DNA from: Dehalococcoidia bacterium
GTDB lineage: Bacteria > Chloroflexota > Dehalococcoidia > SM23-28-2 > HRBIN24
Direction of reading: 5' to 3'
Assembly: GCA_025062275.1 (NCBI GenBank)
Contig: JANXAP010000005.1
Span: 1 to 56,719, forward strand
Length of the DNA: 56,719 nucleotides
This document shows, piece after piece, positions 1 through 56,719 of this stretch. Made by a program: the position numbers and the translations under genes. Under the pieces are notes generated by a model. It was not told the DNA's origin. It did no database searches and saw only the letters and a program-made list of their open reading frames with translations. Position 1 is the first letter of the stretch, and each line of letters starts with the position of its first letter.

Positions 1-7
1 GCCCCTT

Positions 8-1879
8 TCATGAGGGCGGACGACGCAGGACTCGCTCGTCGCCGCGGCGCACTGTCACCCCCTGGGCATCCAGGTGCTCCAGCAACGCTTGGGCGTACTT
101 GCGGCTGGTGCCCAGCATGTCACGTACCTGGGCCAGGGTGACGCTGCCCTGGCGACGGATGGTCTCCACCACCATTCGCACCATCTCGCGGTAGGCCTCG
201 GCGGCGAAGACGACCTCGGACGAGACCCGCACCACCTGTCCCTCCCCTTCCAGATAGGACAGCAGCTCCGGGTCCACGCTCGACGTCGGGGGCGGATGGA
301 AAGGGCTGGCCCGCAGCGCGGCCAGGAACTCCTCGGCCCGCCGTCGCTGCTCGGGCGAAGGCGTGGGACGATGTTCGGGAAGGGCCACCGTGCCGGCCTC
401 GTCCCGCAGGGCACCCGTCCCCGCCCAGTAGGCGAGGACAGCCTCGAAAGTCCTCTGGGGCAGGCCCAGACGGCTGCGCAGCTCCTCCCTGGGCATGCCG
501 CGCCGGAGCGGCCACTGGCGGTGGTAGGCGGTCAGAGCCTCCCGCGCCCGTGCCAGCATCCCTTCCAGGGCCTCTCGCGAGGCCACTGCAGCGTCGTCGC
601 TCAGGAGGCCCTGGCCCAGGACCTGGACACGCCCTTCCGCCAGCAGGCCCGCCAGCTCTTCCCTGGCTTGTTCCAGCGGCAGGCCAGCGGCCAGGGCCAC
701 CTCCCGCAGGCTGGCCGGGCCGGCGGCGAGGGCCACCAGCAAGCGCTCCTTGGGCGTCCCCGATTCCAGCCGCGCCAGACGCTCCAGGGTAGGCGCATGG
801 TGGCGGCGGTGGCGGCGGGCGTGCACCTCGACGATGCGTCCGCCCCCCAGGGTGCCGTTGGGGTCGCGCACCACGAAGTGGTCTCCGGGCAGGCAGGCCA
901 CGGGCCGGGCCAGCCGCACCTGTGCCCAGGCCGACCCTCCCGGCGGCACCTCGTCGGCGTCCAGCAACAGCAGGCGGCCCGACACCTCAGCGGCGCCCGT
1001 GTGGAAGGTCACCTCCAGGTTGTGGCGGAGCGGCCTCTTCAGGTAGGGGACGACGCGGAGGCGCACGTCTACGGCAGTGGTAGGCCGCAACCAGCCTGGC
1101 GTCGTCAGCACCATGCCCCGCTCCAGCTCGTCGACGGCGATGCCGGGCAGATTGACAGCGGTGCGGCGGCCGGGCGGCGCCTTCTCCAGGGGCCGGCCGT
1201 GGCTCTGCAGCCCTCTCACCCGCGACCGCAGGCCCCCTGGCACGATCTCCACCTCCTGCCCCACCGTCAGGGAGCCGTCCACGAGGGTGCCGGTGACCAC
1301 GGTGCCGAAGCCGGGCAGGCTGAAGGCCCGGTCGATGGGTAGGCGCGGGCGACCCATATCCCGCCTGGGCGGCGTTCGGGCCAGCTCCCCGTCTAGAATT
1401 CGCAGCAGTTCTTCCAGCCCCTCTCCGGTGACCGAGGAGCAGGCCACCATCGGCGCCCCCTCGAGGGATGTGCCCTTGAGGGCCTCCTCCACCTCCAGCT
1501 GGGCCAGCTCCAGCCACTCGTCGTCCACCAGGTCCTTCTTGGTTAGGGCCACCACACCCCGCGACACCTCCAGCAGGTCCAGGATCGCCAGGTGCTCCCT
1601 CGTCTGGGGCATCACCCCTTCGTCGGCGGCCACCACCAGCAGGGCCAAGTCGATGCCGCCGACTCCGGCCAGCATGTTGTGCACGAAGCGCTCGTGGCCG
1701 GGCACGTCCACGATGCTCACCTCGACGCCGGAGGGGAGCCGCAGCCAGGCGAACCCCAGGTCGATGGTCATCTCCCGCGCCTTCTCCTCGGGCAGGCGGT
1801 CGGGGTCGATGCCGGTGAGGGCCTTGATGAGGCTGGACTTGCCGTGGTCGACGTGTCCGGCAGTGCCGATGGTGTACAT
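8..1879 (-). CDS. selB: Selenocysteine-specific translation elongation factor SelB
   Basis: SelB is the GTPase that brings selenocysteinyl-tRNA(Sec) to the ribosome at UGA codons marked by a SECIS element. The protein (624 aa, near the usual SelB length) has an N-terminal EF-Tu-like G domain with GHVDHGKS at residues 8-15, DVPGHE at 58-63 and TKKD at 113-116. The beta-barrel domains and a long C-terminal part of winged-helix type follow, as expected for mRNA-hairpin binding. I start it at the ATG giving MYTIGTAGH, because the 19 residues upstream match nothing in the family and would overlap the probable promoter. There is no Shine-Dalgarno. The stop is TGA at the window edge, so the gene is complete. 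selA, selD and selC are not in the window. The neighbouring HDAC-like gene is divergent. The identification is secure; use of selenocysteine by the organism is inferred. Confidence 0.95.
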   Translation of the reverse strand: MYTIGTAGHVDHGKSSLIKALTGIDPDRLPEEKAREMTIDLGFAWLRLPSGVEVSIVDVPGHERFVHNMLAGVGGIDLALLVVAADEGVMPQTREHLAILDLLEVSRGVVALTKKDLVDDEWLELAQLEVEEALKGTSLEGAPMVACSSVTGEGLEELLRILDGELARTPPRRDMGRPRLPIDRAFSLPGFGTVVTGTLVDGSLTVGQEVEIVPGGLRSRVRGLQSHGRPLEKAPPGRRTAVNLPGIAVDELERGMVLTTPGWLRPTTAVDVRLRVVPYLKRPLRHNLEVTFHTGAAEVSGRLLLLDADEVPPGGSAWAQVRLARPVACLPGDHFVVRDPNGTLGGGRIVEVHARRHRRHHAPTLERLARLESGTPKERLLVALAAGPASLREVALAAGLPLEQAREELAGLLAEGRVQVLGQGLLSDDAAVASREALEGMLARAREALTAYHRQWPLRRGMPREELRSRLGLPQRTFEAVLAYWAGTGALRDEAGTVALPEHRPTPSPEQRRRAEEFLAALRASPFHPPPTSSVDPELLSYLEGEGQVVRVSSEVVFAAEAYREMVRMVVETIRRQGSVTLAQVRDMLGTSRKYAQALLEHLDAQGVTVRRGDERVLRRPPS

Positions 1880-1902
1880 AGCGACGGGAGCGTCCCAGGG
1901 CG

Positions 1903-1911
1903 AGTATAGCA
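1903..1911 (-). promoter_or_regulatory. Extended -10 promoter for selB
   Basis: On the minus strand the sequence reads TGC-TATACT, an extended -10 box 23 nt before the selB ATG. No good -35 is visible at 17-18 nt. The transcript would have a leader of about 17 nt without a Shine-Dalgarno. Confidence 0.5.
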
Positions 1912-1927
1912 CCCCCTCCGATGCCTC

Positions 1928-1936
1928 TGTTACCAT
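1928..1936 (+). promoter_or_regulatory. Extended -10 promoter for the HDAC-like gene
   Basis: TGT-TACCAT ends 11 nt before the ATG at 1948. That places the transcription start within a few bases of the start codon, and no ribosome binding site is present. It supports the 1948 start over the in-frame ATG at 1921, which lies upstream of this box. Confidence 0.4.
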
Positions 1937-1947
1937 ACCCTGCAGAT

Positions 1948-2991
1948 ATGGGCCGCGTCGGCTACGTCTACGATCCGCTATACCTGGAGCACAGGGCCCC
2001 AGGCCATCCCGAGTGCCCCGAGCGGCTCCAGGCCATCATGGCCCACCTGGAGGAGCAAGGGCTGCTCACGGACCTGATCCCCATCCCTGCCCGCGATGCC
2101 TCGGCTGCCCATCTGGAGTTGGCCCACTCCTGGGAAATGGTGGCCGAGATCCGCGCCAAGGCCGACAGCGGCGGCGACTGGCTGGACCCCGACACCTACA
2201 TCACGCCCTCTTCCTATGCCGCCGCCGTCCGGGCCGTCGGCGGCTGCCTCGCCGCCCTGGAGGCCATACTGGACGGCGATGTGGAGTCGGCCTTCTGCCT
2301 GGTGCGCCCTCCCGGCCACCACGCCACTCCCACCAAGGCCATGGGCTTCTGCCTCTTCAACAACGTGGCCATCGCCGCCAAGGTGGCCCTGGAGGAGAAG
2401 GGGCTGTCGCGGGTGGCTATAGTCGACTTCGATGTGCACCACGGCAACGGCACCCAGGACATCTTCTACGCCGACCCTCGTGTCCTTTATCTCTCCACTC
2501 ACCAGTACCCCTTCTATCCCGGCACGGGCTACTGGGCCGAGACGGGCGAGGGCGACGCCCGGGGCACCACCATCAACGTGCCCTTGCCCCGAGGCTGCCG
2601 CACCCATGAGTTCTTGCGGGCCTATCGTGAGGTGTGCGTTCCGGCTCTGCGCCGCTACCGTCCCGAGCTGCTGTTGGTGTCAGCGGGCTTCGACGCCCAT
2701 TTCGCCGACCCGCTGGCACAGATGCTCATCTCCACTCGCGGTTACTACGAATTGGCCTGCCTGCTGCGCGACCTGGCGCGGGAGCTGTGCGATGGCCGTC
2801 TCCTCTTCGCCCTGGAGGGCGGCTACGACCTGACAGCCCTGGCCTGGTCGGTCCGCGCCTGCTTCGATGCCCTCCTAGACCGCCCCTTCACCCCAGACCC
2901 CCTGGGCGACGGCCCCCAGGTGCCCGGGCCCGACATTTCGGTGGTGCTGTCGGCCGTGAAGCGCGCCCACAACCTGGACGGCCTCGGCTGA
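1948..2991 (+). CDS. Histone deacetylase family (AcuC/acetylpolyamine amidohydrolase-like) protein
   Basis: This is a zinc-dependent deacetylase of the histone deacetylase/AcuC/acetylpolyamine amidohydrolase superfamily. In bacteria these enzymes remove acetyl groups from lysines (for example on acetyl-CoA synthetase) or from polyamines. The 347-aa chain spans one catalytic domain. RPPGHHA at residues 120-126 carries the active-site His pair, and DFDVHHGNGTQ at 150-160 carries the Asp/His zinc ligands. DAHFADPL further on carries another metal-ligand Asp. An in-frame ATG 27 nt upstream (1921) would add nine unconserved residues, and it lies before the likely -10 box, so 1948 is preferred. It is divergent from selB and convergent with hemW, with no acetyl-CoA synthetase nearby to suggest the substrate. 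The family assignment is strong; the substrate is unknown. Confidence 0.9.
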   Translation: MGRVGYVYDPLYLEHRAPGHPECPERLQAIMAHLEEQGLLTDLIPIPARDASAAHLELAHSWEMVAEIRAKADSGGDWLDPDTYITPSSYAAAVRAVGGCLAALEAILDGDVESAFCLVRPPGHHATPTKAMGFCLFNNVAIAAKVALEEKGLSRVAIVDFDVHHGNGTQDIFYADPRVLYLSTHQYPFYPGTGYWAETGEGDARGTTINVPLPRGCRTHEFLRAYREVCVPALRRYRPELLLVSAGFDAHFADPLAQMLISTRGYYELACLLRDLARELCDGRLLFALEGGYDLTALAWSVRACFDALLDRPFTPDPLGDGPQVPGPDISVVLSAVKRAHNLDGLG

Positions 2992-2999
2992 GGCGAGCC

Positions 3000-3016
3000 T
3001 GCCCTCTAGGAGGGCA
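3000..3016. terminator. Short hairpin between convergent genes
   Basis: A perfect 7-bp inverted repeat (TGCCCTC-TAG-GAGGGCA) sits at the junction of the convergent HDAC-like and hemW genes and overlaps the hemW stop codon. It has no T tract on either side. It is a plausible weak bidirectional terminator. Confidence 0.3.
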
Positions 3017-4208
3017 ACAGGCGCACGAAGACCTCGTTGGCGAGAAGCAGGCCGCGGCGGGTGAGGTGCAGGCGACCATCCCTCACCTCCGCCAGCCCCA
3101 GCTCGCTCAGCTCCTCCAGGGAACCGGCGAAGGCATCGAGCAGCTCGCACCCGAAGCGGCGGCGGAACTCTTCCAGCGACACGCCGTCCCTCAGCCGCAG
3201 GCCCATCATCAGGAACTCGGAGATGGCCCCCTCCATCCCCACCACCTCCTTGCCTGCCACCTGCGGCAGCGCGGCGAGGGCTTCCGGGAGGGTGCCCTCC
3301 GGCGCCCTCGCGCGGCAGGCCTCCTCCACTGCCTGGATGTAACGGCGCGGCGAGTAGACGTCCCAGAAGCGGCACCAGCCGTCGCCCCAGGGCAGGCAGG
3401 AGTGAGCGCCTGCGCCCAGCCCCAGATAGGGGCGACACTGCCAGTAGGCCAGGTTGTGGCGACAGCGGTGCCCGGGGCGCGCCCAGTTGGATATCTCGTA
3501 GTGCTCGTAACCTGCGGCGGCGAGCCGCTCCGACGACCATTCGTACATATCGGCCTGAACATCGGGATCGGGCGCCGGCGCAACGCCCCGGGCCACATCG
3601 TGGGCCAGCTTCGTCCCCTCCTCTACCGTCAGGGCGTAGAGCGAGAGGTGGTCGGGCCCGAGGGCGATGGCCCGCTCCAGCGTGGCCTGCCAGCGCTCGA
3701 GGGGCTGGCCTGGCAGCCCGTATATCAGGTCCAGGTTGACGCTGCGAAAGCCCGCCCGCCGCGCCTGCCAGTACGCCTCCTCGGCCTCGCTGGCCGAGTG
3801 CAGACGGTCCAGCGCCCGCAACTCGTCGTCGTGGAAGCTCTGGACGCCCAGGCTCAGGCGGTCCACCCCCAGGGCGACCAGACCACGAAGGTATTCGGCG
3901 TCCACCGTGCCCGGGTTGGCTTCCAGCGTGGTCTCGCAGTCGGGCCGGAACGGGAAGGCGTCTCTCAGGGCCTCCAGCAGGCGCCCCAGCATGGGCAGAG
4001 GGAGCAGGCTGGGCGTCCCGCCGCCCAAGAAGAGGGTGCCCACGGGAGGACGGCCCAGCAGCCGCGACCAGAGGCGAGCCTCGACGGCCAGCGCCTCCAC
4101 ATAGGGGGCCATCAGCTCCTCCAGGCCGGCATACGAGTTGAAGTCGCAATAAGAGCACTTCAGCTCGCAGAAAGGGATATGCACATAGAGCGAGAGAGGC
4201 CCCTCCAT
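3006..4208 (-). CDS. hemW: Radical SAM heme chaperone HemW
   Basis: HemW is a radical SAM protein that binds heme and inserts it into apo-cytochromes. It was long annotated as oxygen-independent coproporphyrinogen III oxidase. The 400-aa protein starts with HIPFCELKCSYCDF, giving the CX3CX2C cluster at C14, C18 and C21, and GGGTPSLL follows near residue 62. The C-terminal HemN-type domain is present. The N-terminal extension and extra Cys of true HemN are absent, which fits HemW. The start is the ATG just before EGPLSLYVHIP. No Shine-Dalgarno lies upstream, and a TTGACG/CACCAT pair ending about 10 nt before it would give a near-leaderless message. It is divergent from aspS. Confident for HemW; decarboxylase activity is unlikely. 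Confidence 0.92.
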   Translation of the reverse strand: MEGPLSLYVHIPFCELKCSYCDFNSYAGLEELMAPYVEALAVEARLWSRLLGRPPVGTLFLGGGTPSLLPLPMLGRLLEALRDAFPFRPDCETTLEANPGTVDAEYLRGLVALGVDRLSLGVQSFHDDELRALDRLHSASEAEEAYWQARRAGFRSVNLDLIYGLPGQPLERWQATLERAIALGPDHLSLYALTVEEGTKLAHDVARGVAPAPDPDVQADMYEWSSERLAAAGYEHYEISNWARPGHRCRHNLAYWQCRPYLGLGAGAHSCLPWGDGWCRFWDVYSPRRYIQAVEEACRARAPEGTLPEALAALPQVAGKEVVGMEGAISEFLMMGLRLRDGVSLEEFRRRFGCELLDAFAGSLEELSELGLAEVRDGRLHLTRRGLLLANEVFVRLLPS

Positions 4209-4279
4209 GTCAAGGGCGATGGTGCGACCACCGCTGCCCGCCCGTCAAGGGCGGCCTGTCGCGGGTTTCACGGGTGCGA

Positions 4280-4285
4280 TATAGT
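4280..4285 (+). promoter_or_regulatory. -10 box of aspS, near-leaderless
   Basis: TATAGT ends 11 nt before the aspS ATG, so transcription should begin within about 5 nt of the start codon. No Shine-Dalgarno is visible. The -35 region (TGTCGC at 17 nt) is poor. Confidence 0.45.
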
Positions 4286-4296
4286 AGGTCTCGGCC

Positions 4297-6087
4297 ATGC
4301 TGAAGACCCATGCCTGCGGCAGTCTGGGCAGCCAGCATGTCGGCCAGGAGGTAGTGCTGGCGGGCTGGGTGCACCGACGTCGCGACCACGGCGGCCTCAT
4401 CTTCGTCGACCTGCGCGACCACGATGGCATCGTGCAGGTGGTGTTCCACCCGCGGGAAGGCCCCGAGGCCTTCCGCGTGGCCGATGCGGTCCGTAGCGAA
4501 TACGTCCTTCAAGTGCGGGGGGTCGTGGCCCGCCGGCCCGCCGGCACCGAAAACCCCAACCTGCCCACGGGCGAGGTGGAGGTGCGGGCCAGCGAAGCGC
4601 GGGTGCTCAATGCCGCCCGCACTCCACCCTTCTATGTCGACGACGACTCGGAGGTGGAGGAGCTGCTGCGCCTCAAGTTCCGCTATCTGGACCTGAGGCG
4701 GCCGCGCATGCACCGCAACATCGTCCTGCGCCATCGCCTGGCCAAGGCTGTGCGCGACTTCCTGTCCGACCGGGGATTCCTGGAGATCGAGACCCCCGTC
4801 CTGACGGTGCCGACGCCGGAGGGGGCACGCGACTTCCTGGTGCCCTCCCGCCTTCACCCGGGCCGCTTCTACGCCTTGCCCCAATCGCCACAGCAGTACA
4901 AGCAGATACTGATGGTGGCAGGCTTCGAGCGCTACTTCCAGCTGGCCCGCTGCTTCCGGGACGAGGACCTTCGTGCCGACCGCCAGCCCGAGTTCACCCA
5001 GCTGGACCTGGAGTGGAGCTTCGCCGAAGAGGAGGACATCCTGGGCCTCGTAGAGGAGCTGATGGTATCGCTGGTCAGGCACTTTCGTCCGGACGTGAAT
5101 TTTCCATCCCCGTTCCCCCGTCTTACGTATCAGGAGAGCATGGAGCGCTACGGGACCGACAAGCCTGACCTGCGCTACGGCCTGGAGCTGCACACCTTCT
5201 CCGATATCCTGGCCGGCACCCGCTTCGGCGTCTTCAAGCAGGTCCTGGCCGAGGGCGGAGAGGTGCGCGGCCTGTGCCTGCCGGGAGGGGCCGAAGCCAG
5301 CCGTCGCCAGATAGAGGAGATGACAGAGGTGGTGAAGCAGCTGGGCGCCAAGGGCCTGGTCTCCTTCGCTCTGGCAGGCGAGGGCGACCTCGATTCCCTG
5401 ACGCCGGACGATGTGCGCTCGCCCGTCGCCCGCTACTTCGACGTGGAAGAGGTGCGGCAGATGGCCCGGAGGGCAGGTGCCCGTCGCGGCGACCTGCTGC
5501 TGTTGGTGGCCGACCGGCCGAAGGTGGCCAACCGCGCTCTGGACGGCCTGCGCCGCTACCTCGCCCGCCGCCTGGGCCTGGCCGACCCCAGGACCTTCGC
5601 CTTCTGCTTCATCACCGACTTCCCCCTGCTGGAGTGGGACGAAGAGGACGGACGCTGGTATTCGGTGAACCACCCCTTCACCGCCCCCAAGGCGGAGGAC
5701 CTGCCGCTTTTGGAGCGGGAGCCAGGCCGCGTCCGTGCCCGCGCCTACGACATAGTCTGCAACGGATGGGAGCTGGGTGGCGGCTCCATACGTATACACG
5801 AACGGGAGCTGCAGGAGAGGGTGTTTCGGTTGCTGGGCCTGGGGCCCGAGGAGGCGCGCGCCGCCTTCGGCCATATGCTGGACGCCTTCGAGTTCGGCGC
5901 CCCGCCTCACGGCGGCATCGCCCTGGGGTTCGACAGGGTGGTGGCCCTCTTCTGCGGCGAGGACGACATCCGCGAGGTGATGGCCTTCCCCAAGACCAAG
6001 TCGGCCACTGAGCCCATGACGGGTGCCCCTGGCCCCGTTACCGAGGACCAGCTCCGAGAGCTGCACCTGCGCCTGCGGGAGGAGTGA
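4297..6087 (+). CDS. aspS: Aspartyl-tRNA synthetase (bacterial type)
   Basis: Class IIb synthetase charging tRNA(Asp), or tRNA(Asp) and tRNA(Asn) if non-discriminating. The 596 aa match the bacterial form. An N-terminal OB-fold anticodon domain (about 1-105) contains GWVHRRRDHGG. Class II motif 2 starts at residue 218 (RCFRDEDLRADRQPEFTQLD). The bacterial GAD insertion lies at about 300-410 and motif 3 (GGIALGFDRVV) near 539. The DNA upstream shows a -10 box but no ribosome binding site. It is divergent from hemW and 45 nt ahead of the peptide-binding lipoprotein gene, so it may be co-transcribed with it. Discriminating versus non-discriminating status cannot be decided without knowing whether asnS or gatCAB exist elsewhere. 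Confidence 0.97.
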   Translation: MLKTHACGSLGSQHVGQEVVLAGWVHRRRDHGGLIFVDLRDHDGIVQVVFHPREGPEAFRVADAVRSEYVLQVRGVVARRPAGTENPNLPTGEVEVRASEARVLNAARTPPFYVDDDSEVEELLRLKFRYLDLRRPRMHRNIVLRHRLAKAVRDFLSDRGFLEIETPVLTVPTPEGARDFLVPSRLHPGRFYALPQSPQQYKQILMVAGFERYFQLARCFRDEDLRADRQPEFTQLDLEWSFAEEEDILGLVEELMVSLVRHFRPDVNFPSPFPRLTYQESMERYGTDKPDLRYGLELHTFSDILAGTRFGVFKQVLAEGGEVRGLCLPGGAEASRRQIEEMTEVVKQLGAKGLVSFALAGEGDLDSLTPDDVRSPVARYFDVEEVRQMARRAGARRGDLLLLVADRPKVANRALDGLRRYLARRLGLADPRTFAFCFITDFPLLEWDEEDGRWYSVNHPFTAPKAEDLPLLEREPGRVRARAYDIVCNGWELGGGSIRIHERELQERVFRLLGLGPEEARAAFGHMLDAFEFGAPPHGGIALGFDRVVALFCGEDDIREVMAFPKTKSATEPMTGAPGPVTEDQLRELHLRLREE

Positions 6088-6132
6088 GACACAGGCCGAC
6101 GACCCGACGGGAGAGGACACAGGAGAGACGAG

Positions 6133-7758
6133 ATGAAAGAGCTGCCAAAGAGGCCCCTGCTGCCCATCCTCCTTCTGCTGGCTGCGCCCCTCCTACTGCT
6201 GGCCGCCTGCGGCGGCGGGGGCGGCCCGGAGACCCCTCTTCCGGGCGGCAGCCTGCCCGGCCGCCAGGCGGGAGAGCTACGGCTGTTCGGACCCGACCCC
6301 ATCACCCTCGACCCCGCCCTGGCCACCGAAGTAGCCTCGGCCAGCTACATCGTCGAGATCTTCAGCGGGCTGGTCACCTTCGACCGTGACCTGCGCATCG
6401 TCCCCGACATCGCCGAGCGCTGGGAGGTGAGCGACGACGGTCGCACGTACACCTTCTACCTGCGGCGCAACGCCATCTTCAGCGACGGCAGCAGGGCAGT
6501 GACGGCCCGCGACTTCAAGTACTCCCTAGAGCGGGCATTGAATCGGCGCACCGGCTCCACCATCGCCCTCTCTTACTTGGGCGACATCGTGGGAGCGAGG
6601 GAGTTCCGGGCCGGGAACGCCAGCGAGGTGACGGGCATCCAGGTGGTGGACGACTTCACCCTGCGCATCACCATCGATGCACCCAAGAGCTACTTCCTGG
6701 CCAAGCTCACCTACCCGGTGGCCTTCGTAGTCAAGCGGGAGCAGGTGGAGGCCAATCCTCGCGGCTGGACGCGCCAGCCCATAGGCACCGGCCCCTTCCG
6801 CCTGGCCGAGTGGCGGCTGGGAGAGCGCATCGTCTTGGAGCCCAACCCCCATTATTACCTGCAACCCAAGCCCAGCCTGTCGCGAGTCACCTTCCTCCTG
6901 GCCGGCGGCTCCCCCCTCACCTCTTACGAGAACGGCGAAGTGGACATCGCCCCCGTGGGACTCAATGACATCGAGCGGGTGCGGGACCCCCGCGACCCCC
7001 TCAGTCGCGAGTTCCAGCAGGTGGACGAGCTCTCCACCTTCTACATCGGCTTCAACGTGCGTAAGCCTCCCCTGGACGACGTGCGGGTGCGCCAGGCCCT
7101 GGCCATGGCCATCGACAAGCAGGCCCTGGCAAGCGTGGTGCTGCGCGACCTGGTGCGCCCGGCCAACGGCATCCTCCCTCCGGGCATGCCGGGCTACAAC
7201 CCCAACTTGCAGGGGTTGCCCTTCGACCCGCAGCGGGCGCGGCAGCTGCTGGACCAGGCCGGCGGCCCGGCGCGCCTGCAGGGGCTGACGCTCCTCACCT
7301 CGGGCGTGGGCGGCACGCCGGGACCCATCGTCGATGCCATCGTGGCCATGTGGGAGCAGAACCTGGGCGTGCGCATCGAGGTGAGGTTGCTGGACTTCGG
7401 CACCTTCCTGACGGAGATCGACCGGGGCAACTTCGACCTCTTCAGCCTTGGCTGGATCGCCGACTACGTGGACCCGGAGAACTTCCTGGACATCCTCTTT
7501 CACAGCGGCAGCGAGAACAACCATACGGGTTACTCCAACCCCGAGGTGGACAGGCTGCTGGAGCAGGCGCGAATAGAACAGGACCAGAACCGTCGCTACT
7601 CGCTCTATCAGCAGGCGGAGCAGATCATCGTCCGCGAGGCGCCCTGGATACCGCTCTACCACTCGCGCGACTCCTTCGTGGTCAAGCCCTACGTCCAGGG
7701 CTACACCGCCGCGCCCTTCGTGGTTCCCCATCTGCGTTTCGTCTCCCTGCAGCGCTGA
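6133..7758 (+). CDS. ABC transporter substrate-binding lipoprotein (DppA/OppA family 5)
   Basis: This is an extracytoplasmic solute-binding protein of family 5, typically for di/oligopeptides, nickel or other small solutes. The 541-aa precursor has a basic N-terminus, a Leu-rich hydrophobic core and the lipobox LLAAC with the lipidated Cys at 26, followed by a Gly-rich linker. The body shows family landmarks: GPDPITLDPALATEVASA, an IAERWEVSDDGRTYTF strand, GTGPFRLAEW, FNVRKPPLDDVRVRQALAMA and a C-terminal APWIPLYH. The Shine-Dalgarno AGGAGAG precedes the ATG. It is followed after 6 nt by two permease genes. No ATP-binding subunit follows, so the importer must borrow one from elsewhere. Ligand specificity is not readable from the sequence. 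Confidence 0.92.
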   Translation: MKELPKRPLLPILLLLAAPLLLLAACGGGGGPETPLPGGSLPGRQAGELRLFGPDPITLDPALATEVASASYIVEIFSGLVTFDRDLRIVPDIAERWEVSDDGRTYTFYLRRNAIFSDGSRAVTARDFKYSLERALNRRTGSTIALSYLGDIVGAREFRAGNASEVTGIQVVDDFTLRITIDAPKSYFLAKLTYPVAFVVKREQVEANPRGWTRQPIGTGPFRLAEWRLGERIVLEPNPHYYLQPKPSLSRVTFLLAGGSPLTSYENGEVDIAPVGLNDIERVRDPRDPLSREFQQVDELSTFYIGFNVRKPPLDDVRVRQALAMAIDKQALASVVLRDLVRPANGILPPGMPGYNPNLQGLPFDPQRARQLLDQAGGPARLQGLTLLTSGVGGTPGPIVDAIVAMWEQNLGVRIEVRLLDFGTFLTEIDRGNFDLFSLGWIADYVDPENFLDILFHSGSENNHTGYSNPEVDRLLEQARIEQDQNRRYSLYQQAEQIIVREAPWIPLYHSRDSFVVKPYVQGYTAAPFVVPHLRFVSLQR

Positions 7759-7764
7759 TGCTCC

Positions 7765-8754
7765 ATGGCCAGGGCCGGGCTCTGGACCTACGTGCTGCAT
7801 CGCCTTCTCTGGGCGCCGCTGGTGCTCTTCCTGGTGAGCCTCATCGCCTTCGCCCTGGGCCGTTTCGGGCCCGGCGACCCGGTGCGGGTGCTGGCGGGAC
7901 AGCACCGAGACCCTGAAGTCATCGAGGAGATACGGCGGGAGCGGGGGCTGGACCAGAACTTCTTCGTGCAATACGGCCGCTATATGGCCGGCGTCCTGCG
8001 CGGCGACCTGGGCACCAGCTTTCGTTATCAGGGACTGCCAGTATGGGAGGTCATCAAGCCACGGCTGTGGGTGACCTTCCAGTACAACATGCTGGCGCTG
8101 GTGCTCGTGTTCGCTCTGGGCATACCGGCCGGCGTGTGGGCGGCCATGTACCAGGGCACCTGGCGCGATCCCTTCGTCATCGGGGTGCTGCTGGCCTTCG
8201 CCGCCATCCCCGTGCTGGTGATGGTGCCGGTGCTGCAGTTCCTCTTCGCCCTGAAGCTGCGCTGGCTTCCTGTAGGGGGATGGCAGGTAAGGGAGTTCTT
8301 CGGCTTCCTGGAGCTGGGCATCCTGAGCAAGAACATCGTCATCCCCCTGCTGGCCCTGACGCTCCCCGGCCTGGCAGGGGTGGCCCGGCTGGTGCGGGCG
8401 CAGGTGCTGGAGGTGCTGGGGGAGGACTACGTGCGCACCGCCCGCGCCAAGGGCCTGGGCGAGTTCGTGGTGGTGACACGACATGTGCTGCGCAACGCCC
8501 TGCTGCCCATCGCCACCCTGATGGGCTTCGCCCTGGTCGGCCTGCTCTCGGGCTCCATATTCCTGGAGACGCTCCTGGGCATCCCGGGCATCGGCTCCTA
8601 CGCCGTGGAGGCCGTCAACGCCCGCGACTACGACGGCATCATGGCCCTGGTGCTGCTCACGGGCGCCGCCTTCGTGGTGGCCAACCTGGTGGTGGACGTG
8701 CTCTACGCCTTCATCGACCCCCGCGTGCGCCTCGGTGCGGAGGCCCAGGCATGA
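7765..8754 (+). CDS. ABC transporter permease, DppB type
   Basis: Inner-membrane permease of the peptide/nickel uptake class (329 aa). It has an N-terminal membrane anchor (about residues 12-30) and the DppB-type periplasmic segment with GDPVRVLAG and LDQNFFVQYGRYM. The transmembrane core (about five further helices) carries the EAA-like loop LGEDYVRTARAKGLGE and the following VVVTRHVLRNALLPI. It lies 6 nt after the solute-binding lipoprotein gene, and its stop overlaps the next start (ATGA), which indicates translational coupling with the second permease. The family is clear; the substrate is not known. Confidence 0.92.
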   Translation: MARAGLWTYVLHRLLWAPLVLFLVSLIAFALGRFGPGDPVRVLAGQHRDPEVIEEIRRERGLDQNFFVQYGRYMAGVLRGDLGTSFRYQGLPVWEVIKPRLWVTFQYNMLALVLVFALGIPAGVWAAMYQGTWRDPFVIGVLLAFAAIPVLVMVPVLQFLFALKLRWLPVGGWQVREFFGFLELGILSKNIVIPLLALTLPGLAGVARLVRAQVLEVLGEDYVRTARAKGLGEFVVVTRHVLRNALLPIATLMGFALVGLLSGSIFLETLLGIPGIGSYAVEAVNARDYDGIMALVLLTGAAFVVANLVVDVLYAFIDPRVRLGAEAQA

Positions 8755-9710
8755 CCACGGCCGCCGCGGCGCCGCCAGCGGCCCCCGCCGTCCCCAGGGA
8801 GGCGCCGAGCTTCTGGCGCCGCTTCCTGCGCAAGCGACTGGCGGTGGCCTCGCTGCTGGTCATCCTGGTCGTCTACGGGACGGGGCTGCTGGCGCCCTGG
8901 GTGGCGCCCTACAGCTTCCGCCATCAGGACCTGGGCAACACCTTCGCCGGGCCCAGCCGCGAGCATCCCCTGGGCACCGACCGCCTGGGCCGCGACGTGC
9001 TCAGCCGTCTCATCTGGTCGGCCCAGACGACGGTGATCGTCAGCGCCTGCTCGCTGCTGCTGGGCGGGCTGGCCCTGGGCGTGGGGCTGGGGCTGCTGGC
9101 GGGCTACGCCGGCGGACGGGTGGACAACCTGATCATGCGCCTGGGCGACGTGCTCTTCGCCCTGCCCGACATCATGCTGTTGCTGCTCATCACGGCCACG
9201 GTGCGGCCGCGGGTGGACGCCTTCTTCCGCGACTTCGAGCGCTGGAGCGGCATCGGCGGCATCCGCGAGTCGGGGGCGCCCGACTACGTGCTCATCTTCG
9301 GCGCCCTGTCCCTCTTCAGCTGGGTGGGCATGGCGCGGGTGGTGCGCTCGCAGGTGCTGGCCCTGCGCGAGAGCGAGTTCGTGCTGGCGGCGCGGGCTTT
9401 GGGCGCCTCCACCGGGCACATCCTGGCCCGCCACCTGCTGCCCAACGTCTCCCCCCTGGTCATCGTGGCCGCCACCGGCATCCTGGGCACGGCGGCGGGG
9501 GCGGAGGTGGCCCTCTCCTTTCTGGGCATCGGCGTGCAGCCGCCCCACCCCAGCTTCGGGGTGATGATCATCGAGAACGCGGGGCCACGCAACATGCTGG
9601 CCCACCCCAACCTGCTGTTCGTGCCGGCGGCGGTGGTGGGGGTGCTGCTGGTGGCCTTCGCCTTTCTGGGCGACGCCCTCAACGACCTCCTCAGCCCCCG
9701 CCGCCGCTGA
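8751..9710 (+). CDS. ABC transporter permease, DppC type
   Basis: Second permease of the importer (319 aa). It has a Pro/Ala-rich cytoplasmic start, a first membrane span near residues 33-55 (LLVILVVYGTGLLAPWVAP) and the DppC hallmark HPLGTDRLGRDVLSRLIW. The remaining spans follow, with the EAA loop ESEFVLAARALGAST and ILARHLLPNV. It starts at the ATG that overlaps the stop of the upstream permease. The usual DppD/DppF ATPase genes do not follow; the next gene is tig with its own promoter. Compared with typical DppC there is a longer loop around FFRDFERWSGIGGIRESG. The assignment is confident. Confidence 0.92.
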   Translation: MTTAAAAPPAAPAVPREAPSFWRRFLRKRLAVASLLVILVVYGTGLLAPWVAPYSFRHQDLGNTFAGPSREHPLGTDRLGRDVLSRLIWSAQTTVIVSACSLLLGGLALGVGLGLLAGYAGGRVDNLIMRLGDVLFALPDIMLLLLITATVRPRVDAFFRDFERWSGIGGIRESGAPDYVLIFGALSLFSWVGMARVVRSQVLALRESEFVLAARALGASTGHILARHLLPNVSPLVIVAATGILGTAAGAEVALSFLGIGVQPPHPSFGVMIIENAGPRNMLAHPNLLFVPAAVVGVLLVAFAFLGDALNDLLSPRRR

Positions 9711-9722
9711 CCCGGGCGCCTT

Positions 9723-9742
9723 GGCCTCAAGGGACGGCCTCA
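9723..9742 (+). repeat. Direct heptamer repeat upstream of tig
   Basis: GGCCTCA occurs twice with 6 nt between (9723-9729 and 9736-9742), just before the extended -10 of the tig-clpP-clpX operon. The position suits an operator. Heptad repeats are how CtsR marks clp genes in Firmicutes, but this sequence and spacing differ from the CtsR box. Confidence 0.3.
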
Positions 9743-9751
9743 TGCTATAAT
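9743..9751 (+). promoter_or_regulatory. Extended -10 promoter of tig-clpP-clpX
   Basis: TGC-TATAAT is a perfect extended -10 box 36 nt before the tig start. A possible -35 TTGGCC (9721-9726) is at the long spacing of 19 nt and overlaps the first heptamer repeat. Confidence 0.65.
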
Positions 9752-9787
9752 CGAAGCGGGAGCCACCCTTTCTCTATCGCCAAGGTC

Positions 9788-11113
9788 GTGAAGGTCAGCG
9801 CCGAGCGCACCCAGGACTGTCAGGCCGTCCTGGAGATCCGAGTCGAGCCTGAGCACCTGGAGCCCTACCTGGAGAGGGCCTATCGTCGCCTCGTCCAGCG
9901 CACCGAAGTCCCGGGCTTCCGTCGCGGCAAGGCCCCCCGCGTAATGCTGGAGCGCTACCTGGGGCGCCACCGCCTCCTGCACGAGGCCCTGGACATCCTG
10001 GTACCCGAGGTCGTCCGCCAGGCCATGGACCAGGAGGGCATCGAGCCCTTCGACCGGCCCACGGTGGAGGTGCTGCAGGAGGAGCCTCCAGTCATCAAGG
10101 CCACGGTGCCCCTGGCACCGGTGGTGGAGCTGGGCGACTACCGCTCCCTACGGGTGCCCAGGCCCCAGGCGGAGGTCTCGCCGGAGGAGGTGGACGAGGC
10201 CCTCGAGGAGCTGCGGCGTCGCTATGCCCTCCACGAACCGGTGGACCGTCCTGTGCAGTGGGGCGACATAGTGCGCCTGGACGTGCGCGTGGAGGCCAAC
10301 GGCCGCACCCTGGTGGACGAGGAGGACGTGGAGCTGCGCCTGCGCCAGGGCATGACCCTGGTGCTGCCCGGACTGGCCGAGGGCATCATCGGCGCGGCCA
10401 AGGGTGAGGAGAAGGCCTTCGAGCTGCAGGTGCCCGAGGACTACCCCAGGCGAGAACTGGCGGGCCGCACCGCCCAGGTCACCGTCCGCATTCACGAGGT
10501 GAAGGAGGAGCGCCTGCCCGACCTGGACGACGATTTCGCCCGCCAGGTGGGCGAAGGCTTCCCCGATCTGGCTGCCCTGCGCCGCCGCCTGGAGGAGGAC
10601 ATCCGTCAGAGAAAGCAGCAGGAACTGGAGTCCTCTTATCGCCTGCAGGCCGTGGACGCCCTGGTGCAGGCAGCCGAGCGTATCGAATATCCCCCCGTGC
10701 TCCTGGAGCAGGAGATGGAACGGCTGCTGCGGGACGAGGCCCGTGCCGCCGGCCGCGACGTGGACCGCTACCTTGAGCAGCTCCGCCGCACCCCCGAGGA
10801 GGCATGGCAGGAGCTGCGGCCCCGCGCCGAGGAGCGCCTGCGCCGCTCCCTGGCCCTCTCCAAGCTGGCCGAACTGGAAGGGATCCAGGTCTCCGACGAC
10901 GAGGTCCAGGCCGAGATAGATGCCATAACGGTCGGAGGCGGGGCCGAGGCCCAGCAGCTGCGAGCGCTGCTGGAGTCGCCAGCAGGGCGCGACTCCATCC
11001 GCCGCTCCCTGCTGACACGCAAGACCCTGGACCGACTGGTAGAGATCGTCTCCGGCAGCGAGCCGGAAGCCGCCCCTGCCGGAGCACAGGAGGTAGAGAC
11101 TGATGACCAGTGA
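9788..11113 (+). CDS. tig: Trigger factor, ribosome-associated chaperone/peptidyl-prolyl isomerase
   Basis: Trigger factor binds ribosomal protein L23 at the tunnel exit and shields nascent chains. The 441-aa protein has the ribosome-binding N-domain with the signature PGFRRGKAP at about residues 43-51. The FKBP-type PPIase domain (about 155-240; [26 protein letters not shown]) and the long helical C-terminal domain follow. The reading frame is open far upstream, so I chose GTG 9788: it gives [20 protein letters not shown], the normal trigger-factor beginning, and sits 36 nt after the -10 box. The end overlaps clpP by 11 nt. The order tig-clpP-clpX is conserved in many bacteria. The assignment is confident. 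Confidence 0.95.
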
Positions 11114-11747
11114 CCTGTGGCGCCCCCGCGGCGTCATTCCCTACGTAGTAGAGCAAGGCCCGAGGGGCGAGCGCGCCTTTGACATCTTCTCGCTCCTGCT
11201 GAAGGAACGCATCGTCTTCCTCGGTTGGCCCATCGACGACCAGATAGCTAACCTTATCGTCATGGAATTGCTCTACCTGGAGCGGGAAGACCCCGACAAG
11301 GACATCTACATGTACATCAACTCTCCGGGCGGGGTCATAAGCGCCGGGCTGGCCATCTACGACACCATGCAGCTGGTCAAGTGCGACGTGGCCACCATCT
11401 GCGTGGGCGAGTGCGCCAGCATGGCTACCGTATTGCTGGCAGCGGGGGCCAAGGGTAAGCGCTACGCCCTGCCCCACTCCACCATCCACATCCACCAGGC
11501 GCGGGGCGGCGTCACCGGCCGCGCCGCCGACGTGGAGTCCATCGCCAAGCACGTCATTCGCCAGAACGAGCTGATACGTCAGATCCTGGCCTACCACACC
11601 GGCCAGCCCATCGAGCGCATCGCCCAGGATACCGACCGCGAGTTCTTCATGGACGTCTATCAGGCCAAGGACTACGGCATCATCGACGAGGTGCTGGTGA
11701 GTCCCAAGCTGCCGGCCGGGGCGCCCGGCGCAGCGCCTGGAGGGTAG
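11103..11747 (+). CDS. clpP: ATP-dependent Clp protease proteolytic subunit
   Basis: ClpP is the tetradecameric serine protease that degrades substrates unfolded by ClpX. The 214 aa contain the Ser loop [10 protein letters not shown] with catalytic S106, IHIHQ with H131, and QDTDREFFM with D176, so the triad is intact. YINSPGG near residue 71 is the oxyanion/handle region. The N-terminal stretch is short, so little or no propeptide is cut. It overlaps the end of tig by 11 nt and is followed by clpX after 5 nt. The ASMAT variation of the usual ASMGA is within family tolerance. Confidence 0.96.
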
Positions 11748-11752
11748 GGAGA

Positions 11753-13048
11753 ATGCCGCCGCGGGGAAGCCGCACCTACTCCTACCACTGCTCCTTCTGC
11801 GGTAAGGGGCAGCAGGAGGTGCGCCGCCTCATCGCCGGCCCCAACGGGGTCTACATCTGCGACGAGTGCGTGCAGCTCTGCAACGAGATCATCCGCGAGG
11901 ATATGGCCCCCAAGGGCCGGCCCCAGGCACAGCGGATACCGCCCCCGCGGGCTATCTACCAGCAGTTGAGCGAGTATGTCATCGGTCAGGAGCACGCCAA
12001 GAAGGTGCTGTCGGTGGCTGTCTATAACCACTACAAGCGCATCGCCGCCGGCCGCCACTTGCGTGAGGTGGAGCTGGAGAAGAGCAATATCTTGCTCATC
12101 GGTCCCACCGGCTGCGGCAAGACGCTCCTGGCCCGCACCCTGGCCAAGATACTGGACGTCCCCTTCACCATCGCCGATGCCACCTCCCTCACCGAGGCGG
12201 GCTACGTAGGCGAGGACGTGGAGAACATCCTGCTGCGGCTCATCCAGGCGGCCGATTACGACATCGCCCGTGCCGAGCGTGGCATCGTCTACATCGACGA
12301 GATCGATAAGATAGCGCGCAAGTCGGGCGACAACCCCTCCATCACCCGCGACGTGTCGGGGGAGGGAGTGCAGCAGGCGCTGCTGAAGATCATCGAAGGG
12401 TGCGTGGCCAACGTGCCGCCCCAGGGCGGGCGCAAGCACCCCCACCAGGAGTTCATTCAGATCAACACCAGCAACATCCTGTTCATATGCGGCGGTGCCT
12501 TCGAGGGCCTGGAGCAGATCATCGACCAGCGCATCGGCAAGGGGCGCCGCACCATCGGCTTCAAGGCCCACACCGCCCGTGAGGATACGGCCAAGGTCAA
12601 GGACGAGCTGCTGAAGTATGTGACGCCCGACGACCTGCTGCGCTATGGCCTCATTCCCGAGTTCGTGGGCCGCCTTCCCGTGATCGTCAGCCTCCACTCC
12701 CTGGACAAGTCCGCCCTGGTGAGGGTGCTGACGGAGCCCAAGAACGCCCTGGTCAAGCAGTACCAGCAGATCTTCGCTCTGGACGGGGTGGAGCTGGTCT
12801 TCACCGACGATGCCCTGGAGGCGGCGGCCGAGGAGGCGCTCCGACTGAGGACGGGGGCGCGGGGCCTGCGCACCGTACTGGAGGACTGTCTCCTAGACGT
12901 GATGTACGAGATACCCTCCCGCAACGACATCAAGAAGTGCGTGGTGGACGCCGAGGTCATCCGGGGCCGTCGCCGCCCCCTGCTGCTGGCCCGTAGCGGC
13001 CAGGTGGTGGACCTCTGGTCAGAGCAGACCCAGGAAGAGACAGCCTAG
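11753..13048 (+). CDS. clpX: ATP-dependent Clp protease ATP-binding subunit ClpX
   Basis: AAA+ unfoldase that recognises tagged or damaged proteins and feeds them to ClpP. The N-terminal zinc-binding domain has C13, C16, C36 and C39 (HCSFC ... YICDEC). Walker A GPTGCGKT is at residues 117-124. [14 protein letters not shown], the Walker B segment [15 protein letters not shown] and sensor 2 [10 protein letters not shown] are present. The 431-aa length is typical. The Shine-Dalgarno GGGAG precedes the ATG. It is the third gene of the operon with tig and clpP. Confidence 0.97.
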
Positions 13049-13060
13049 TCTCGCTCCCGT

Positions 13061-13090
13061 TTGACTTGCCGCGCTCGGCGCCTCTATCCT
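13061..13090 (+). promoter_or_regulatory. Promoter of tlyA-nadK
   Basis: TTGACT (13061-13066), an 18-nt spacer and TATCCT (13085-13090) lie in the short clpX-tlyA gap. The box ends 25 nt before the tlyA ATG. Confidence 0.55.
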
Positions 13091-13115
13091 GAAGGCGCTG
13101 CCCGCGCCCCGGACC

Positions 13116-13844
13116 ATGGCCAAGCGAAGGCTGGACCTGCTGCTGGTGGAGCGCGGCCTGGTCGAGAGCAGGGAAAAGGCACGGGCCCGCATCATGGCCG
13201 GCGAGGTCCTGGTCGACGACAGGCCCATCGACAAGCCTGGCACCCTGGTGGACGACCAGGCCCAGGTGCGCCTCCTCGCCGCTCCCCGATACGTCGGCCG
13301 CGGCGGCGAGAAGCTGGAGCATGCCCTGAGGGCCTTCCGATTGGACGTACAGGGCCTCGTCTGCGCCGACATCGGCGCCGGCACCGGCGGCTTCACCGAC
13401 TGCCTGCTGCAGCATGGCGCGCGTCGCGTCTACGCCATCGACGTGGGCTACGGCCAGCTCCACCCACGGCTGCGTCAGGACCCGCGGGTGGTGGTCATGG
13501 AGCGGACCAACGCCCGCTACCTTGGGCGGCTGCCGGAGCCCGTAGACCTGGCCACCGTGGACGTATCCTTCATCTCGCTGACCAAGGTGCTGCCAGCGGT
13601 GACACCCAATCTGCGGCCGGGTGGGAGCATCGTCGTCCTGTTCAAGCCTCAGTTCGAGGCCCGCCGCGGCGAGGTGCCCAGGAGGGGCGTCATTCGCGAC
13701 CCCCTCCTGCACGCTACCCTCATCGGCCGCTTCGTGGCCTGGGCTGTGGGCCAGGGCTATCGAGTCCTGGGGCCGGTGCGTTCGCCTCTTCCCGGGGCCG
13801 AGGGCAACCTGGAGTTCTTCTTCCTGCTGAGTCCCCATGCATAG
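13116..13844 (+). CDS. tlyA: TlyA-family rRNA (cytidine-2'-O)-methyltransferase
   Basis: TlyA-type proteins couple an S4 RNA-binding domain to a Rossmann 2'-O-methyltransferase, and 16S/23S rRNA cytidines are the known targets. The 242-aa protein starts MAKRRLDLLLVERGL, the S4 domain (about 1-65). RYVGRGGEKLEHAL and the SAM-binding motif CADIGAGTGGFTDCLL (83-98) follow. DVSFISL and FKPQFE are also characteristic. Older annotations call this hemolysin A; the methyltransferase role is established for homologues. It overlaps nadK by 8 nt, and tlyA-nadK is a common pair. Confidence 0.92.
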   Translation: MAKRRLDLLLVERGLVESREKARARIMAGEVLVDDRPIDKPGTLVDDQAQVRLLAAPRYVGRGGEKLEHALRAFRLDVQGLVCADIGAGTGGFTDCLLQHGARRVYAIDVGYGQLHPRLRQDPRVVVMERTNARYLGRLPEPVDLATVDVSFISLTKVLPAVTPNLRPGGSIVVLFKPQFEARRGEVPRRGVIRDPLLHATLIGRFVAWAVGQGYRVLGPVRSPLPGAEGNLEFFFLLSPHA

Positions 13845-14712
13845 GGTCGGCATCTTTGTCCATCCCCGCGTCCGTGCTGCCCACGAACTGGGACGGGAGC
13901 TGGAGCGGTTCCTGCGGGGACAGGTGGAGGAGGTCTGGCTCACCACAGCCTGGGACAGCCGCGCCCTGGGCCTGATCGAGGGCACTCATCTGCTGGTGTG
14001 CATCGGCGGCGACGGCACCATGCTCTGGGCCGCCCGTGCGGTGGTGCCCCACCGAGTGCCCATAATGGGCGTCAGCATGGGACGGCTTGCCTTCCTGGCC
14101 GAGGTCCATCCCTCCGAGGCCCTGGAGAGCGTGGCCCTGGCCCTGCGAGGGCAGGGAAGGCTGGAGGAGCGGGCCATGCTCGAGGCCCGCATGGACGAGA
14201 AGGTCTACATCGGCCTCAACGACGTGGTGGTGGGAAGGGCACGCCTGGGGCGTCCCGTGTACGTGCAAGCGGCCATCGACGGGGAGATGGTGGCCCTGTA
14301 CCGCGCCGATGCCGTCATCGTTGCCACCGCCACTGGCAGCACCGCCTACTCCTTGTCGGCCGGTGGGCCTGTCCTGCACCCCGAGGCACGGGAGCTGGTG
14401 CTAACGCCCGTCTCGCCCCATCTGGCCGCTGGCCGCTCGCTGGTGCTTCACCCGGATGCCGTGGTGTCACTGACGGTGAGGGGCGAACACCAGGCCTTCT
14501 TCAGCGTGGACGGGCAGGAGGACCTGCCCCTGCCCCCCGGCCGCTCGGTGGAGGTGCGTCGCAGCCCCCACGTGGCCACCTTCCTGCGCCTGTCGCCGCC
14601 CCAGCGGGACTATCTGTTCCTGGCGCGGCGCCTGGGCTGGCAGCCGAGTGACCTGGACCCCGACCTGCCCGTCGACGCCATACCGTCCTTGGCGGAGGAC
14701 GAGGCTCGGTAA
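13837..14712 (+). CDS. nadK: NAD kinase
   Basis: Phosphorylates NAD to NADP. The 291 aa contain the GGDGTMLW motif at 57-64 and the TGSTAYSLSAGGP motif near 169, both diagnostic of the family. VSMGRLAFLAE and a C-terminal beta-sandwich are also present. The ATG lies within the last codons of tlyA, so the two are probably translationally coupled. A GC-rich hairpin follows about 200 nt downstream. Confidence 0.95.
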   Translation: MHRVGIFVHPRVRAAHELGRELERFLRGQVEEVWLTTAWDSRALGLIEGTHLLVCIGGDGTMLWAARAVVPHRVPIMGVSMGRLAFLAEVHPSEALESVALALRGQGRLEERAMLEARMDEKVYIGLNDVVVGRARLGRPVYVQAAIDGEMVALYRADAVIVATATGSTAYSLSAGGPVLHPEARELVLTPVSPHLAAGRSLVLHPDAVVSLTVRGEHQAFFSVDGQEDLPLPPGRSVEVRRSPHVATFLRLSPPQRDYLFLARRLGWQPSDLDPDLPVDAIPSLAEDEAR

Positions 14713-15029
14713 TACCTATATTTCACCTATTTCACCCGAGATCCCTGCAGCCGTCACCCCATCCGGTCAGATACGAGCCCCGACCTGCCGTGGGACTTGA
14801 CCCCTCGATACCCGGTTAAGGCCCTGCCCGTTACGACCCGCGCCGTCCGATCATGTCGACCGGGGACAGGAGCCGCTGGGCGCGCATCAGGACAGGAAGG
14901 CCCCCTTGGCCCCGAGGGTTCAGCTCCCTCGGGGCCCGAGCCGCGACCCGAGGGGCGCTCCAACCCCCTCGCGCCACCCCTGGGAGGAAGCCCCCAGGCC
15001 GGGCCGTCGCCCTAGAGGCGCCCGCCCCC
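14713..15029. other. Intergenic region between convergent nadK and the thiolase-like gene
   Basis: About 317 nt with no ORF of family type, no tRNA and no recognised RNA motif. The notable element is one long GC-rich hairpin at 14908-14936, listed separately. A weaker repeat, CCTGGG/CCCAGG, lies near 14982-15000. Confidence 0.5.
14908..14936. terminator. Strong hairpin without U tract, convergent junction
   Basis: A perfect 11-bp stem (GGCCCCGAGGG / CCCTCGGGGCC) with a 7-nt loop, between the ends of nadK and the minus-strand thiolase-like gene. No T run follows on either strand, so it would act as an intrinsic terminator only of the U-less type. Confidence 0.4.
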
Positions 15030-16532
15030 TCAGAGGGAGAAGACGTTGCCCGCTGCGGCGTCATGCCTGACGCGGCCCCGCTCGCCCACCATCTCACGCC
15101 GGCACATCTCCCAGAGAAGCTCCCGGTCGCCCTCGGCCCTCGCCAGGAAGCGGGAGCCATCGGCCAGGCGGCCGACCACGATCCCCTCCTCCGGCTCGCC
15201 GTCGCGGCCGAAGGCGACGGTGTAGGTCTCCACGGTGCAGGGGCCCTCCGCCTCTGCCACCAGGCGAGGCGACTCCTGCGCCTCGATCAGGGCCGCATCG
15301 GCCTCCGGACGGTAGGGACGATAGGCGGAGGGCGGCGGGCGGCCCGAGTAGACGCCCGCCGCGTGCTTGGTGAAGTACCAGCCCATCCCCGTTACCAGTG
15401 CCCTCTTCTCGCGCTCCCGCCGCAGCCGCTCCACCGCTGCCGCTATCGAGTGGGAGCAGTAGTTGTTGCCCGGACCGCCGGCGTACGGAAGGCCACCCGT
15501 GAGGGTCAGGGGGCGCGGGTCGTCGAGGCCGAGGCCCAGCGCCTCCATGGCGCCCTCCACCGCCGAGGGGAAGCAGGAGTAGAAGTCGAACATGTCCACA
15601 TCGTCCACCCCCAGGCCGGCCAGCTCCAGCGCCCGCCGCAGCACTATCTCCTGCGCCAGCGACCGGTAGTAGCAGGGGCGCTCGCTGTGGAACCAGCGGT
15701 CGGCCAGGTGGGCCCCCGACCATACGTAGACCCACCGCTCCTCGGGGACGCCCAGCTCCCGCGCCGCCTCGACGCTCGCCACTATCAGAGCCGCCGCCTG
15801 GTCCACCTCCATGATGGCGTTCATCAGCTTCGGGTACGGGAAGCAGACCATCCGGTTCTGCGGCGAGACGGTCGTTATCTCCTCCGCCGTGCGGGCGACC
15901 GGAAACCAGGCGTACGGGTTCCTCGCAGCCACCTCCGCCAGACGGGCGCACAGCAGCCCCAGACGCCGCCGGTGCTCCTCCAGCGACAGCCCCATGTGGG
16001 CCCGCATGGCGTTCTCGAAGAGGGGATAGACCCTGATGGGCAGCGACGCCCCGTACCTCCCCTCCAGCTCGCTGTGCCCGGGACGCGGCTCGTCGTCTAT
16101 GCGCCGCGGCGTTGCCCGCGGCGTCCAGGGAAGCTCCACCCCCATCCTCCGAGCAGCCATCAACGACGCCATCGCCTCGGCCCCCACGATCAGCGCCATC
16201 CGCGCCTGGCCCCGCACGATGCGCTCGCACACCTGGTTCACCAGCCGCTGGGGCGTCTCGCCCCCGATGGCCGAATAGTAGGTGAGGGCCGGCGCCGCCC
16301 CGAGGCGCCGGGCCAGCATGCCAGGAGCGTCCTCGTACGACCGAGAGATGACGTTGACCACCAGCAGAGCATCGAGGCGGCCCAGCAGCCCCGGTCGCCC
16401 CGCGTCCTCCGCCGCCCGCCTCGCCACCAGCTCCATCATGGCTAGCGGCTCCAGCGACCGCCCCGGGTCGCGGGAGCGGTCGCAGTGCTGGGCGACGCCG
16501 ATGATGACGGGCTGACGGCTGTCCAGCGTCAC
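15030..16532 (-). CDS. Thiolase-like protein (TLP1-type) lacking the thiolase nucleophile
   Basis: This 500-aa protein has a thiolase fold followed by a C-terminal extension of about 100 residues (about 400-500). The layout matches mycobacterial thiolase-like protein 1, for which CoA binding but no thiolase activity has been described. In place of the N-terminal nucleophile Cys loop it reads YYSAIGGETPQRLVNQ (about 85-100), with no Cys. The usual GHPxGxTG loop is TGGLPYAGGPGNNYCSHS. DMFDFYSCFPSAVE replaces the NEAFA motif. The start is GTG with an AGGTGAGG ribosome site and an excellent promoter upstream. It stands alone and is divergent from the IclR gene. An acyl-CoA-binding or non-thiolytic role is likely; a degradative thiolase is unlikely. 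Confidence 0.75.
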   Translation of the reverse strand: MTLDSRQPVIIGVAQHCDRSRDPGRSLEPLAMMELVARRAAEDAGRPGLLGRLDALLVVNVISRSYEDAPGMLARRLGAAPALTYYSAIGGETPQRLVNQVCERIVRGQARMALIVGAEAMASLMAARRMGVELPWTPRATPRRIDDEPRPGHSELEGRYGASLPIRVYPLFENAMRAHMGLSLEEHRRRLGLLCARLAEVAARNPYAWFPVARTAEEITTVSPQNRMVCFPYPKLMNAIMEVDQAAALIVASVEAARELGVPEERWVYVWSGAHLADRWFHSERPCYYRSLAQEIVLRRALELAGLGVDDVDMFDFYSCFPSAVEGAMEALGLGLDDPRPLTLTGGLPYAGGPGNNYCSHSIAAAVERLRREREKRALVTGMGWYFTKHAAGVYSGRPPPSAYRPYRPEADAALIEAQESPRLVAEAEGPCTVETYTVAFGRDGEPEEGIVVGRLADGSRFLARAEGDRELLWEMCRREMVGERGRVRHDAAAGNVFSL

Positions 16533-16558
16533 TGGAGCCTCACCTTTACGCGCACGTG

Positions 16559-16587
16559 AGTATATCTGCGCCCCCTCACTGGGTCAA
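16559..16587 (-). promoter_or_regulatory. Promoter of the thiolase-like gene
   Basis: On the minus strand: TTGACC (16582-16587), exactly 17 nt, TATACT (16559-16564). This predicts transcription from about 16552 and a leader of about 20 nt containing AGGTGAGG. Confidence 0.7.
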
Positions 16588-16867
16588 GGGGGCACGAGGG
16601 CTTCACTGAACAGAGGGCAGGCTGGTGTGCCGTGGGCGTGGACGGGGAGCCGCTGCGGCACGTGTTCCGACTCTGCCTAGGGCAGCCCAGGCCCATCTCT
16701 AGGACAGGGGCAAAGACCAATGAGACTTTCATGAGCCGCAAAACCATCAACTCCATCCCAGCAGGAGCGGCCCACCAGAGTTCCGTGATACCCTAGGCCT
16801 CTAGTCTCGTGAGACGCGAAAGTCGGGACTCAGCCGTTAACAACGTCTAGAAAGGCCGTCTGCGCTC

Positions 16868-16876
16868 TGTTAAGAT
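16868..16876 (+). promoter_or_regulatory. Extended -10 of the iclR-type gene
   Basis: TGT-TAAGAT ends 22 nt before the first ATG of the regulator. No convincing -35 lies at 17 nt. Confidence 0.35.
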
Positions 16877-16898
16877 ACGTTCGGGGATGTAGCCCTTC

Positions 16899-17618
16899 AT
16901 GACCATGAACCTTCGCGCGGGATCACGAACGCGACAGTCCAGGCAGGGCCACATGCGGTCCCTGCAGACGCTTGACCGCGGCCTTCTCCTGCTTGAGGTG
17001 CTGGCCCAAGAGCCCAACGGCCTTACGGTCACCGAGCTGGCCAGCAGGATGGCCATCCACCGCACCAACGTTTACCGTCTGCTGTCCACCCTTGCCCAGC
17101 ACAAGCTGGTGCGTCGCGATCGTGATGGACGCTACTTCCTCGGGACAGGCGTGGTGAACTTGGCGCGGGGCGTCGCCCATGACCTGCGCGCAGTCGCCCT
17201 GCCAATCCTGGCCGAACTAGCTGAGAAGGTAGAGTCCACGGCCTTTCTAACCCTGGCCGACGGCGAAGAGGCCGTGGCCCTAGCGGTAGTGGAGCCCCGG
17301 CGTACCAATATCCACGTTGCTTACCGCGTAGGGTTCCGGCATCCGCTAGATCGGGGAGCATCGGGACTGGCCATCCTGGCCGGTCGACCGCCCCAGCCCG
17401 GAGAGCGGGAAGAAGTCAAGATGGCCCGCCGTCTGGGCTATTCGGTCACCCACGGCGAGATCCAACCGGGAGCCTCCGGTATCGCCGCACCTATCTGCGT
17501 GGGTGGGAGGCCCGCCGACGCCAGCGTGGGCGTGGTGACCATCGGCGAGCTGGACGTGGAGGCGGTGGCCCCGCATGTGCTGGAGGCAGCCAGGGCCATC
17601 GCCGAGGCGCTGGCCTAG
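16899..17618 (+). CDS. IclR-family transcriptional regulator
   Basis: A 239-aa IclR-type regulator. An N-terminal winged helix-turn-helix (about residues 25-80: SLQTLDRGLLLLEVLA, LTVTELASRMAIHRTNVYRLL, LVRRDRDGRYFLG) precedes a C-terminal GAF-like effector domain. In-frame ATGs also lie at 16905 and 16953. The third would remove an unconserved basic tail and still keep the whole HTH. The gene is convergent with the fumarylacetoacetase gene and overlaps its end by 4 nt, at the tail of the homogentisate operon. IclR proteins often control aromatic-acid catabolism, so this is the obvious candidate regulator of that operon, with an aromatic acid or pathway intermediate as effector. That link is inferred from position only. 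Confidence 0.9.
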   Translation: MTMNLRAGSRTRQSRQGHMRSLQTLDRGLLLLEVLAQEPNGLTVTELASRMAIHRTNVYRLLSTLAQHKLVRRDRDGRYFLGTGVVNLARGVAHDLRAVALPILAELAEKVESTAFLTLADGEEAVALAVVEPRRTNIHVAYRVGFRHPLDRGASGLAILAGRPPQPGEREEVKMARRLGYSVTHGEIQPGASGIAAPICVGGRPADASVGVVTIGELDVEAVAPHVLEAARAIAEALA

Positions 17619-18877
17619 AGGGCAGGCAACACGGTCCCCCGCACCTCCCCCAGCCCGATGCTCACCGCTCCTTCGCCCTCGCACCAGCCCCGCATCACCA
17701 CCGTATCGCCGTCTTCCAAGAACGATCGCCTCAGCCCGTCTCCTAAGGCCAGCGGGCGCTCGCCGCGCCAGGTCAGCTCCATCAGGCAGCCATAGGAGCC
17801 CGGCTCCGGCCCCGATACGGTGCCGGTGGCCCACAGATCGCCTGGTCGGGTTGAGGCGCCGTTGCTGGTGGCGTGAGCGAGCATCTGAGCCAGGGACCAG
17901 TAGAGATGACGCAGGCTGGTCCGGGACACTACCTGCTCGCGACCGCCCACGACTAAGGCCACCTCCAGGCGCACGTCATACGTAAGTGGCTCCGGGTCGG
18001 CAAGGTGGGGCAGCGGTGCCGGTTCCTGGGGAGCCAGCGGCACTAAGAAAGGGGCAAGGGCTTCTAGCGTTACCAGCCAGGGCGATACCGACGTGGCGAA
18101 GGACTTGCCCAGGAAGGGGCCAAGCGGGACATACTCCCAAGCCTGGATATCGCGAGCGCTCCAGTCGTTGACCAGCAGCAGGCCGAAGATATGGTCCCAG
18201 GCCTCCTCTACCGGGATGGGCCGGCCCAGCGCGTTGCCCGGCCCGGTGACGAAGCCCACCTCCAGCTCGAAGTCCAGCATCCGCGTCGGCGTCAGGATCG
18301 GCCCGTCGGGTGTGGAGACCTGGCCACGGGGCCGCACTATAGGCGTGCCCGAGACCACCACCGTGGCCGACCGTCCATGATAGCCGATGGGCAACCAGCG
18401 CCAGTTAGGGGGCAACGGGTCCTGCTGGGGCCGCAGGATGCGGCCCATATTGCTGGCATGGTGCAGTGAGGCGTAGAAGTCCACGTAATCGCCCGGGTGG
18501 ACCGGCCGTAGCAGCTCCACTTCCGACATGCCCAACAGGGCCGGCTCCACCCGTGGCCGCCAGCGGGTTTCGGTCAATAGCTCGCACAGGCGCTGGCGGA
18601 CGGCCCTCCACACCGGACGGCCTAGGGCGAGGAAACCGTTAAGGCTATCGCGGGAGAAAGTCCGTCGCGGCAGGGGAATTCCTCCGAGCAGCCCCTCCTC
18701 CTGAAGACGGGCCAGATCCAGTACATAGCTGCCTATGGCGACACCTGACCGCACCCGGCGCCGGTGACGAAATACGCCAAAGGGCAGGTTCTGGACAGGA
18801 AAGGGGGACCCTTCTTCCACCGGCACCCAGGAGCGCAGGGCAGGGTCGTTGGTGAAGTCGGGTCGGGGTGGCCCCAT
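17615..18877 (-). CDS. fahA: Fumarylacetoacetase
   Basis: Last enzyme of homogentisate catabolism, hydrolysing fumarylacetoacetate to fumarate and acetoacetate. The 420 aa are full length. VDFYASLHHASNMG carries D133 (metal) and H140 (catalytic), WLPIGYHGRSATVVVSG is the family signature, LDFELEV gives metal ligands E204 and E206, and VNDWSARD contributes D238. K258 lies in GPFLGKSF. It is the last gene of the minus-strand operon, 21 nt after the unknown 322-residue gene, and overlaps the end of the convergent iclR gene by 4 nt. The motif evidence makes this assignment very secure. Confidence 0.95.
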   Translation of the reverse strand: MGPPRPDFTNDPALRSWVPVEEGSPFPVQNLPFGVFRHRRRVRSGVAIGSYVLDLARLQEEGLLGGIPLPRRTFSRDSLNGFLALGRPVWRAVRQRLCELLTETRWRPRVEPALLGMSEVELLRPVHPGDYVDFYASLHHASNMGRILRPQQDPLPPNWRWLPIGYHGRSATVVVSGTPIVRPRGQVSTPDGPILTPTRMLDFELEVGFVTGPGNALGRPIPVEEAWDHIFGLLLVNDWSARDIQAWEYVPLGPFLGKSFATSVSPWLVTLEALAPFLVPLAPQEPAPLPHLADPEPLTYDVRLEVALVVGGREQVVSRTSLRHLYWSLAQMLAHATSNGASTRPGDLWATGTVSGPEPGSYGCLMELTWRGERPLALGDGLRRSFLEDGDTVVMRGWCEGEGAVSIGLGEVRGTVLPAL

Positions 18878-18898
18878 GGTCTTCCTGCGGCTGACGGG

Positions 18899-19867
18899 CT
18901 AAGAAGCCCTCAAGAGCGCAACCAGGCCCTCCATGGGTTCGAGGAAGCTACAGCTCCCAAAGCAGGTCACCAGTCGGCGCCCCCGTTCGATCTCCTCGGG
19001 CGTCAGGCGGTGCCCACGCCAAGAGAAGCCATCGTGATCGAGGCGAAAACTGTTGGGAGCGTCGTCTTCCAGAAGCGCCACTAACCCCCCTTCGTCCACC
19101 TGTCCGCCGACAGCGAGCAGGGCGCCGCCGATAACGTTCAGGAAGCCGTGCTGCCTTATGTTGAGCACCGGATCGGGATGGGGTAGAGGATGGTGGAGGC
19201 CCGCCGTGGCCTTGAACGGGACGCCCAGGCGGGCGCAGCAGGCGATGAAGCGGGCTAACTGCACCGCCGAGGGAAAGTCCTGGGCGCGGCTGCCCCCGCA
19301 ACGCACCTTTGCCCCAGCGGCAGCGGCACCGAGGCCGGCGATTTCCTCTAGGGCGCGCGGAATGTTCGCCTCCCAATCCCCCCCGAAAGGCAACTCCACG
19401 AAAAGACGGGCTCCGGGTGCGAGTTCCCCTCCTGCCTCCACCAGGGCACGAGCGAACTCCCCCGCCCCGATGCCCGCGGGCAACCGACCCTCGAGTGACT
19501 CGATCACACCCCGACCCGACTCGCGAAACCGGGAGACCTCGGCCATGGCCTCCGCCAGTGAGGTCGTCCAGGGACTTTGGACAGACAGATCGACAATGAC
19601 GCTCAGTCGCCAGGGTAAACCTTCGCTAGGCATGGCCGAAAGCAGCTCTTGCAGACGGGAGGCGGGGCAAACGAACCGTCCCAGCACCCAACTGTACTGC
19701 CCGCGCCGGTGCTCCAGGTGCTGGGTCACCGCGTCGGCCATGGGCAGCATGGCGGGTGGGAACAGAGAGGCATCGTCTATGAGCTCCCGCAGGAAGGCGC
19801 CGGTGCCGCCCTCCTGCCAGAGCTGAGCGGGGGCCGCGCCGACGTCGGACCGTTTCAGCTCGCTCAT
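18899..19867 (-). CDS. Conserved-looking protein of unknown function in the homogentisate operon
   Basis: I do not recognise the family. The 322-aa soluble protein has no signal peptide or membrane span. Its beta/alpha pattern with short Gly-rich turns suggests a barrel-like fold. Distinct motifs are DDASLFPPA near residue 33, LFVELPFGGDWEANI near 154, AGAKVRCGGSRAQDFPSA near 182, GVPFKATAGLHHPLPHPDP near 215, HGFLNVIGGALLA near 239 and TCFGSCSFLEPM near 300. The His-rich FKATAGLHHP and RCGG segments look like active-site or metal loops. The glutathione S-transferase features of maleylacetoacetate isomerase are absent. It lies between livF (9 nt) and fumarylacetoacetase (21 nt), so it is surely co-transcribed. 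A role in the homogentisate pathway, such as an alternative isomerase, is a hypothesis. Confidence 0.85.
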   Translation of the reverse strand: MSELKRSDVGAAPAQLWQEGGTGAFLRELIDDASLFPPAMLPMADAVTQHLEHRRGQYSWVLGRFVCPASRLQELLSAMPSEGLPWRLSVIVDLSVQSPWTTSLAEAMAEVSRFRESGRGVIESLEGRLPAGIGAGEFARALVEAGGELAPGARLFVELPFGGDWEANIPRALEEIAGLGAAAAGAKVRCGGSRAQDFPSAVQLARFIACCARLGVPFKATAGLHHPLPHPDPVLNIRQHGFLNVIGGALLAVGGQVDEGGLVALLEDDAPNSFRLDHDGFSWRGHRLTPEEIERGRRLVTCFGSCSFLEPMEGLVALLRAS

Positions 19868-19876
19868 GACACTCTC

Positions 19877-20661
<785 letters not shown>

Positions 20662-20665
<4 letters not shown>

Positions 20666-21426
20666 GCCGCCTCTTCCCCCAGATAGGCCTCGATGACCTG
20701 CGGGTCCGACTGCACCTGTTCCGGCGGGCCCTGGGCGATGACGACCCCGTGATCCAGCACCACCACCCAGTCCGAATAGGACATCACCAGGTCCATGTGG
20801 TGCTCCACCAGCAGCACCGCCAGCCCTCCCGCGGCCAGGCGGCGCAGCAGGCGGCCCACCTCTTCGGCCTCGGCCCCCGAGAGGCCGGCCGTTGGCTCAT
20901 CCAGCAGCAGCAGCGACGGCTCCGACGCCAGTGCCCGGCCTACCTCCACCAGCCGCTGCCGCCCATAGGGCAGGGCGCTGGCGGGCCAGTCGGCCACATC
21001 GGCCAGGCCCAGGCGAGAGAGGAGGGCATCGCTGGCCTCGCGCCCCTCCTTCTCTTCGCGGAAGTGGCGGGGCAGGCGCAGCACTGCCTCCAGGAACGAC
21101 GTTCTCGTCAGCCGGTAGCGGCCCACCAGCAGATGCTCGCGCACCGTCATCTGGCCGAACAACTGCAGGTTCTGGAAGGTGCGGGCGACGCCCAGTCCCG
21201 CCACCCGGTGCTGGGGCCAGCCAGTGACGTCGCGCCCACGGAAGCGGACGCGCCCGCGCCCGGGACGCAGAACCCCCGAAACCACGTTCAGGAGCGTTGT
21301 CTTGCCGGCGCCGTTGGGCCCGATGAGGGCAGTCACGCGGCCCGCGTCAACGCCCATGGAGACGCCGTCCAGGGCGCGGAGGCCCCCGAACTCCACCGTC
21401 ACGTCCTCCACCTGCAGCAGGCTCAC
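20662..21426 (-). CDS. livG: HAAT-family ABC transporter ATPase, LivG
   Basis: Second ATPase of the importer, 254 aa. Walker A is GPNGAGKTTLL near residue 37, followed by the LivG-specific VARTFQNLQLF. The signature region is LPYGRQRLVEVGRALA, with Tyr-Gly where SGG is usual, as LivG proteins often show. Walker B is LLLLDEPTAGLSGAE, and EHHMDLVMSYSDWVVVLDHG follows. The frame is open far upstream. I start at GTG 21426, which overlaps the livM stop (GTGA) and gives VSLLQVEDVTVEFGG, the normal LivG beginning. Confidence 0.92.
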
Positions 21427-22463
21427 CGCAGCTCCACCTCCTCCAGGGCGGCCGTCGGCGCCGGCTGCCGGCGCGTACCCGCCCACTCGGCGGCCCGCCG
21501 GACGAGCAGGGCTGCCCCGCCCGCCAGCCCTCGCGGCAGGAAGAGCAACACCAGGACCAGCGCCAGCCCGTAGGCCACGATCTCGTAGCTGCCGGTGGCG
21601 CCGGAAACGAAGCGGGGCACCAGCTCTCGCGTGCCCTCCGTCAGCAGCACGACCACCGCCGAGCCCAGGGGGGCACCCCACACCGAATCGATGCCCCCCA
21701 CCGTCGAGATGACCAGGAACCGCAACGACGGCAGCAGCCCGAAGGACTCGGGGCTGACGTAGGTCACGTAATGGGCGTACAGGCTCCCGGCTACCGAGGC
21801 GTACACCGCCCCCAGGGCGAATACGGCCATCTTGGTGCGGGCGACGTCGATGCCCACGCTGGCGGCGGCTACCTCGGAGGAGCCCATGGCTACCAGCGCC
21901 CGACCGGGCCGCGAGCTCAACAGGTTGCGGGCGGCTATCAGGCCCAGCAACAGCACCGCCCAGGCCAACAGGTACATGCTGGTGTCGCTGTCGAAGCGCA
22001 GGGGCCCCAGGGTGAAGTCCGGGATGCCGCCCGTGCCCTGGTTGCCTCCCGTGAGCGAGTCCCAGCTGCGCATGACCACGTAGAAGACCAGCCCGAAGGC
22101 CAGGGTGGCCATGGCCAGGAAGTGTCCCCGCAGGCGGAAGACGATGCGCCCCAACAACGCCGCCAATACCGCCGCGATGACGGCGCCGGCTGCCATGGCG
22201 AGCAGGGGGTGCCAGTCCACCTTGGCCGTGAGCAGCGCGGTGGTGTAGGCCCCCACCCCGTAGAAGGCCGCGTGCCCCAGCGAGACCTGGCCGGCAAAGC
22301 CCATCACCAGCGTCAACCCCATGGCAGCGATGCCGTGCAGGGCGAATACTACAAGGTTGGCCCGGGTCAGAAAGGGCAAGGCATCGGCGATGGGCATCAA
22401 CAGCACGCCGACACCGAAAGCGCCGGCCCAAACGGCCAGAGGGCCCCACCTTCTCAGGCCCAT
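21423..22463 (-). CDS. livM: HAAT-family ABC transporter permease, LivM
   Basis: Membrane permease of 346 aa with about eight to nine hydrophobic spans and the conserved segment MGFAGQVSLGHAAFYGVGAYTTA near residue 55. A cytoplasmic loop resembling the EAA motif reads SSEVAAASVGIDVARTKM, and GGIDSVWGAPLGSA follows. The C-terminal hydrophilic tail is somewhat extended. The start lies within the last codons of livH (10-nt overlap) and the end overlaps livG, so the transporter genes are tightly coupled. Confidence 0.92.
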   Translation of the reverse strand: MGLRRWGPLAVWAGAFGVGVLLMPIADALPFLTRANLVVFALHGIAAMGLTLVMGFAGQVSLGHAAFYGVGAYTTALLTAKVDWHPLLAMAAGAVIAAVLAALLGRIVFRLRGHFLAMATLAFGLVFYVVMRSWDSLTGGNQGTGGIPDFTLGPLRFDSDTSMYLLAWAVLLLGLIAARNLLSSRPGRALVAMGSSEVAAASVGIDVARTKMAVFALGAVYASVAGSLYAHYVTYVSPESFGLLPSLRFLVISTVGGIDSVWGAPLGSAVVVLLTEGTRELVPRFVSGATGSYEIVAYGLALVLVLLFLPRGLAGGAALLVRRAAEWAGTRRQPAPTAALEEVELR

Positions 22464-23326
22464 CGCACCCTTACCTGCGCCAGCAGCCCCTCCGGTCTCA
22501 AGACCAGTATCAGCGCCAGCACAGCAAAGGCGACTCCCTCGGCCATAGCTGAGGACACATATCCCACTGCCACAGCCTCGGCCACGCCCAACAGCAGGCC
22601 ACCAGCCAGGGCGCCGAAAGGCGACACCAAGCCACCGATGACTGCCGCCGTGAAGCCCTTCAACCCGAAGGGGACACCCATGTCATAGTAGGCCGAGGTG
22701 ATGGGCACCAGCACCACCCCGGCCACGCCGGCCACCGCTGCCGCCATGGTGAAGGCGTAGAGCGACATCTGGGCCGGGTTGATGGCCTGCAGCCGTGCCG
22801 CGTCCCGGTTCATGGCGCAGGCCTGCATCGCCTTGCCCACCACCGTGCGCTGGAAAAACCACCACAGGGCCAGCGCCATGGCCACGGTCACTGCCAGCAC
22901 CCACAGCGTCTGCCGACTGAGGGCAGCCCCGCCCACCTCCAGCGGCGGCCCGGCTGTGAAAGGAGCGTAGCGGCGAGGGTTGACCCCCCAGATGAGCAAC
23001 GCCAGCCCCTCCACCGCTATGGCCACGCCTACGGTCAGGATGATCAGGGTCAGGGTCGAATGGCGACGCGCCGGGTTGATGACCAGCCGATCCGTAGCCA
23101 CCCCCGCCAGCGCCCCTGCCACGATGGCCAGCAGCAGCGCCGGCACTGCCGGCAGGCCCGCCTCTCTCAGGCTCACGGCTGCCAGGGCCGAGAGCATCAG
23201 GTAGTGCCCCTGGGCGAAGTTGATGATGCCGGTCACGTTGTAGATGATGACGAAGCCGACGCCGACCAGGCCATAGATGGCCCCCTGGCCGACGCCGCTG
23301 GCCACGAACTGCAGGAACTCGCTCAC
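22454..23326 (-). CDS. livH: HAAT-family ABC transporter permease, LivH
   Basis: Membrane permease of 290 aa, mostly hydrophobic. Family marks are GVGQGAIYGLVGVGFVIIYN at the start, TGIINFAQGHYLMLSA, the EAA-like loop GKAMQACAMNRDAARLQAIN and VIGGLVSPFGALAGG. It follows livK after 13 nt and overlaps livM by 10 nt. It forms the heteromeric channel with LivM. Confidence 0.93.
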   Translation of the reverse strand: MSEFLQFVASGVGQGAIYGLVGVGFVIIYNVTGIINFAQGHYLMLSALAAVSLREAGLPAVPALLLAIVAGALAGVATDRLVINPARRHSTLTLIILTVGVAIAVEGLALLIWGVNPRRYAPFTAGPPLEVGGAALSRQTLWVLAVTVAMALALWWFFQRTVVGKAMQACAMNRDAARLQAINPAQMSLYAFTMAAAVAGVAGVVLVPITSAYYDMGVPFGLKGFTAAVIGGLVSPFGALAGGLLLGVAEAVAVGYVSSAMAEGVAFAVLALILVLRPEGLLAQVRVRWA

Positions 23327-23339
23327 TCTCGGGCCGACC

Positions 23340-24539
23340 TCAGCGCACCAGTTGCCACTTCCCGCCCCGGATGGTCACCAGCACCAGGTCTTCCGACCTC
23401 AGGCCCAGGTGGTCCTGGGGGCTCATCCGGAAGACGCCTGTGGCCCCCACGTACTCGCCCAGGTTCTCCAAGGCGCGGGTGATGGCCTGGGGGTCGGTGC
23501 TGCCTGCCTTCTCGATGGCCGCCTTGAGAAGGCCCAGCGCGTCCCAGACGTAGCTGGCGAAGCCGGACATCTCCCCGTAGCGCTGGGTGTAGAGGCGGCC
23601 GAACTCCTGCAGCGCCTGGTACTGGCGGTCGCTCTGCGGTATCTGGTCCCAGACCAGGGTCTTGGGGTGGACCATGAAGGCCCCTTCGGCCGACTGACCG
23701 GCCAGGCGCAGGAACAGCTCCGCCCCGGCGCCGGCGTCGTGGTACATGGGCACGTTGATGCGCAGGTTCTCGACAGCGTTGCGCCGGGCCAGAGGCGCCC
23801 CGGGCGGGATCGCCCACACCACCACTGCCTGCGGGTTAGCGCTCATGATGCGGGTCAACTGGGGCGTAACGTCGGTGGCGTTGGCCTCGAACTTCTCGGC
23901 CGCCACGATCTGGATCTCGCCCCGCTGCTCGGCCGCCCGCCACGCGGCCAGCCCCGACTCGCCGTAAGGGTTGTTCACGGTGAGGAGGCCCACCCGCTGT
24001 ATGCCCCGCCGCTTCATGTCCACCAGCATGGCGTCCACGTTCTGGGAGGCGTGGAAGGGGGTCTTGAAGACGTTGGGCCGCTGCTGCACAGGCACCACGA
24101 TCTGGTCGGCGGAGCCCATGGAGAACACGGGCACCCTGGACTCGAGGATGGCGTCCATGGCCGCCAGGGTAGTGGGCGAAGTCCCCGGCCCCACGATGGC
24201 CACGACGCCCTGCTGTACCAGTCGCCGGGTCAGTACCGCCGCCTCGGTGGGGTCGGACTTGTTATCCACGATCACCAGCTCCACCGGCCGGCCCAGGATG
24301 CCGCCCTCGCGGTTGACCTTCTCCGCCCACAGGGTAGCGGCGCGGGCGTACGCCTCGCCTTGCACCGAGGCGCTGCCCGACTGCTCGATGTTGAGTCCGA
24401 TCTTTATGGGCTCGCCGCTGGGCTGCCTCGCCCCTCCCGGAGTGGGCGTGCCCGGGGCCTTTTCCTCGCCGCCGCAGGCGGCCAGGAAGAGTATGGTCGC
24501 CACCACCAGCGCTGCTGTACGCCAGAAGGTCAACTTCAT
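23340..24539 (-). CDS. livK: HAAT-family substrate-binding lipoprotein, LivK type
   Basis: Extracytoplasmic binding protein of 399 aa (Leu/Ile/Val-binding fold, two periplasmic lobes). A signal peptide ends in the lipobox LAAC with the lipidated Cys at 22, then a short GGEEKAP linker. The mature part begins IKIGLNIEQSGSASVQGEAY and contains VELVIVDNKSDPTEAAVLTRRLV and VAIVGPGTSPTTLAAMD, typical of family 6 periplasmic binding proteins. The Shine-Dalgarno AGGAGGGC precedes the ATG. It follows the homogentisate dioxygenase gene after 79 nt. The ligand cannot be read from the sequence; context favours an aromatic acid or tyrosine-like compound. Confidence 0.9.
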   Translation of the reverse strand: MKLTFWRTAALVVATILFLAACGGEEKAPGTPTPGGARQPSGEPIKIGLNIEQSGSASVQGEAYARAATLWAEKVNREGGILGRPVELVIVDNKSDPTEAAVLTRRLVQQGVVAIVGPGTSPTTLAAMDAILESRVPVFSMGSADQIVVPVQQRPNVFKTPFHASQNVDAMLVDMKRRGIQRVGLLTVNNPYGESGLAAWRAAEQRGEIQIVAAEKFEANATDVTPQLTRIMSANPQAVVVWAIPPGAPLARRNAVENLRINVPMYHDAGAGAELFLRLAGQSAEGAFMVHPKTLVWDQIPQSDRQYQALQEFGRLYTQRYGEMSGFASYVWDALGLLKAAIEKAGSTDPQAITRALENLGEYVGATGVFRMSPQDHLGLRSEDLVLVTIRGGKWQLVR

Positions 24540-24618
24540 TGCCTGCCCTCCTGAAGAGAAATAGTCCTTCTCGGGAAGACGCCCGCACCCCGATAGGCTT
24601 TCGGCCCGCCAGTCCTCC

Positions 24619-25809
24619 CTAGCTGCTGGCCACCGCCTGGTACTGCCGGAACCAGGACTCGTCGTAGCCCGACACTTCCACCGACTCAGCCGCGGCCAGC
24701 ACCAGGAACGGCGACCGGGACTCGATCATGATGCCGGTCTCCTCCCGCCAGGGCATTTCCTTTCCCTCGGGCGGCGGCGATTGCACCTGCTGCTGGCTGA
24801 CCCTCACATCGGGCCCGTGGAAGGTTCCGGCCGGATGCAGAGTAGCATATCCGTCCTTCACTTCGGGCCGCGCGTGGTACCCGGAGTGGTTGAACAGCAC
24901 CTCGTCGACGTCGTTCTGGTGAGGATAAGGCAGGGAGTGTACCCAGCGCGGCAGGAAGGCCTGCATCGACGCCCCCTCGTCCTCGGTCACGAACACTGTG
25001 TACGTGGGCGGATCCAGGTGAAAGTCGGGCGAGGACAGCGTGCGGATGTCCTTCAGGGCCAGCCGGAAGGGGTACAGATTCCCCTCCCAGGCGACGGCGT
25101 CGAACGGGCTGAAGGGGTAGCGCAGCACCGTCCAGGGCCCCACCAACCGCTTCACGTACACCGGGTAGTCGCCCCTGTCCGACGGCTCGTCCTCCACCTC
25201 TACCGGCTCCGGCGGCACGAGGGCCGCGTCGGGATAAGGATAGTTCCTTATCCAGTAGTGATAGGGGCGCATTACCCGTTTCGGGAACTCATAGAAGAGC
25301 ATCACCACCGGCCCTCGGGAGCGGAGGGCATAGGTGGCGCCCCTGGGGAGGAAGAGGAACTGCCCGGCGCCGAACTCCAGCAGGCCGAAGTCGGTAGCTA
25401 CCTCCCCCTGTCCCTGGTGGACGAACACGACGGTGTGAGCGTCGGCGTGGCGGAAGCGCAGCCTCGGGTCTGGTTGGCCCGTCAGTACCGAGATGAGCAC
25501 CTCCTGCGACCAGAGCGCCGGCTGGGGGAAGGGCCCCGTCTGCATGGCCGCCAGGTGGAAGGCGCGCCGCCTCACCGCGCCCGGCGCGGGCGCGACGTCC
25601 TCGGGCCGCAGCGCGGGCACTCCCTCGGCCTCGTGCGCCTCGGCCACCACCATGGCTGGCCGCCGCCGGACCACCTCGGCCCCGAAGGCCAGAACCTCGT
25701 TCCAGTAGCCCTGGGGCGGACGCCCCGTCAGGGGGAAGCCTATCCCCTCGACGCCGGGCCGCACCCGGAACGCTGTCGGGAAACCTACCTTGCTCGGTAC
25801 CACGTCCAT
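24619..25809 (-). CDS. hmgA: Homogentisate 1,2-dioxygenase (short bacterial form)
   Basis: Non-heme Fe(II) ring-cleavage dioxygenase converting homogentisate to maleylacetoacetate. The 396-aa protein belongs to the short bacterial subgroup. The iron site is visible in YPHQNDVDE (H297, E303) and HPAGTFHGPD (H331), matching the human ligands H335, E341 and H371. The segment FSPFDAVAWEGNLYPF contains E242 where human HGD has its catalytic His292, an unusual change. The N-terminal cupin half is present. The ribosome site GGAGG precedes the ATG. It is second in the operon, 46 nt after the flavin oxidoreductase gene. Fumarylacetoacetase in the same operon supports the assignment. A related ring-cleavage substrate remains possible. 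Confidence 0.85.
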   Translation of the reverse strand: MDVVPSKVGFPTAFRVRPGVEGIGFPLTGRPPQGYWNEVLAFGAEVVRRRPAMVVAEAHEAEGVPALRPEDVAPAPGAVRRRAFHLAAMQTGPFPQPALWSQEVLISVLTGQPDPRLRFRHADAHTVVFVHQGQGEVATDFGLLEFGAGQFLFLPRGATYALRSRGPVVMLFYEFPKRVMRPYHYWIRNYPYPDAALVPPEPVEVEDEPSDRGDYPVYVKRLVGPWTVLRYPFSPFDAVAWEGNLYPFRLALKDIRTLSSPDFHLDPPTYTVFVTEDEGASMQAFLPRWVHSLPYPHQNDVDEVLFNHSGYHARPEVKDGYATLHPAGTFHGPDVRVSQQQVQSPPPEGKEMPWREETGIMIESRSPFLVLAAAESVEVSGYDESWFRQYQAVASS

Positions 25810-25855
25810 GCCTCTACCTCCGTCCTTTCCGGTGGTGCGTAGGCTGTCGCTTCCC

Positions 25856-26860
25856 TCACGAGCGGCTGGGCGTAGCTGCCACGCGGGGCATCACCTCCCG
25901 GGCGAAGAGGGACATGGACTGCCGTACCCGCTCCGGCTCCAAGGCCCCGAAATTCATGAGGGCCATCACATGAGTGACCCCCATCTCGGCCAGCTTGCGT
26001 AGCCTCCCCGCCACCAGGTCAGGGTCGCCGAAGAGGATGAGCTCGCCGGCGTCCAGCTCCTCGAAGCTGCGCTGCCGCGCGTACAGGCGCGTCACGACGT
26101 AACGGCGGAGGGCGGCATCGGCCTCGGCCCTGGCTGCCTCTTTGCTGGCCGAGACGTACGTATGGAGGGCGACGGCCACATCGGGCTCGCCCGGCCCGCC
26201 GGCCTCTGCGTAGCCGCGGCGGTAGGCGGCGATGACCTCGCCCAGGTCGTCGATGGTATCGCAGGTCGCGTACGGCACCATCATGATGTTACGACCGGCC
26301 TTACCGACCTGGTAAGCGCGGTCGGCGTGGAGGATGGCGATCCAGAGGGGCGGATGGGGCTTCTGGTAAGGGGTGACGGCGATACGTACGTTGGCGACCC
26401 GATGATATGTGCCGTCGTAGCTGAAGGGCACCCCCTGCCAGGCGCGCACCATGACCTCCAGCGCCTCTTCGAACCGCTGCCGTCGCTCCTCGGGCGAGAT
26501 GCCGAAGCCCTGGAACTCGTGCTGCAGATAGCCCGAACCAACACCGAGGCGCAAGCGGCCTTCGGACAGTTGGTCCAGCACCGCGTACTCCTCTGCCGCC
26601 AGCAGAGGGTTGTGGAAGGTGAGGACGGAGACGGCCACTCCCAGGCCAAGCCGCGAGGTCCGCTGGGAAGCTGCGCCCAGGAAGGCGGGAGGAGAGGGCA
26701 CCACGCCGTACTCGTGGAAGTGGTGCTCGGCGATGAAATAGGCCCAGTAGCCCAGCTCCTCGGCGAGCTCCATCTCGGACAGCACCTGCGAATAGAGCTG
26801 GCGGATGGAGCGGGAGACATCCAGGTGATGGTCGCAGACTGAGAAGATGCTGAACTTCAT
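25856..26860 (-). CDS. LLM-class (luciferase-like) flavin-dependent oxidoreductase
   Basis: A 334-aa F420- or FMNH2-dependent monooxygenase/oxidoreductase of the bacterial luciferase superfamily (TIM barrel). Family marks are YWAYFIAEHHFHEYG near residue 38, LGLGVAVSVLTFHNPL, LRLGVGSGYLQHEFQGFGI and a C-terminal GDPDLVAGRLRKLAEMGV. FMN versus F420 use cannot be told from sequence alone. It is the first gene of the homogentisate operon, with AAGGAGGG before the ATG and a near-consensus promoter. It could supply homogentisate, for instance by ring hydroxylation of a hydroxyphenylacetate, or act on another substrate. That role is conjecture. Confidence 0.88.
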   Translation of the reverse strand: MKFSIFSVCDHHLDVSRSIRQLYSQVLSEMELAEELGYWAYFIAEHHFHEYGVVPSPPAFLGAASQRTSRLGLGVAVSVLTFHNPLLAAEEYAVLDQLSEGRLRLGVGSGYLQHEFQGFGISPEERRQRFEEALEVMVRAWQGVPFSYDGTYHRVANVRIAVTPYQKPHPPLWIAILHADRAYQVGKAGRNIMMVPYATCDTIDDLGEVIAAYRRGYAEAGGPGEPDVAVALHTYVSASKEAARAEADAALRRYVVTRLYARQRSFEELDAGELILFGDPDLVAGRLRKLAEMGVTHVMALMNFGALEPERVRQSMSLFAREVMPRVAATPSRS

Positions 26861-26890
26861 GAGCCGCCCTCCTTGCGCGAGTTCGTCGCA

Positions 26891-26919
26891 TTTATAGCAC
26901 TTCTCGTGCGCATTGTCAA
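26891..26919 (-). promoter_or_regulatory. Strong promoter of the homogentisate operon with overlapping inverted repeats
   Basis: On the minus strand: TTGACA (26914-26919), exactly 17 nt, TGC-TATAAA (-10 at 26891-26896). An inverted repeat CAACA-N8-TGTTG (26917-26934) overlaps the -35, and GCAC-N5-GTGC (26897-26909) fills part of the spacer. Such a strong core with palindromes on it suggests repressor control, possibly by the IclR protein. Confidence 0.75.
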
Positions 26920-26972
26920 CACATAGCGTTGTTGGGCCCTGCTCTCCCTGGCATGGATACAGCGCATCAGGC

Positions 26973-27005
26973 TTAGCAAATGAACGCTGTGATGGCCGTT
27001 GCTAA
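26973..27005. repeat. Interrupted inverted repeat TTAGCAA-N19-TTGCTAA
   Basis: Perfect 7-bp arms 19 nt apart, about 55 nt upstream of the homogentisate operon -35. Possible distal operator. Confidence 0.35.
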
Positions 27006-27067
27006 AACGGTAGCAGGTGCGATGCGAGAAGGCAGTGGTATGCCGTCGTTGGTGTTGCCGCCGTCCT

Positions 27068-27091
27068 GTAAACTGTTACCGGACTGTTTAC
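27068..27091. repeat. 24-nt inverted repeat GTAAACnGT...ACnGTTTAC
   Basis: Eight of nine positions in each half-site are symmetric (GTAAACTGT / ACTGTTTAC). The right half, ACTGTTTACCG, is also a near direct repeat of ACTGTTACCGG within it. The form is typical of a dimeric repressor site, and it lies midway between the divergent genes. Confidence 0.4.
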
Positions 27092-27334
27092 CGAGCTTTC
27101 GTGCGACGGCGCTGGCGATCGACAGTGCAGCTCAGTTGCGTGGACGCGGGAGATAGCCCAGATACGCACCGAGGTCCGAATGGGCATTTGTGACCGAGTT
27201 GAGGCAAGCTGTCGAGCCGATGGTAACAGCCGGACTGACCCAGATACGGCAGCGACGAGCATACAGATACGAAATAGGCCGTGAGCTATATCACGCCATA
27301 GAGATAGAGTAGGAATTCCCGCTGGAGGAGGACG

Positions 27335-27913
27335 TTGCCGGCCCCTGAGGCACCCCTGCCCGAACGCGCCATCGACAGCCGCCACCTGTATCGCGGCCGC
27401 ATCCTCAACCTGCGTCTGGACACAGTGGAGCTGCCCCGCGGGGGCACCGCCCAGCGCGAGATCGTGGAGCACGGCGACGTGGCCGCCATCGTGCCGATCG
27501 ACCATCTGGGGAACGTAGTGCTGGTACGTCAGTTCCGGCTGGCCGTCGGCAGCGATCTGCTGGAAGTGCCAGCGGGTGGCATCGATCCCGGCGAGACGCC
27601 GGAGGAGGCGGCCCAGCGGGAGCTAGCCGAGGAGACGGGCCTCCGTGCCCGCCAGCTGCGCCGGCTGGGCGGCTTCTACGTCTCTCCGGGCTACACCAGC
27701 GAGTTCATCCACGTCTTCCTGGCACAGGGGCTTGAGCCGACCAGCGTGACCGCCGACCCGGACGAGGACATCGTCGTCGAGAGGGTGCAGCTCTCCAGGT
27801 CGTTGGAGCTGATACGGGAGGGCGCCATCCGCGACGCCAAAAGCATCGTCGGGCTATTATGGGCAGCCCGAGAGCTTGGCCTGCTCGTTGAAGCTAAGAG
27901 GGGCGGACATTAG
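27335..27913 (+). CDS. Nudix hydrolase, ADP-ribose pyrophosphatase type
   Basis: A 192-aa Nudix enzyme, most like ADP-ribose pyrophosphatases that hydrolyse ADP-ribose to AMP and ribose 5-phosphate. The full Nudix box is at residues 81-103 (GGIDPGETPEEAAQRELAEE...GL), preceded by VVLVRQFRLAVGSDLLEVP, the usual ADP-ribose-family strand. I use the TTG start at 27335 because GGAGGAGG lies just upstream and no ATG or GTG gives the complete N-terminal domain. The sdh promoter is inside its last codons. The exact nucleotide substrate is inferred from overall similarity. Confidence 0.9.
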   Translation: MPAPEAPLPERAIDSRHLYRGRILNLRLDTVELPRGGTAQREIVEHGDVAAIVPIDHLGNVVLVRQFRLAVGSDLLEVPAGGIDPGETPEEAAQRELAEETGLRARQLRRLGGFYVSPGYTSEFIHVFLAQGLEPTSVTADPDEDIVVERVQLSRSLELIREGAIRDAKSIVGLLWAARELGLLVEAKRGGH

Positions 27914-27916
27914 AAT
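27888..27916 (+). promoter_or_regulatory. Promoter of the sdh operon, inside the Nudix gene end
   Basis: TTGAAG (27888-27893), exactly 17 nt, TAGAAT (27911-27916). It predicts a leader of about 74 nt. In that leader ACCTC (27972-27976) can pair with GAGGT (27984-27988) and would cover the sdhC ribosome site. Confidence 0.5.
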
Positions 27917-27996
27917 GTCTTTGGCTGTCGAGGTTTGGGAAACGGACGACAACTTTCCCTCGGGGCCCGTGACCTCTCGTTCGGAGGTTTCTGACG

Positions 27997-28797
27997 ATGG
28001 CACAACGCCAGGCCGTCTTCCCCCCTCACCGCTTGGGGATCGCCGCCACCCTGCGCCGCGACACCTGGTGGCTGGAGCCGTTGCTCTTCGCCATTGGCCT
28101 CGTCGCCTTCTTCGGATATCTTTCCGTCTCCGCCTTTCTGGACCGGTGGGCATTCGAGATCGGCCCCTATCATTCGCCTGTTTTTGAGTTCGGCCCCTTC
28201 ATCTTCCTCGAAGACAAGCTCAAGGAAGGCTTCGGCCCGTGGTTCCTGTCCCCCGCCTTCATCATTCTGTGGGGGCCAGCGGGGTTCCGCCTGACCTGCT
28301 ATTACTTCAGGAAGGCGTATTACCGGGCCATCTTCTGGGCGCCACCCGCATGCGCCGTGGGCGACTTGCCTACGCGCTATCACGGCGAAACACGGTTCCC
28401 GTTCCTGCTGCAGAACCTGCACCGCTACTTCATGTACGTTGCCCTCGTGCTGGTATGGTTCCAGTGGGCGAATGCCATACGCGGGTTCCACGACCCTGAC
28501 GAAGGCTGGGGGATAGGGCTGGGGTCGGTCTTCTTGGTCGTCGACTCTGCCTTGCTTTCCCTCTACCTGTTCTCCTGTCATGCCCTGCGGCACCTGGTGG
28601 GCGGCGGCCTGGACTGCTTCTCCTGCTCGCGCTGGAACATGGTGCGCAAGCGGGGCTGGGACGTTGTTAGCCGCTTGAACGCGAATCACGGTCTGTGGGC
28701 ATGGCTGAGCCTGTTCAGCGTTGCCTTGACCGACGTCTACATACGCCTGGTGGCCAACGGCCACATCACGGACCCCAACACCTGGAACAGTTTCTAG
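27997..28797 (+). CDS. sdhC: Succinate dehydrogenase membrane anchor (cytochrome b) subunit, single-polypeptide type
   Basis: Integral membrane subunit of the succinate dehydrogenase/fumarate reductase complex, 266 aa. About five hydrophobic spans lie near residues 26-47, 83-101, 143-163, 176-200 and 230-252. His residues near membrane segments (LHRYFMY, SCHALRHLVGG, NANHGLW) are candidate heme b ligands. Size and layout match the single anchor proteins of the actinobacterial Sdh1 type and not a separate SdhC/SdhD pair. A GGAGG site lies 9 nt before the ATG. It is followed directly by sdhA and sdhB. Confidence 0.82.
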   Translation: MAQRQAVFPPHRLGIAATLRRDTWWLEPLLFAIGLVAFFGYLSVSAFLDRWAFEIGPYHSPVFEFGPFIFLEDKLKEGFGPWFLSPAFIILWGPAGFRLTCYYFRKAYYRAIFWAPPACAVGDLPTRYHGETRFPFLLQNLHRYFMYVALVLVWFQWANAIRGFHDPDEGWGIGLGSVFLVVDSALLSLYLFSCHALRHLVGGGLDCFSCSRWNMVRKRGWDVVSRLNANHGLWAWLSLFSVALTDVYIRLVANGHITDPNTWNSF

Positions 28798-28800
28798 GGG

Positions 28801-30606
28801 GTGGAGGCAGTGCCCGGCTACGAAGTGCACGAATACGACGTCCTGGTGGTGGGCGCCGGCGGTGCCGGCCTGCGGTCCGCCATCGCCGCTGCCGAGGAGG
28901 GCGCCCGCACGGCCGTAGTCTGCAAGTCCCTCCTGGGGAAGGCCCACACGGTCATGGCCGAGGGTGGCATTGCCGCTGCCCTGGGCACCGTGGACCCCGA
29001 TGACAACTGGCGCGTCCACTTCCGCGATACCATGCGCGGCGGCAAGCTGATGAACGACTGGCGCATGGCCATGATCCATGCCCAGGAGGCGCCCGAGCGG
29101 GTGCTGGAGCTGGAGCGCTGGGGCGCTGTCTTCGACCGCACCAAGGACGGCCGCATCCTGCAGCGGCCCTTCGGCGGCCATCGCTATTCCCGCCTGGCCC
29201 ATGTGGGGGACCGCACCGGCCTGGAGATGATCCGCACCTTGCAGCAGAAAGCTGTGTCTCTCGGCATCGACGTCTTCATGGAGACCACCGTCAGTCGAAT
29301 CCTGACCGACGCCGGCCGAGTGGCCGGGGCCGTGGCCTACCGTCGCGAGTCGGGGGAGTTGCTGGTCTTCCGCGCCCGGGCAGTGGTGCTGGCCACAGGC
29401 GGTGTGGGCAAGTGCTACAAGATAACATCCAACTCCTGGGAGTACACCGGCGATGGCCATTCCCTGGCCTACTGGGCCGGCGCCGACCTGCTGGGCATGG
29501 AGTTCGTCCAGTTCCACCCTACCGGGATGGTCTGGCCGCCCAGCGTCCGGGGCATCCTGGTCACCGAGGGCGTGCGCGGCGAGGGCGGGGTGCTGCTCAA
29601 TAACAGGGGCGAGCGCTTCATGTTCAACTACATACCCGACTACTACCGTGCCGAAACGGCAGAGACCGTCGAGGAGGCCGACCGCTGGTACACCGACAAG
29701 CGCAACAACCGTCGCCCGCCGGAGCTACTGCCCCGGGACGTGGTAGCCCGCGCCATCAATTCCGAGATCAAGGCGGGGCGTGGCTCGCCCCACGGCGGCG
29801 TATTCCTGGACATCGCGACCCGCATGGGCAGGGAGCAGATCCTGCGCAAGCTGCCCGGCATGTACGAGCAGTTCCTGCGCCTGGCCGACGTGGACATCAC
29901 CAAGGAGCCCATGGAGGTAGGGCCCACCATGCACTACATCATGGGCGGGGTGCGGGTGGACCCGGAGACCGCCGCCACGACCGTCCCCGGCCTCTACGCA
30001 GCCGGGGAGGTGGCCGCTGGCCTGCACGGCGCCAATCGCCTCGGCGGCAACTCCCTCTCCGACTTGCTGGTGTTCGGACGCCGCGCGGGCCTCTATGCCG
30101 CCCGATATGCCGCTTCTCTGCCCCAGCTGCCCTCCATCAGCGGCGACGAGGTGGAGGAGATCGCCACCGAGATGTATGCCCCCTTCCACTGCAGCGACGG
30201 CGAGAACCCCTTCGCAATTCAGAAGGAGCTGCAAGAGACGATGCAGAATCTGGTGGGCATCGTCCGCACCGGCGAAGAGCTGCAGGAGGCCATCCGCCGC
30301 ATCCAGGACCTCAAGGAACGGGCGCAGCGGGTCTCGGTACCGGGGAACCAGCAGTACAATCCCGGCTGGCACCTGGCCATGGACCTGCGCTCCCTGCTGA
30401 CGGTGGCCGAGGCCATCGCCCTCTGCGCCCTCGAGCGCAAAGAGAGTCGGGGTGCCCACACCCGTGAGGACTACCCCAAGGAGGACCCGGAGCAGGCCAA
30501 GTTCAACCTCGTGGTGCGGCGCAACAGCGACGGACGACCCGTGCTGGACAAGCTCCCACATCCCGAGATGCCGGAAGAGGTCCGCAAGATTCTGGAGGAG
30601 GCGTAG
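28801..30606 (+). CDS. sdhA: Succinate dehydrogenase/fumarate reductase flavoprotein subunit
   Basis: FAD subunit carrying the succinate/fumarate site, 601 aa. The N-terminal dinucleotide motif is DVLVVGAGGAGLRSAIAA. AHTVMAEGGIAAALG contains the His that normally binds FAD covalently. QFHPTGMVWP and TEGVRGEGGVLLNNRGERFM form the active-site region, and GLHGANRLGGNSLSDLLVFGRRAG is the second FAD motif. The GTG at 28801 is used; a second GTG at 28810 is equally possible, because the ribosome site is poor for both. It lies 3 nt after sdhC and 3 nt before sdhB. The direction of catalysis cannot be told from sequence. The aerobic ring-cleavage dioxygenase in the window suggests succinate oxidation. 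Confidence 0.93.
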   Translation: MEAVPGYEVHEYDVLVVGAGGAGLRSAIAAAEEGARTAVVCKSLLGKAHTVMAEGGIAAALGTVDPDDNWRVHFRDTMRGGKLMNDWRMAMIHAQEAPERVLELERWGAVFDRTKDGRILQRPFGGHRYSRLAHVGDRTGLEMIRTLQQKAVSLGIDVFMETTVSRILTDAGRVAGAVAYRRESGELLVFRARAVVLATGGVGKCYKITSNSWEYTGDGHSLAYWAGADLLGMEFVQFHPTGMVWPPSVRGILVTEGVRGEGGVLLNNRGERFMFNYIPDYYRAETAETVEEADRWYTDKRNNRRPPELLPRDVVARAINSEIKAGRGSPHGGVFLDIATRMGREQILRKLPGMYEQFLRLADVDITKEPMEVGPTMHYIMGGVRVDPETAATTVPGLYAAGEVAAGLHGANRLGGNSLSDLLVFGRRAGLYAARYAASLPQLPSISGDEVEEIATEMYAPFHCSDGENPFAIQKELQETMQNLVGIVRTGEELQEAIRRIQDLKERAQRVSVPGNQQYNPGWHLAMDLRSLLTVAEAIALCALERKESRGAHTREDYPKEDPEQAKFNLVVRRNSDGRPVLDKLPHPEMPEEVRKILEEA

Positions 30607-30609
30607 CCC

Positions 30610-31377
30610 GTGGCCCTCAGGACCATCAGCATCTACCGAGGCGACAGGAGCGGCGGCCGCTTCGTGGACTTCCAGGTCGACGTAGAAGAGGGGAACGTCG
30701 TCCTGGACGTGGTGCTCAAGGTCCAGGCCGAGCAATCGCCCGACCTGGCCGTGCGCTGGAACTGCAAGGCCGGCCGCTGCGGGTCCTGCTCAGCCGAGAT
30801 CAACGGCTTCCCGCGTCTCATGTGCATGACCCGCATGAGCATGTTCCCGGCCGACCGCCCCGTGTACGTGGCGCCCCTCAAGACCTTCCCCATCATCAAG
30901 GACCTGGTGACGGACGTTTCCCTCAACTACGAGATCGCCAAGACCATCCCCCCCTTCCAGCCCCGTCCTCCGGACCCCGATGGCCTCTACCGCATGAGCC
31001 AGGAGGACGTGGACCGGGTCCAGGAGTTCCGCCGCTGCATCGAGTGTTTCCTCTGCCAGAACGTCTGCCACGTCATCCGTGACCATCCCGAGAACAAGGC
31101 CCGATTCTACGGCCCTCGCTGGTTCGTGCGCCTGGCTGAGCTGGAGATGCACCCTCTGGACACAGCCGACCGGCGTCAGCTCATCCGCGAGATGGCCGGC
31201 GTGGGCCTCTGCAACATCACCAAGTGTTGCACCGAGGTCTGTCCGGAGCACATCAGGATCACCGACAACGCCATCATCCCTCTGAAGGAGCGGGTGGCGG
31301 ACCTGTACTTCGACCCTCTGCGCTGGGTGGTCGACCGCCTGCGGGGGCGTCGCACCGGCCGTCCGAACGCTCCCTGA
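30610..31377 (+). CDS. sdhB: Succinate dehydrogenase/fumarate reductase iron-sulfur subunit
   Basis: Electron-transfer subunit of 255 aa. The [2Fe-2S] site is CKAGRCGSCSAEING near residue 57, and a following Cys is in LMCMTRM. The CIECFLCQNVC motif near 140 holds the [4Fe-4S] cluster, and CNITKCCTEVCPEHI near 199 supplies the remaining cluster ligands. It starts with GTG 3 nt after the sdhA stop and is the last gene of the operon, convergent with the fumarase subunit gene 46 nt away. Confidence 0.94.
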   Translation: MALRTISIYRGDRSGGRFVDFQVDVEEGNVVLDVVLKVQAEQSPDLAVRWNCKAGRCGSCSAEINGFPRLMCMTRMSMFPADRPVYVAPLKTFPIIKDLVTDVSLNYEIAKTIPPFQPRPPDPDGLYRMSQEDVDRVQEFRRCIECFLCQNVCHVIRDHPENKARFYGPRWFVRLAELEMHPLDTADRRQLIREMAGVGLCNITKCCTEVCPEHIRITDNAIIPLKERVADLYFDPLRWVVDRLRGRRTGRPNAP

Positions 31378-31423
31378 GCGAGAGGCTGCCCTAGGCCGCC
31401 ACGCAGAGCCTGAGGGGGGGGCT

Positions 31424-32161
31424 TTAGCTCCCACCCGGTGGTGGCAGCGCTGCCAGGCCCCGGCGAGCCGACCGGCACATGAACTCCACCGCCAGATAGG
31501 CCGCGCCCGTCCGTTCCCCAGCCACACAGAGGGCCAGCACCGGCAGGTCGCCAGCCGCAGCCCGTGCCGCCGCCAGAAGCTCCTCCTCCAGGCCGCAGGA
31601 GGGCGGGGCGTCCGCCGGGCTCAGCAGGGCCTGCAAGGCGGCCAACCGTGCCTCGGCCCGCGTGCTCCCTAGCCCCACGCCTACAAAGAGGGGCGGGCAG
31701 AGAAGTCTCCGCGCCCGGGACACGGCCCGCGCCACCGCCCTTGCCAGCGCGCCGTCATCGGCATCGCGGGGAATGGGCACGCAACGGGCCGCTCGCCGGG
31801 GGCTCCGCCCCTGGACCAGCACCCCGACGCAGCCCCGGGGAATGGCGCTGGCCCTGGCGAGAAAGGACGGCCCTCCCGTCCAGCCCTCGGCACGGGCGCG
31901 GCGTGCCGCCCTCTCGACCGCCGCCGCCATCGCTTCGTCGGCGACGAAAAAGACAGGGCGCCCCCTGTCCTCGCACAGGGGAAGCCCCTCGGCCTCGGCC
32001 TGTCGGCCATTGCGCAGGGCCTGGCCCAAGAGCAGACGAGATGGCCCGGCCGGTGCGGCCGCGAGAGCGACCTCGAGAGCAGCCGTCACGTCTGCAGGCA
32101 GCGAGCAGGCTGTGCGCCGCAACAGGGAGAGGATGGCCTCTGCCTGCAGGTCCCGGGCCAT
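31424..32161 (-). CDS. Class I (Fe-S) fumarase/tartrate dehydratase alpha subunit, divergent
   Basis: The 245-aa protein resembles the alpha subunit of two-subunit class I fumarases and tartrate dehydratases, which carry the [4Fe-4S] cluster. The three ligand positions are visible: LCEDRGRPVFFV (usual CQDTG), RLLCPPLFVGVGLGS (usual CPP...GIG) and VEFMCRSARRG (usual QCHAARR). The rest is unusually divergent and Ala/Arg-rich. The start is the ATG 10 nt after the malate dehydrogenase stop; upstream in-frame ATGs would lie inside that gene. A class I fumarase needs a beta subunit for catalysis, and none is adjacent or anywhere in the window. The family call is supported by the Cys motifs; activity as fumarase is inferred from the TCA neighbours. 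Confidence 0.75.
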   Translation of the reverse strand: MARDLQAEAILSLLRRTACSLPADVTAALEVALAAAPAGPSRLLLGQALRNGRQAEAEGLPLCEDRGRPVFFVADEAMAAAVERAARRARAEGWTGGPSFLARASAIPRGCVGVLVQGRSPRRAARCVPIPRDADDGALARAVARAVSRARRLLCPPLFVGVGLGSTRAEARLAALQALLSPADAPPSCGLEEELLAAARAAAGDLPVLALCVAGERTGAAYLAVEFMCRSARRGLAALPPPGGS

Positions 32162-32171
32162 CGTCGCATCG

Positions 32172-33098
32172 TCACTTGATGAGGGCCACCAGCTCGCGGA
32201 CGGCGTCGGCAGCCCTGCGCAGGCCATCCAGCTCGTCGGGGGCCAGAGGGGCCTCGTAGACGCGCTCCACGCCGCCGGCACCCAGGAGCACCGGCACTCC
32301 GGTGTAGGCGCCCTCGATGCCGTACTCCCCTTGCAGGTAGGCGCAGCAGGGGAGGACGCGCTTCTTGTCCAGCAGGATGGACTCCACCATGGCCACCGTA
32401 GCGGCTGCGGGGGCGTAGAAGGCTGAACCGGTCTTGAGCAGGCTCACCACCTCGGCGCCCCCGTTGCGCGTCCGCTGCACTATGGCCTCGATGCGCTCCC
32501 TGGGCAGGAGGTGAGTGAGGGGGATGCCGCCCACCATGGCGGTGCTGACGATGGGCACCATGGTAGCCTCGGTGTGGCCGCCCAGCACGTAGGCGTGCAC
32601 GTCCTCCACCGAGCAGCCCACCTCCCAGGCGATGAAGGTGCGGTAGCGGGCGCTGTCCAGCATACCGCCCTGGCCCACCACCCGCTCCCTGGGGAGGCCG
32701 GTCACATCGCGGGCCACATGGCACATGGCGTCCATGGGGTTGGCGAAGATTATGAAGATGGCGTCGGGCGATTGCTCCAGCGCCCGCTGGCAGACCTCGC
32801 GCACGATGCCGGCGTTGGTGTTGAGCAGCTCCTCGCGGGTCATGCCCGGGCGGCGCGGCACGCCGGAGGTGACGACGACCACGTCGGAGCCAGCCGTGTC
32901 GCGCCAGTCGTTGGTGCCGACGATGCGGGCATCGAAGCCCACCACCGGCGCCGACTGGGCCAGGTCCAACGCCTTGCCCTGGGGCAACCCCTCGATGACA
33001 TCGATCATGACTACGTCCACATAACCCGTCTCGGCCAGGCGCTGGGCCATGGTGCCGCCGGTCATGCCCGCGCCTACCACCGTCACCTTCCTGCGCAT
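32172..33098 (-). CDS. mdh: Malate dehydrogenase (LDH-like type)
   Basis: NAD-dependent interconversion of malate and oxaloacetate. The 308 aa have VVGAGMTGG at 7-15 for NAD. SGVPRRPGMTREELL near 78-92 carries Arg residues at the substrate loop that mark malate and not lactate specificity. IFANPMDAMCHVA follows, and the catalytic His is in YVLGGHTEATMVP near 174. It is the LDH-like MDH type common in Chloroflexota and other phyla. It lies 42 nt after isocitrate dehydrogenase and 10 nt before the fumarase alpha gene. Confidence 0.95.
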   Translation of the reverse strand: MRRKVTVVGAGMTGGTMAQRLAETGYVDVVMIDVIEGLPQGKALDLAQSAPVVGFDARIVGTNDWRDTAGSDVVVVTSGVPRRPGMTREELLNTNAGIVREVCQRALEQSPDAIFIIFANPMDAMCHVARDVTGLPRERVVGQGGMLDSARYRTFIAWEVGCSVEDVHAYVLGGHTEATMVPIVSTAMVGGIPLTHLLPRERIEAIVQRTRNGGAEVVSLLKTGSAFYAPAAATVAMVESILLDKKRVLPCCAYLQGEYGIEGAYTGVPVLLGAGGVERVYEAPLAPDELDGLRRAADAVRELVALIK

Positions 33099-33140
33099 GG
33101 TTTCCTCCTGAGGGATGTGGGGGACGGGCCGGGGCAGGCC

Positions 33141-34259
33141 TCAGTCCATGTGGCGCAGCTTCTCGATGATGGCGTCGGCCACCTGGGAGGTGCCCACGGC
33201 TGTGGGGTCATCTCGCTGCGGCTTCATGTCGTAGGTCACCGACTTGCCCTCGCGGATGACGGCCGCCATGGCCTGCTCCATGCGGTCGGCAGCCGCTCCC
33301 TCGCCCAGGTAGCGCAGCATCATCACCGCCGAGAACATCATGGCCATGGGGTTGACCTTGTTCTGGCCGGCATATCTGGGAGCGCTGCCGTGCACCGGCT
33401 CGAACACGGCCAGGTCGTCGCCGAAGTTGGCGCCCGGGGCCACCCCCAGGCCGCCGATGAGGCCGGCGCACAAGTCCGAGAGGATGTCGCCGTACAGGTT
33501 GGGCAGCACCAGCACATCATAGTTTTCGGGGCGCTGCACCAGCTGCATGGTCATGTTGTCCACCAGCACCTCTTCGTACTGGATGTCGGGGTAATCTTCG
33601 GCCACCCGCCGCGCCACGGCGAAGAAGAGGCCATCGGTGTACTTGAGGATGTTGTCCTTGGCCACGGCTGTGACCTTCCGCCTCCCGTAGGCGCGAGCGT
33701 ATTCAAAGGCAAAGCGGACTATGCGCTCGCTCCCCCACTCGGAGATGACCTTCAGACTGAGGCCAGCGTCCTCGCGGATGGGCTCCATGCCGTTCTGGAC
33801 GCAAAGGTCGGAGACGACGCGGATGGCCGGGTGCCCCTTCTCGAACTCCAGGCCGGCATACAGGTCCTCGTGGTTCTCCCGCACGATGACCAGGTCGATG
33901 TTCTCGTAACGGCTGCGCACGCCGGGGTACCACTTGGCCGGCCGCACACAGGCGTAGAGGTCCAGCAGCTTACGCAGGGCCACGTTGACGCTGCGGAACC
34001 CTCCTCCTCGCGGCGTGGTGATGGGGCCCTTGAGGGCCACCTTGTTGCGCCGCACCGACTCCAGCACGTCGTCCGGCAGCACGCTGCCGAACTTCTCGAG
34101 GGCATTGATGCCCGCCTCCTTCACCTCCCAGTCGATGGGCACGCCGGTGGCCTCCACCACCCGCACTGTGGCCTCGGTGATCTCGGGCCCGGTGCCATCG
34201 CCCGGGATGAGGGTGATGCGGTAGGGGGGACGCAAGTCGTTGCGTTGCAGCGTTACCAT
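33141..34259 (-). CDS. Isocitrate dehydrogenase (isocitrate/isopropylmalate dehydrogenase family)
   Basis: Decarboxylating dehydrogenase of 372 aa. ITLIPGDGTGPEI is the N-terminal signature. SVNVALRKLLDLYACVRP is the substrate loop, where Ser-Val-Asn typifies isocitrate enzymes as opposed to isopropylmalate ones. NLYGDILSDLCAGLIGGLGV is the family pattern near 255, and the cofactor region reads HGSAPRYAGQNKVNPMA. Length and motifs fit the NAD-type homoisocitrate/isocitrate subgroup, but NAD versus NADP use is not certain. It lies after a 166-nt gap and hairpin from korB and heads the IDH-MDH-fumarase gene run. Confidence 0.88.
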   Translation of the reverse strand: MVTLQRNDLRPPYRITLIPGDGTGPEITEATVRVVEATGVPIDWEVKEAGINALEKFGSVLPDDVLESVRRNKVALKGPITTPRGGGFRSVNVALRKLLDLYACVRPAKWYPGVRSRYENIDLVIVRENHEDLYAGLEFEKGHPAIRVVSDLCVQNGMEPIREDAGLSLKVISEWGSERIVRFAFEYARAYGRRKVTAVAKDNILKYTDGLFFAVARRVAEDYPDIQYEEVLVDNMTMQLVQRPENYDVLVLPNLYGDILSDLCAGLIGGLGVAPGANFGDDLAVFEPVHGSAPRYAGQNKVNPMAMMFSAVMMLRYLGEGAAADRMEQAMAAVIREGKSVTYDMKPQRDDPTAVGTSQVADAIIEKLRHMD

Positions 34260-34372
34260 GCTCCGAACTCCCTCGCTCTGAGGATGTGTCGCGGGGCCGC
34301 CCCTGCGGCCCGCCTCCGGCCCCGGGGTGGCCCCCTATCGTCGCCCATCGCTCGCTGCCCTCGTCAGTAGGC

Positions 34373-34396
34373 GGCCCCGCCCGTGCAGGCGGGGCC
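34373..34396. terminator. Hairpin between korB and isocitrate dehydrogenase genes
   Basis: A perfect 9-bp stem, GGCCCCGCC / GGCGGGGCC, with a 6-nt loop, 30 nt beyond the korB stop. No T tract follows. It may attenuate read-through from korAB into the isocitrate dehydrogenase gene, or stabilise the korAB message end. Confidence 0.4.
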
Positions 34397-34425
34397 GGCA
34401 TCGTCTCGCTACCGGCCAGGCATGC

Positions 34426-35295
34426 TCAGGAGAAGCGCTCCTGCAGGAAGCGGGCCAGGTCGAACTCCTCCCGGTTCGGCTCCAGCTCCCGCACCTGCAG
34501 CTCGTAGACCGGGCGCTCCTCGCGATAGAAGATGCCCAGGTGAACCCTGTCCTCCGTCAGGGCCAGCTCCATGGCTGCCTTCAGGTCGCTGGTGTCCCAG
34601 CCCTCGGGCATCTCCGTCACCCGCTGGTCATAGAAGTCGTAGGTGTTGTAGAACTCGGCGCAGGGGCTGTGGACGTGGATGAAGGCGAACCCCTTGTGCT
34701 TGATCCCCTCCACAATGAGCTGGGCCAGCTCGTTGGGACGGGCCGAGTAGCCCCTGGCCACGAAGGTGGCCCCGGCAGCCAGGGCCATCAGCACCGGGTT
34801 CATGGGCTTGGCGATCACCCCGTAGGGGGTGGACTTGGTCTTCTGCCCCGTGAAGGAGGTGGGCGAGGCCTGGGCCTTGGTCAGGCCGTAGGTCTGGTTG
34901 TCCATCATGATGCAGGTGACGTCGATGTTGCGAGCGGCCGCATGGGGCAGGTGCCCCATGCCGATGGCCATCAGGTCGCCATCGCCCCCCATTACCAGCA
35001 CCGTCAGGTCGGGGCGGGTCAGCTTGATGCCCGTGGCGATGGGCAGCGCCCGCCCGTGGACGCCGTGGAAACCGAAGGTGCTCATGAAGTATGGGGCGCG
35101 GCTGGAGCAGCCGATGCCCGATACCACCACCACCTGGTGCTTGGGCAACTGCAGGGCGGCCAAAGCCTTGAAGGTGGCGCTCAGCACGCCGAAGTCGCCA
35201 CACCCCGGGCACCATACAGGCTTCTGGTCGCCACGATAGTCCTTGACCGTCAGCACTTCCGAGGGGCGTTCGGCAGTGGCGGCACCGTCAGGCAT
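34426..35295 (-). CDS. korB: 2-oxoacid:ferredoxin oxidoreductase beta subunit (KorB type)
   Basis: Thiamine-diphosphate subunit of a 2-oxoglutarate (or other 2-oxoacid):ferredoxin oxidoreductase, 289 aa. VWCPGCGDFGVL near residue 27 and GIGCSSRAPYF near 60 carry conserved Cys residues. MGGDGDLMAIGMGHL with NQTYGLTKAQASPTS forms the ThDP site. It overlaps korA by 8 nt. The pair converts 2-oxoglutarate to succinyl-CoA using ferredoxin in place of the NAD-linked dehydrogenase complex. The TCA neighbours favour 2-oxoglutarate as substrate. Confidence 0.92.
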   Translation of the reverse strand: MPDGAATAERPSEVLTVKDYRGDQKPVWCPGCGDFGVLSATFKALAALQLPKHQVVVVSGIGCSSRAPYFMSTFGFHGVHGRALPIATGIKLTRPDLTVLVMGGDGDLMAIGMGHLPHAAARNIDVTCIMMDNQTYGLTKAQASPTSFTGQKTKSTPYGVIAKPMNPVLMALAAGATFVARGYSARPNELAQLIVEGIKHKGFAFIHVHSPCAEFYNTYDFYDQRVTEMPEGWDTSDLKAAMELALTEDRVHLGIFYREERPVYELQVRELEPNREEFDLARFLQERFS

Positions 35296-37021
35296 CGCGC
35301 ATGACCTCCTCTATCTTGGCCAGGATCTCGCCCGGAGTGAAGGGCAGGCCGCCGATCTTGTTGACGCGGATGGCCTGCACCCCCAGCTGGGCAGCCAGGT
35401 GGTGGGCGAGCTGGCCCTGGTAGTTCACTTCCGGCACCATCACCTTTCTGACCGAGCCCAGGAACTCCCTCAGCCGCTCCATGGGCAGGGGGCTCAGCGC
35501 CCGCAGGTGCAGGCCCGCTACCCGATAGCCCTTGGCCAGGGCACGATCGATGGCCTCTCGCACCGACCCCTCGGTAGCCCCCCAGGAGATGATACCCAGG
35601 TCGGCGGGGACGTTACCGTAGGTGGTGGCGAACTCGGGGGTGTCTATCTCCCGACGGCAGGTCTCCAGCTTGCGGAAACGCTTGGCGGTCATGGCCTCGT
35701 GCACCTGGGGCGTCAGCACCGGGTGGCCCAGCTCGTCGTGCTCCAGGCCGGGGGCCACGTAGGTGTGACGGTCCAGGCCGGGGATGGCCATGGGCGAGAC
35801 CCCGGTCTCGGTGATCTCGTAGCGGCGGTACTGGCCCGGCTCCACGCCATCGGGCCGCAGGCGGTCCACCACCTTCAGCTCCGAGACTTCGGGCACTTCC
35901 ATGGTCTCGGTGCGGTGAGACAGGGACTGGTCCGAGAGCAGGATCACCGGGCACTGGTACTTCTCGGCCAGGTTGAAGGCGTTGACGATCATCCGCAGGC
36001 AGTCGGCCACCGAACCCGGCGCCACCACTATGCGGGGGAAGTCGCCATGGCCGGCATAGAGGGCATGGAACAGGTCACCCTGCTCCAGCTTGGTAGGCAT
36101 GCCCGTGCTGGGCCCGGAGCGCTGGGCGTCCACAATGACCACCGGGATCTCGGCCATGGAGGCGAGACCCAGCAGCTCCACCATCAGCGACAGCCCCGGA
36201 CCAGAGGTGGCGGTCATGGCCTTCACGCCGGCATACGAGGCGCCGATGACGGAGGCCAGGGCCGCCATCTCGTCCTCGGCCTGCAGGCAGACGCCGCCCA
36301 GCCGCGGCAGCTCCGCCGCCATGGCCTCGAGGATGTCGGAGGCGGGCGTAATGGGATAGCCAGCGAAGTAACGACAGCCGGCGTGCAGCGCCCCGGCCAC
36401 GATGGCCTGGTTGCCGCTGACCACAAGCCGTGACACGTTGTCGGCCGACCCCAGCCAGAAGCCGTCCCGCTTTGTGAGCTTGTTGACGTACTCGTAGCCG
36501 TAGCGCAGGGCCTCCAGGTTCTTGTCCAGCAGCTCCTTGCGTCGCTGATAGCGGGAGACCACCATCTCCTCCAGGGCGGAGAGGGGCAGCCCGAACAGGC
36601 CCGCCAGCACTCCCTGGATGAGGGTGTTAGTGCCACGGACGAACTCCAGCTCCTGCCGGGCGATGCGCTGGAAGGGGATGCCGTATAGGACGATGCTGTC
36701 CCCCTCCTCGCGGGGGTGCACCAGCTCCGAGTCGTAGATGAGCACGCCGCCCGGGTTCAGGTCCTCCCGGTGCAGCTCGTACGCCTCTTGGTCGAAGGCC
36801 ACCAGCACATCGCACCCGTCACCGATGGAGATGACGGGGCGGTGGCTTATGCGCACCTGGAACCAGGCATGGCCGCCCTTGATCTCGGCCGGATAGGTGC
36901 GGAAGGTGAAGGTGTGAAACCCTATGTGAGCCGCCGCTTGAGTGAAGTTCTCGCCTGTGCTGATAACGCCACCGACTGCTGTGTCGCCACCGATCCTGAT
37001 TATGAAATCATCTCTGGGCAT
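35288..37021 (-). CDS. korA: 2-oxoacid:ferredoxin oxidoreductase alpha subunit, gamma-alpha fusion (KorA type)
   Basis: A 577-aa subunit made of a fused gamma domain (about 1-190; GGDTAVGGVISTGENF, AEIKGGHAWFQVRIS) and the alpha/ThDP-partner domain. The latter has NQAIVAGALHAGCRYFAGYPITPASDILEAMA near 212, and TATSGPGLSLMVELLGLASMAEIPVVIVDAQRSGPSTGMPT is the other characteristic stretch (given here only as location, about 258-298). The fusion is the common two-subunit form of 2-oxoglutarate:ferredoxin oxidoreductases. The ATG at 37021 follows an extended -10 box by about 50 nt. It is coupled to korB by an 8-nt overlap. Confidence 0.92.
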   Translation of the reverse strand: MPRDDFIIRIGGDTAVGGVISTGENFTQAAAHIGFHTFTFRTYPAEIKGGHAWFQVRISHRPVISIGDGCDVLVAFDQEAYELHREDLNPGGVLIYDSELVHPREEGDSIVLYGIPFQRIARQELEFVRGTNTLIQGVLAGLFGLPLSALEEMVVSRYQRRKELLDKNLEALRYGYEYVNKLTKRDGFWLGSADNVSRLVVSGNQAIVAGALHAGCRYFAGYPITPASDILEAMAAELPRLGGVCLQAEDEMAALASVIGASYAGVKAMTATSGPGLSLMVELLGLASMAEIPVVIVDAQRSGPSTGMPTKLEQGDLFHALYAGHGDFPRIVVAPGSVADCLRMIVNAFNLAEKYQCPVILLSDQSLSHRTETMEVPEVSELKVVDRLRPDGVEPGQYRRYEITETGVSPMAIPGLDRHTYVAPGLEHDELGHPVLTPQVHEAMTAKRFRKLETCRREIDTPEFATTYGNVPADLGIISWGATEGSVREAIDRALAKGYRVAGLHLRALSPLPMERLREFLGSVRKVMVPEVNYQGQLAHHLAAQLGVQAIRVNKIGGLPFTPGEILAKIEEVMRDA

Positions 37022-37071
37022 AGCTCATCCGCCCTCGCGACCTGCCTCCCCTGTCCGGGGAAGCCAAACCC

Positions 37072-37080
37072 ATTGTAGCA
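37072..37080 (-). promoter_or_regulatory. Extended -10 promoter of korAB
   Basis: TGC-TACAAT on the minus strand, 50 nt before the korA ATG. The -35 region (TGTTCA) is weak. Confidence 0.5.
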
Positions 37081-37187
37081 AAGCGGGCCGCCTATGAACA
37101 GGGCCAGGGGGAGGGAATAGAAACATTCTGTAAGCGGACGGTCTGGAATCGCCGGCCCATTGGCCTGGCGCCGCCGCACACTGCCTA

Positions 37188-37193
37188 TATAAT
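37188..37193 (+). promoter_or_regulatory. -10 box of the Lrp-type gene
   Basis: A perfect TATAAT lies 33 nt before the ATG, and AGGAAGGAG lies 7 nt before the start. No -35 at proper spacing; TTGGCC is 22 nt away. Confidence 0.5.
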
Positions 37194-37226
37194 GGGCCTA
37201 GATATGACCGCAGGAAGGAGCGCCGC

Positions 37227-37463
37227 ATGATCAAGGCATACGTGCTCATCGTCGCCGACCCGGCCCGCACCCGAGCGGTGGCCGACCTCATCCGTCAGAT
37301 CCCCGGGGTGGTGGAATGCCATCAGGTAATGGGGCCTTACGACATCGTGGCCGAGCTGGAAGTGGAGAACCTCACCGACATACCCCCCATCCTGGGGGAG
37401 CGAATCCGCAAGATCGAGGGCATCCACAGCACTACGTCCCTGGTAACCCTGCCCGAGGGTTAG
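37227..37463 (+). CDS. Stand-alone Lrp/AsnC-type ligand-binding (RAM) domain protein
   Basis: The 78-aa protein is only the regulatory RAM domain of Lrp/AsnC regulators, a ferredoxin-like fold that binds amino acids and oligomerises. No DNA-binding helix-turn-helix is present. It reads MIKAYVLIVADPARTRAVAD and VVECHQVMGPYDIVAELEVE, the classic pattern. A strong ribosome site and -10 box show this is a complete gene and not a truncated regulator. It sits between korAB (divergent) and the biotin carrier gene (convergent, 3 nt apart). Such proteins may sense an amino acid or modulate other Lrp proteins; the actual role is unknown. Confidence 0.88.
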   Translation: MIKAYVLIVADPARTRAVADLIRQIPGVVECHQVMGPYDIVAELEVENLTDIPPILGERIRKIEGIHSTTSLVTLPEG

Positions 37464-37466
37464 AGA

Positions 37467-37979
37467 TCAGCGGGGCTCCAGGACCACCAGCGGGTCGCCC
37501 TCGCTGACCCGTGCCCCCGCCTGCACCAGCACCTCCTTGACCCGACCAGCCACGGGCGCCGTGACCTCGTTCTCCATCTTCATGGCCTCCACCACCAGCA
37601 GCACCTGTCCCTCCTCCACCTCGTCCCCCACCTGGACCTGCACCCTGACCACCCGGCCGGTCATAGGGGCCGTCACCACTCCCGGCCCGGCTACGGCCAG
37701 GGAGCGGCGGGGCGAGGAGGAAGCCGGCCTGGGCCGAGGCCGGGGGGAGGCGCCACCCCTCAGCTCCACCTGGTGCTGGCGAGCGTCCACCAGCACCGTC
37801 ATGGGACCCTCGCCAGGGTGTTCCTCGGGGAGCTGGACGTAGTACGGGCGCTCGTTGACGTATACGGTGACGATGCCCCGCTGCCGCCGCACGCGCACGG
37901 CGAACTCGCGGCCGTTGACCACCACCGCGTCGCCGCGGTGCTCGACCTCGAACTCCTGTCCGTCTACCGCCAGCCTCAT
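37467..37979 (-). CDS. Biotin carboxyl carrier subunit of a carboxyltransferase complex
   Basis: A 170-aa biotin carrier. The C-terminal biotinyl domain (about 98-170) has EAMKMENEV with the biotinylated K134. An N-terminal region of about 75 residues (VEHRGDAVVVNGREFAV...) precedes a Pro/Arg/Ser-rich hinge near 76-95. It overlaps the carboxyltransferase (5S-like) gene by 4 nt, and the 12S-like gene lies ahead of that, so it probably ferries carboxyl groups between those two subunits, as the 1.3S subunit does in transcarboxylase. The biotin carboxylase that would charge it with bicarbonate is not in the window. The N-terminal part is longer than in the 1.3S protein. Confidence 0.9.
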   Translation of the reverse strand: MRLAVDGQEFEVEHRGDAVVVNGREFAVRVRRQRGIVTVYVNERPYYVQLPEEHPGEGPMTVLVDARQHQVELRGGASPRPRPRPASSSPRRSLAVAGPGVVTAPMTGRVVRVQVQVGDEVEEGQVLLVVEAMKMENEVTAPVAGRVKEVLVQAGARVSEGDPLVVLEPR

Positions 37980-39454
37980 GACGAACCGATGCGATGCAGA
38001 AGGCGTCGACGGCCCGCCACCTTCCAGAGGGACACCTCGGGCCTCGGGGACGGGGGAGGCTGGGGCCGCTGCTGGTCGTGGGCCAGGGCCACAGCGATGG
38101 CCGCTACCTCCTCAGCCTCCAGGCCGCCGCCCCGGGCCAGCCACTCCAGGAACTCCTTCGCCACCTGAGGGAAGAGCACGTAGGAGACCACGTCCTCCTC
38201 GCATCGGGCCAGGTCTCCCAGCTCCTGCCTGGCCTTCTCCAGCTCGGGTGACAGATAGTCGGCGGGGCGGCCGCTGATCTCCTCAGCATCGCCCAGCACC
38301 TTGCGCTTCACGTCGGGGTCGATGGGCGCGGGTGGGCGGCCATAGTACCCCTGGACATAGGCCCTCGTCTCCCGCGTCACCTGCTTGTAGCGCTCGCCGG
38401 CCAGGACGTTCAACACAGCCTGGGTGCCCACGATCTGGCTGGTGGGGGTCACCAGCGGCGGGTAGCCCAGCTCGGCTCGCACCCGCGGTATCTCCTCCAG
38501 CACCTCCGGCAGACGGTGGGCGGCGCCCATCTCGCGCAGCTGGGAGAGGAGGTTCGATATCATGCCCCCCGGCACCTGGTGGATGAGGACGCCCACGTCC
38601 ACCGTCACCTCGCCCTCGAAGGCGGCATACTTGCGGCGCACCTCGGCGAAGTAGGCGGCGATGCGCGATAGGAGCTCCAGGTCGAGGCCGGGGTCGTGAG
38701 GGGTGCCGTGAAGAGTGGCCACCAGCGATTCGCAGGGCGGCTGCGAGGTCCCCAGCGACAGGCTGGAGATGGCGCAGTCCACCACGTCCACCCCGGCCTC
38801 GATGGCCTTGAGCACCGCCAGGGGGGCCAGCCCGCCCGTGGAGTGGGTGTGCAACTGCACGGGCACAGGCACCGTCTCCTTGAGGCGCTTCACCAGCTGG
38901 TAGGCCTCGTAGGGGCGGAGGATACCGGCCATGTCCTTGATGCAGATGGAGTCGGAACCCATCTCCACCAGCTCGCGGGCCATGCGGGCGTAGAGGTCCA
39001 GGGTGTGCACAGGGCTGATGGTATAGCAGATGGTCCCCTGGGCATGGCCGCCGTAACGCTTCACGGCGCGGATGGCCGTCTCCAGGTTGCGGAGGTCGTT
39101 GAGGGCATCGAAGATGCGGAAAATGTCCATGCCGTTCTTGACGGCCAGCTCGACGAACTTCTCCACCACGTCGTCGGCGTAGTGACGGTAGCCGACCACG
39201 TTCTGGCCGCGCAGCAGCATCTGCAGGGGGGTGCGGCGGAAGCTCCGCTTCAGCTGGCGGAGGCGCTCCCAGGGGTCTTCGCGCAGGAAACGCAGGCAGG
39301 TGTCGAAGGTGGCCCCACCCCATACCTCCACGCTGTGGAAGCCCACCTCGTCCATGAGGGGGGCGATGGGCAGCATGTCCTCGATGCGCATGCGGGTGGC
39401 CAGCAGGCTCTGGTGCGCATCGCGCAGCGTCGTATCGGTTATGCCCACGCCCAT
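37976..39454 (-). CDS. Pyruvate/oxaloacetate carboxyltransferase subunit (PycB/OadA/transcarboxylase 5S type)
   Basis: Biotin-dependent carboxyltransferase acting on pyruvate/oxaloacetate, 492 aa. An HMGL-type TIM barrel begins TDTTLRDAHQSL, with D12 as metal ligand. The Lys that is carboxylated in this family is K173 in ICIKDMAG, and H202 and H204 in LHTHSTGG complete the metal site. The C-terminal conserved domain (about 300-460) is present, but no biotinyl domain is attached; the carrier is the next gene. Length matches the 5S subunit of methylmalonyl-CoA carboxyltransferase. No sodium-pump OadB gene is nearby, which argues against oxaloacetate decarboxylase. Confidence 0.9.
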   Translation of the reverse strand: MGVGITDTTLRDAHQSLLATRMRIEDMLPIAPLMDEVGFHSVEVWGGATFDTCLRFLREDPWERLRQLKRSFRRTPLQMLLRGQNVVGYRHYADDVVEKFVELAVKNGMDIFRIFDALNDLRNLETAIRAVKRYGGHAQGTICYTISPVHTLDLYARMARELVEMGSDSICIKDMAGILRPYEAYQLVKRLKETVPVPVQLHTHSTGGLAPLAVLKAIEAGVDVVDCAISSLSLGTSQPPCESLVATLHGTPHDPGLDLELLSRIAAYFAEVRRKYAAFEGEVTVDVGVLIHQVPGGMISNLLSQLREMGAAHRLPEVLEEIPRVRAELGYPPLVTPTSQIVGTQAVLNVLAGERYKQVTRETRAYVQGYYGRPPAPIDPDVKRKVLGDAEEISGRPADYLSPELEKARQELGDLARCEEDVVSYVLFPQVAKEFLEWLARGGGLEAEEVAAIAVALAHDQQRPQPPPSPRPEVSLWKVAGRRRLLHRIGSS

Positions 39455-39470
39455 GGCCCCACCCTCCGCG

Positions 39471-41033
39471 TCAGAGAGGCACGTTGCCGTGCTTCTTCGG
39501 GGGATTGTTGTCGGTCTTGTTCCTCAGCATCTCCAGGGCGCGGATGATCTTGACCCTCGTCTCGCGAGGGTCTATCACGTCGTCGATGAAGCCGCGGGAG
39601 GCGGCCACGTAGGGGTTGGCGAACTTCTGGCGGTACTCCTGGATCAGCTCCTGGCGCCGCGCCTCCGGGTCGGCCGCCCCTTCCAGCTCACGCCGGAAGA
39701 CGATGTTCACCGCCCCCTCGGGCCCCATGACGGCGATCTCGGCCGTGGGCCAGGCGTAGTTGATGTCGGCGCGCAGGTGCTTAGAGCCCATCACCAGATA
39801 GGCGCCGCCATAGGCCTTGCGAACTATGCAGGTGACCTTGGGAACCGTCGCCTCCGAATAGGCGTAGATGAGCTTGGCGCCGTGGACGATGATGCCGCCG
39901 TGCTCCTGGTCAGTGCCGGGCATGTAGCCGGGCACATCCACCAGGGTGACGATGGGGATGTTGAAGGCGTCGCAGAAGCGCACGAAGCGGGCCGCTTTCC
40001 GGGAGGAGTCGATATCGAGCACGCCCGCCAGCACGGCCGGGTTGTTGGCCACGATGCCCACTGGCCTGCCGTTCATGCGGGCAAATCCCACCACGATGCT
40101 CTGGCCCCAGTAGGCGTGCACCTCCATGAAATCGCCGTCGTCCACGATGCGATATATAACCTCGTGCATGTCGTAGGGCTTGGAGGGGTCCTCGGGGACG
40201 ATGTCCAGCAGGTCGTCGCACAGCCTGTGGGGGTCGTCGTTGGGCTCCACCGCTGGCGGGTCCTCCATGTTGTTGGAGGGAAGGAACGACAGGAGGCGAC
40301 GCACCTCTTGCAGACATTCCTGCTCCGAGTCCAGCACGAAATGGGCCACGCCGCTCCTGGTGGCATGCACCTGGGCGCCACCCAGCTCCTCGTGGGTCAC
40401 CTCCTCCTGGGTGACGGCCCTGACCACGTCCGGCCCGGTGATGTACATGTGGGCGGCGCGGGTCATGAAGATGAAGTCCGTCAGGGCAGGAGAGTAGACG
40501 GCGCCCCCTGCGCAGGGGCCCATGATGACGGAGATCTGAGGTATGACCCCCGAGGCCAGGGTGTTGCGCAGGAAGATATCGCCGTAGCCCCGCAGGGACA
40601 CCACCCCTTCCTGGATACGGGCGCCGCCGGAGTCGTTGATGCCGATGATAGGGGCGCCGTTCTTGAGGGCGAGGTCCATCACCTTGCAGATCTTCTCTCC
40701 CACCGCCTCCGACAGAGAGCCGCCCAGCACCGTGAAGTCCTGGGAAAAGACATACACCAGGCGTCCCTCGATGGTGCCATAGCCGGTGACCACCGCGTCG
40801 CCGTAGTAGCGCTGGCGGTCCAGGCCGAAATCGCTGGCGCGATGCAGCACCAGGGCATCCAGCTCCTCGAAGCTGCCAGGATCCAGCAGCAGGTCGAGGC
40901 GCTCACGGGCGGTGAGCTTGCCACGCTTGTGCTGGGCCTCGATGCGCTCGGGGCCGCCACCCTGGCGGGCCTGCTCCTTCAACCGGAGGAGCTGGGAGAG
41001 CTTCTCGGACAGGGGCCTGCCCTCTATCGCCAT
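39471..41033 (-). CDS. Acyl-CoA carboxyltransferase subunit (methylmalonyl-CoA/propionyl-CoA, 12S/PccB type)
   Basis: A crotonase-fold carboxyltransferase of 520 aa moving the carboxyl group between biotin and propionyl-CoA/methylmalonyl-CoA. Motifs are [20 protein letters not shown] near residue 36, [29 protein letters not shown], the second-half [16 protein letters not shown] and [14 protein letters not shown] start it at the ATG giving [16 protein letters not shown]; upstream residues overlap the promoter. It is followed by the 5S-like gene after 16 nt. The same fold serves propionyl-CoA carboxylase, methylmalonyl-CoA decarboxylase and transcarboxylase; the neighbours favour transcarboxylase. 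Confidence 0.92.
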
Positions 41034-41092
41034 GTCTCCGTTCCCGGAAGGAGGTATGGGGCGTCGGACGGCCGCTAGGGCCTTCGGGCCGA

Positions 41093-41121
41093 ATGCTAGC
41101 ACAGGGAGCAGGCTGGCGCAA
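41093..41121 (-). promoter_or_regulatory. Promoter of the carboxyltransferase operon
   Basis: Minus strand: TTGCGC (41116-41121), exactly 17 nt, TGC-TAGCAT (-10 at 41093-41098). Predicted leader about 55 nt. Confidence 0.55.
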
Positions 41122-41137
41122 TCGGTACCGAGGGAGC

Positions 41138-41518
41138 CTAACGACGCGGGATGCGCAGGCGATCGCCCGGGCGAAGGGCCGTGGGGTCGAGGCCCGGGTT
41201 GGCACCCAGCAGGGCCTCCAGGGTGACGCCGCAGCGCTCGGCAATGGTCACCGGCACGTCCCCCGGCTGGACGACGTACTCGTCGCCGCAGGCGCCGCCG
41301 GCGCCGGGGGTGGCGCTGCCGGCCGACGGCGTCCCTTCCAGATAGATGACCGGGGGAGGCGTCGCCCAGGGGGTAGCGGTCGGCACCTGGCGCGGGTCCG
41401 TCAGCCGCACCTCGCCAGCCGACCCGGACGACCCCGGCACCAGTCCGTCGCCGCAGGCCGCCGCCAGGAGGAGCGCCAGCACCAGCAGGGGCCAGATGGT
41501 GCGCCCTGACATCGCCAT
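41138..41518 (-). CDS. LysM-domain lipoprotein
   Basis: A 126-aa secreted lipoprotein. The signal peptide ends with LAAAC (lipidated C22). A Thr/Pro-rich linker follows, and a single C-terminal LysM domain (about 80-124: [36 protein letters not shown]) likely binds peptidoglycan-type glycans. Cys residues at the LysM edges could form a disulfide. It is 20 nt downstream of the M28 peptidase gene but has its own extended -10 box 10 nt before the ATG, so it may be expressed from a leaderless message. No catalytic domain is attached. Confidence 0.85.
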
Positions 41519-41528
41519 TGCCCAGCCG

Positions 41529-41537
41529 ATACTATCA
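41529..41537 (-). promoter_or_regulatory. Extended -10 for the LysM gene, near-leaderless
   Basis: TGA-TAGTAT on the minus strand ends 10 nt before the ATG. No Shine-Dalgarno lies between. Confidence 0.4.
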
Positions 41538-41538
41538 G

Positions 41539-42828
41539 CTACGGCGCCGAGGGCACAAGGGCAGGTCGTCCTATGCCCAGCAAGGCGTCTATGACGGCTA
41601 GCGTCATACGCGCCGCCTCAGCCAGGGCAGCGCCGTCCACATACTGGGCCTTGTCCTCGGGCGAATGGTAGCGCGGATCGTCCTGACGATGGAAGAAGAC
41701 GGCCGGGATGCCCGCCTCTAGGAAGCTGGCGTGGTCGGAAGAGAAGCCCGGCGGCAGGTCACCCACCTGATAGGCAGCGCCGAGGGCCTCGGCTTGCTTG
41801 GCCGCTTCCTGGACCAGCTCGCGAGTGCCTACCAGGAGCCAGCGGTCGCCCACTCCCACCATGTCCAGGTTGATCATGGCCAGCAGCCGCGGCCTCTCCT
41901 CCACGTTGAGACGGGCCACGAACTCGCGACTGCCCAGCAGTCCCTCCTCCTCGGCACCGAACAGGGCGAAGCAGACGCCGCCCCGCAGAGGATCGTCGGC
42001 CAGGATACGGGCCAGCTCCAGCACCGTAGCCGTTCCGGAAGCGTTGTCGTTGGCGCCCGGGGAGATGGGCACCGAATCGTAATGGCCGCCTACCAGCAAC
42101 CGGCATTCTCCGTTGGGCGGTCGGGCCAGCACATTATACGAACTCCTGACCGAAGGCTCGGCCACCCTGAGGAAGGCCCGTACGGGGCCCTGCAGCAGCA
42201 TCTGCATCAGCGCCTGGCCGTCCTCCTGAGTGATGGCCACCGCCGGCAGGGCTGCCCCCTGAGGCATCACCCCCAGGAAGGGGCCTGGACGGTCGTTGAA
42301 GACTATGACCGCCACAGCACCGGCGCGGAAGGCGTTGCCCACCTTCTCGGCGAACGTGATGCCGCCCCGCTGCACCAGGGCTATGCGCCCTCGCGCCGCC
42401 GCCGGGAACTCCTCCAGCCGCCCCTGACCGGCATAGACCAGCTCCGCCTCCGCCTGCCCAGCTGGGCTGAAGACGATGGCCATGGCATCGATGCTGCGGG
42501 CCACTGGCGACCTCAGCCGCAACTCCACCTCGCGGGTCAGCGTGGGGCGGATAGCGAAGGACTGCTGTTCGACCCGGTAGCCGTAAGACTCGAGCACCTG
42601 GACCAGGTAGCGGGCCGCTTCCTCCTCGGCAGGGCTGCCAGCAGGCCTGGGGCCGATATCCACCGACAGGCGACGGACGTGCTCCAGGGCTCGCTGGGGG
42701 TCGAAGACGGGGACTACGGTGCTGGGTGGCGGCGTGTCGAGGAGCGGCGGGGAGCCGGCTGGGGCGCTCTCGCCCCGACAGGCCACCAGGGCCGCAACCA
42801 AAACGAGAAAGGCAGCCCAACGCCTCAC
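41539..42828 (-). CDS. M28-family metallopeptidase with PA domain, lipoprotein
   Basis: A 429-aa secreted zinc aminopeptidase (M28 family). The signal peptide ends LVAC (lipidated C17). A protease-associated (PA) domain lies inserted in the first half (about 110-215; ARGRIALVQRGGITFAEK). The two-zinc catalytic core follows: GGHYDSV (His, Asp), ANDNASG (Asp), AEEEGLLGS (Glu), INLDMVGVG (Asp) and RYHSPED (His), so all ligands are present. It likely digests extracellular peptides from the N-terminus. It is 10 nt after the small membrane protein gene. Confidence 0.92.
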   Translation of the reverse strand: MRRWAAFLVLVAALVACRGESAPAGSPPLLDTPPPSTVVPVFDPQRALEHVRRLSVDIGPRPAGSPAEEEAARYLVQVLESYGYRVEQQSFAIRPTLTREVELRLRSPVARSIDAMAIVFSPAGQAEAELVYAGQGRLEEFPAAARGRIALVQRGGITFAEKVGNAFRAGAVAVIVFNDRPGPFLGVMPQGAALPAVAITQEDGQALMQMLLQGPVRAFLRVAEPSVRSSYNVLARPPNGECRLLVGGHYDSVPISPGANDNASGTATVLELARILADDPLRGGVCFALFGAEEEGLLGSREFVARLNVEERPRLLAMINLDMVGVGDRWLLVGTRELVQEAAKQAEALGAAYQVGDLPPGFSSDHASFLEAGIPAVFFHRQDDPRYHSPEDKAQYVDGAALAEAARMTLAVIDALLGIGRPALVPSAP

Positions 42829-42838
42829 AAGGCAGAGG

Positions 42839-43234
42839 TTAGCGCCGCCCCCGCCAGCGGTCTAGCCAGGAGCGGAGGCGGCCCCCGACGCCCTGCCCGT
42901 GCATCTCCAGCGGACGCCCCCTCCACCGCCGCTCGGGCCAGCGGAAGGGACGCCACAGGGACAGCAGAAAGATGAGCAGGAAGGTAGCGATGCCGGCCAG
43001 GACCAGGGCCCTGCCCAGATCGCCCACCGAGGGCGTCAGGACATACCCCAGGATGATGACCACCAGGGCCACCAGCAACACCTGGCCCACGCTGGGGCGG
43101 GGCAGGGGCAGGTAGAGGCGAGGGCGAGGAAGGCGGCGCCAGGTCTCCCGCCAGCGTCGCCAGGGCCGACGCGGTCGCTGGCGCTCTGCACGTTCGAGGA
43201 TCTCCTCCACCTCACGCCACAGCTTGTCTGACAT
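42839..43234 (-). CDS. Small membrane protein of unknown function
   Basis: I do not recognise the family. The 131-aa protein has a very Arg-rich cytoplasmic-type N-terminus (RPRRPWRRWRETWRRLPRPR, about 21-40). Two membrane spans (about 48-67 and 76-95) and an Arg-rich amphipathic tail (GRLRSWLDRWRGRR) follow. I start at MSDKLW because GAGGTGGGG lies before that ATG; an ATG six codons earlier is possible. A promoter (TGGACG-17-TAAAAT) lies just upstream. It is first in a run with the M28 peptidase. It may be a membrane scaffold or stress protein, but nothing in the sequence settles this. Confidence 0.75.
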   Translation of the reverse strand: MSDKLWREVEEILERAERQRPRRPWRRWRETWRRLPRPRLYLPLPRPSVGQVLLVALVVIILGYVLTPSVGDLGRALVLAGIATFLLIFLLSLWRPFRWPERRWRGRPLEMHGQGVGGRLRSWLDRWRGRR

Positions 43235-43274
43235 GGCCCCCACCTCACACATCGGAGCACAGCAGGCGTGCCCA

Positions 43275-43303
43275 TTTTAGACCCCAGGGGACAGGGCGTC
43301 CAG
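43275..43303 (-). promoter_or_regulatory. Promoter of the small membrane protein gene
   Basis: Minus strand: TGGACG (43298-43303), 17 nt, TAAAAT (43275-43280). Leader about 34 nt with a good ribosome site. Confidence 0.5.
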
Positions 43304-43319
43304 AGGTGACCATAACTTC

Positions 43320-43361
43320 AAGGCCCCCGGTGCTACCGGGGGCCTTTCGCCTTCTTTTTTT
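43320..43361 (+). terminator. Perfect 12-bp hairpin followed by T run, facing plus
   Basis: AAGGCCCCCGGT-GCT-ACCGGGGGCCTT, then 7 nt, then TTTTTTTT (43354-43361). The T run is on the plus side although both flanking genes are on minus. It may end an unseen plus-strand RNA, or the stem may serve as a U-less terminator for the minus-strand small ORF. Confidence 0.45.
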
Positions 43362-43458
43362 AGCTTGCCCCGTCCTTCGCCCCATTCTGGGCAGCATGCC
43401 TGCCCATGCAACCCGCCCTGTCACGCACCGGGAGCGCGGATCCCTGTCCGGGGCGAAT

Positions 43459-43551
43459 TCAGGGGCCGCAGCCTGGCTGCCCCGTGGTGCCACCACGGGG
43501 CCTTGCTAGGTCCACCTGGAGGACCGCGACCAGCTGATGGAGCCGGGTCAC
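43459..43551 (-). CDS. Candidate small protein/leader peptide, 30 codons
   Basis: This ORF is too short for usual gene finding, but its signals are the best in the window. A TTGACA-17-TATATA promoter is followed after about 16 nt by AAGGAGG, a 7-nt spacer and a GTG start. The product begins MTRLHQLVAVLQVDLARPRG and ends TTGQPGCGP. The middle of the ORF is itself a strong hairpin (CCCCGTGG / CCACGGGG), and more hairpins follow, as in leader peptides that sense translation. The LV...VDLAR...C pattern loosely recalls Cys-containing actinobacterial leader peptides, a weak resemblance. No obvious biosynthetic gene follows. It may equally be a genuine small protein. Confidence 0.5.
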   Translation of the reverse strand: MTRLHQLVAVLQVDLARPRGGTTGQPGCGP

Positions 43552-43573
43552 GGTCTCACCTCCTTCCGCCCCC

Positions 43574-43602
43574 TATATATCCCACCTCGACCAGGCTGTC
43601 AA
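43574..43602 (-). promoter_or_regulatory. Consensus-like promoter of the small ORF/structured RNA
   Basis: Minus strand: TTGACA (43597-43602), exactly 17 nt, TATATA (43574-43579), only 29 nt downstream of the ftsK stop. Among the strongest cores in the window. Confidence 0.7.
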
Positions 43603-43630
43603 TATTAAAGGTTTAGTGAAATCTGTAACT

Positions 43631-45970
43631 TTATCCCAGTAGCTCGTCCTCGTCCGGTCGGATCAGCACCTGCCGTGACGCCAGCGGGTCATCGGCCGGC
43701 GCCACCACCCCCGCCTGCTCCAAGGCACCCATCAGCTTCACCGCCCGCTCGCGGCCGATGCCCAGCCGCCTCTGGAGCATGGACACGGAGATACGGTTGT
43801 GCTCCATTGCCAGCTCCTTGGCCGCCTGGAAGAGGGGATCGTCCTCGCCGGTGAGGCCCGCCTCTCGCACCTGCTCCAGCAGGTGGTCCATGGGCTCGGG
43901 CCGCAGGTGGCGGAAGCGGTCGTCGGCCCACCAGGCCACCACCCTCTCGATCTCGGCGTCGGAGACGTAGCACCCCTGCAGACGGCGGGGCTTGGCCGCA
44001 TCGGTGGGGAGATAGAGCATGTCGCCACGGCCCAGCAGCTTCTCGGCCCCGGCCATGTCCAGGATGGTGCGCGAGTCCACCTGTGAGCTGACGGCGAAGG
44101 CGATACGGGTGGGGAAGTTGGCCTTGATGAGGCCCGTCACCACGTCCACCGAAGGCCTCTGGGTGGCCACTATCAGGTGAATGCCCGTGGCTCGCGCCAG
44201 CTGGGCCAGCCGGCAGAGCTGTCGCTCCACCTGGTAGGGCGCCGACATCATCAGATCGGCCAGCTCGTCGATGATGACCACCCAGTAGGGCATCTTCTCC
44301 GGCGCCCTCGGGTTGCGGTTGTAGGCCTCGATGTTGCGCGCTCCCACGGCAGCGAAGGTGCGATAGCGGGCCTCCATCTCCTGGATGACGGCCTGCAGCA
44401 CCGCCGGCACCTCCTCCAGCTCCACGATGACACGCGAGAAGAGCAGGTGCGGCACCGGCGCGAAGGCGGCCAGCTCCACCCGCTTGGGGTCGATGAGGAG
44501 CAGGCGCACATCCTCGGGGGTGTTGTGCATCAACAGACAGGTGATGAGGGAGTTGATGCAGACGCTCTTGCCGCTGCCGGTGGCTCCGGCGATGAGCAGG
44601 TGTGGCATGCGGGCCAGATCGGCGGCCACCGGCTCCCCCGACACCCCCTTGCCCAAGGCCACCGCCAGCCGCGAGCGAGAGGCCATCTTCTGAAAGGCAG
44701 GGCTCTCTATGACGCTGCGCAGCGTCACCACCGAAGGCGCCGTGTTGGGCACCTCGATGCCGATGAAGGGCTTCCCCGGCACCGGCGACTCGATGCGGAT
44801 GCTGGGGGCGGCCAGGGCCAACGCCAGGTCGTTGGCCAGAGCGGTGATGCGGTTGACCCGCACCCGCGTCCGCGACAGCACCTCGCTGCGATACTTGGGA
44901 CGTCCATCCTTGTCATAGACGATGCGCCCCCGCTCGTCCCGCTCCGGCACCAGCCGGGTCTTTACCTCCCAGCCCGGCTCGATGCCGAACTGGGTGACGG
45001 TGGGGCCTTGCTGGATGGACACGACCCTGGCATCGACGCCGAAGCTTTTGAGGGTATCGACGATGAGCTGGGCGCGGGCCTCGTTGTCGGGCGGCTTCGC
45101 CTCCTCTCCCACCGCGTTGAGCAGGTGGACGGGCGGCAGCTCCCAGCCGTTGCTGACCCGTCGGCGCTTGTCGTCCCTGGACTCGGCGACAGCCGTTTTC
45201 TCCTGAGCCTCCCGCGCCTCCTTCTCTTCCGGTGGCGAAGGCCCCCACTCCTCGTCCCAGCGGGCCACCAGCGGCGGCAGCTTGGGAGGCGGAGCAGGCA
45301 GCTCCCACTCCTCGTGTTGCTCGTCACGGGCCGGCAGCAGGGTGCCTATCCAGGAGGCCAGTGCCCTGGCCCCCTGCCCCGCACGGCGCGGCAGGTCCAG
45401 AGAGGCGACCCACTCGACCAGAACGCCTGCCCCCTTGGCCAGCAGGACGGGCAACCGCGGCCATGCCAGCACCAGGGCCACCGGTGCCGATGAGCCCCAG
45501 GCCAGCACGGCAGGCCAGCTGCTGCTGAGGTATGCCCCCGCCTGCCCTCCCAAGGACGTCTCCGACAGCGAGAGGCCGGCCAGGTCCAGCCGGATCTCCA
45601 TCAGGCCCAGCACCCCCAGGACGAAGGCCAGCAGCAGATGGCCGGCCAGCCACAGGCGCCAGAAGGTGGCCGAGCGAGTCCGTGGCCGGCTGAGCATGAG
45701 GGCGTCCATGGTCAGGGCGAGGGCCACCGGGGGCAGGCCCAGCCCCAGCCATCGCAGGAGCGTCCTTCCTGCCTCCAGCAGGAAGGGCACCAGGAACACG
45801 AGACCGGCACCGGCGCCTCCAGCCGCCAGCGCCAGCAAAAGCGGCAAGGGCTGGAAGGAGGCCCTCTGCCGACGCACACGCCGCGGGCGCACTACCCCGT
45901 AGCGCCGGGAGGCGACGGCCACGGGCGAGCGGCGCAGGTGACGCCGCTGTGACCTGGCCCGCAAGCTCAT
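43631..45970 (-). CDS. ftsK: DNA translocase FtsK/SpoIIIE
   Basis: Membrane-anchored hexameric DNA pump that clears chromosome ends from the division septum. The 779-aa protein has a basic N-terminus and about four membrane spans within residues 40-195. A charged linker follows, then the alpha/beta motor with Walker A GATGSGKSVCIN near 460, RLLLIDPKRVELAAF, and VVIIDELADLM as Walker B. The C-terminal gamma winged helix (about 715-775; ISVSMLQRRLGIGRERAVKLM) reads polar DNA motifs. It lies 6 nt after RNase J and is probably co-transcribed. Confidence 0.95.
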   Translation of the reverse strand: MSLRARSQRRHLRRSPVAVASRRYGVVRPRRVRRQRASFQPLPLLLALAAGGAGAGLVFLVPFLLEAGRTLLRWLGLGLPPVALALTMDALMLSRPRTRSATFWRLWLAGHLLLAFVLGVLGLMEIRLDLAGLSLSETSLGGQAGAYLSSSWPAVLAWGSSAPVALVLAWPRLPVLLAKGAGVLVEWVASLDLPRRAGQGARALASWIGTLLPARDEQHEEWELPAPPPKLPPLVARWDEEWGPSPPEEKEAREAQEKTAVAESRDDKRRRVSNGWELPPVHLLNAVGEEAKPPDNEARAQLIVDTLKSFGVDARVVSIQQGPTVTQFGIEPGWEVKTRLVPERDERGRIVYDKDGRPKYRSEVLSRTRVRVNRITALANDLALALAAPSIRIESPVPGKPFIGIEVPNTAPSVVTLRSVIESPAFQKMASRSRLAVALGKGVSGEPVAADLARMPHLLIAGATGSGKSVCINSLITCLLMHNTPEDVRLLLIDPKRVELAAFAPVPHLLFSRVIVELEEVPAVLQAVIQEMEARYRTFAAVGARNIEAYNRNPRAPEKMPYWVVIIDELADLMMSAPYQVERQLCRLAQLARATGIHLIVATQRPSVDVVTGLIKANFPTRIAFAVSSQVDSRTILDMAGAEKLLGRGDMLYLPTDAAKPRRLQGCYVSDAEIERVVAWWADDRFRHLRPEPMDHLLEQVREAGLTGEDDPLFQAAKELAMEHNRISVSMLQRRLGIGRERAVKLMGALEQAGVVAPADDPLASRQVLIRPDEDELLG

Positions 45971-45976
45971 GCTTCC

Positions 45977-47620
45977 TTACACCTCCACCGTCAGCGGCAG
46001 GACCATTGGCCGACGACGCGTCTCATTATAGACGAACTGGACCAGGGCGTCGTGCAAACGTGCGTTCAGGTCGGCACGGTCGCCCCCTCCCTTGGAAAGG
46101 GCATCCATGGCCACCTTGCGGGCCCGCTCCAGGACCTTGCGGGACATCTCCTGCTCCATGAAGCCACGGGCTACCAGGTCGGGCGGCCCCAGGGGCCTGC
46201 CCGTGTGCCGGTCCACCGTCACCAGGGCCACCAGGACGCCATCGGAGGCCAGATGGCGACGGTCCCGCAGCACCACCTTATCGGCCCCCACCGCCAGCCC
46301 GTCCACGTATACCAGGTCGGCAGGGGCACGCCCTACCACCCGGCCGCGCTCTCCGTCGATCTCCAGGATGTCGCCGTCCTCCAGGACGAAGACGTTCTCC
46401 GGGGCCACGCCCATGGCCTTGGCCAGTTCGGCGTGGACCACCAGGTGCCGGAACTCGCCGTGGATAGGCACGAAGAACCGAGGCCGTAACAGCCCCAGCA
46501 TCAGCTTGAGCTCCTCCTGGGCGGCATGGCCGCGCACGTGCACGTCGGCCACGCGACTGTGCAGCACCGTGGCCCCCAGACGGTAGAGGTTGTTAATGGT
46601 GCGGTTGATGAGGACCTCGTTCCCGGGTATGGGCGACGATGAGAGGACTACCACGTCCCCTTTCTGGATCTCCACGTAGCGATGGTCGCGGTTGGCCATG
46701 CGCACCAGGGCCGAGGTGGGCTCACCCTGAGCACCGGTGGTCAGGATCACCACCTTATCGGGGGGCAGATTCCGCATCTTCTCCAGGGGCGCCAGCAGGT
46801 CCTGGTCGGTCTTCAGGTAGCCCTGCTCCAGGGCCATGGCCACGTTGTCCAGCATGCTACGACCGGTGACGAAGACCTTGCGGCCGCAGGCGCTGGCAGC
46901 ATCGGCCACCTGTTGGACGCGGGAGATGAGAGAGGCGAAGGTGGCGACGATGACGCGCCCCTGGGAGCCAGCCATCACCCGCCACAAGGTGTCGCCCACG
47001 ATGCGCTCCGACGGGGTATATCCCGGCACGTCGGCGTAGGTGGAATCGGAGAGAAGGAGCAGCACGCCCTGACGTCCCAGCTCGGCCACCCGCTGCAGGT
47101 CGGTGGGCAGGCCCATCACCGGCGTGTGGTCGAGCTTGAAATCGCCGGTATGGAAGACCAGCCCCAGGGGGGTCTGAATGGCCAGGGCAGCCGAGTCGGG
47201 GATGCTGTGGGTCACGCGGATGAACTCCACCGTGAAGTTTCCCAGCCGAACGCGCTCGCCGGGCTGGACGAGGCGCAGGTCGGCCTCCTCCAACAGGCCG
47301 TGCTCCCTCAGCTTCACCTCCACCAGTCCTCGGGTCAGGCGGGTGCAGTAGATGGGCGCTCTGAGCTTGGGGAGGATGTAGGGCAGGGCGCCGGTGTGGT
47401 CCTCGTGCCCGTGGGTGATGACGATGCCCCGCAGCTTGTGCCGGCGCTCCTCTACATACGTTATGTCGGGGATCACCAGGTCGACCCCCAGCATCTCCTC
47501 CTCGGGGAACATGAGGCCTGCATCGACCAGGATGAGATCGTTGCCCAGCTCGAGGGCCATCATGTTCTTGCCGATCTCGCCCAGGCCGCCCAGTGGGATG
47601 ACGCGCAGCTTGTCAGGCAT
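45977..47620 (-). CDS. rnj: Ribonuclease J
   Basis: Metallo-beta-lactamase/beta-CASP nuclease with 5'-3' exo- and endonuclease activity, central to mRNA decay and rRNA maturation. The 547 aa have the HGHEDH zinc motif at 70-75, GDFKLDHTPV near 162, and the beta-CASP region with TTGAQGEPTSALVRM near 292. SSSPIPGNE and VHGEFRHL follow, then a C-terminal dimerisation domain. The ribosome site AAGGTGA precedes the ATG. The run udg-rnj-ftsK is on one strand with gaps of 29 and 6 nt. Confidence 0.96.
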   Translation of the reverse strand: MPDKLRVIPLGGLGEIGKNMMALELGNDLILVDAGLMFPEEEMLGVDLVIPDITYVEERRHKLRGIVITHGHEDHTGALPYILPKLRAPIYCTRLTRGLVEVKLREHGLLEEADLRLVQPGERVRLGNFTVEFIRVTHSIPDSAALAIQTPLGLVFHTGDFKLDHTPVMGLPTDLQRVAELGRQGVLLLLSDSTYADVPGYTPSERIVGDTLWRVMAGSQGRVIVATFASLISRVQQVADAASACGRKVFVTGRSMLDNVAMALEQGYLKTDQDLLAPLEKMRNLPPDKVVILTTGAQGEPTSALVRMANRDHRYVEIQKGDVVVLSSSPIPGNEVLINRTINNLYRLGATVLHSRVADVHVRGHAAQEELKLMLGLLRPRFFVPIHGEFRHLVVHAELAKAMGVAPENVFVLEDGDILEIDGERGRVVGRAPADLVYVDGLAVGADKVVLRDRRHLASDGVLVALVTVDRHTGRPLGPPDLVARGFMEQEMSRKVLERARKVAMDALSKGGGDRADLNARLHDALVQFVYNETRRRPMVLPLTVEV

Positions 47621-47649
47621 GACCAGTCACCTTGAGAAGGAACCCCGCT

Positions 47650-48258
47650 TCAGAAGAGGCGCATCTGTTCCGGTCGCTCCAGGGGCTGGGACGGCTGCCT
47701 GGCGTCGCGACGGGCCTCCTCCAGCACCTGTGCCAGCTTCTGAAAGTCCTGCTCGATGGTCTCGCGCATGGCCGGCTGGTGCAGGGCCGCCGCCGGATGG
47801 TACAGGTGCAGGAAGTAGACGCCGTCCTTGCGTCGCGCCTGCCCGTGCACCTTGCTGATGGAGTCCTTGGGGAAGAACCAGGCCAGGGAGTGGCGTCCCA
47901 GCGTGACGATGACCCTGGGCTGGATGAGCGCTATCTGCCGCTCCAGGTACTTGCGACAGGCCGCGATCTCCGAGGGCAACGGGTCGCGGTTGTTGGGCGG
48001 TCTGCACTTGACGACGTTGGTGATGTAGACCTGTTCCCGCCGCAGCCCCACGCTCTCCAGCAGCTCTTCCAGGAACTTGCCCGCCGGCCCCACGAAGGGC
48101 CGCCCCAGACGGTCCTCGTGGTAGCCGGGCCCCTCGCCGATGAACATGACCTCGGCGTCGGCGGGGCCTTCTCCGGGGACGGCGTGGGTGCGGCTTTCGC
48201 TCAGGGGACAGTCGGTGCAGGTGCGTATGCGACGACAGAGTTCTTCCAGGTCAGTCAT
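47650..48258 (-). CDS. Uracil-DNA glycosylase, family 4 (Fe-S)
   Basis: Removes uracil from DNA to start base-excision repair. The 202-aa protein is of the thermostable family 4 type, which holds a [4Fe-4S] cluster. Its ligands are C14, C17, C85 and C101. The active-site motif GEGPGYHEDRLG is at 41-52, YITNVVKCRPP follows, and HPAAAL near 154 is the second motif. The gene has an extended -10 box 11 nt before the ATG and no ribosome site. It heads the udg-rnj-ftsK run. DNA-repair genes mutM and polA lie further upstream on the same strand. Confidence 0.94.
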   Translation of the reverse strand: MTDLEELCRRIRTCTDCPLSESRTHAVPGEGPADAEVMFIGEGPGYHEDRLGRPFVGPAGKFLEELLESVGLRREQVYITNVVKCRPPNNRDPLPSEIAACRKYLERQIALIQPRVIVTLGRHSLAWFFPKDSISKVHGQARRKDGVYFLHLYHPAAALHQPAMRETIEQDFQKLAQVLEEARRDARQPSQPLERPEQMRLF

Positions 48259-48269
48259 CGTTCAGCAGA

Positions 48270-48278
48270 AGGATAGCA
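48270..48278 (-). promoter_or_regulatory. Extended -10 for udg, near-leaderless
   Basis: TGC-TATCCT on the minus strand ends 11 nt before the ATG. No Shine-Dalgarno is present in between. Confidence 0.5.
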
Positions 48279-48294
48279 TGCACGCCAGGGCCAT

Positions 48295-49296
48295 TCAACG
48301 CGACCACTCGCTGCAAGAGGGCACGCCCCCCAGCGAGGCTGCCCGCTGCACCGCGCGCAGGATGGCCCGCTCTACCGCCCGCGCTGCGAGGGCGCCGAGC
48401 ACCGTCAGATCGCAGGCAGCGCCCTCGCCCGTAGAGAGGGCGAAGAGGACGTCGCCGTCCACTTGCGTCCAGACGGGCCGCACCGCCCGCGCCATGCCGG
48501 CCATGGCCATGGTGGCCAGCCGCGAGCACCCAGCCTTGTCCAGAGGGGCGTCGGTGGCCACGACGCCGATGGTGCTGTTGGGCGGGGCCAGGGGTGACGA
48601 GCCCCACCCCCTGCGCAGCACCTCCAGCGTGGGAAGGTAGCCGCCCTCGTCCGCCCGGATGCCGGCCAGCACCTGCCCCGTGTCGGGGTCCACCACCTCG
48701 CCGAAGGCGTTGATGGCCACCAGGGCCGCCACCCGTGCCCCACCCGGCGCCTCCTCGCAGACGCAGCCGATGCCGCCCTTGGTGGCCCGCGTCAGCCCCA
48801 GCGCCTTGCCCACGGTGGCACCCGTGCCCGCCCCCACGCTACCCTCGGCCACGGGGCCGGCGCTGGCAGCCTGGCAGGCAGCATAGCCCTCCTCCGGGCC
48901 GGGGCGAACGTCGCCGCGGCCGATGCCCAGGTCGTAGACCACCGCCCCCACCACGATAGGCACGACTCCGGAGGAAGTGACGTGGCCTGCATTCCTCTCC
49001 TCCAGCCAGCGCATCACCCCCTGAGCGGCGGCAAGACCGAAAGCGCTCCCTCCGGTGAGGAGGACGCCATGCACCCGCTCCACCAGGAATCCCGGGCGGA
49101 GGAGGTCCGTCTCCCTGGTGCCGGGCGCGCCTCCCAGCACCGCCACCCCCGCCGTGGCCCCCTGGGGACAGAGGACGACGGTGCAGCCGGTGCAGGCCTC
49201 GGGGTCCGTCCAGTGGCCCACCAGCAGGCCCGATATGGCGGTGATGCCCTGAGGAGGGGACGCCTTCTCGTCCCCGGGGGTGGAAGGGACGGTCAT
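48295..49296 (-). CDS. P1-family (DmpA-type) aminopeptidase
   Basis: A 333-aa protein of the DmpA/BapA family, self-processing N-terminal-nucleophile aminopeptidases that act on D- or beta-amino-acid peptides. Family marks are GITAISGLLVGHWTD at the start, LLTGGSAFGLAAAQGVMRWL, GSVGAGTGATVGK and VAALVAINAFGEVVD. The probable self-cleavage site is APPNSTIGVVATDA near residue 240, where Ser or Thr after Asn would become the new N-terminal nucleophile. It follows the thiolase gene after 31 nt on the same strand. Some family members are active without processing, and the natural substrate is unknown. Confidence 0.88.
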   Translation of the reverse strand: MTVPSTPGDEKASPPQGITAISGLLVGHWTDPEACTGCTVVLCPQGATAGVAVLGGAPGTRETDLLRPGFLVERVHGVLLTGGSAFGLAAAQGVMRWLEERNAGHVTSSGVVPIVVGAVVYDLGIGRGDVRPGPEEGYAACQAASAGPVAEGSVGAGTGATVGKALGLTRATKGGIGCVCEEAPGGARVAALVAINAFGEVVDPDTGQVLAGIRADEGGYLPTLEVLRRGWGSSPLAPPNSTIGVVATDAPLDKAGCSRLATMAMAGMARAVRPVWTQVDGDVLFALSTGEGAACDLTVLGALAARAVERAILRAVQRAASLGGVPSCSEWSR

Positions 49297-49327
49297 GTCA
49301 GGTCATGGGGGCTTCGGCGGGGACGCC

Positions 49328-50569
49328 TCAGTCGTAGTTCTCCCGCTGCAGGGCCACCGACATGCCCATGCCGGCGCCCATGCACAGGGTCACCAGCCCC
49401 CACTCGACGTTGCGCCGTGCCATCTCGAAGGCAATGGTCCCCGCCAGCCGCGCACCGCTGGCCCCCAGCGGGTGACCCAGCGCGATGGCGCCGCCGTTGA
49501 CGTTCACCCGCTCCCAGTCCCATCCCAGCTCGTAGCCGCAGGCCAGCACCTGGCAGGCAAAGGCCTCGTTGATCTCGATGAGGTCGAAGTCCGACAGGGA
49601 CATGCCAGTCCGCTCCAGCAGCTTGCGAGTAGCGGGCACCGGCCCGATGCCCATGATGGTGGGGTCCACGCCCACGGTGGCGGCGTGCTTGACGGTCGCC
49701 AGGGGCTTCAGGCCCAGCTCCTTCGCCTTCTCCTTGGACATGAGCAGGCAGAGGGCGGCGCCGTCGGTGCGGGGGCTAGAGTTGCCGGCGGTGCAGATGC
49801 CGTCGGGGCGGAAGCTCGGCTTGAGCTGGGCCAGCTTCTCCAGGCTGGTGTCCTCCCGTGGCAACTGGTCGCGGTCGACCACCACCTTCGAGCCGTCCGA
49901 GTAGCCTATCTCGATGGGAATGACCTCCTGCTGGAAGACCCCCTCCTTCCAGGCACGGACGGCGCGGCGGTGGCTCTCCAGGGCGAAGCGGTCCGAGTCC
50001 TCGCGGGTGATGCCCCGCTCCTGGGCCAGTTTCTCGGCCGTCATGCCCATGTTCATGATCCAGGGCTCTACCTTCTGGTACCAGCGGGGCAGCCACTGGG
50101 GCTGCTTGGGGCCGGGCCAGGAGGTGGGCAGCATCTCGCGCGTCATTACCTCGGCCGCCTGCACCTGCTGCAGGTCGCGCTCGTCGCCGGGCGGGATGGG
50201 GGCAATGCGGTCCATGGTCTCCACGCCACCGGCCAGCACGATGTCCGACATGCCGCAACGAATGGCGAAGGCCCCTTGCACCACTGCCTGGAGGCTGGAG
50301 CCGCACTGCTTGTTCAGGTCGGTAGCCGAGATGGAAAAGGGCATGTCCGCCTCGAACAGGTAGTGGCGGGAGCGGGTGAGAACCCCGACTATCCCCACCG
50401 ACCCCATGATGATCTCGTCGATCTGCGCGGGGTCGAGGCGGTTCCGCTCCAGGATGGCCTTGATGAGCGGGACTACTAGCTCCACGTGGGTGATGTCCCG
50501 GTAGGCGCCCTTCTGGCCGGCGCGGCCGAAAGGCGTGCGAACCATATCGACGATGACGGCATCCCTCAT
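49328..50569 (-). CDS. Acetyl-CoA C-acyltransferase (thiolase)
   Basis: A catalytically complete thiolase, 413 aa. The nucleophile C89 is in NKQCGSSLQ, the NEAFA motif is INEAFACQVLA, GGAIALGHPLGASGAR carries the active-site His, and the second Cys is in TLCMGAGMGMS. It would cleave 3-ketoacyl-CoA in beta-oxidation or condense/cleave acetoacetyl-CoA. The acetoacetate released by the homogentisate pathway is one possible source. It has GGGGAGG before the ATG and a TATAAA box close upstream. It is followed by the P1 peptidase gene. It contrasts with the nucleophile-less thiolase-like protein at 15-16.5 kb. Confidence 0.93.
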   Translation of the reverse strand: MRDAVIVDMVRTPFGRAGQKGAYRDITHVELVVPLIKAILERNRLDPAQIDEIIMGSVGIVGVLTRSRHYLFEADMPFSISATDLNKQCGSSLQAVVQGAFAIRCGMSDIVLAGGVETMDRIAPIPPGDERDLQQVQAAEVMTREMLPTSWPGPKQPQWLPRWYQKVEPWIMNMGMTAEKLAQERGITREDSDRFALESHRRAVRAWKEGVFQQEVIPIEIGYSDGSKVVVDRDQLPREDTSLEKLAQLKPSFRPDGICTAGNSSPRTDGAALCLLMSKEKAKELGLKPLATVKHAATVGVDPTIMGIGPVPATRKLLERTGMSLSDFDLIEINEAFACQVLACGYELGWDWERVNVNGGAIALGHPLGASGARLAGTIAFEMARRNVEWGLVTLCMGAGMGMSVALQRENYD

Positions 50570-50585
50570 GGCTTCCTCCCCACCG

Positions 50586-50591
50586 TTTATA
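50586..50591 (-). promoter_or_regulatory. -10 box of the thiolase gene
   Basis: TATAAA on the minus strand ends 16 nt before the ATG. There is no convincing -35. Confidence 0.35.
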
Positions 50592-50620
50592 GCTCGGGCC
50601 TGGAGACAACCTACACTTTA

Positions 50621-51442
50621 TCACACCTGACAGGACGGGCAGTAATGGGTGGAGCGGCCCCCCAAGCGTGTCCGGACCACCGTCCCACCGCAGCGGAGAC
50701 AGGGCTGGCCCTGCCGCCGATAGACCCGGACGTGGAACTGGTGCTGTCCCCTTTCCCCACGGGCGTCCAGATACGACCAGAAGCTGGTGCCGCCGTGGCG
50801 GGTGGCGCCAGACAGCACTCGACGGATGGCCAGGCACAGGCGCTCTGCCTCCTCGGGAGCGAGGGTGCCGCCCGGCCGCAGGGGCGAGATGCCCGCCTCG
50901 TGCAGCGCTTCGTCGGCGTAGATATTGCCCAGCCCCGCTACCAGCCGCTGGTCGAGCAAGAGGGCCTTCAAGGGCGCCTTCCTCCCCCTGAGCGCCCGCA
51001 GCAGGGCAGCTGCGTCCAGACAGCCCGACAACGGCTCCGGGCCCAGCTTGCCCACCACCTGCTCCGGGTCGGCAACCACCCACATGCGGCCCAGCTTGCG
51101 CACATCGCGATACCAGAGCCAGGACCCGTCGTCCAGACGGAAGCGCGCGCGCAGGAACCTCTCTTCCGGCCCTCCGTCGACGCGGTGAACGAGCGCCCCC
51201 GTCATGCGCAGGTGCACTATCCACGTCTGGCCATCGTCCAGGGGAAAGAGCAGGAACTTGCCCCTCCGTTCGACCGACAGCACTCGCCGACCCAGGAGTC
51301 GCGAGACGAATGCGCAGGCATCGGGCGGATGGGCGGCCAGACGCGGCATCTCGGGCGACAGCCAGGCCTCCACGATGGTCCGGTCCACCACCAGGGGCGA
51401 GAGTTGACGGCGTATGGTCTCTACCTCGGGCAGCTCGGGCAT
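50621..51442 (-). CDS. mutM: Formamidopyrimidine-DNA glycosylase
   Basis: Fpg/MutM excises 8-oxoguanine and ring-opened purines and nicks the abasic site. The protein (273 aa) begins MPELPEVETIRR. Pro2 is the catalytic amine and Glu3 the acid, so I start at this ATG and not four codons earlier. GKFLLF contributes Lys62 to phosphate binding. The helix-two-turn-helix region has AGLGNIYADEALHEAGI, and the C-terminal zinc finger is PCLRC...HYCPSC. It lies 8 nt after polA and is co-transcribed with it. The polA-mutM pair is common. Confidence 0.96.
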   Translation of the reverse strand: MPELPEVETIRRQLSPLVVDRTIVEAWLSPEMPRLAAHPPDACAFVSRLLGRRVLSVERRGKFLLFPLDDGQTWIVHLRMTGALVHRVDGGPEERFLRARFRLDDGSWLWYRDVRKLGRMWVVADPEQVVGKLGPEPLSGCLDAAALLRALRGRKAPLKALLLDQRLVAGLGNIYADEALHEAGISPLRPGGTLAPEEAERLCLAIRRVLSGATRHGGTSFWSYLDARGERGQHQFHVRVYRRQGQPCLRCGGTVVRTRLGGRSTHYCPSCQV

Positions 51443-51450
51443 GGCCGCCC

Positions 51451-54246
51451 TCACTCCATGTCGCCCCAGGTCTTTCCCACCTTGACGTCCACCTTGAGGG
51501 GGACGGCCAGCTGGGCCGCGTTGGGCATTATGTCTAGCACCAGCCCTTGCATCTCATCCAGCTCGTTCGCCGGGCACTCGAAGATCAGCTCGTCGTGGAC
51601 CTGTAGCACCATCATCGACCGCAGCCCCCGGCGGTCCATCTCCTGCTGTACACGGGCCATGGCGATCTTCATGATGTCGGCATTGGTGCCCTGGATGGGC
51701 ATGTTGATGGCAGCCCGTTCGGCCGCCTGCCGGACATTGGCGTTGGGCGAATTGATCTCGGGCAAGTAGCGCCGTCGACCGAAGATGGTCTCGGCATAGC
51801 CCAGCTCCCGCGTCCGCTGAACCGTCTCCTCGATGTAGCGGCGGACGCCCGGGTACTTCTCGAAGTAGCGGCGGATGAACTCGGCTGCCTCTTCCTGCGG
51901 GATTCGCTCCCGCACCGACAGTCCGTACGGCGTCAGGCCATAGAGGACGCCGAAGTTGAAGACCTTCGCCCGCCGCCGCATCTCCGGCGTCACCTTCTCC
52001 ATGGGCACACCGAAGACCTGGGAGGCGGTGACGGCGTGGATGTCCTCGTCGCGGCGGAAGGCTTCCACCAGGGCGGGGTCGCCGGTGTAGTGGGCCAGGA
52101 TGCGCAGCTCTATCTGCGAGTAGTCGGCCGACAACAGGTAAGGGTCGGGTCCCGCGTCCCGGGCGACGAAGGCCCGCCGTATTTGACGCCCCAGCTCCGA
52201 CCGCACCGGTATGTTCTGCAGGTTGGGGTTGCTGGAGGAGATACGGCCCGTGGCCGCCCCCGTCTGGTTGAAGTCGCTGTGTATGCGCCCCGTGCGCGGG
52301 TTCACCAGGCCCGGCAGGGCATCCACATATGTGCCCTTGAGCTTGGTCAGCTCCCGGTACTCGAGGATCAGGTCGATGACCGGATGGGCGCCTCGCAATT
52401 CCTCCAGCGACTGGGCATCGGTGGAGTAGGAGCCCGTCTTGAGGCGACGGGTCTTGGGCAGCTTCAGTTCTTCGAACAGGACGCGGCTGAGTTGCTGGGG
52501 CGAGCCGATGTTGAAGCGGTGGCCCACCAGGCGATAGACCTCCTCCTCCACCCGACGGATCTCCTCAGCCAGCACGCCCGACATCTCCTTGAGCGCGCCC
52601 ACGTCCACCGCCATGCCGTTGAGCTCCATGCGGGCCAGCACCGGCACCACCGGCATCTCGATTTCGTAGAAGAGGCGCTCCTGAGAGCGCTCCCGGAGCA
52701 TCTCCTCCAACCGCGGGCGCAGGCGCAGGGTCATGTCGGCATCGGCGCAGGCGTAACGGCCTGCCGCCTCCACCGGCACCTCGGCCATAGATATCTGCTC
52801 CCGCCCCCGTTTGCCGATGAGCTGGGCGATGTCGGTCATCTCCACGCCCAGGAGGCGAGAGGCCAACCACTTGAGTCCCAGCGCTCCTTCCCCCGGACGG
52901 TAGGTGCCGCCCCCGCCCTCGCCGGCCAGAAAGGCGGCTATCATGGTGTCGAACTGGAGCCCCCGCACCCACACGCCGTGCTGGGCCAGCACCACCATGT
53001 CGTACTTGGCGTTGTGGGCCGTCTTGGCTACCCCCTCCGCCTCCAGCAGGGGGCCCAGACGCTCCAGCGCCAGCTCCAGGGGCAACTGACGCGCCCCGCC
53101 CACGTGGCCCACGGGCACGTAATATGCCTCCCCGGGAGCAACGGCGAAGGAAAGGCCCACCAGGCGCGCCCGCATGGCCTCCAGCCCGGTGGTCTCGGTA
53201 TCGAAGGCGAAGGCGCCGGCCGCCTCCAGGCGCTGGGCTAGCTCCGCCAGGGCCTCCTCACTGTCCACGATGCGATAGCGCTCGGCACCGGCCTCGGCGA
53301 CGGCGGGACGGCCGGTCAGGGGCACCTGGAGAGCACGCTCCTCTTCCTCCTGGCCATCGTCGGGGGGCAGGCGAGGGACCAGACTCTTGAACTCCAGCTC
53401 ACGGAACAGGTCCAGCACCCGCTGGCGACGGTAGTGACGACGGAAGTCAGCGGCGTCCAGGTCCAGCTCTACCGGGACATCGGTGGCGATGGTGGCCAGG
53501 GCCTTGCTGCGACGGACCTGCTCCTCGTGCTGGCGCAGGGCCTCCCTCAGCTTGGGCGGCTCCACCTGCTCCAGGTTCTCGTACAGGGCCTCGATGCTGC
53601 CGAACTCCTGCACCAGGCGCACGGCCGTCTTCTCGCCCACTCCGGGGACGCCGGGGATATTGTCAGTGGCATCGCCTTTGAGGGCCTTCAGGTCTGGTAT
53701 CTGGTGGGGCAGGACACCGTACCGGCGCTGCACGTCCTCGGGGGTGGCATAGACCACGAAGTCCCGCTGGTAGGGGCGATAGAGCCAGAGCCGGACGCCC
53801 GGTCGCACCAGCTGGGCGATGTCCGAGTCCAGGCTCACCAGACAGGTCTCGATGCCGGCCTCGGCCGCCTGACGCGACAGCGTGCCCAGAATATCGTCAG
53901 CCTCGTATTCCTCCAGCTCGTAGATCGGGATGCCGAAGGCCTCGATGAGCTCGCGACAGCGACGTATCTGGGCGCGCAGGTCGTCGGGCATCTCTACCCG
54001 GTGTGCCTTGTAGTTGGGATCGAGGCGATGACGGAAGGTGAGGCGCCCCTTGTCCATGGCCACGATCACGTGGCTGGGCTTCAGCTCCTGAAGCACCGAA
54101 AGGAGTGTGTTGGCGAAGCCGTATACTGCAGTGATGACCTCCCCAGTGTGGCGCACCGTGAGGGGCTGCTCCCGCATGGCGTGATAGGAGCGGTGAATGA
54201 TGCCGTGGCCGTCCAGGAGGACCAGAAGGGTCTTGGCCTCGCCCAC
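51451..54246 (-). CDS. polA: DNA polymerase I
   Basis: Gap-filling polymerase with all three activities, 931 aa. The 5'-3' nuclease (about 1-290) has GDATDNIPGVPGVGEKTAV. The 3'-5' exonuclease looks intact: FDTETTGLE with D349 and E351, AHNAKYDMV, and YACADADMT. Many related bacterial PolA enzymes have lost it. The polymerase has SADYSQIELRILAH, RRRAKVFNFGVLYGLTPYGLS and QVHDELIFECP. The start is GTG. An extended -10 box ends 7 nt before it and no ribosome site is present, so the message is probably leaderless. An inverted repeat covers the -35 region. mutM follows directly. Confidence 0.97.
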   Translation of the reverse strand: MGEAKTLLVLLDGHGIIHRSYHAMREQPLTVRHTGEVITAVYGFANTLLSVLQELKPSHVIVAMDKGRLTFRHRLDPNYKAHRVEMPDDLRAQIRRCRELIEAFGIPIYELEEYEADDILGTLSRQAAEAGIETCLVSLDSDIAQLVRPGVRLWLYRPYQRDFVVYATPEDVQRRYGVLPHQIPDLKALKGDATDNIPGVPGVGEKTAVRLVQEFGSIEALYENLEQVEPPKLREALRQHEEQVRRSKALATIATDVPVELDLDAADFRRHYRRQRVLDLFRELEFKSLVPRLPPDDGQEEEERALQVPLTGRPAVAEAGAERYRIVDSEEALAELAQRLEAAGAFAFDTETTGLEAMRARLVGLSFAVAPGEAYYVPVGHVGGARQLPLELALERLGPLLEAEGVAKTAHNAKYDMVVLAQHGVWVRGLQFDTMIAAFLAGEGGGGTYRPGEGALGLKWLASRLLGVEMTDIAQLIGKRGREQISMAEVPVEAAGRYACADADMTLRLRPRLEEMLRERSQERLFYEIEMPVVPVLARMELNGMAVDVGALKEMSGVLAEEIRRVEEEVYRLVGHRFNIGSPQQLSRVLFEELKLPKTRRLKTGSYSTDAQSLEELRGAHPVIDLILEYRELTKLKGTYVDALPGLVNPRTGRIHSDFNQTGAATGRISSSNPNLQNIPVRSELGRQIRRAFVARDAGPDPYLLSADYSQIELRILAHYTGDPALVEAFRRDEDIHAVTASQVFGVPMEKVTPEMRRRAKVFNFGVLYGLTPYGLSVRERIPQEEAAEFIRRYFEKYPGVRRYIEETVQRTRELGYAETIFGRRRYLPEINSPNANVRQAAERAAINMPIQGTNADIMKIAMARVQQEMDRRGLRSMMVLQVHDELIFECPANELDEMQGLVLDIMPNAAQLAVPLKVDVKVGKTWGDME

Positions 54247-54253
54247 GCCTCAG

Positions 54254-54262
54254 ATTTTAGCA
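54254..54262 (-). promoter_or_regulatory. Extended -10 of polA-mutM, leaderless
   Basis: TGC-TAAAAT on the minus strand ends 7 nt before the GTG, placing the transcription start at or next to the start codon. Confidence 0.5.
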
Positions 54263-54270
54263 CCCGACGC

Positions 54271-54292
54271 CGCGAACCGACTCCGGTTCGCG
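54271..54292. repeat. Perfect inverted repeat CGCGAACCG-ACTC-CGGTTCGCG
   Basis: Arms of 9 bp with a 4-nt centre, overlapping the -35 region of polA (minus). It contains CGAAC-N8-GTTCG, the half-sites of the Gram-positive LexA box (CGAAC-N4-GTTCG) at a wider spacing. Possible operator; a terminator is unlikely here. Confidence 0.5.
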
Positions 54293-54311
54293 ACAGGAGG
54301 CGTCCCTCTCC

Positions 54312-54340
54312 TTGTCGTAAACGTTAGACTCTCTTACAAT
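54312..54340 (+). promoter_or_regulatory. Promoter of the nitronate monooxygenase-like gene
   Basis: TTGTCG (54312-54317), 17 nt, TACAAT (54335-54340). The start at 54372 then has a leader of about 25 nt with GGGAGAGG. This excludes the upstream ATG at 54339. Confidence 0.5.
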
Positions 54341-54371
54341 GCCTATGGAGCATCCATCGAAGGGAGAGGCT

Positions 54372-55514
54372 ATGACTAGGCCCGTGCTGCGCACACCCCT
54401 CTGCGACCTGCTGGGCATCGAATACCCGGTCGTCCTGGCCGGCATGGGTCCTAGCGGCACCGCCAGCCGCGGCATCGCTCGGGCGGAGCTGGTAGCCGCT
54501 GTGTCCAACGCTGGCGGCCTCGGCGTCATCGGCGGGGCAGCCATGTCCCCGGACGAGCTGCGGCAGGAGATTCGCAAGGTGCGCGACCTCACGGACAAGC
54601 CCTTCGGCGTGGACCTGCTGCTACCGGCGGTCGGCCAACTGCCTTCTACAGGCAGCGGGGGCAGTGGCGCTCCGGCTAACTGGCGCGAACTGGTGCCCGG
54701 CGACGTGCGTGAGTTCGTCCTCCAGCTCAAGCAACGCTTCGGGCTGCCCGACGCGGGGCCGGAATCGACGCCGCGCTTCGCCCCCGACTACATTCAGCGC
54801 CAGATGGAGGTGGTGCTGGAAGAGCGAGTCCCCGTCTTCGCTTCGGGTCTCGGCAACCCTGCCCCCTTCGTCCCGCAACTGCACCGCAACGGCACCAGGG
54901 TGATGGCCCTGGTGGGCAACGTGAAGAACGCTCGTCGCGTGGCCGAGGGTGGCGCCGACGTGGTGGTGGCCCAGGGCTACGAGGCAGGCGGCCATACCGG
55001 CCGCGTCGGCACCATGGCCCTGGTGCCCCAGGTGGTGGACGCGGTGGCCCCCAAGCCCGTGGTGGCAGCGGGAGGCATCGGCGACGGCCGAGGCCTGGCA
55101 GCCGCCCTCTGCCTGGGCGCAGTCGGCGTATGGGTAGGCACCGCCTTCCTGGTATCCGAGGAGTCACCCCTCGACCCGGAGCTGAAGCGGCGCATCCTGG
55201 AGGCTAGCGAGGAGGACACCCGCGTCACTCGCATCTACTCGGGCAAGACCATGCGCAACATCACCAACCCCCTCATCGAGGAGTGGGAGAGGGCCGGAGT
55301 GCCCACCTTGCCCTTCCCCTTCCAGGGCGCCATCGTTCGCGAGATAACGGTGGCCGCTGAAAAGGCAGGGCGCAAGGAGCTGCTCATGAACCCAGCGGGC
55401 CAGATCGCGGGCATGATGCGCCGTATCCGCCCCGCCCGCGAGATCCTGGAGGAGATGGTGGCCCAGGCGGCCGAGATCCTGGGCCGCATCGCCCCCTCCT
55501 ACGTTGGCACCTAG
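54372..55514 (+). CDS. Nitronate monooxygenase/2-nitropropane dioxygenase-like flavoprotein
   Basis: A 380-aa FMN-dependent TIM-barrel enzyme of the NMO/NPD family, which also contains enoyl reductase FabK-like members. Marks are CDLLGIEYPVVLAGMG at the start, AAVSNAGGLGVIGGAAM, the catalytic His in AQGYEAGGHTGRVGTMAL, and the FMN phosphate site VVAAGGIGDGRGLAAALCLGAVGVWVGTAF (about residues 228-257). GGGAGAGG lies before this ATG. It is monocistronic-looking, divergent from polA and followed by the sulfurtransferase gene. Activity on nitroalkanes is typical of the family, but the true substrate is unknown. Confidence 0.85.
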   Translation: MTRPVLRTPLCDLLGIEYPVVLAGMGPSGTASRGIARAELVAAVSNAGGLGVIGGAAMSPDELRQEIRKVRDLTDKPFGVDLLLPAVGQLPSTGSGGSGAPANWRELVPGDVREFVLQLKQRFGLPDAGPESTPRFAPDYIQRQMEVVLEERVPVFASGLGNPAPFVPQLHRNGTRVMALVGNVKNARRVAEGGADVVVAQGYEAGGHTGRVGTMALVPQVVDAVAPKPVVAAGGIGDGRGLAAALCLGAVGVWVGTAFLVSEESPLDPELKRRILEASEEDTRVTRIYSGKTMRNITNPLIEEWERAGVPTLPFPFQGAIVREITVAAEKAGRKELLMNPAGQIAGMMRRIRPAREILEEMVAQAAEILGRIAPSYVGT

Positions 55515-55563
55515 CTGCCCTTTCCCCCGAGCACGTGCGCCCGGTGCCAATAAGGGCCAAAAC

Positions 55564-55593
55564 TTGATTTTGTAACTCGGGATAGTATATTAT
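55564..55593 (+). promoter_or_regulatory. Promoter of the sulfurtransferase gene
   Basis: TTGATT (55564-55569) with TATATT (55586-55591, 16 nt) or TATTAT (55588-55593, 18 nt). A mini-ORF encoding GTG-Arg-Cys-Pro-Cys-stop (55601-55618) follows immediately. Confidence 0.5.
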
Positions 55594-55633
55594 GATGGCT
55601 GTGAGATGTCCCTGCTGAACGGAGGTTGAAGAC

Positions 55634-56476
55634 ATGTCCCAGTATGCCCATCCCGAGGTGCTGGTCTCCACCGAATGGGTAGCTGAGCACCTCAACGACC
55701 CGAAGGTGCGCATCGTCGAGGTGGATGTGGACACGGCTGCCTACGAGACGGGCCACATCCCCGGCGCCATCGGCTGGCACTGGCGCAACGACCTGGAAGC
55801 GCCCATCCTGCGCGACATTGCCCCCAAGGAGCTGCTGGAGGACCTGCTCTCCCGTTCGGGCATCGCCAACGACACCACCGTCGTGCTGTACGGCGACAAC
55901 AACAACTGGTTCGCCACCTACGCCTTCTGGCTGCTCAAGTACTACGGCCACGAGGACGCGCGGGTGATGAACGGCGGGCGCAAGAAGTGGATCGACGAGG
56001 GACGCCCCCTCACCACCGAGGTGCCCTCCTATCCCCGCACCCAGTACCGCGCCAAGGACCCTGACCCCGAGATTCGAGCCTTCCGCGACGAGATCCTGCG
56101 TCGTCTCGGGTCGCCCGACCTGGCCCTGGTGGACGTTCGCTCCCCGGCCGAGTACAAGGGCGAGATCCTGGCGCCCGAGAACCTGCCCCAGGAGGGTGCC
56201 CAGCGTCCCGGCCACATCCCCGGTGCCAAAAACGTGCCCTGGGCCATGGCCGTGCGAGAGGACGGCACCTTCAAGGACCCGGAGGAGCTGAAGCAGCTGT
56301 ACCAGTCCCTGGGCATCACGCCCGATAAGGAGGTCATCGCCTACTGCCGCATCGGCGAGCGCTCCTCCCACACCTGGTTCGTCCTCAAGTACCTGCTGGG
56401 CTACCCGAAGGTGAAGAACTACGACGGCTCCTGGACCGAATGGGGCAGCCTGGTGGGCGCGCCCATCGAGAAGTAG
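55634..56476 (+). CDS. sseA: Thiosulfate/3-mercaptopyruvate sulfurtransferase (tandem rhodanese)
   Basis: A two-domain rhodanese of 280 aa transferring sulfane sulfur from thiosulfate or 3-mercaptopyruvate to cyanide or thiols. The inactive N-terminal domain includes [14 protein letters not shown] and [18 protein letters not shown]. The active C-terminal domain has the loop CRIGERSSH with the catalytic Cys near residue 239, and ends with [12 protein letters not shown]. The loop composition (CRxGERS) is closer to thiosulfate than to mercaptopyruvate enzymes, but this is not decisive. GGAGG lies 8 nt before the ATG. A strong hairpin follows. Confidence 0.93.
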
Positions 56477-56494
56477 CGGCGACAGGCCGAAGCC

Positions 56495-56534
56495 ACAGGC
56501 CCCGTGCGCTCCACCACGAGCGCGCGGGGCCTGT
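56495..56534 (+). terminator. Long GC-rich hairpin after sseA
   Basis: A 16-bp stem (one G-T pair) from ACAGGCCCCG...CGGGGCCTGT, loop 8 nt, 18 nt after the sseA stop. GCGACAGGCC (56479-56488) could pair alternatively with GGCCTGTCGC (56528-56537). There is no T tract. Confidence 0.5.
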
Positions 56535-56589
56535 CGCATCTCCGGAGTGAGCGCGGGGCCGGGGAAGGAAGGGCGTTCGTCCCTCGGCC

Positions 56590-56598
56590 TGATAAGGT
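56590..56598 (+). promoter_or_regulatory. Extended -10 of tRNA-Ser
   Basis: TGA-TAAGGT ends 14 nt before the mature tRNA 5' end; a second candidate, TAAACT, lies at 56598-56603. The -35 is poor. Confidence 0.35.
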
Positions 56599-56612
56599 AA
56601 ACTCGAGGGACG

Positions 56613-56704
56613 GGAGGGGTGCCGGAGCGGCTGAACGGGGCGGTCTTGAAAACCGCTAGGGGCCCCCGTGCCCCTCGTGGGTTCGAATCCCACCCCCTCC
56701 GCCA
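56613..56704 (+). tRNA. tRNA-Ser (anticodon UGA)
   Basis: A class II tRNA of 92 nt including an encoded CCA end. The acceptor stem GGAGGGG pairs with CCCCTCC, G is the discriminator, and CCA is at 56702-56704. The anticodon arm is GCGGT-CTTGAAA-ACCGC with anticodon TGA. The T arm contains GGTTCGAATCC, and a long variable arm (GGGGCCCCCGTGCCCC region) identifies serine. It reads UCA and, with wobble, other UCN codons. Confidence 0.97.
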
Positions 56705-56719
56705 GCAGATAGGACGGGG

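What the first reader, a model, noticed from the sequence alone, without database searches (positions are those of the whole stretch)
43450..43602. Near-consensus promoter driving a 30-codon ORF inside a hairpin-rich region
TTGACA-17-TATATA, then AAGGAGG, a 7-nt spacer and a GTG opening a 30-residue ORF whose centre forms a strong hairpin (CCCCGTGG/CCACGGGG), with further hairpins downstream. None of the flanking genes explains it. It could be a translated leader peptide with attenuation, a small protein, or a structured sRNA.
Basis: seen in the sequence. Interest (0 to 1): 0.62.

Follow-up and report, generated by a model that had tools for sequence, protein, structure and literature searches.

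The report
Peptide-encoding structured RNA of Chloroflexota
The spot flagged in the sequence is a small stand-alone gene, found in dozens of related bacteria, whose RNA both encodes a conserved peptide of about 14 amino acids and folds into a conserved structure; it matches no RNA or protein family that we searched, and its function has not been tested.

Summary
In detail: promoter, Shine-Dalgarno site, GTG ORF and hairpin are all present on the minus strand at 43602-43459. They belong to a larger unit, a self-contained gene of about 250 nt (about 43567 to 43320), with its own TTGACA-17-TATATA promoter, mini-ORF, hairpin P2, compound stem P3 (with P4 and P5 inside) and terminator hairpin. I collected 68 homologous copies from Chloroflexota, mainly Dehalococcoidia. 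Both products are conserved. The peptide core [R/K]-[L/I]-H-x-L-[F/Y]-G/A-V-[L/W]-Q-V-D shows synonymous drift (pS 0.75, pN 0.25). The RNA helices show compensatory changes (21 of 46 pairs in one subgroup; 0 of 500 shuffles). P2 mostly begins 6-8 nt after the conserved Asp codon. The downstream gene differs between lineages, and uvrB and tatD lie convergent, so this is not an attenuator of a fixed operon. Rfam, NCBIfam and the papers searched contain nothing like it; tmRNA, RNase P and SRP RNA lie elsewhere in the genome. Only the first 14 codons of the 30-codon ORF are conserved. Best reading: a dual-function RNA in which ribosome position on the mini-ORF probably controls folding of a trans-acting structured RNA. 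That last step is inferred; no expression data were available.

The parts
43574..43602 (-). sigma-70 type promoter, -35 TTGACA 43602-43597, 17-nt spacer, -10 TATATA 43579-43574; start of transcription expected near 43567
   Evidence: exact TTGACA at the equivalent place in 43 of 67 homologues against 1.1 in shuffles
43559..43563 (-). Shine-Dalgarno site GGAGG, 7 nt before the start codon
   Evidence: GGAGG or a variant present in homologues
43459..43551 (-). mini-ORF, GTG to TGA, 30 aa; conserved core is codons 1-14 (VTRLHQLVAVLQVD, 43551-43510)
   Evidence: peptide core conserved in 68 copies with third-position drift
43510..43512 (-). conserved Asp codon (GAC) that ends the peptide core
   Evidence: D in 62 and E in 6 of 68 copies
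43479..43501 (-). hairpin P2, 10 bp with a 3-nt loop, starting 8 nt after the Asp codon
   Evidence: stem of at least 6 bp at this place in 58 of 68 copies against 5.9 in shuffles, 31 different stem sequences; compensatory changes
43367..43466 (-). compound stem P3 (43466-43462/43371-43367 and 43457-43449/43384-43376) enclosing two hairpins (43442-43436/43416-43410 and 43406-43400/43394-43388)
   Evidence: window fold; consensus and covariation in relatives
43320..43346 (-). terminator-type hairpin AAGGCCCCCGGT/ACCGGGGGCCTT, end of the unit; T tract weak in the window, clear in relatives
   Evidence: helix 5 has 8 of 12 pairs with changes on both sides

Best explanation
This is a stand-alone gene for a dual-function RNA of about 250 nt, conserved within Chloroflexota. 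Shown by sequence comparison: it has its own sigma-70 promoter and terminator-type hairpin, a translated-looking mini-ORF whose first 14 codons are kept as a peptide, a hairpin P2 close behind the conserved Asp codon, and a compound stem P3. Inferred: a ribosome that reaches or pauses at the G-V-[L/W]-Q-V-D motif sits against P2, because P2 begins about 10 nt from the first base of the Asp codon and so lies inside the ribosome's downstream footprint. Ribosome position therefore decides whether P2, and with it the P3 domain, can fold. The folded or unfolded RNA, perhaps with the peptide, then acts in trans, since no fixed gene follows it. Existence of the gene and conservation of both products: about 0.95. 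The ribosome-controlled, trans-acting mechanism: about 0.45.
For: DNA homology and profile searches give 68 copies in many genera (87 of 393 class genomes, 40 of 400 phylum genomes at E up to 1e-4). Coding: pS 0.749 and pN 0.248 in the reading frame, ratios 1.1 and 2.1 in the other two forward frames; codon-position differences 7733, 8014, 12432. RNA: 93.7% of cells paired, 21 pairs with double changes, 0 of 500 shuffles reach any measure; the window's own order also exceeds shuffles on the covariation score. Narrow Asp-to-P2 spacing. Promoter conserved. Downstream genes unrelated: DUF72, HAD, TatD, pyridine nucleotide oxidoreductase, DUF362, UPF0182, M16, RNase PH, SIR2, UvrB, with uvrB and tatD on the opposite strand.
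Against: No transcript, ribosome-profiling or peptide data were available. Pausing at the motif is not shown. No RNA target was sought. One member (L004) has CTG in place of the start codon. The P3 domain is missing in one genus (L078-L080), where the element is only ORF, P2 and terminator upstream of a SIR2 gene, so cis action cannot be excluded there. Some near-complete genomes gave no match.
Confidence: 0.5

Rival explanations
1. It is simply an mRNA for a 14-residue small protein; the RNA structure only stabilises or terminates the transcript.
For: The peptide is under purifying selection and the most common ORF length is 14 codons; the short form without P3 exists (L078-L080).
Against: P2 is held at a narrow distance from the Asp codon and P3, P4, P5 covary, more than a plain mRNA needs.
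Confidence: 0.25
2. It is a cis leader: translation of the peptide controls termination and so expression of the next gene.
For: Leader-peptide layout with a hairpin behind the ORF and a terminator after it; a same-strand gene follows in the window (43252-42839) and in L002, L003; SIR2 follows in one genus.
Against: The next gene is unrelated from lineage to lineage and convergent in several (L004, L034, L140). In the window the next gene has its own promoter-like site at 43302-43274.
Confidence: 0.12
3. It is a purely non-coding RNA and the ORF is incidental.
For: Strong structure; L004 lacks a standard start codon.
Against: Third codon positions vary while the amino acids stay.
Confidence: 0.05
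4. It is a diverged housekeeping RNA (6S, tmRNA, RNase P or SRP RNA).
For: No Rfam 6S match in 16 genomes of the order, so a 6S analogue is still open.
Against: tmRNA and RNase P RNA are found elsewhere in all 7 genomes tested and SRP RNA in 6 of 7; Rfam gives no match for the element; 6S RNAs do not carry a conserved ORF (general knowledge).
Confidence: 0.06

Closest known systems
Dual-function small RNAs (SgrS/SgrT, RNAIII/hld, VcdRP; VcdRP in PMC8672173)
   Same: One stand-alone transcript with both a short ORF and structured RNA.
   Different: No sequence relation known; here the peptide is about 14 aa with a core kept across a phylum, and P2 is spaced to the last conserved codon. A base-pairing target has not been looked for.
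Transcription-attenuator leaders that act in trans (rnTrpL/peTrpL of Sinorhizobium meliloti, PMC7298713)
   Same: Short leader-type ORF, hairpin behind it, terminator, peptide and RNA that could both act in trans.
   Different: No run of Trp or other regulatory codons, no biosynthetic operon behind it, own family of sequence.
ErmBL arrest peptide (PMC4935803)
   Same: Val-Asp at the end of the critical stretch; in ErmBL the ribosome stalls with Asp10 in the P site, and Arg7 and Val9-Lys11 are critical.
   Different: Arrest not shown here; the residue after Asp is mixed (R 23, S 15, K 7 of 68); no erm gene seen nearby. A lead, not a membership.
yfr6 / Downstream-peptide RNA of cyanobacteria (PMC2864571)
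   Same: An RNA of about 250 nt with a short conserved ORF.
   Different: There the structured part lies in the 5' UTR; here the structure follows the ORF. No match to any Rfam family.

Membership tests
dual-function sRNA | independent transcript with own promoter and terminator | tested here: met
   conserved promoter, terminator helix with covariation, variable neighbours; by sequence only
dual-function sRNA | ORF under coding constraint | tested here: met
dual-function sRNA | conserved RNA structure outside the ORF | tested here: met
dual-function sRNA | regulatory RNA activity on a target | not tested
   no target search made, no expression data
cis-acting leader-peptide attenuator | a conserved regulated gene directly downstream | tested here: not met
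   ten different downstream families, uvrB and tatD on the opposite strand
drug- or ligand-dependent arrest peptide | ribosome arrest at a defined codon | not testable with these tools
   only the conserved end motif and P2 spacing are known
6S RNA | match to the Rfam 6S model RF00013 | tested here: not met
tmRNA | match to RF00023 | tested here: not met
   true tmRNA lies at G000:C19:16399-16752; ARAGORN finds none in the window

The most novel reading that the evidence does not exclude
A phylum-wide riboregulator in which a nascent-chain sensor of about 14 residues, translated from the RNA itself, switches the fold of a trans-acting structured RNA.
Probability: 0.35. Interest if true: 0.85.

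Novelty: new variant of a known kind. Interest (0 to 1): 0.72.

Why it matters
Our paper searches found no regulatory RNA like this in Chloroflexota. A single gene whose peptide and RNA structure are both held over such a distance, with narrow spacing between the last conserved codon and a hairpin, is a directly testable case of ribosome position controlling an RNA. It would also give annotators a new RNA family and a new peptide family that gene callers miss because of the peptide's length.

Tried and rejected
Low-scoring Rfam matches in the region (STnc380, F6, mmgR and others) are all far below their gathering scores. The Shine-Dalgarno-sequestering hairpin of the window fold (GGAGG 43563-43559 with CCTCC 43522-43518) is not kept where Leu is replaced by Trp (inspection). 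A -1 frameshift reading was considered for the P2 spacing and dropped because no slippery heptamer is seen. Some weak profile hits look like chance matches, several inside genes (for example L049, L054, L056, L088, L108, L110, L115). NCBIfam has no match for the longer peptides. A viral-contig pattern scan found nothing.

Full report
Observation. On the minus strand the window holds TTGACA (43602-43597), a 17-nt spacer, TATATA (43579-43574), GGAGG (43563-43559), a 7-nt spacer and a GTG ORF of 30 codons ending at 43459, with a 10-bp hairpin at 43501-43479. The 261-nt RNA folds better than 200 shuffles, z = -4.88. It lies between ftsK (ends 43631) and a 137-aa protein without Pfam match (43252-42839).

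Homologues. A DNA search in relatives found true matches in two genomes of the same family and several of the same order. Sequence profiles R1 to R3 built from these and later copies extended the set to the class and the phylum. R3 matches 87 of 393 class genomes and 40 of 400 genomes drawn over the phylum at E up to 1e-4; these are probably lower bounds because strict filters were used. A pattern search gave six named carriers, five titled Dehalococcoidia, Dehalococcoidales or Dehalococcoides and one titled Chloroflexi. One of them (L091, 3608 bases) has the same length and match position as the contig of same-class genome G325 (L045), which puts the window in Dehalococcoidia by inference. 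In all, 68 distinct copies were collected.

Peptide. The core is [R/K]-[L/I]-H-x-L-[F/Y]-[G/A]-V-[L/W]-[Q/E]-V-[D/E]; in distant members the N-terminus varies (for example MNRKEPLALYGVLQVDR, L082) and the end motif stays. The most common ORF length is 14 codons. In the window's order the frame runs on for a few to about 24 more codons; that tail is not conserved. Substitutions are synonymous-rich: pS 0.749, pN 0.248 in frame against ratios of 1.1 and 2.1 in the other forward frames, and third positions differ most. Caveat: a regular expression that fixes parts of the H, Q, V and D codons was used to collect copies from the profile hits, which inflates conservation at those codons; the profile searches themselves were blind to codons.

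RNA. P2 follows the Asp codon by 6-8 nt in 48 of the 58 copies with a detected stem; 58 of 68 have a stem of at least 6 bp there against 5.9 in shuffles, with 31 different stem sequences. In nine Dehalococcoidales-type copies the consensus is P2, P3 enclosing P4 and P5, and a terminator: 46 pairs, 21 with changes on both sides, 0 of 500 shuffles reach any measure, and slid controls collapse. In 16 copies of the window's order the alignment is poorer, but the covariation score is still 0.312 against 0.187, 0 of 500.

Stand-alone gene. The promoter is conserved in place. Downstream genes belong to unrelated families, and uvrB and tatD face the element. In the order of the window an ftsK-type frame is often upstream; elsewhere it is not. 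In one genus (L078-L080) a short form without P3 precedes a SIR2 gene.

Comparison with the known. No Rfam family matches the window element or 17 loci that carry it. tmRNA and RNase P RNA are found elsewhere in all seven genomes tested and SRP RNA in six; 6S is not found in the order by Rfam. Paper searches for the element or its peptide in Chloroflexota found nothing. Functional analogues are dual-function sRNAs (PMC8672173), the trans-acting trp leader peptide (PMC7298713) and, for the Val-Asp end only, ErmBL (PMC4935803).

Mechanism. With the Asp codon in the P site, P2 would begin about 10 nt downstream of that codon's first base, inside the usual footprint of about 15 nt (general knowledge). 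A pausing ribosome would therefore hold P2 open. That this happens, and that the RNA or peptide acts in trans, is inference.

Noticed in passing
window 43274-43302 (-): Promoter-like site TGGACG-17-TAAAAT just upstream of the 137-aa protein at 43252-42839, so that gene may have its own promoter.
   Followed up: no
window 43338-43354 (+): The opposite strand carries an intrinsic-terminator-like stem with a seven-T tail, which may end transcripts from the plus strand.
   Followed up: no
L078, L079, L080: Short form of the element (mini-ORF, P2, terminator, no P3) directly upstream of a SIR2 family gene in one genus.
   Followed up: partly
L064 and L087: One small genome (G171) carries two diverged copies of the element.
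   Followed up: partly
genomes G000-G015: Rfam 6S has no match in 16 genomes of this order, although control genomes ring.
   Followed up: no
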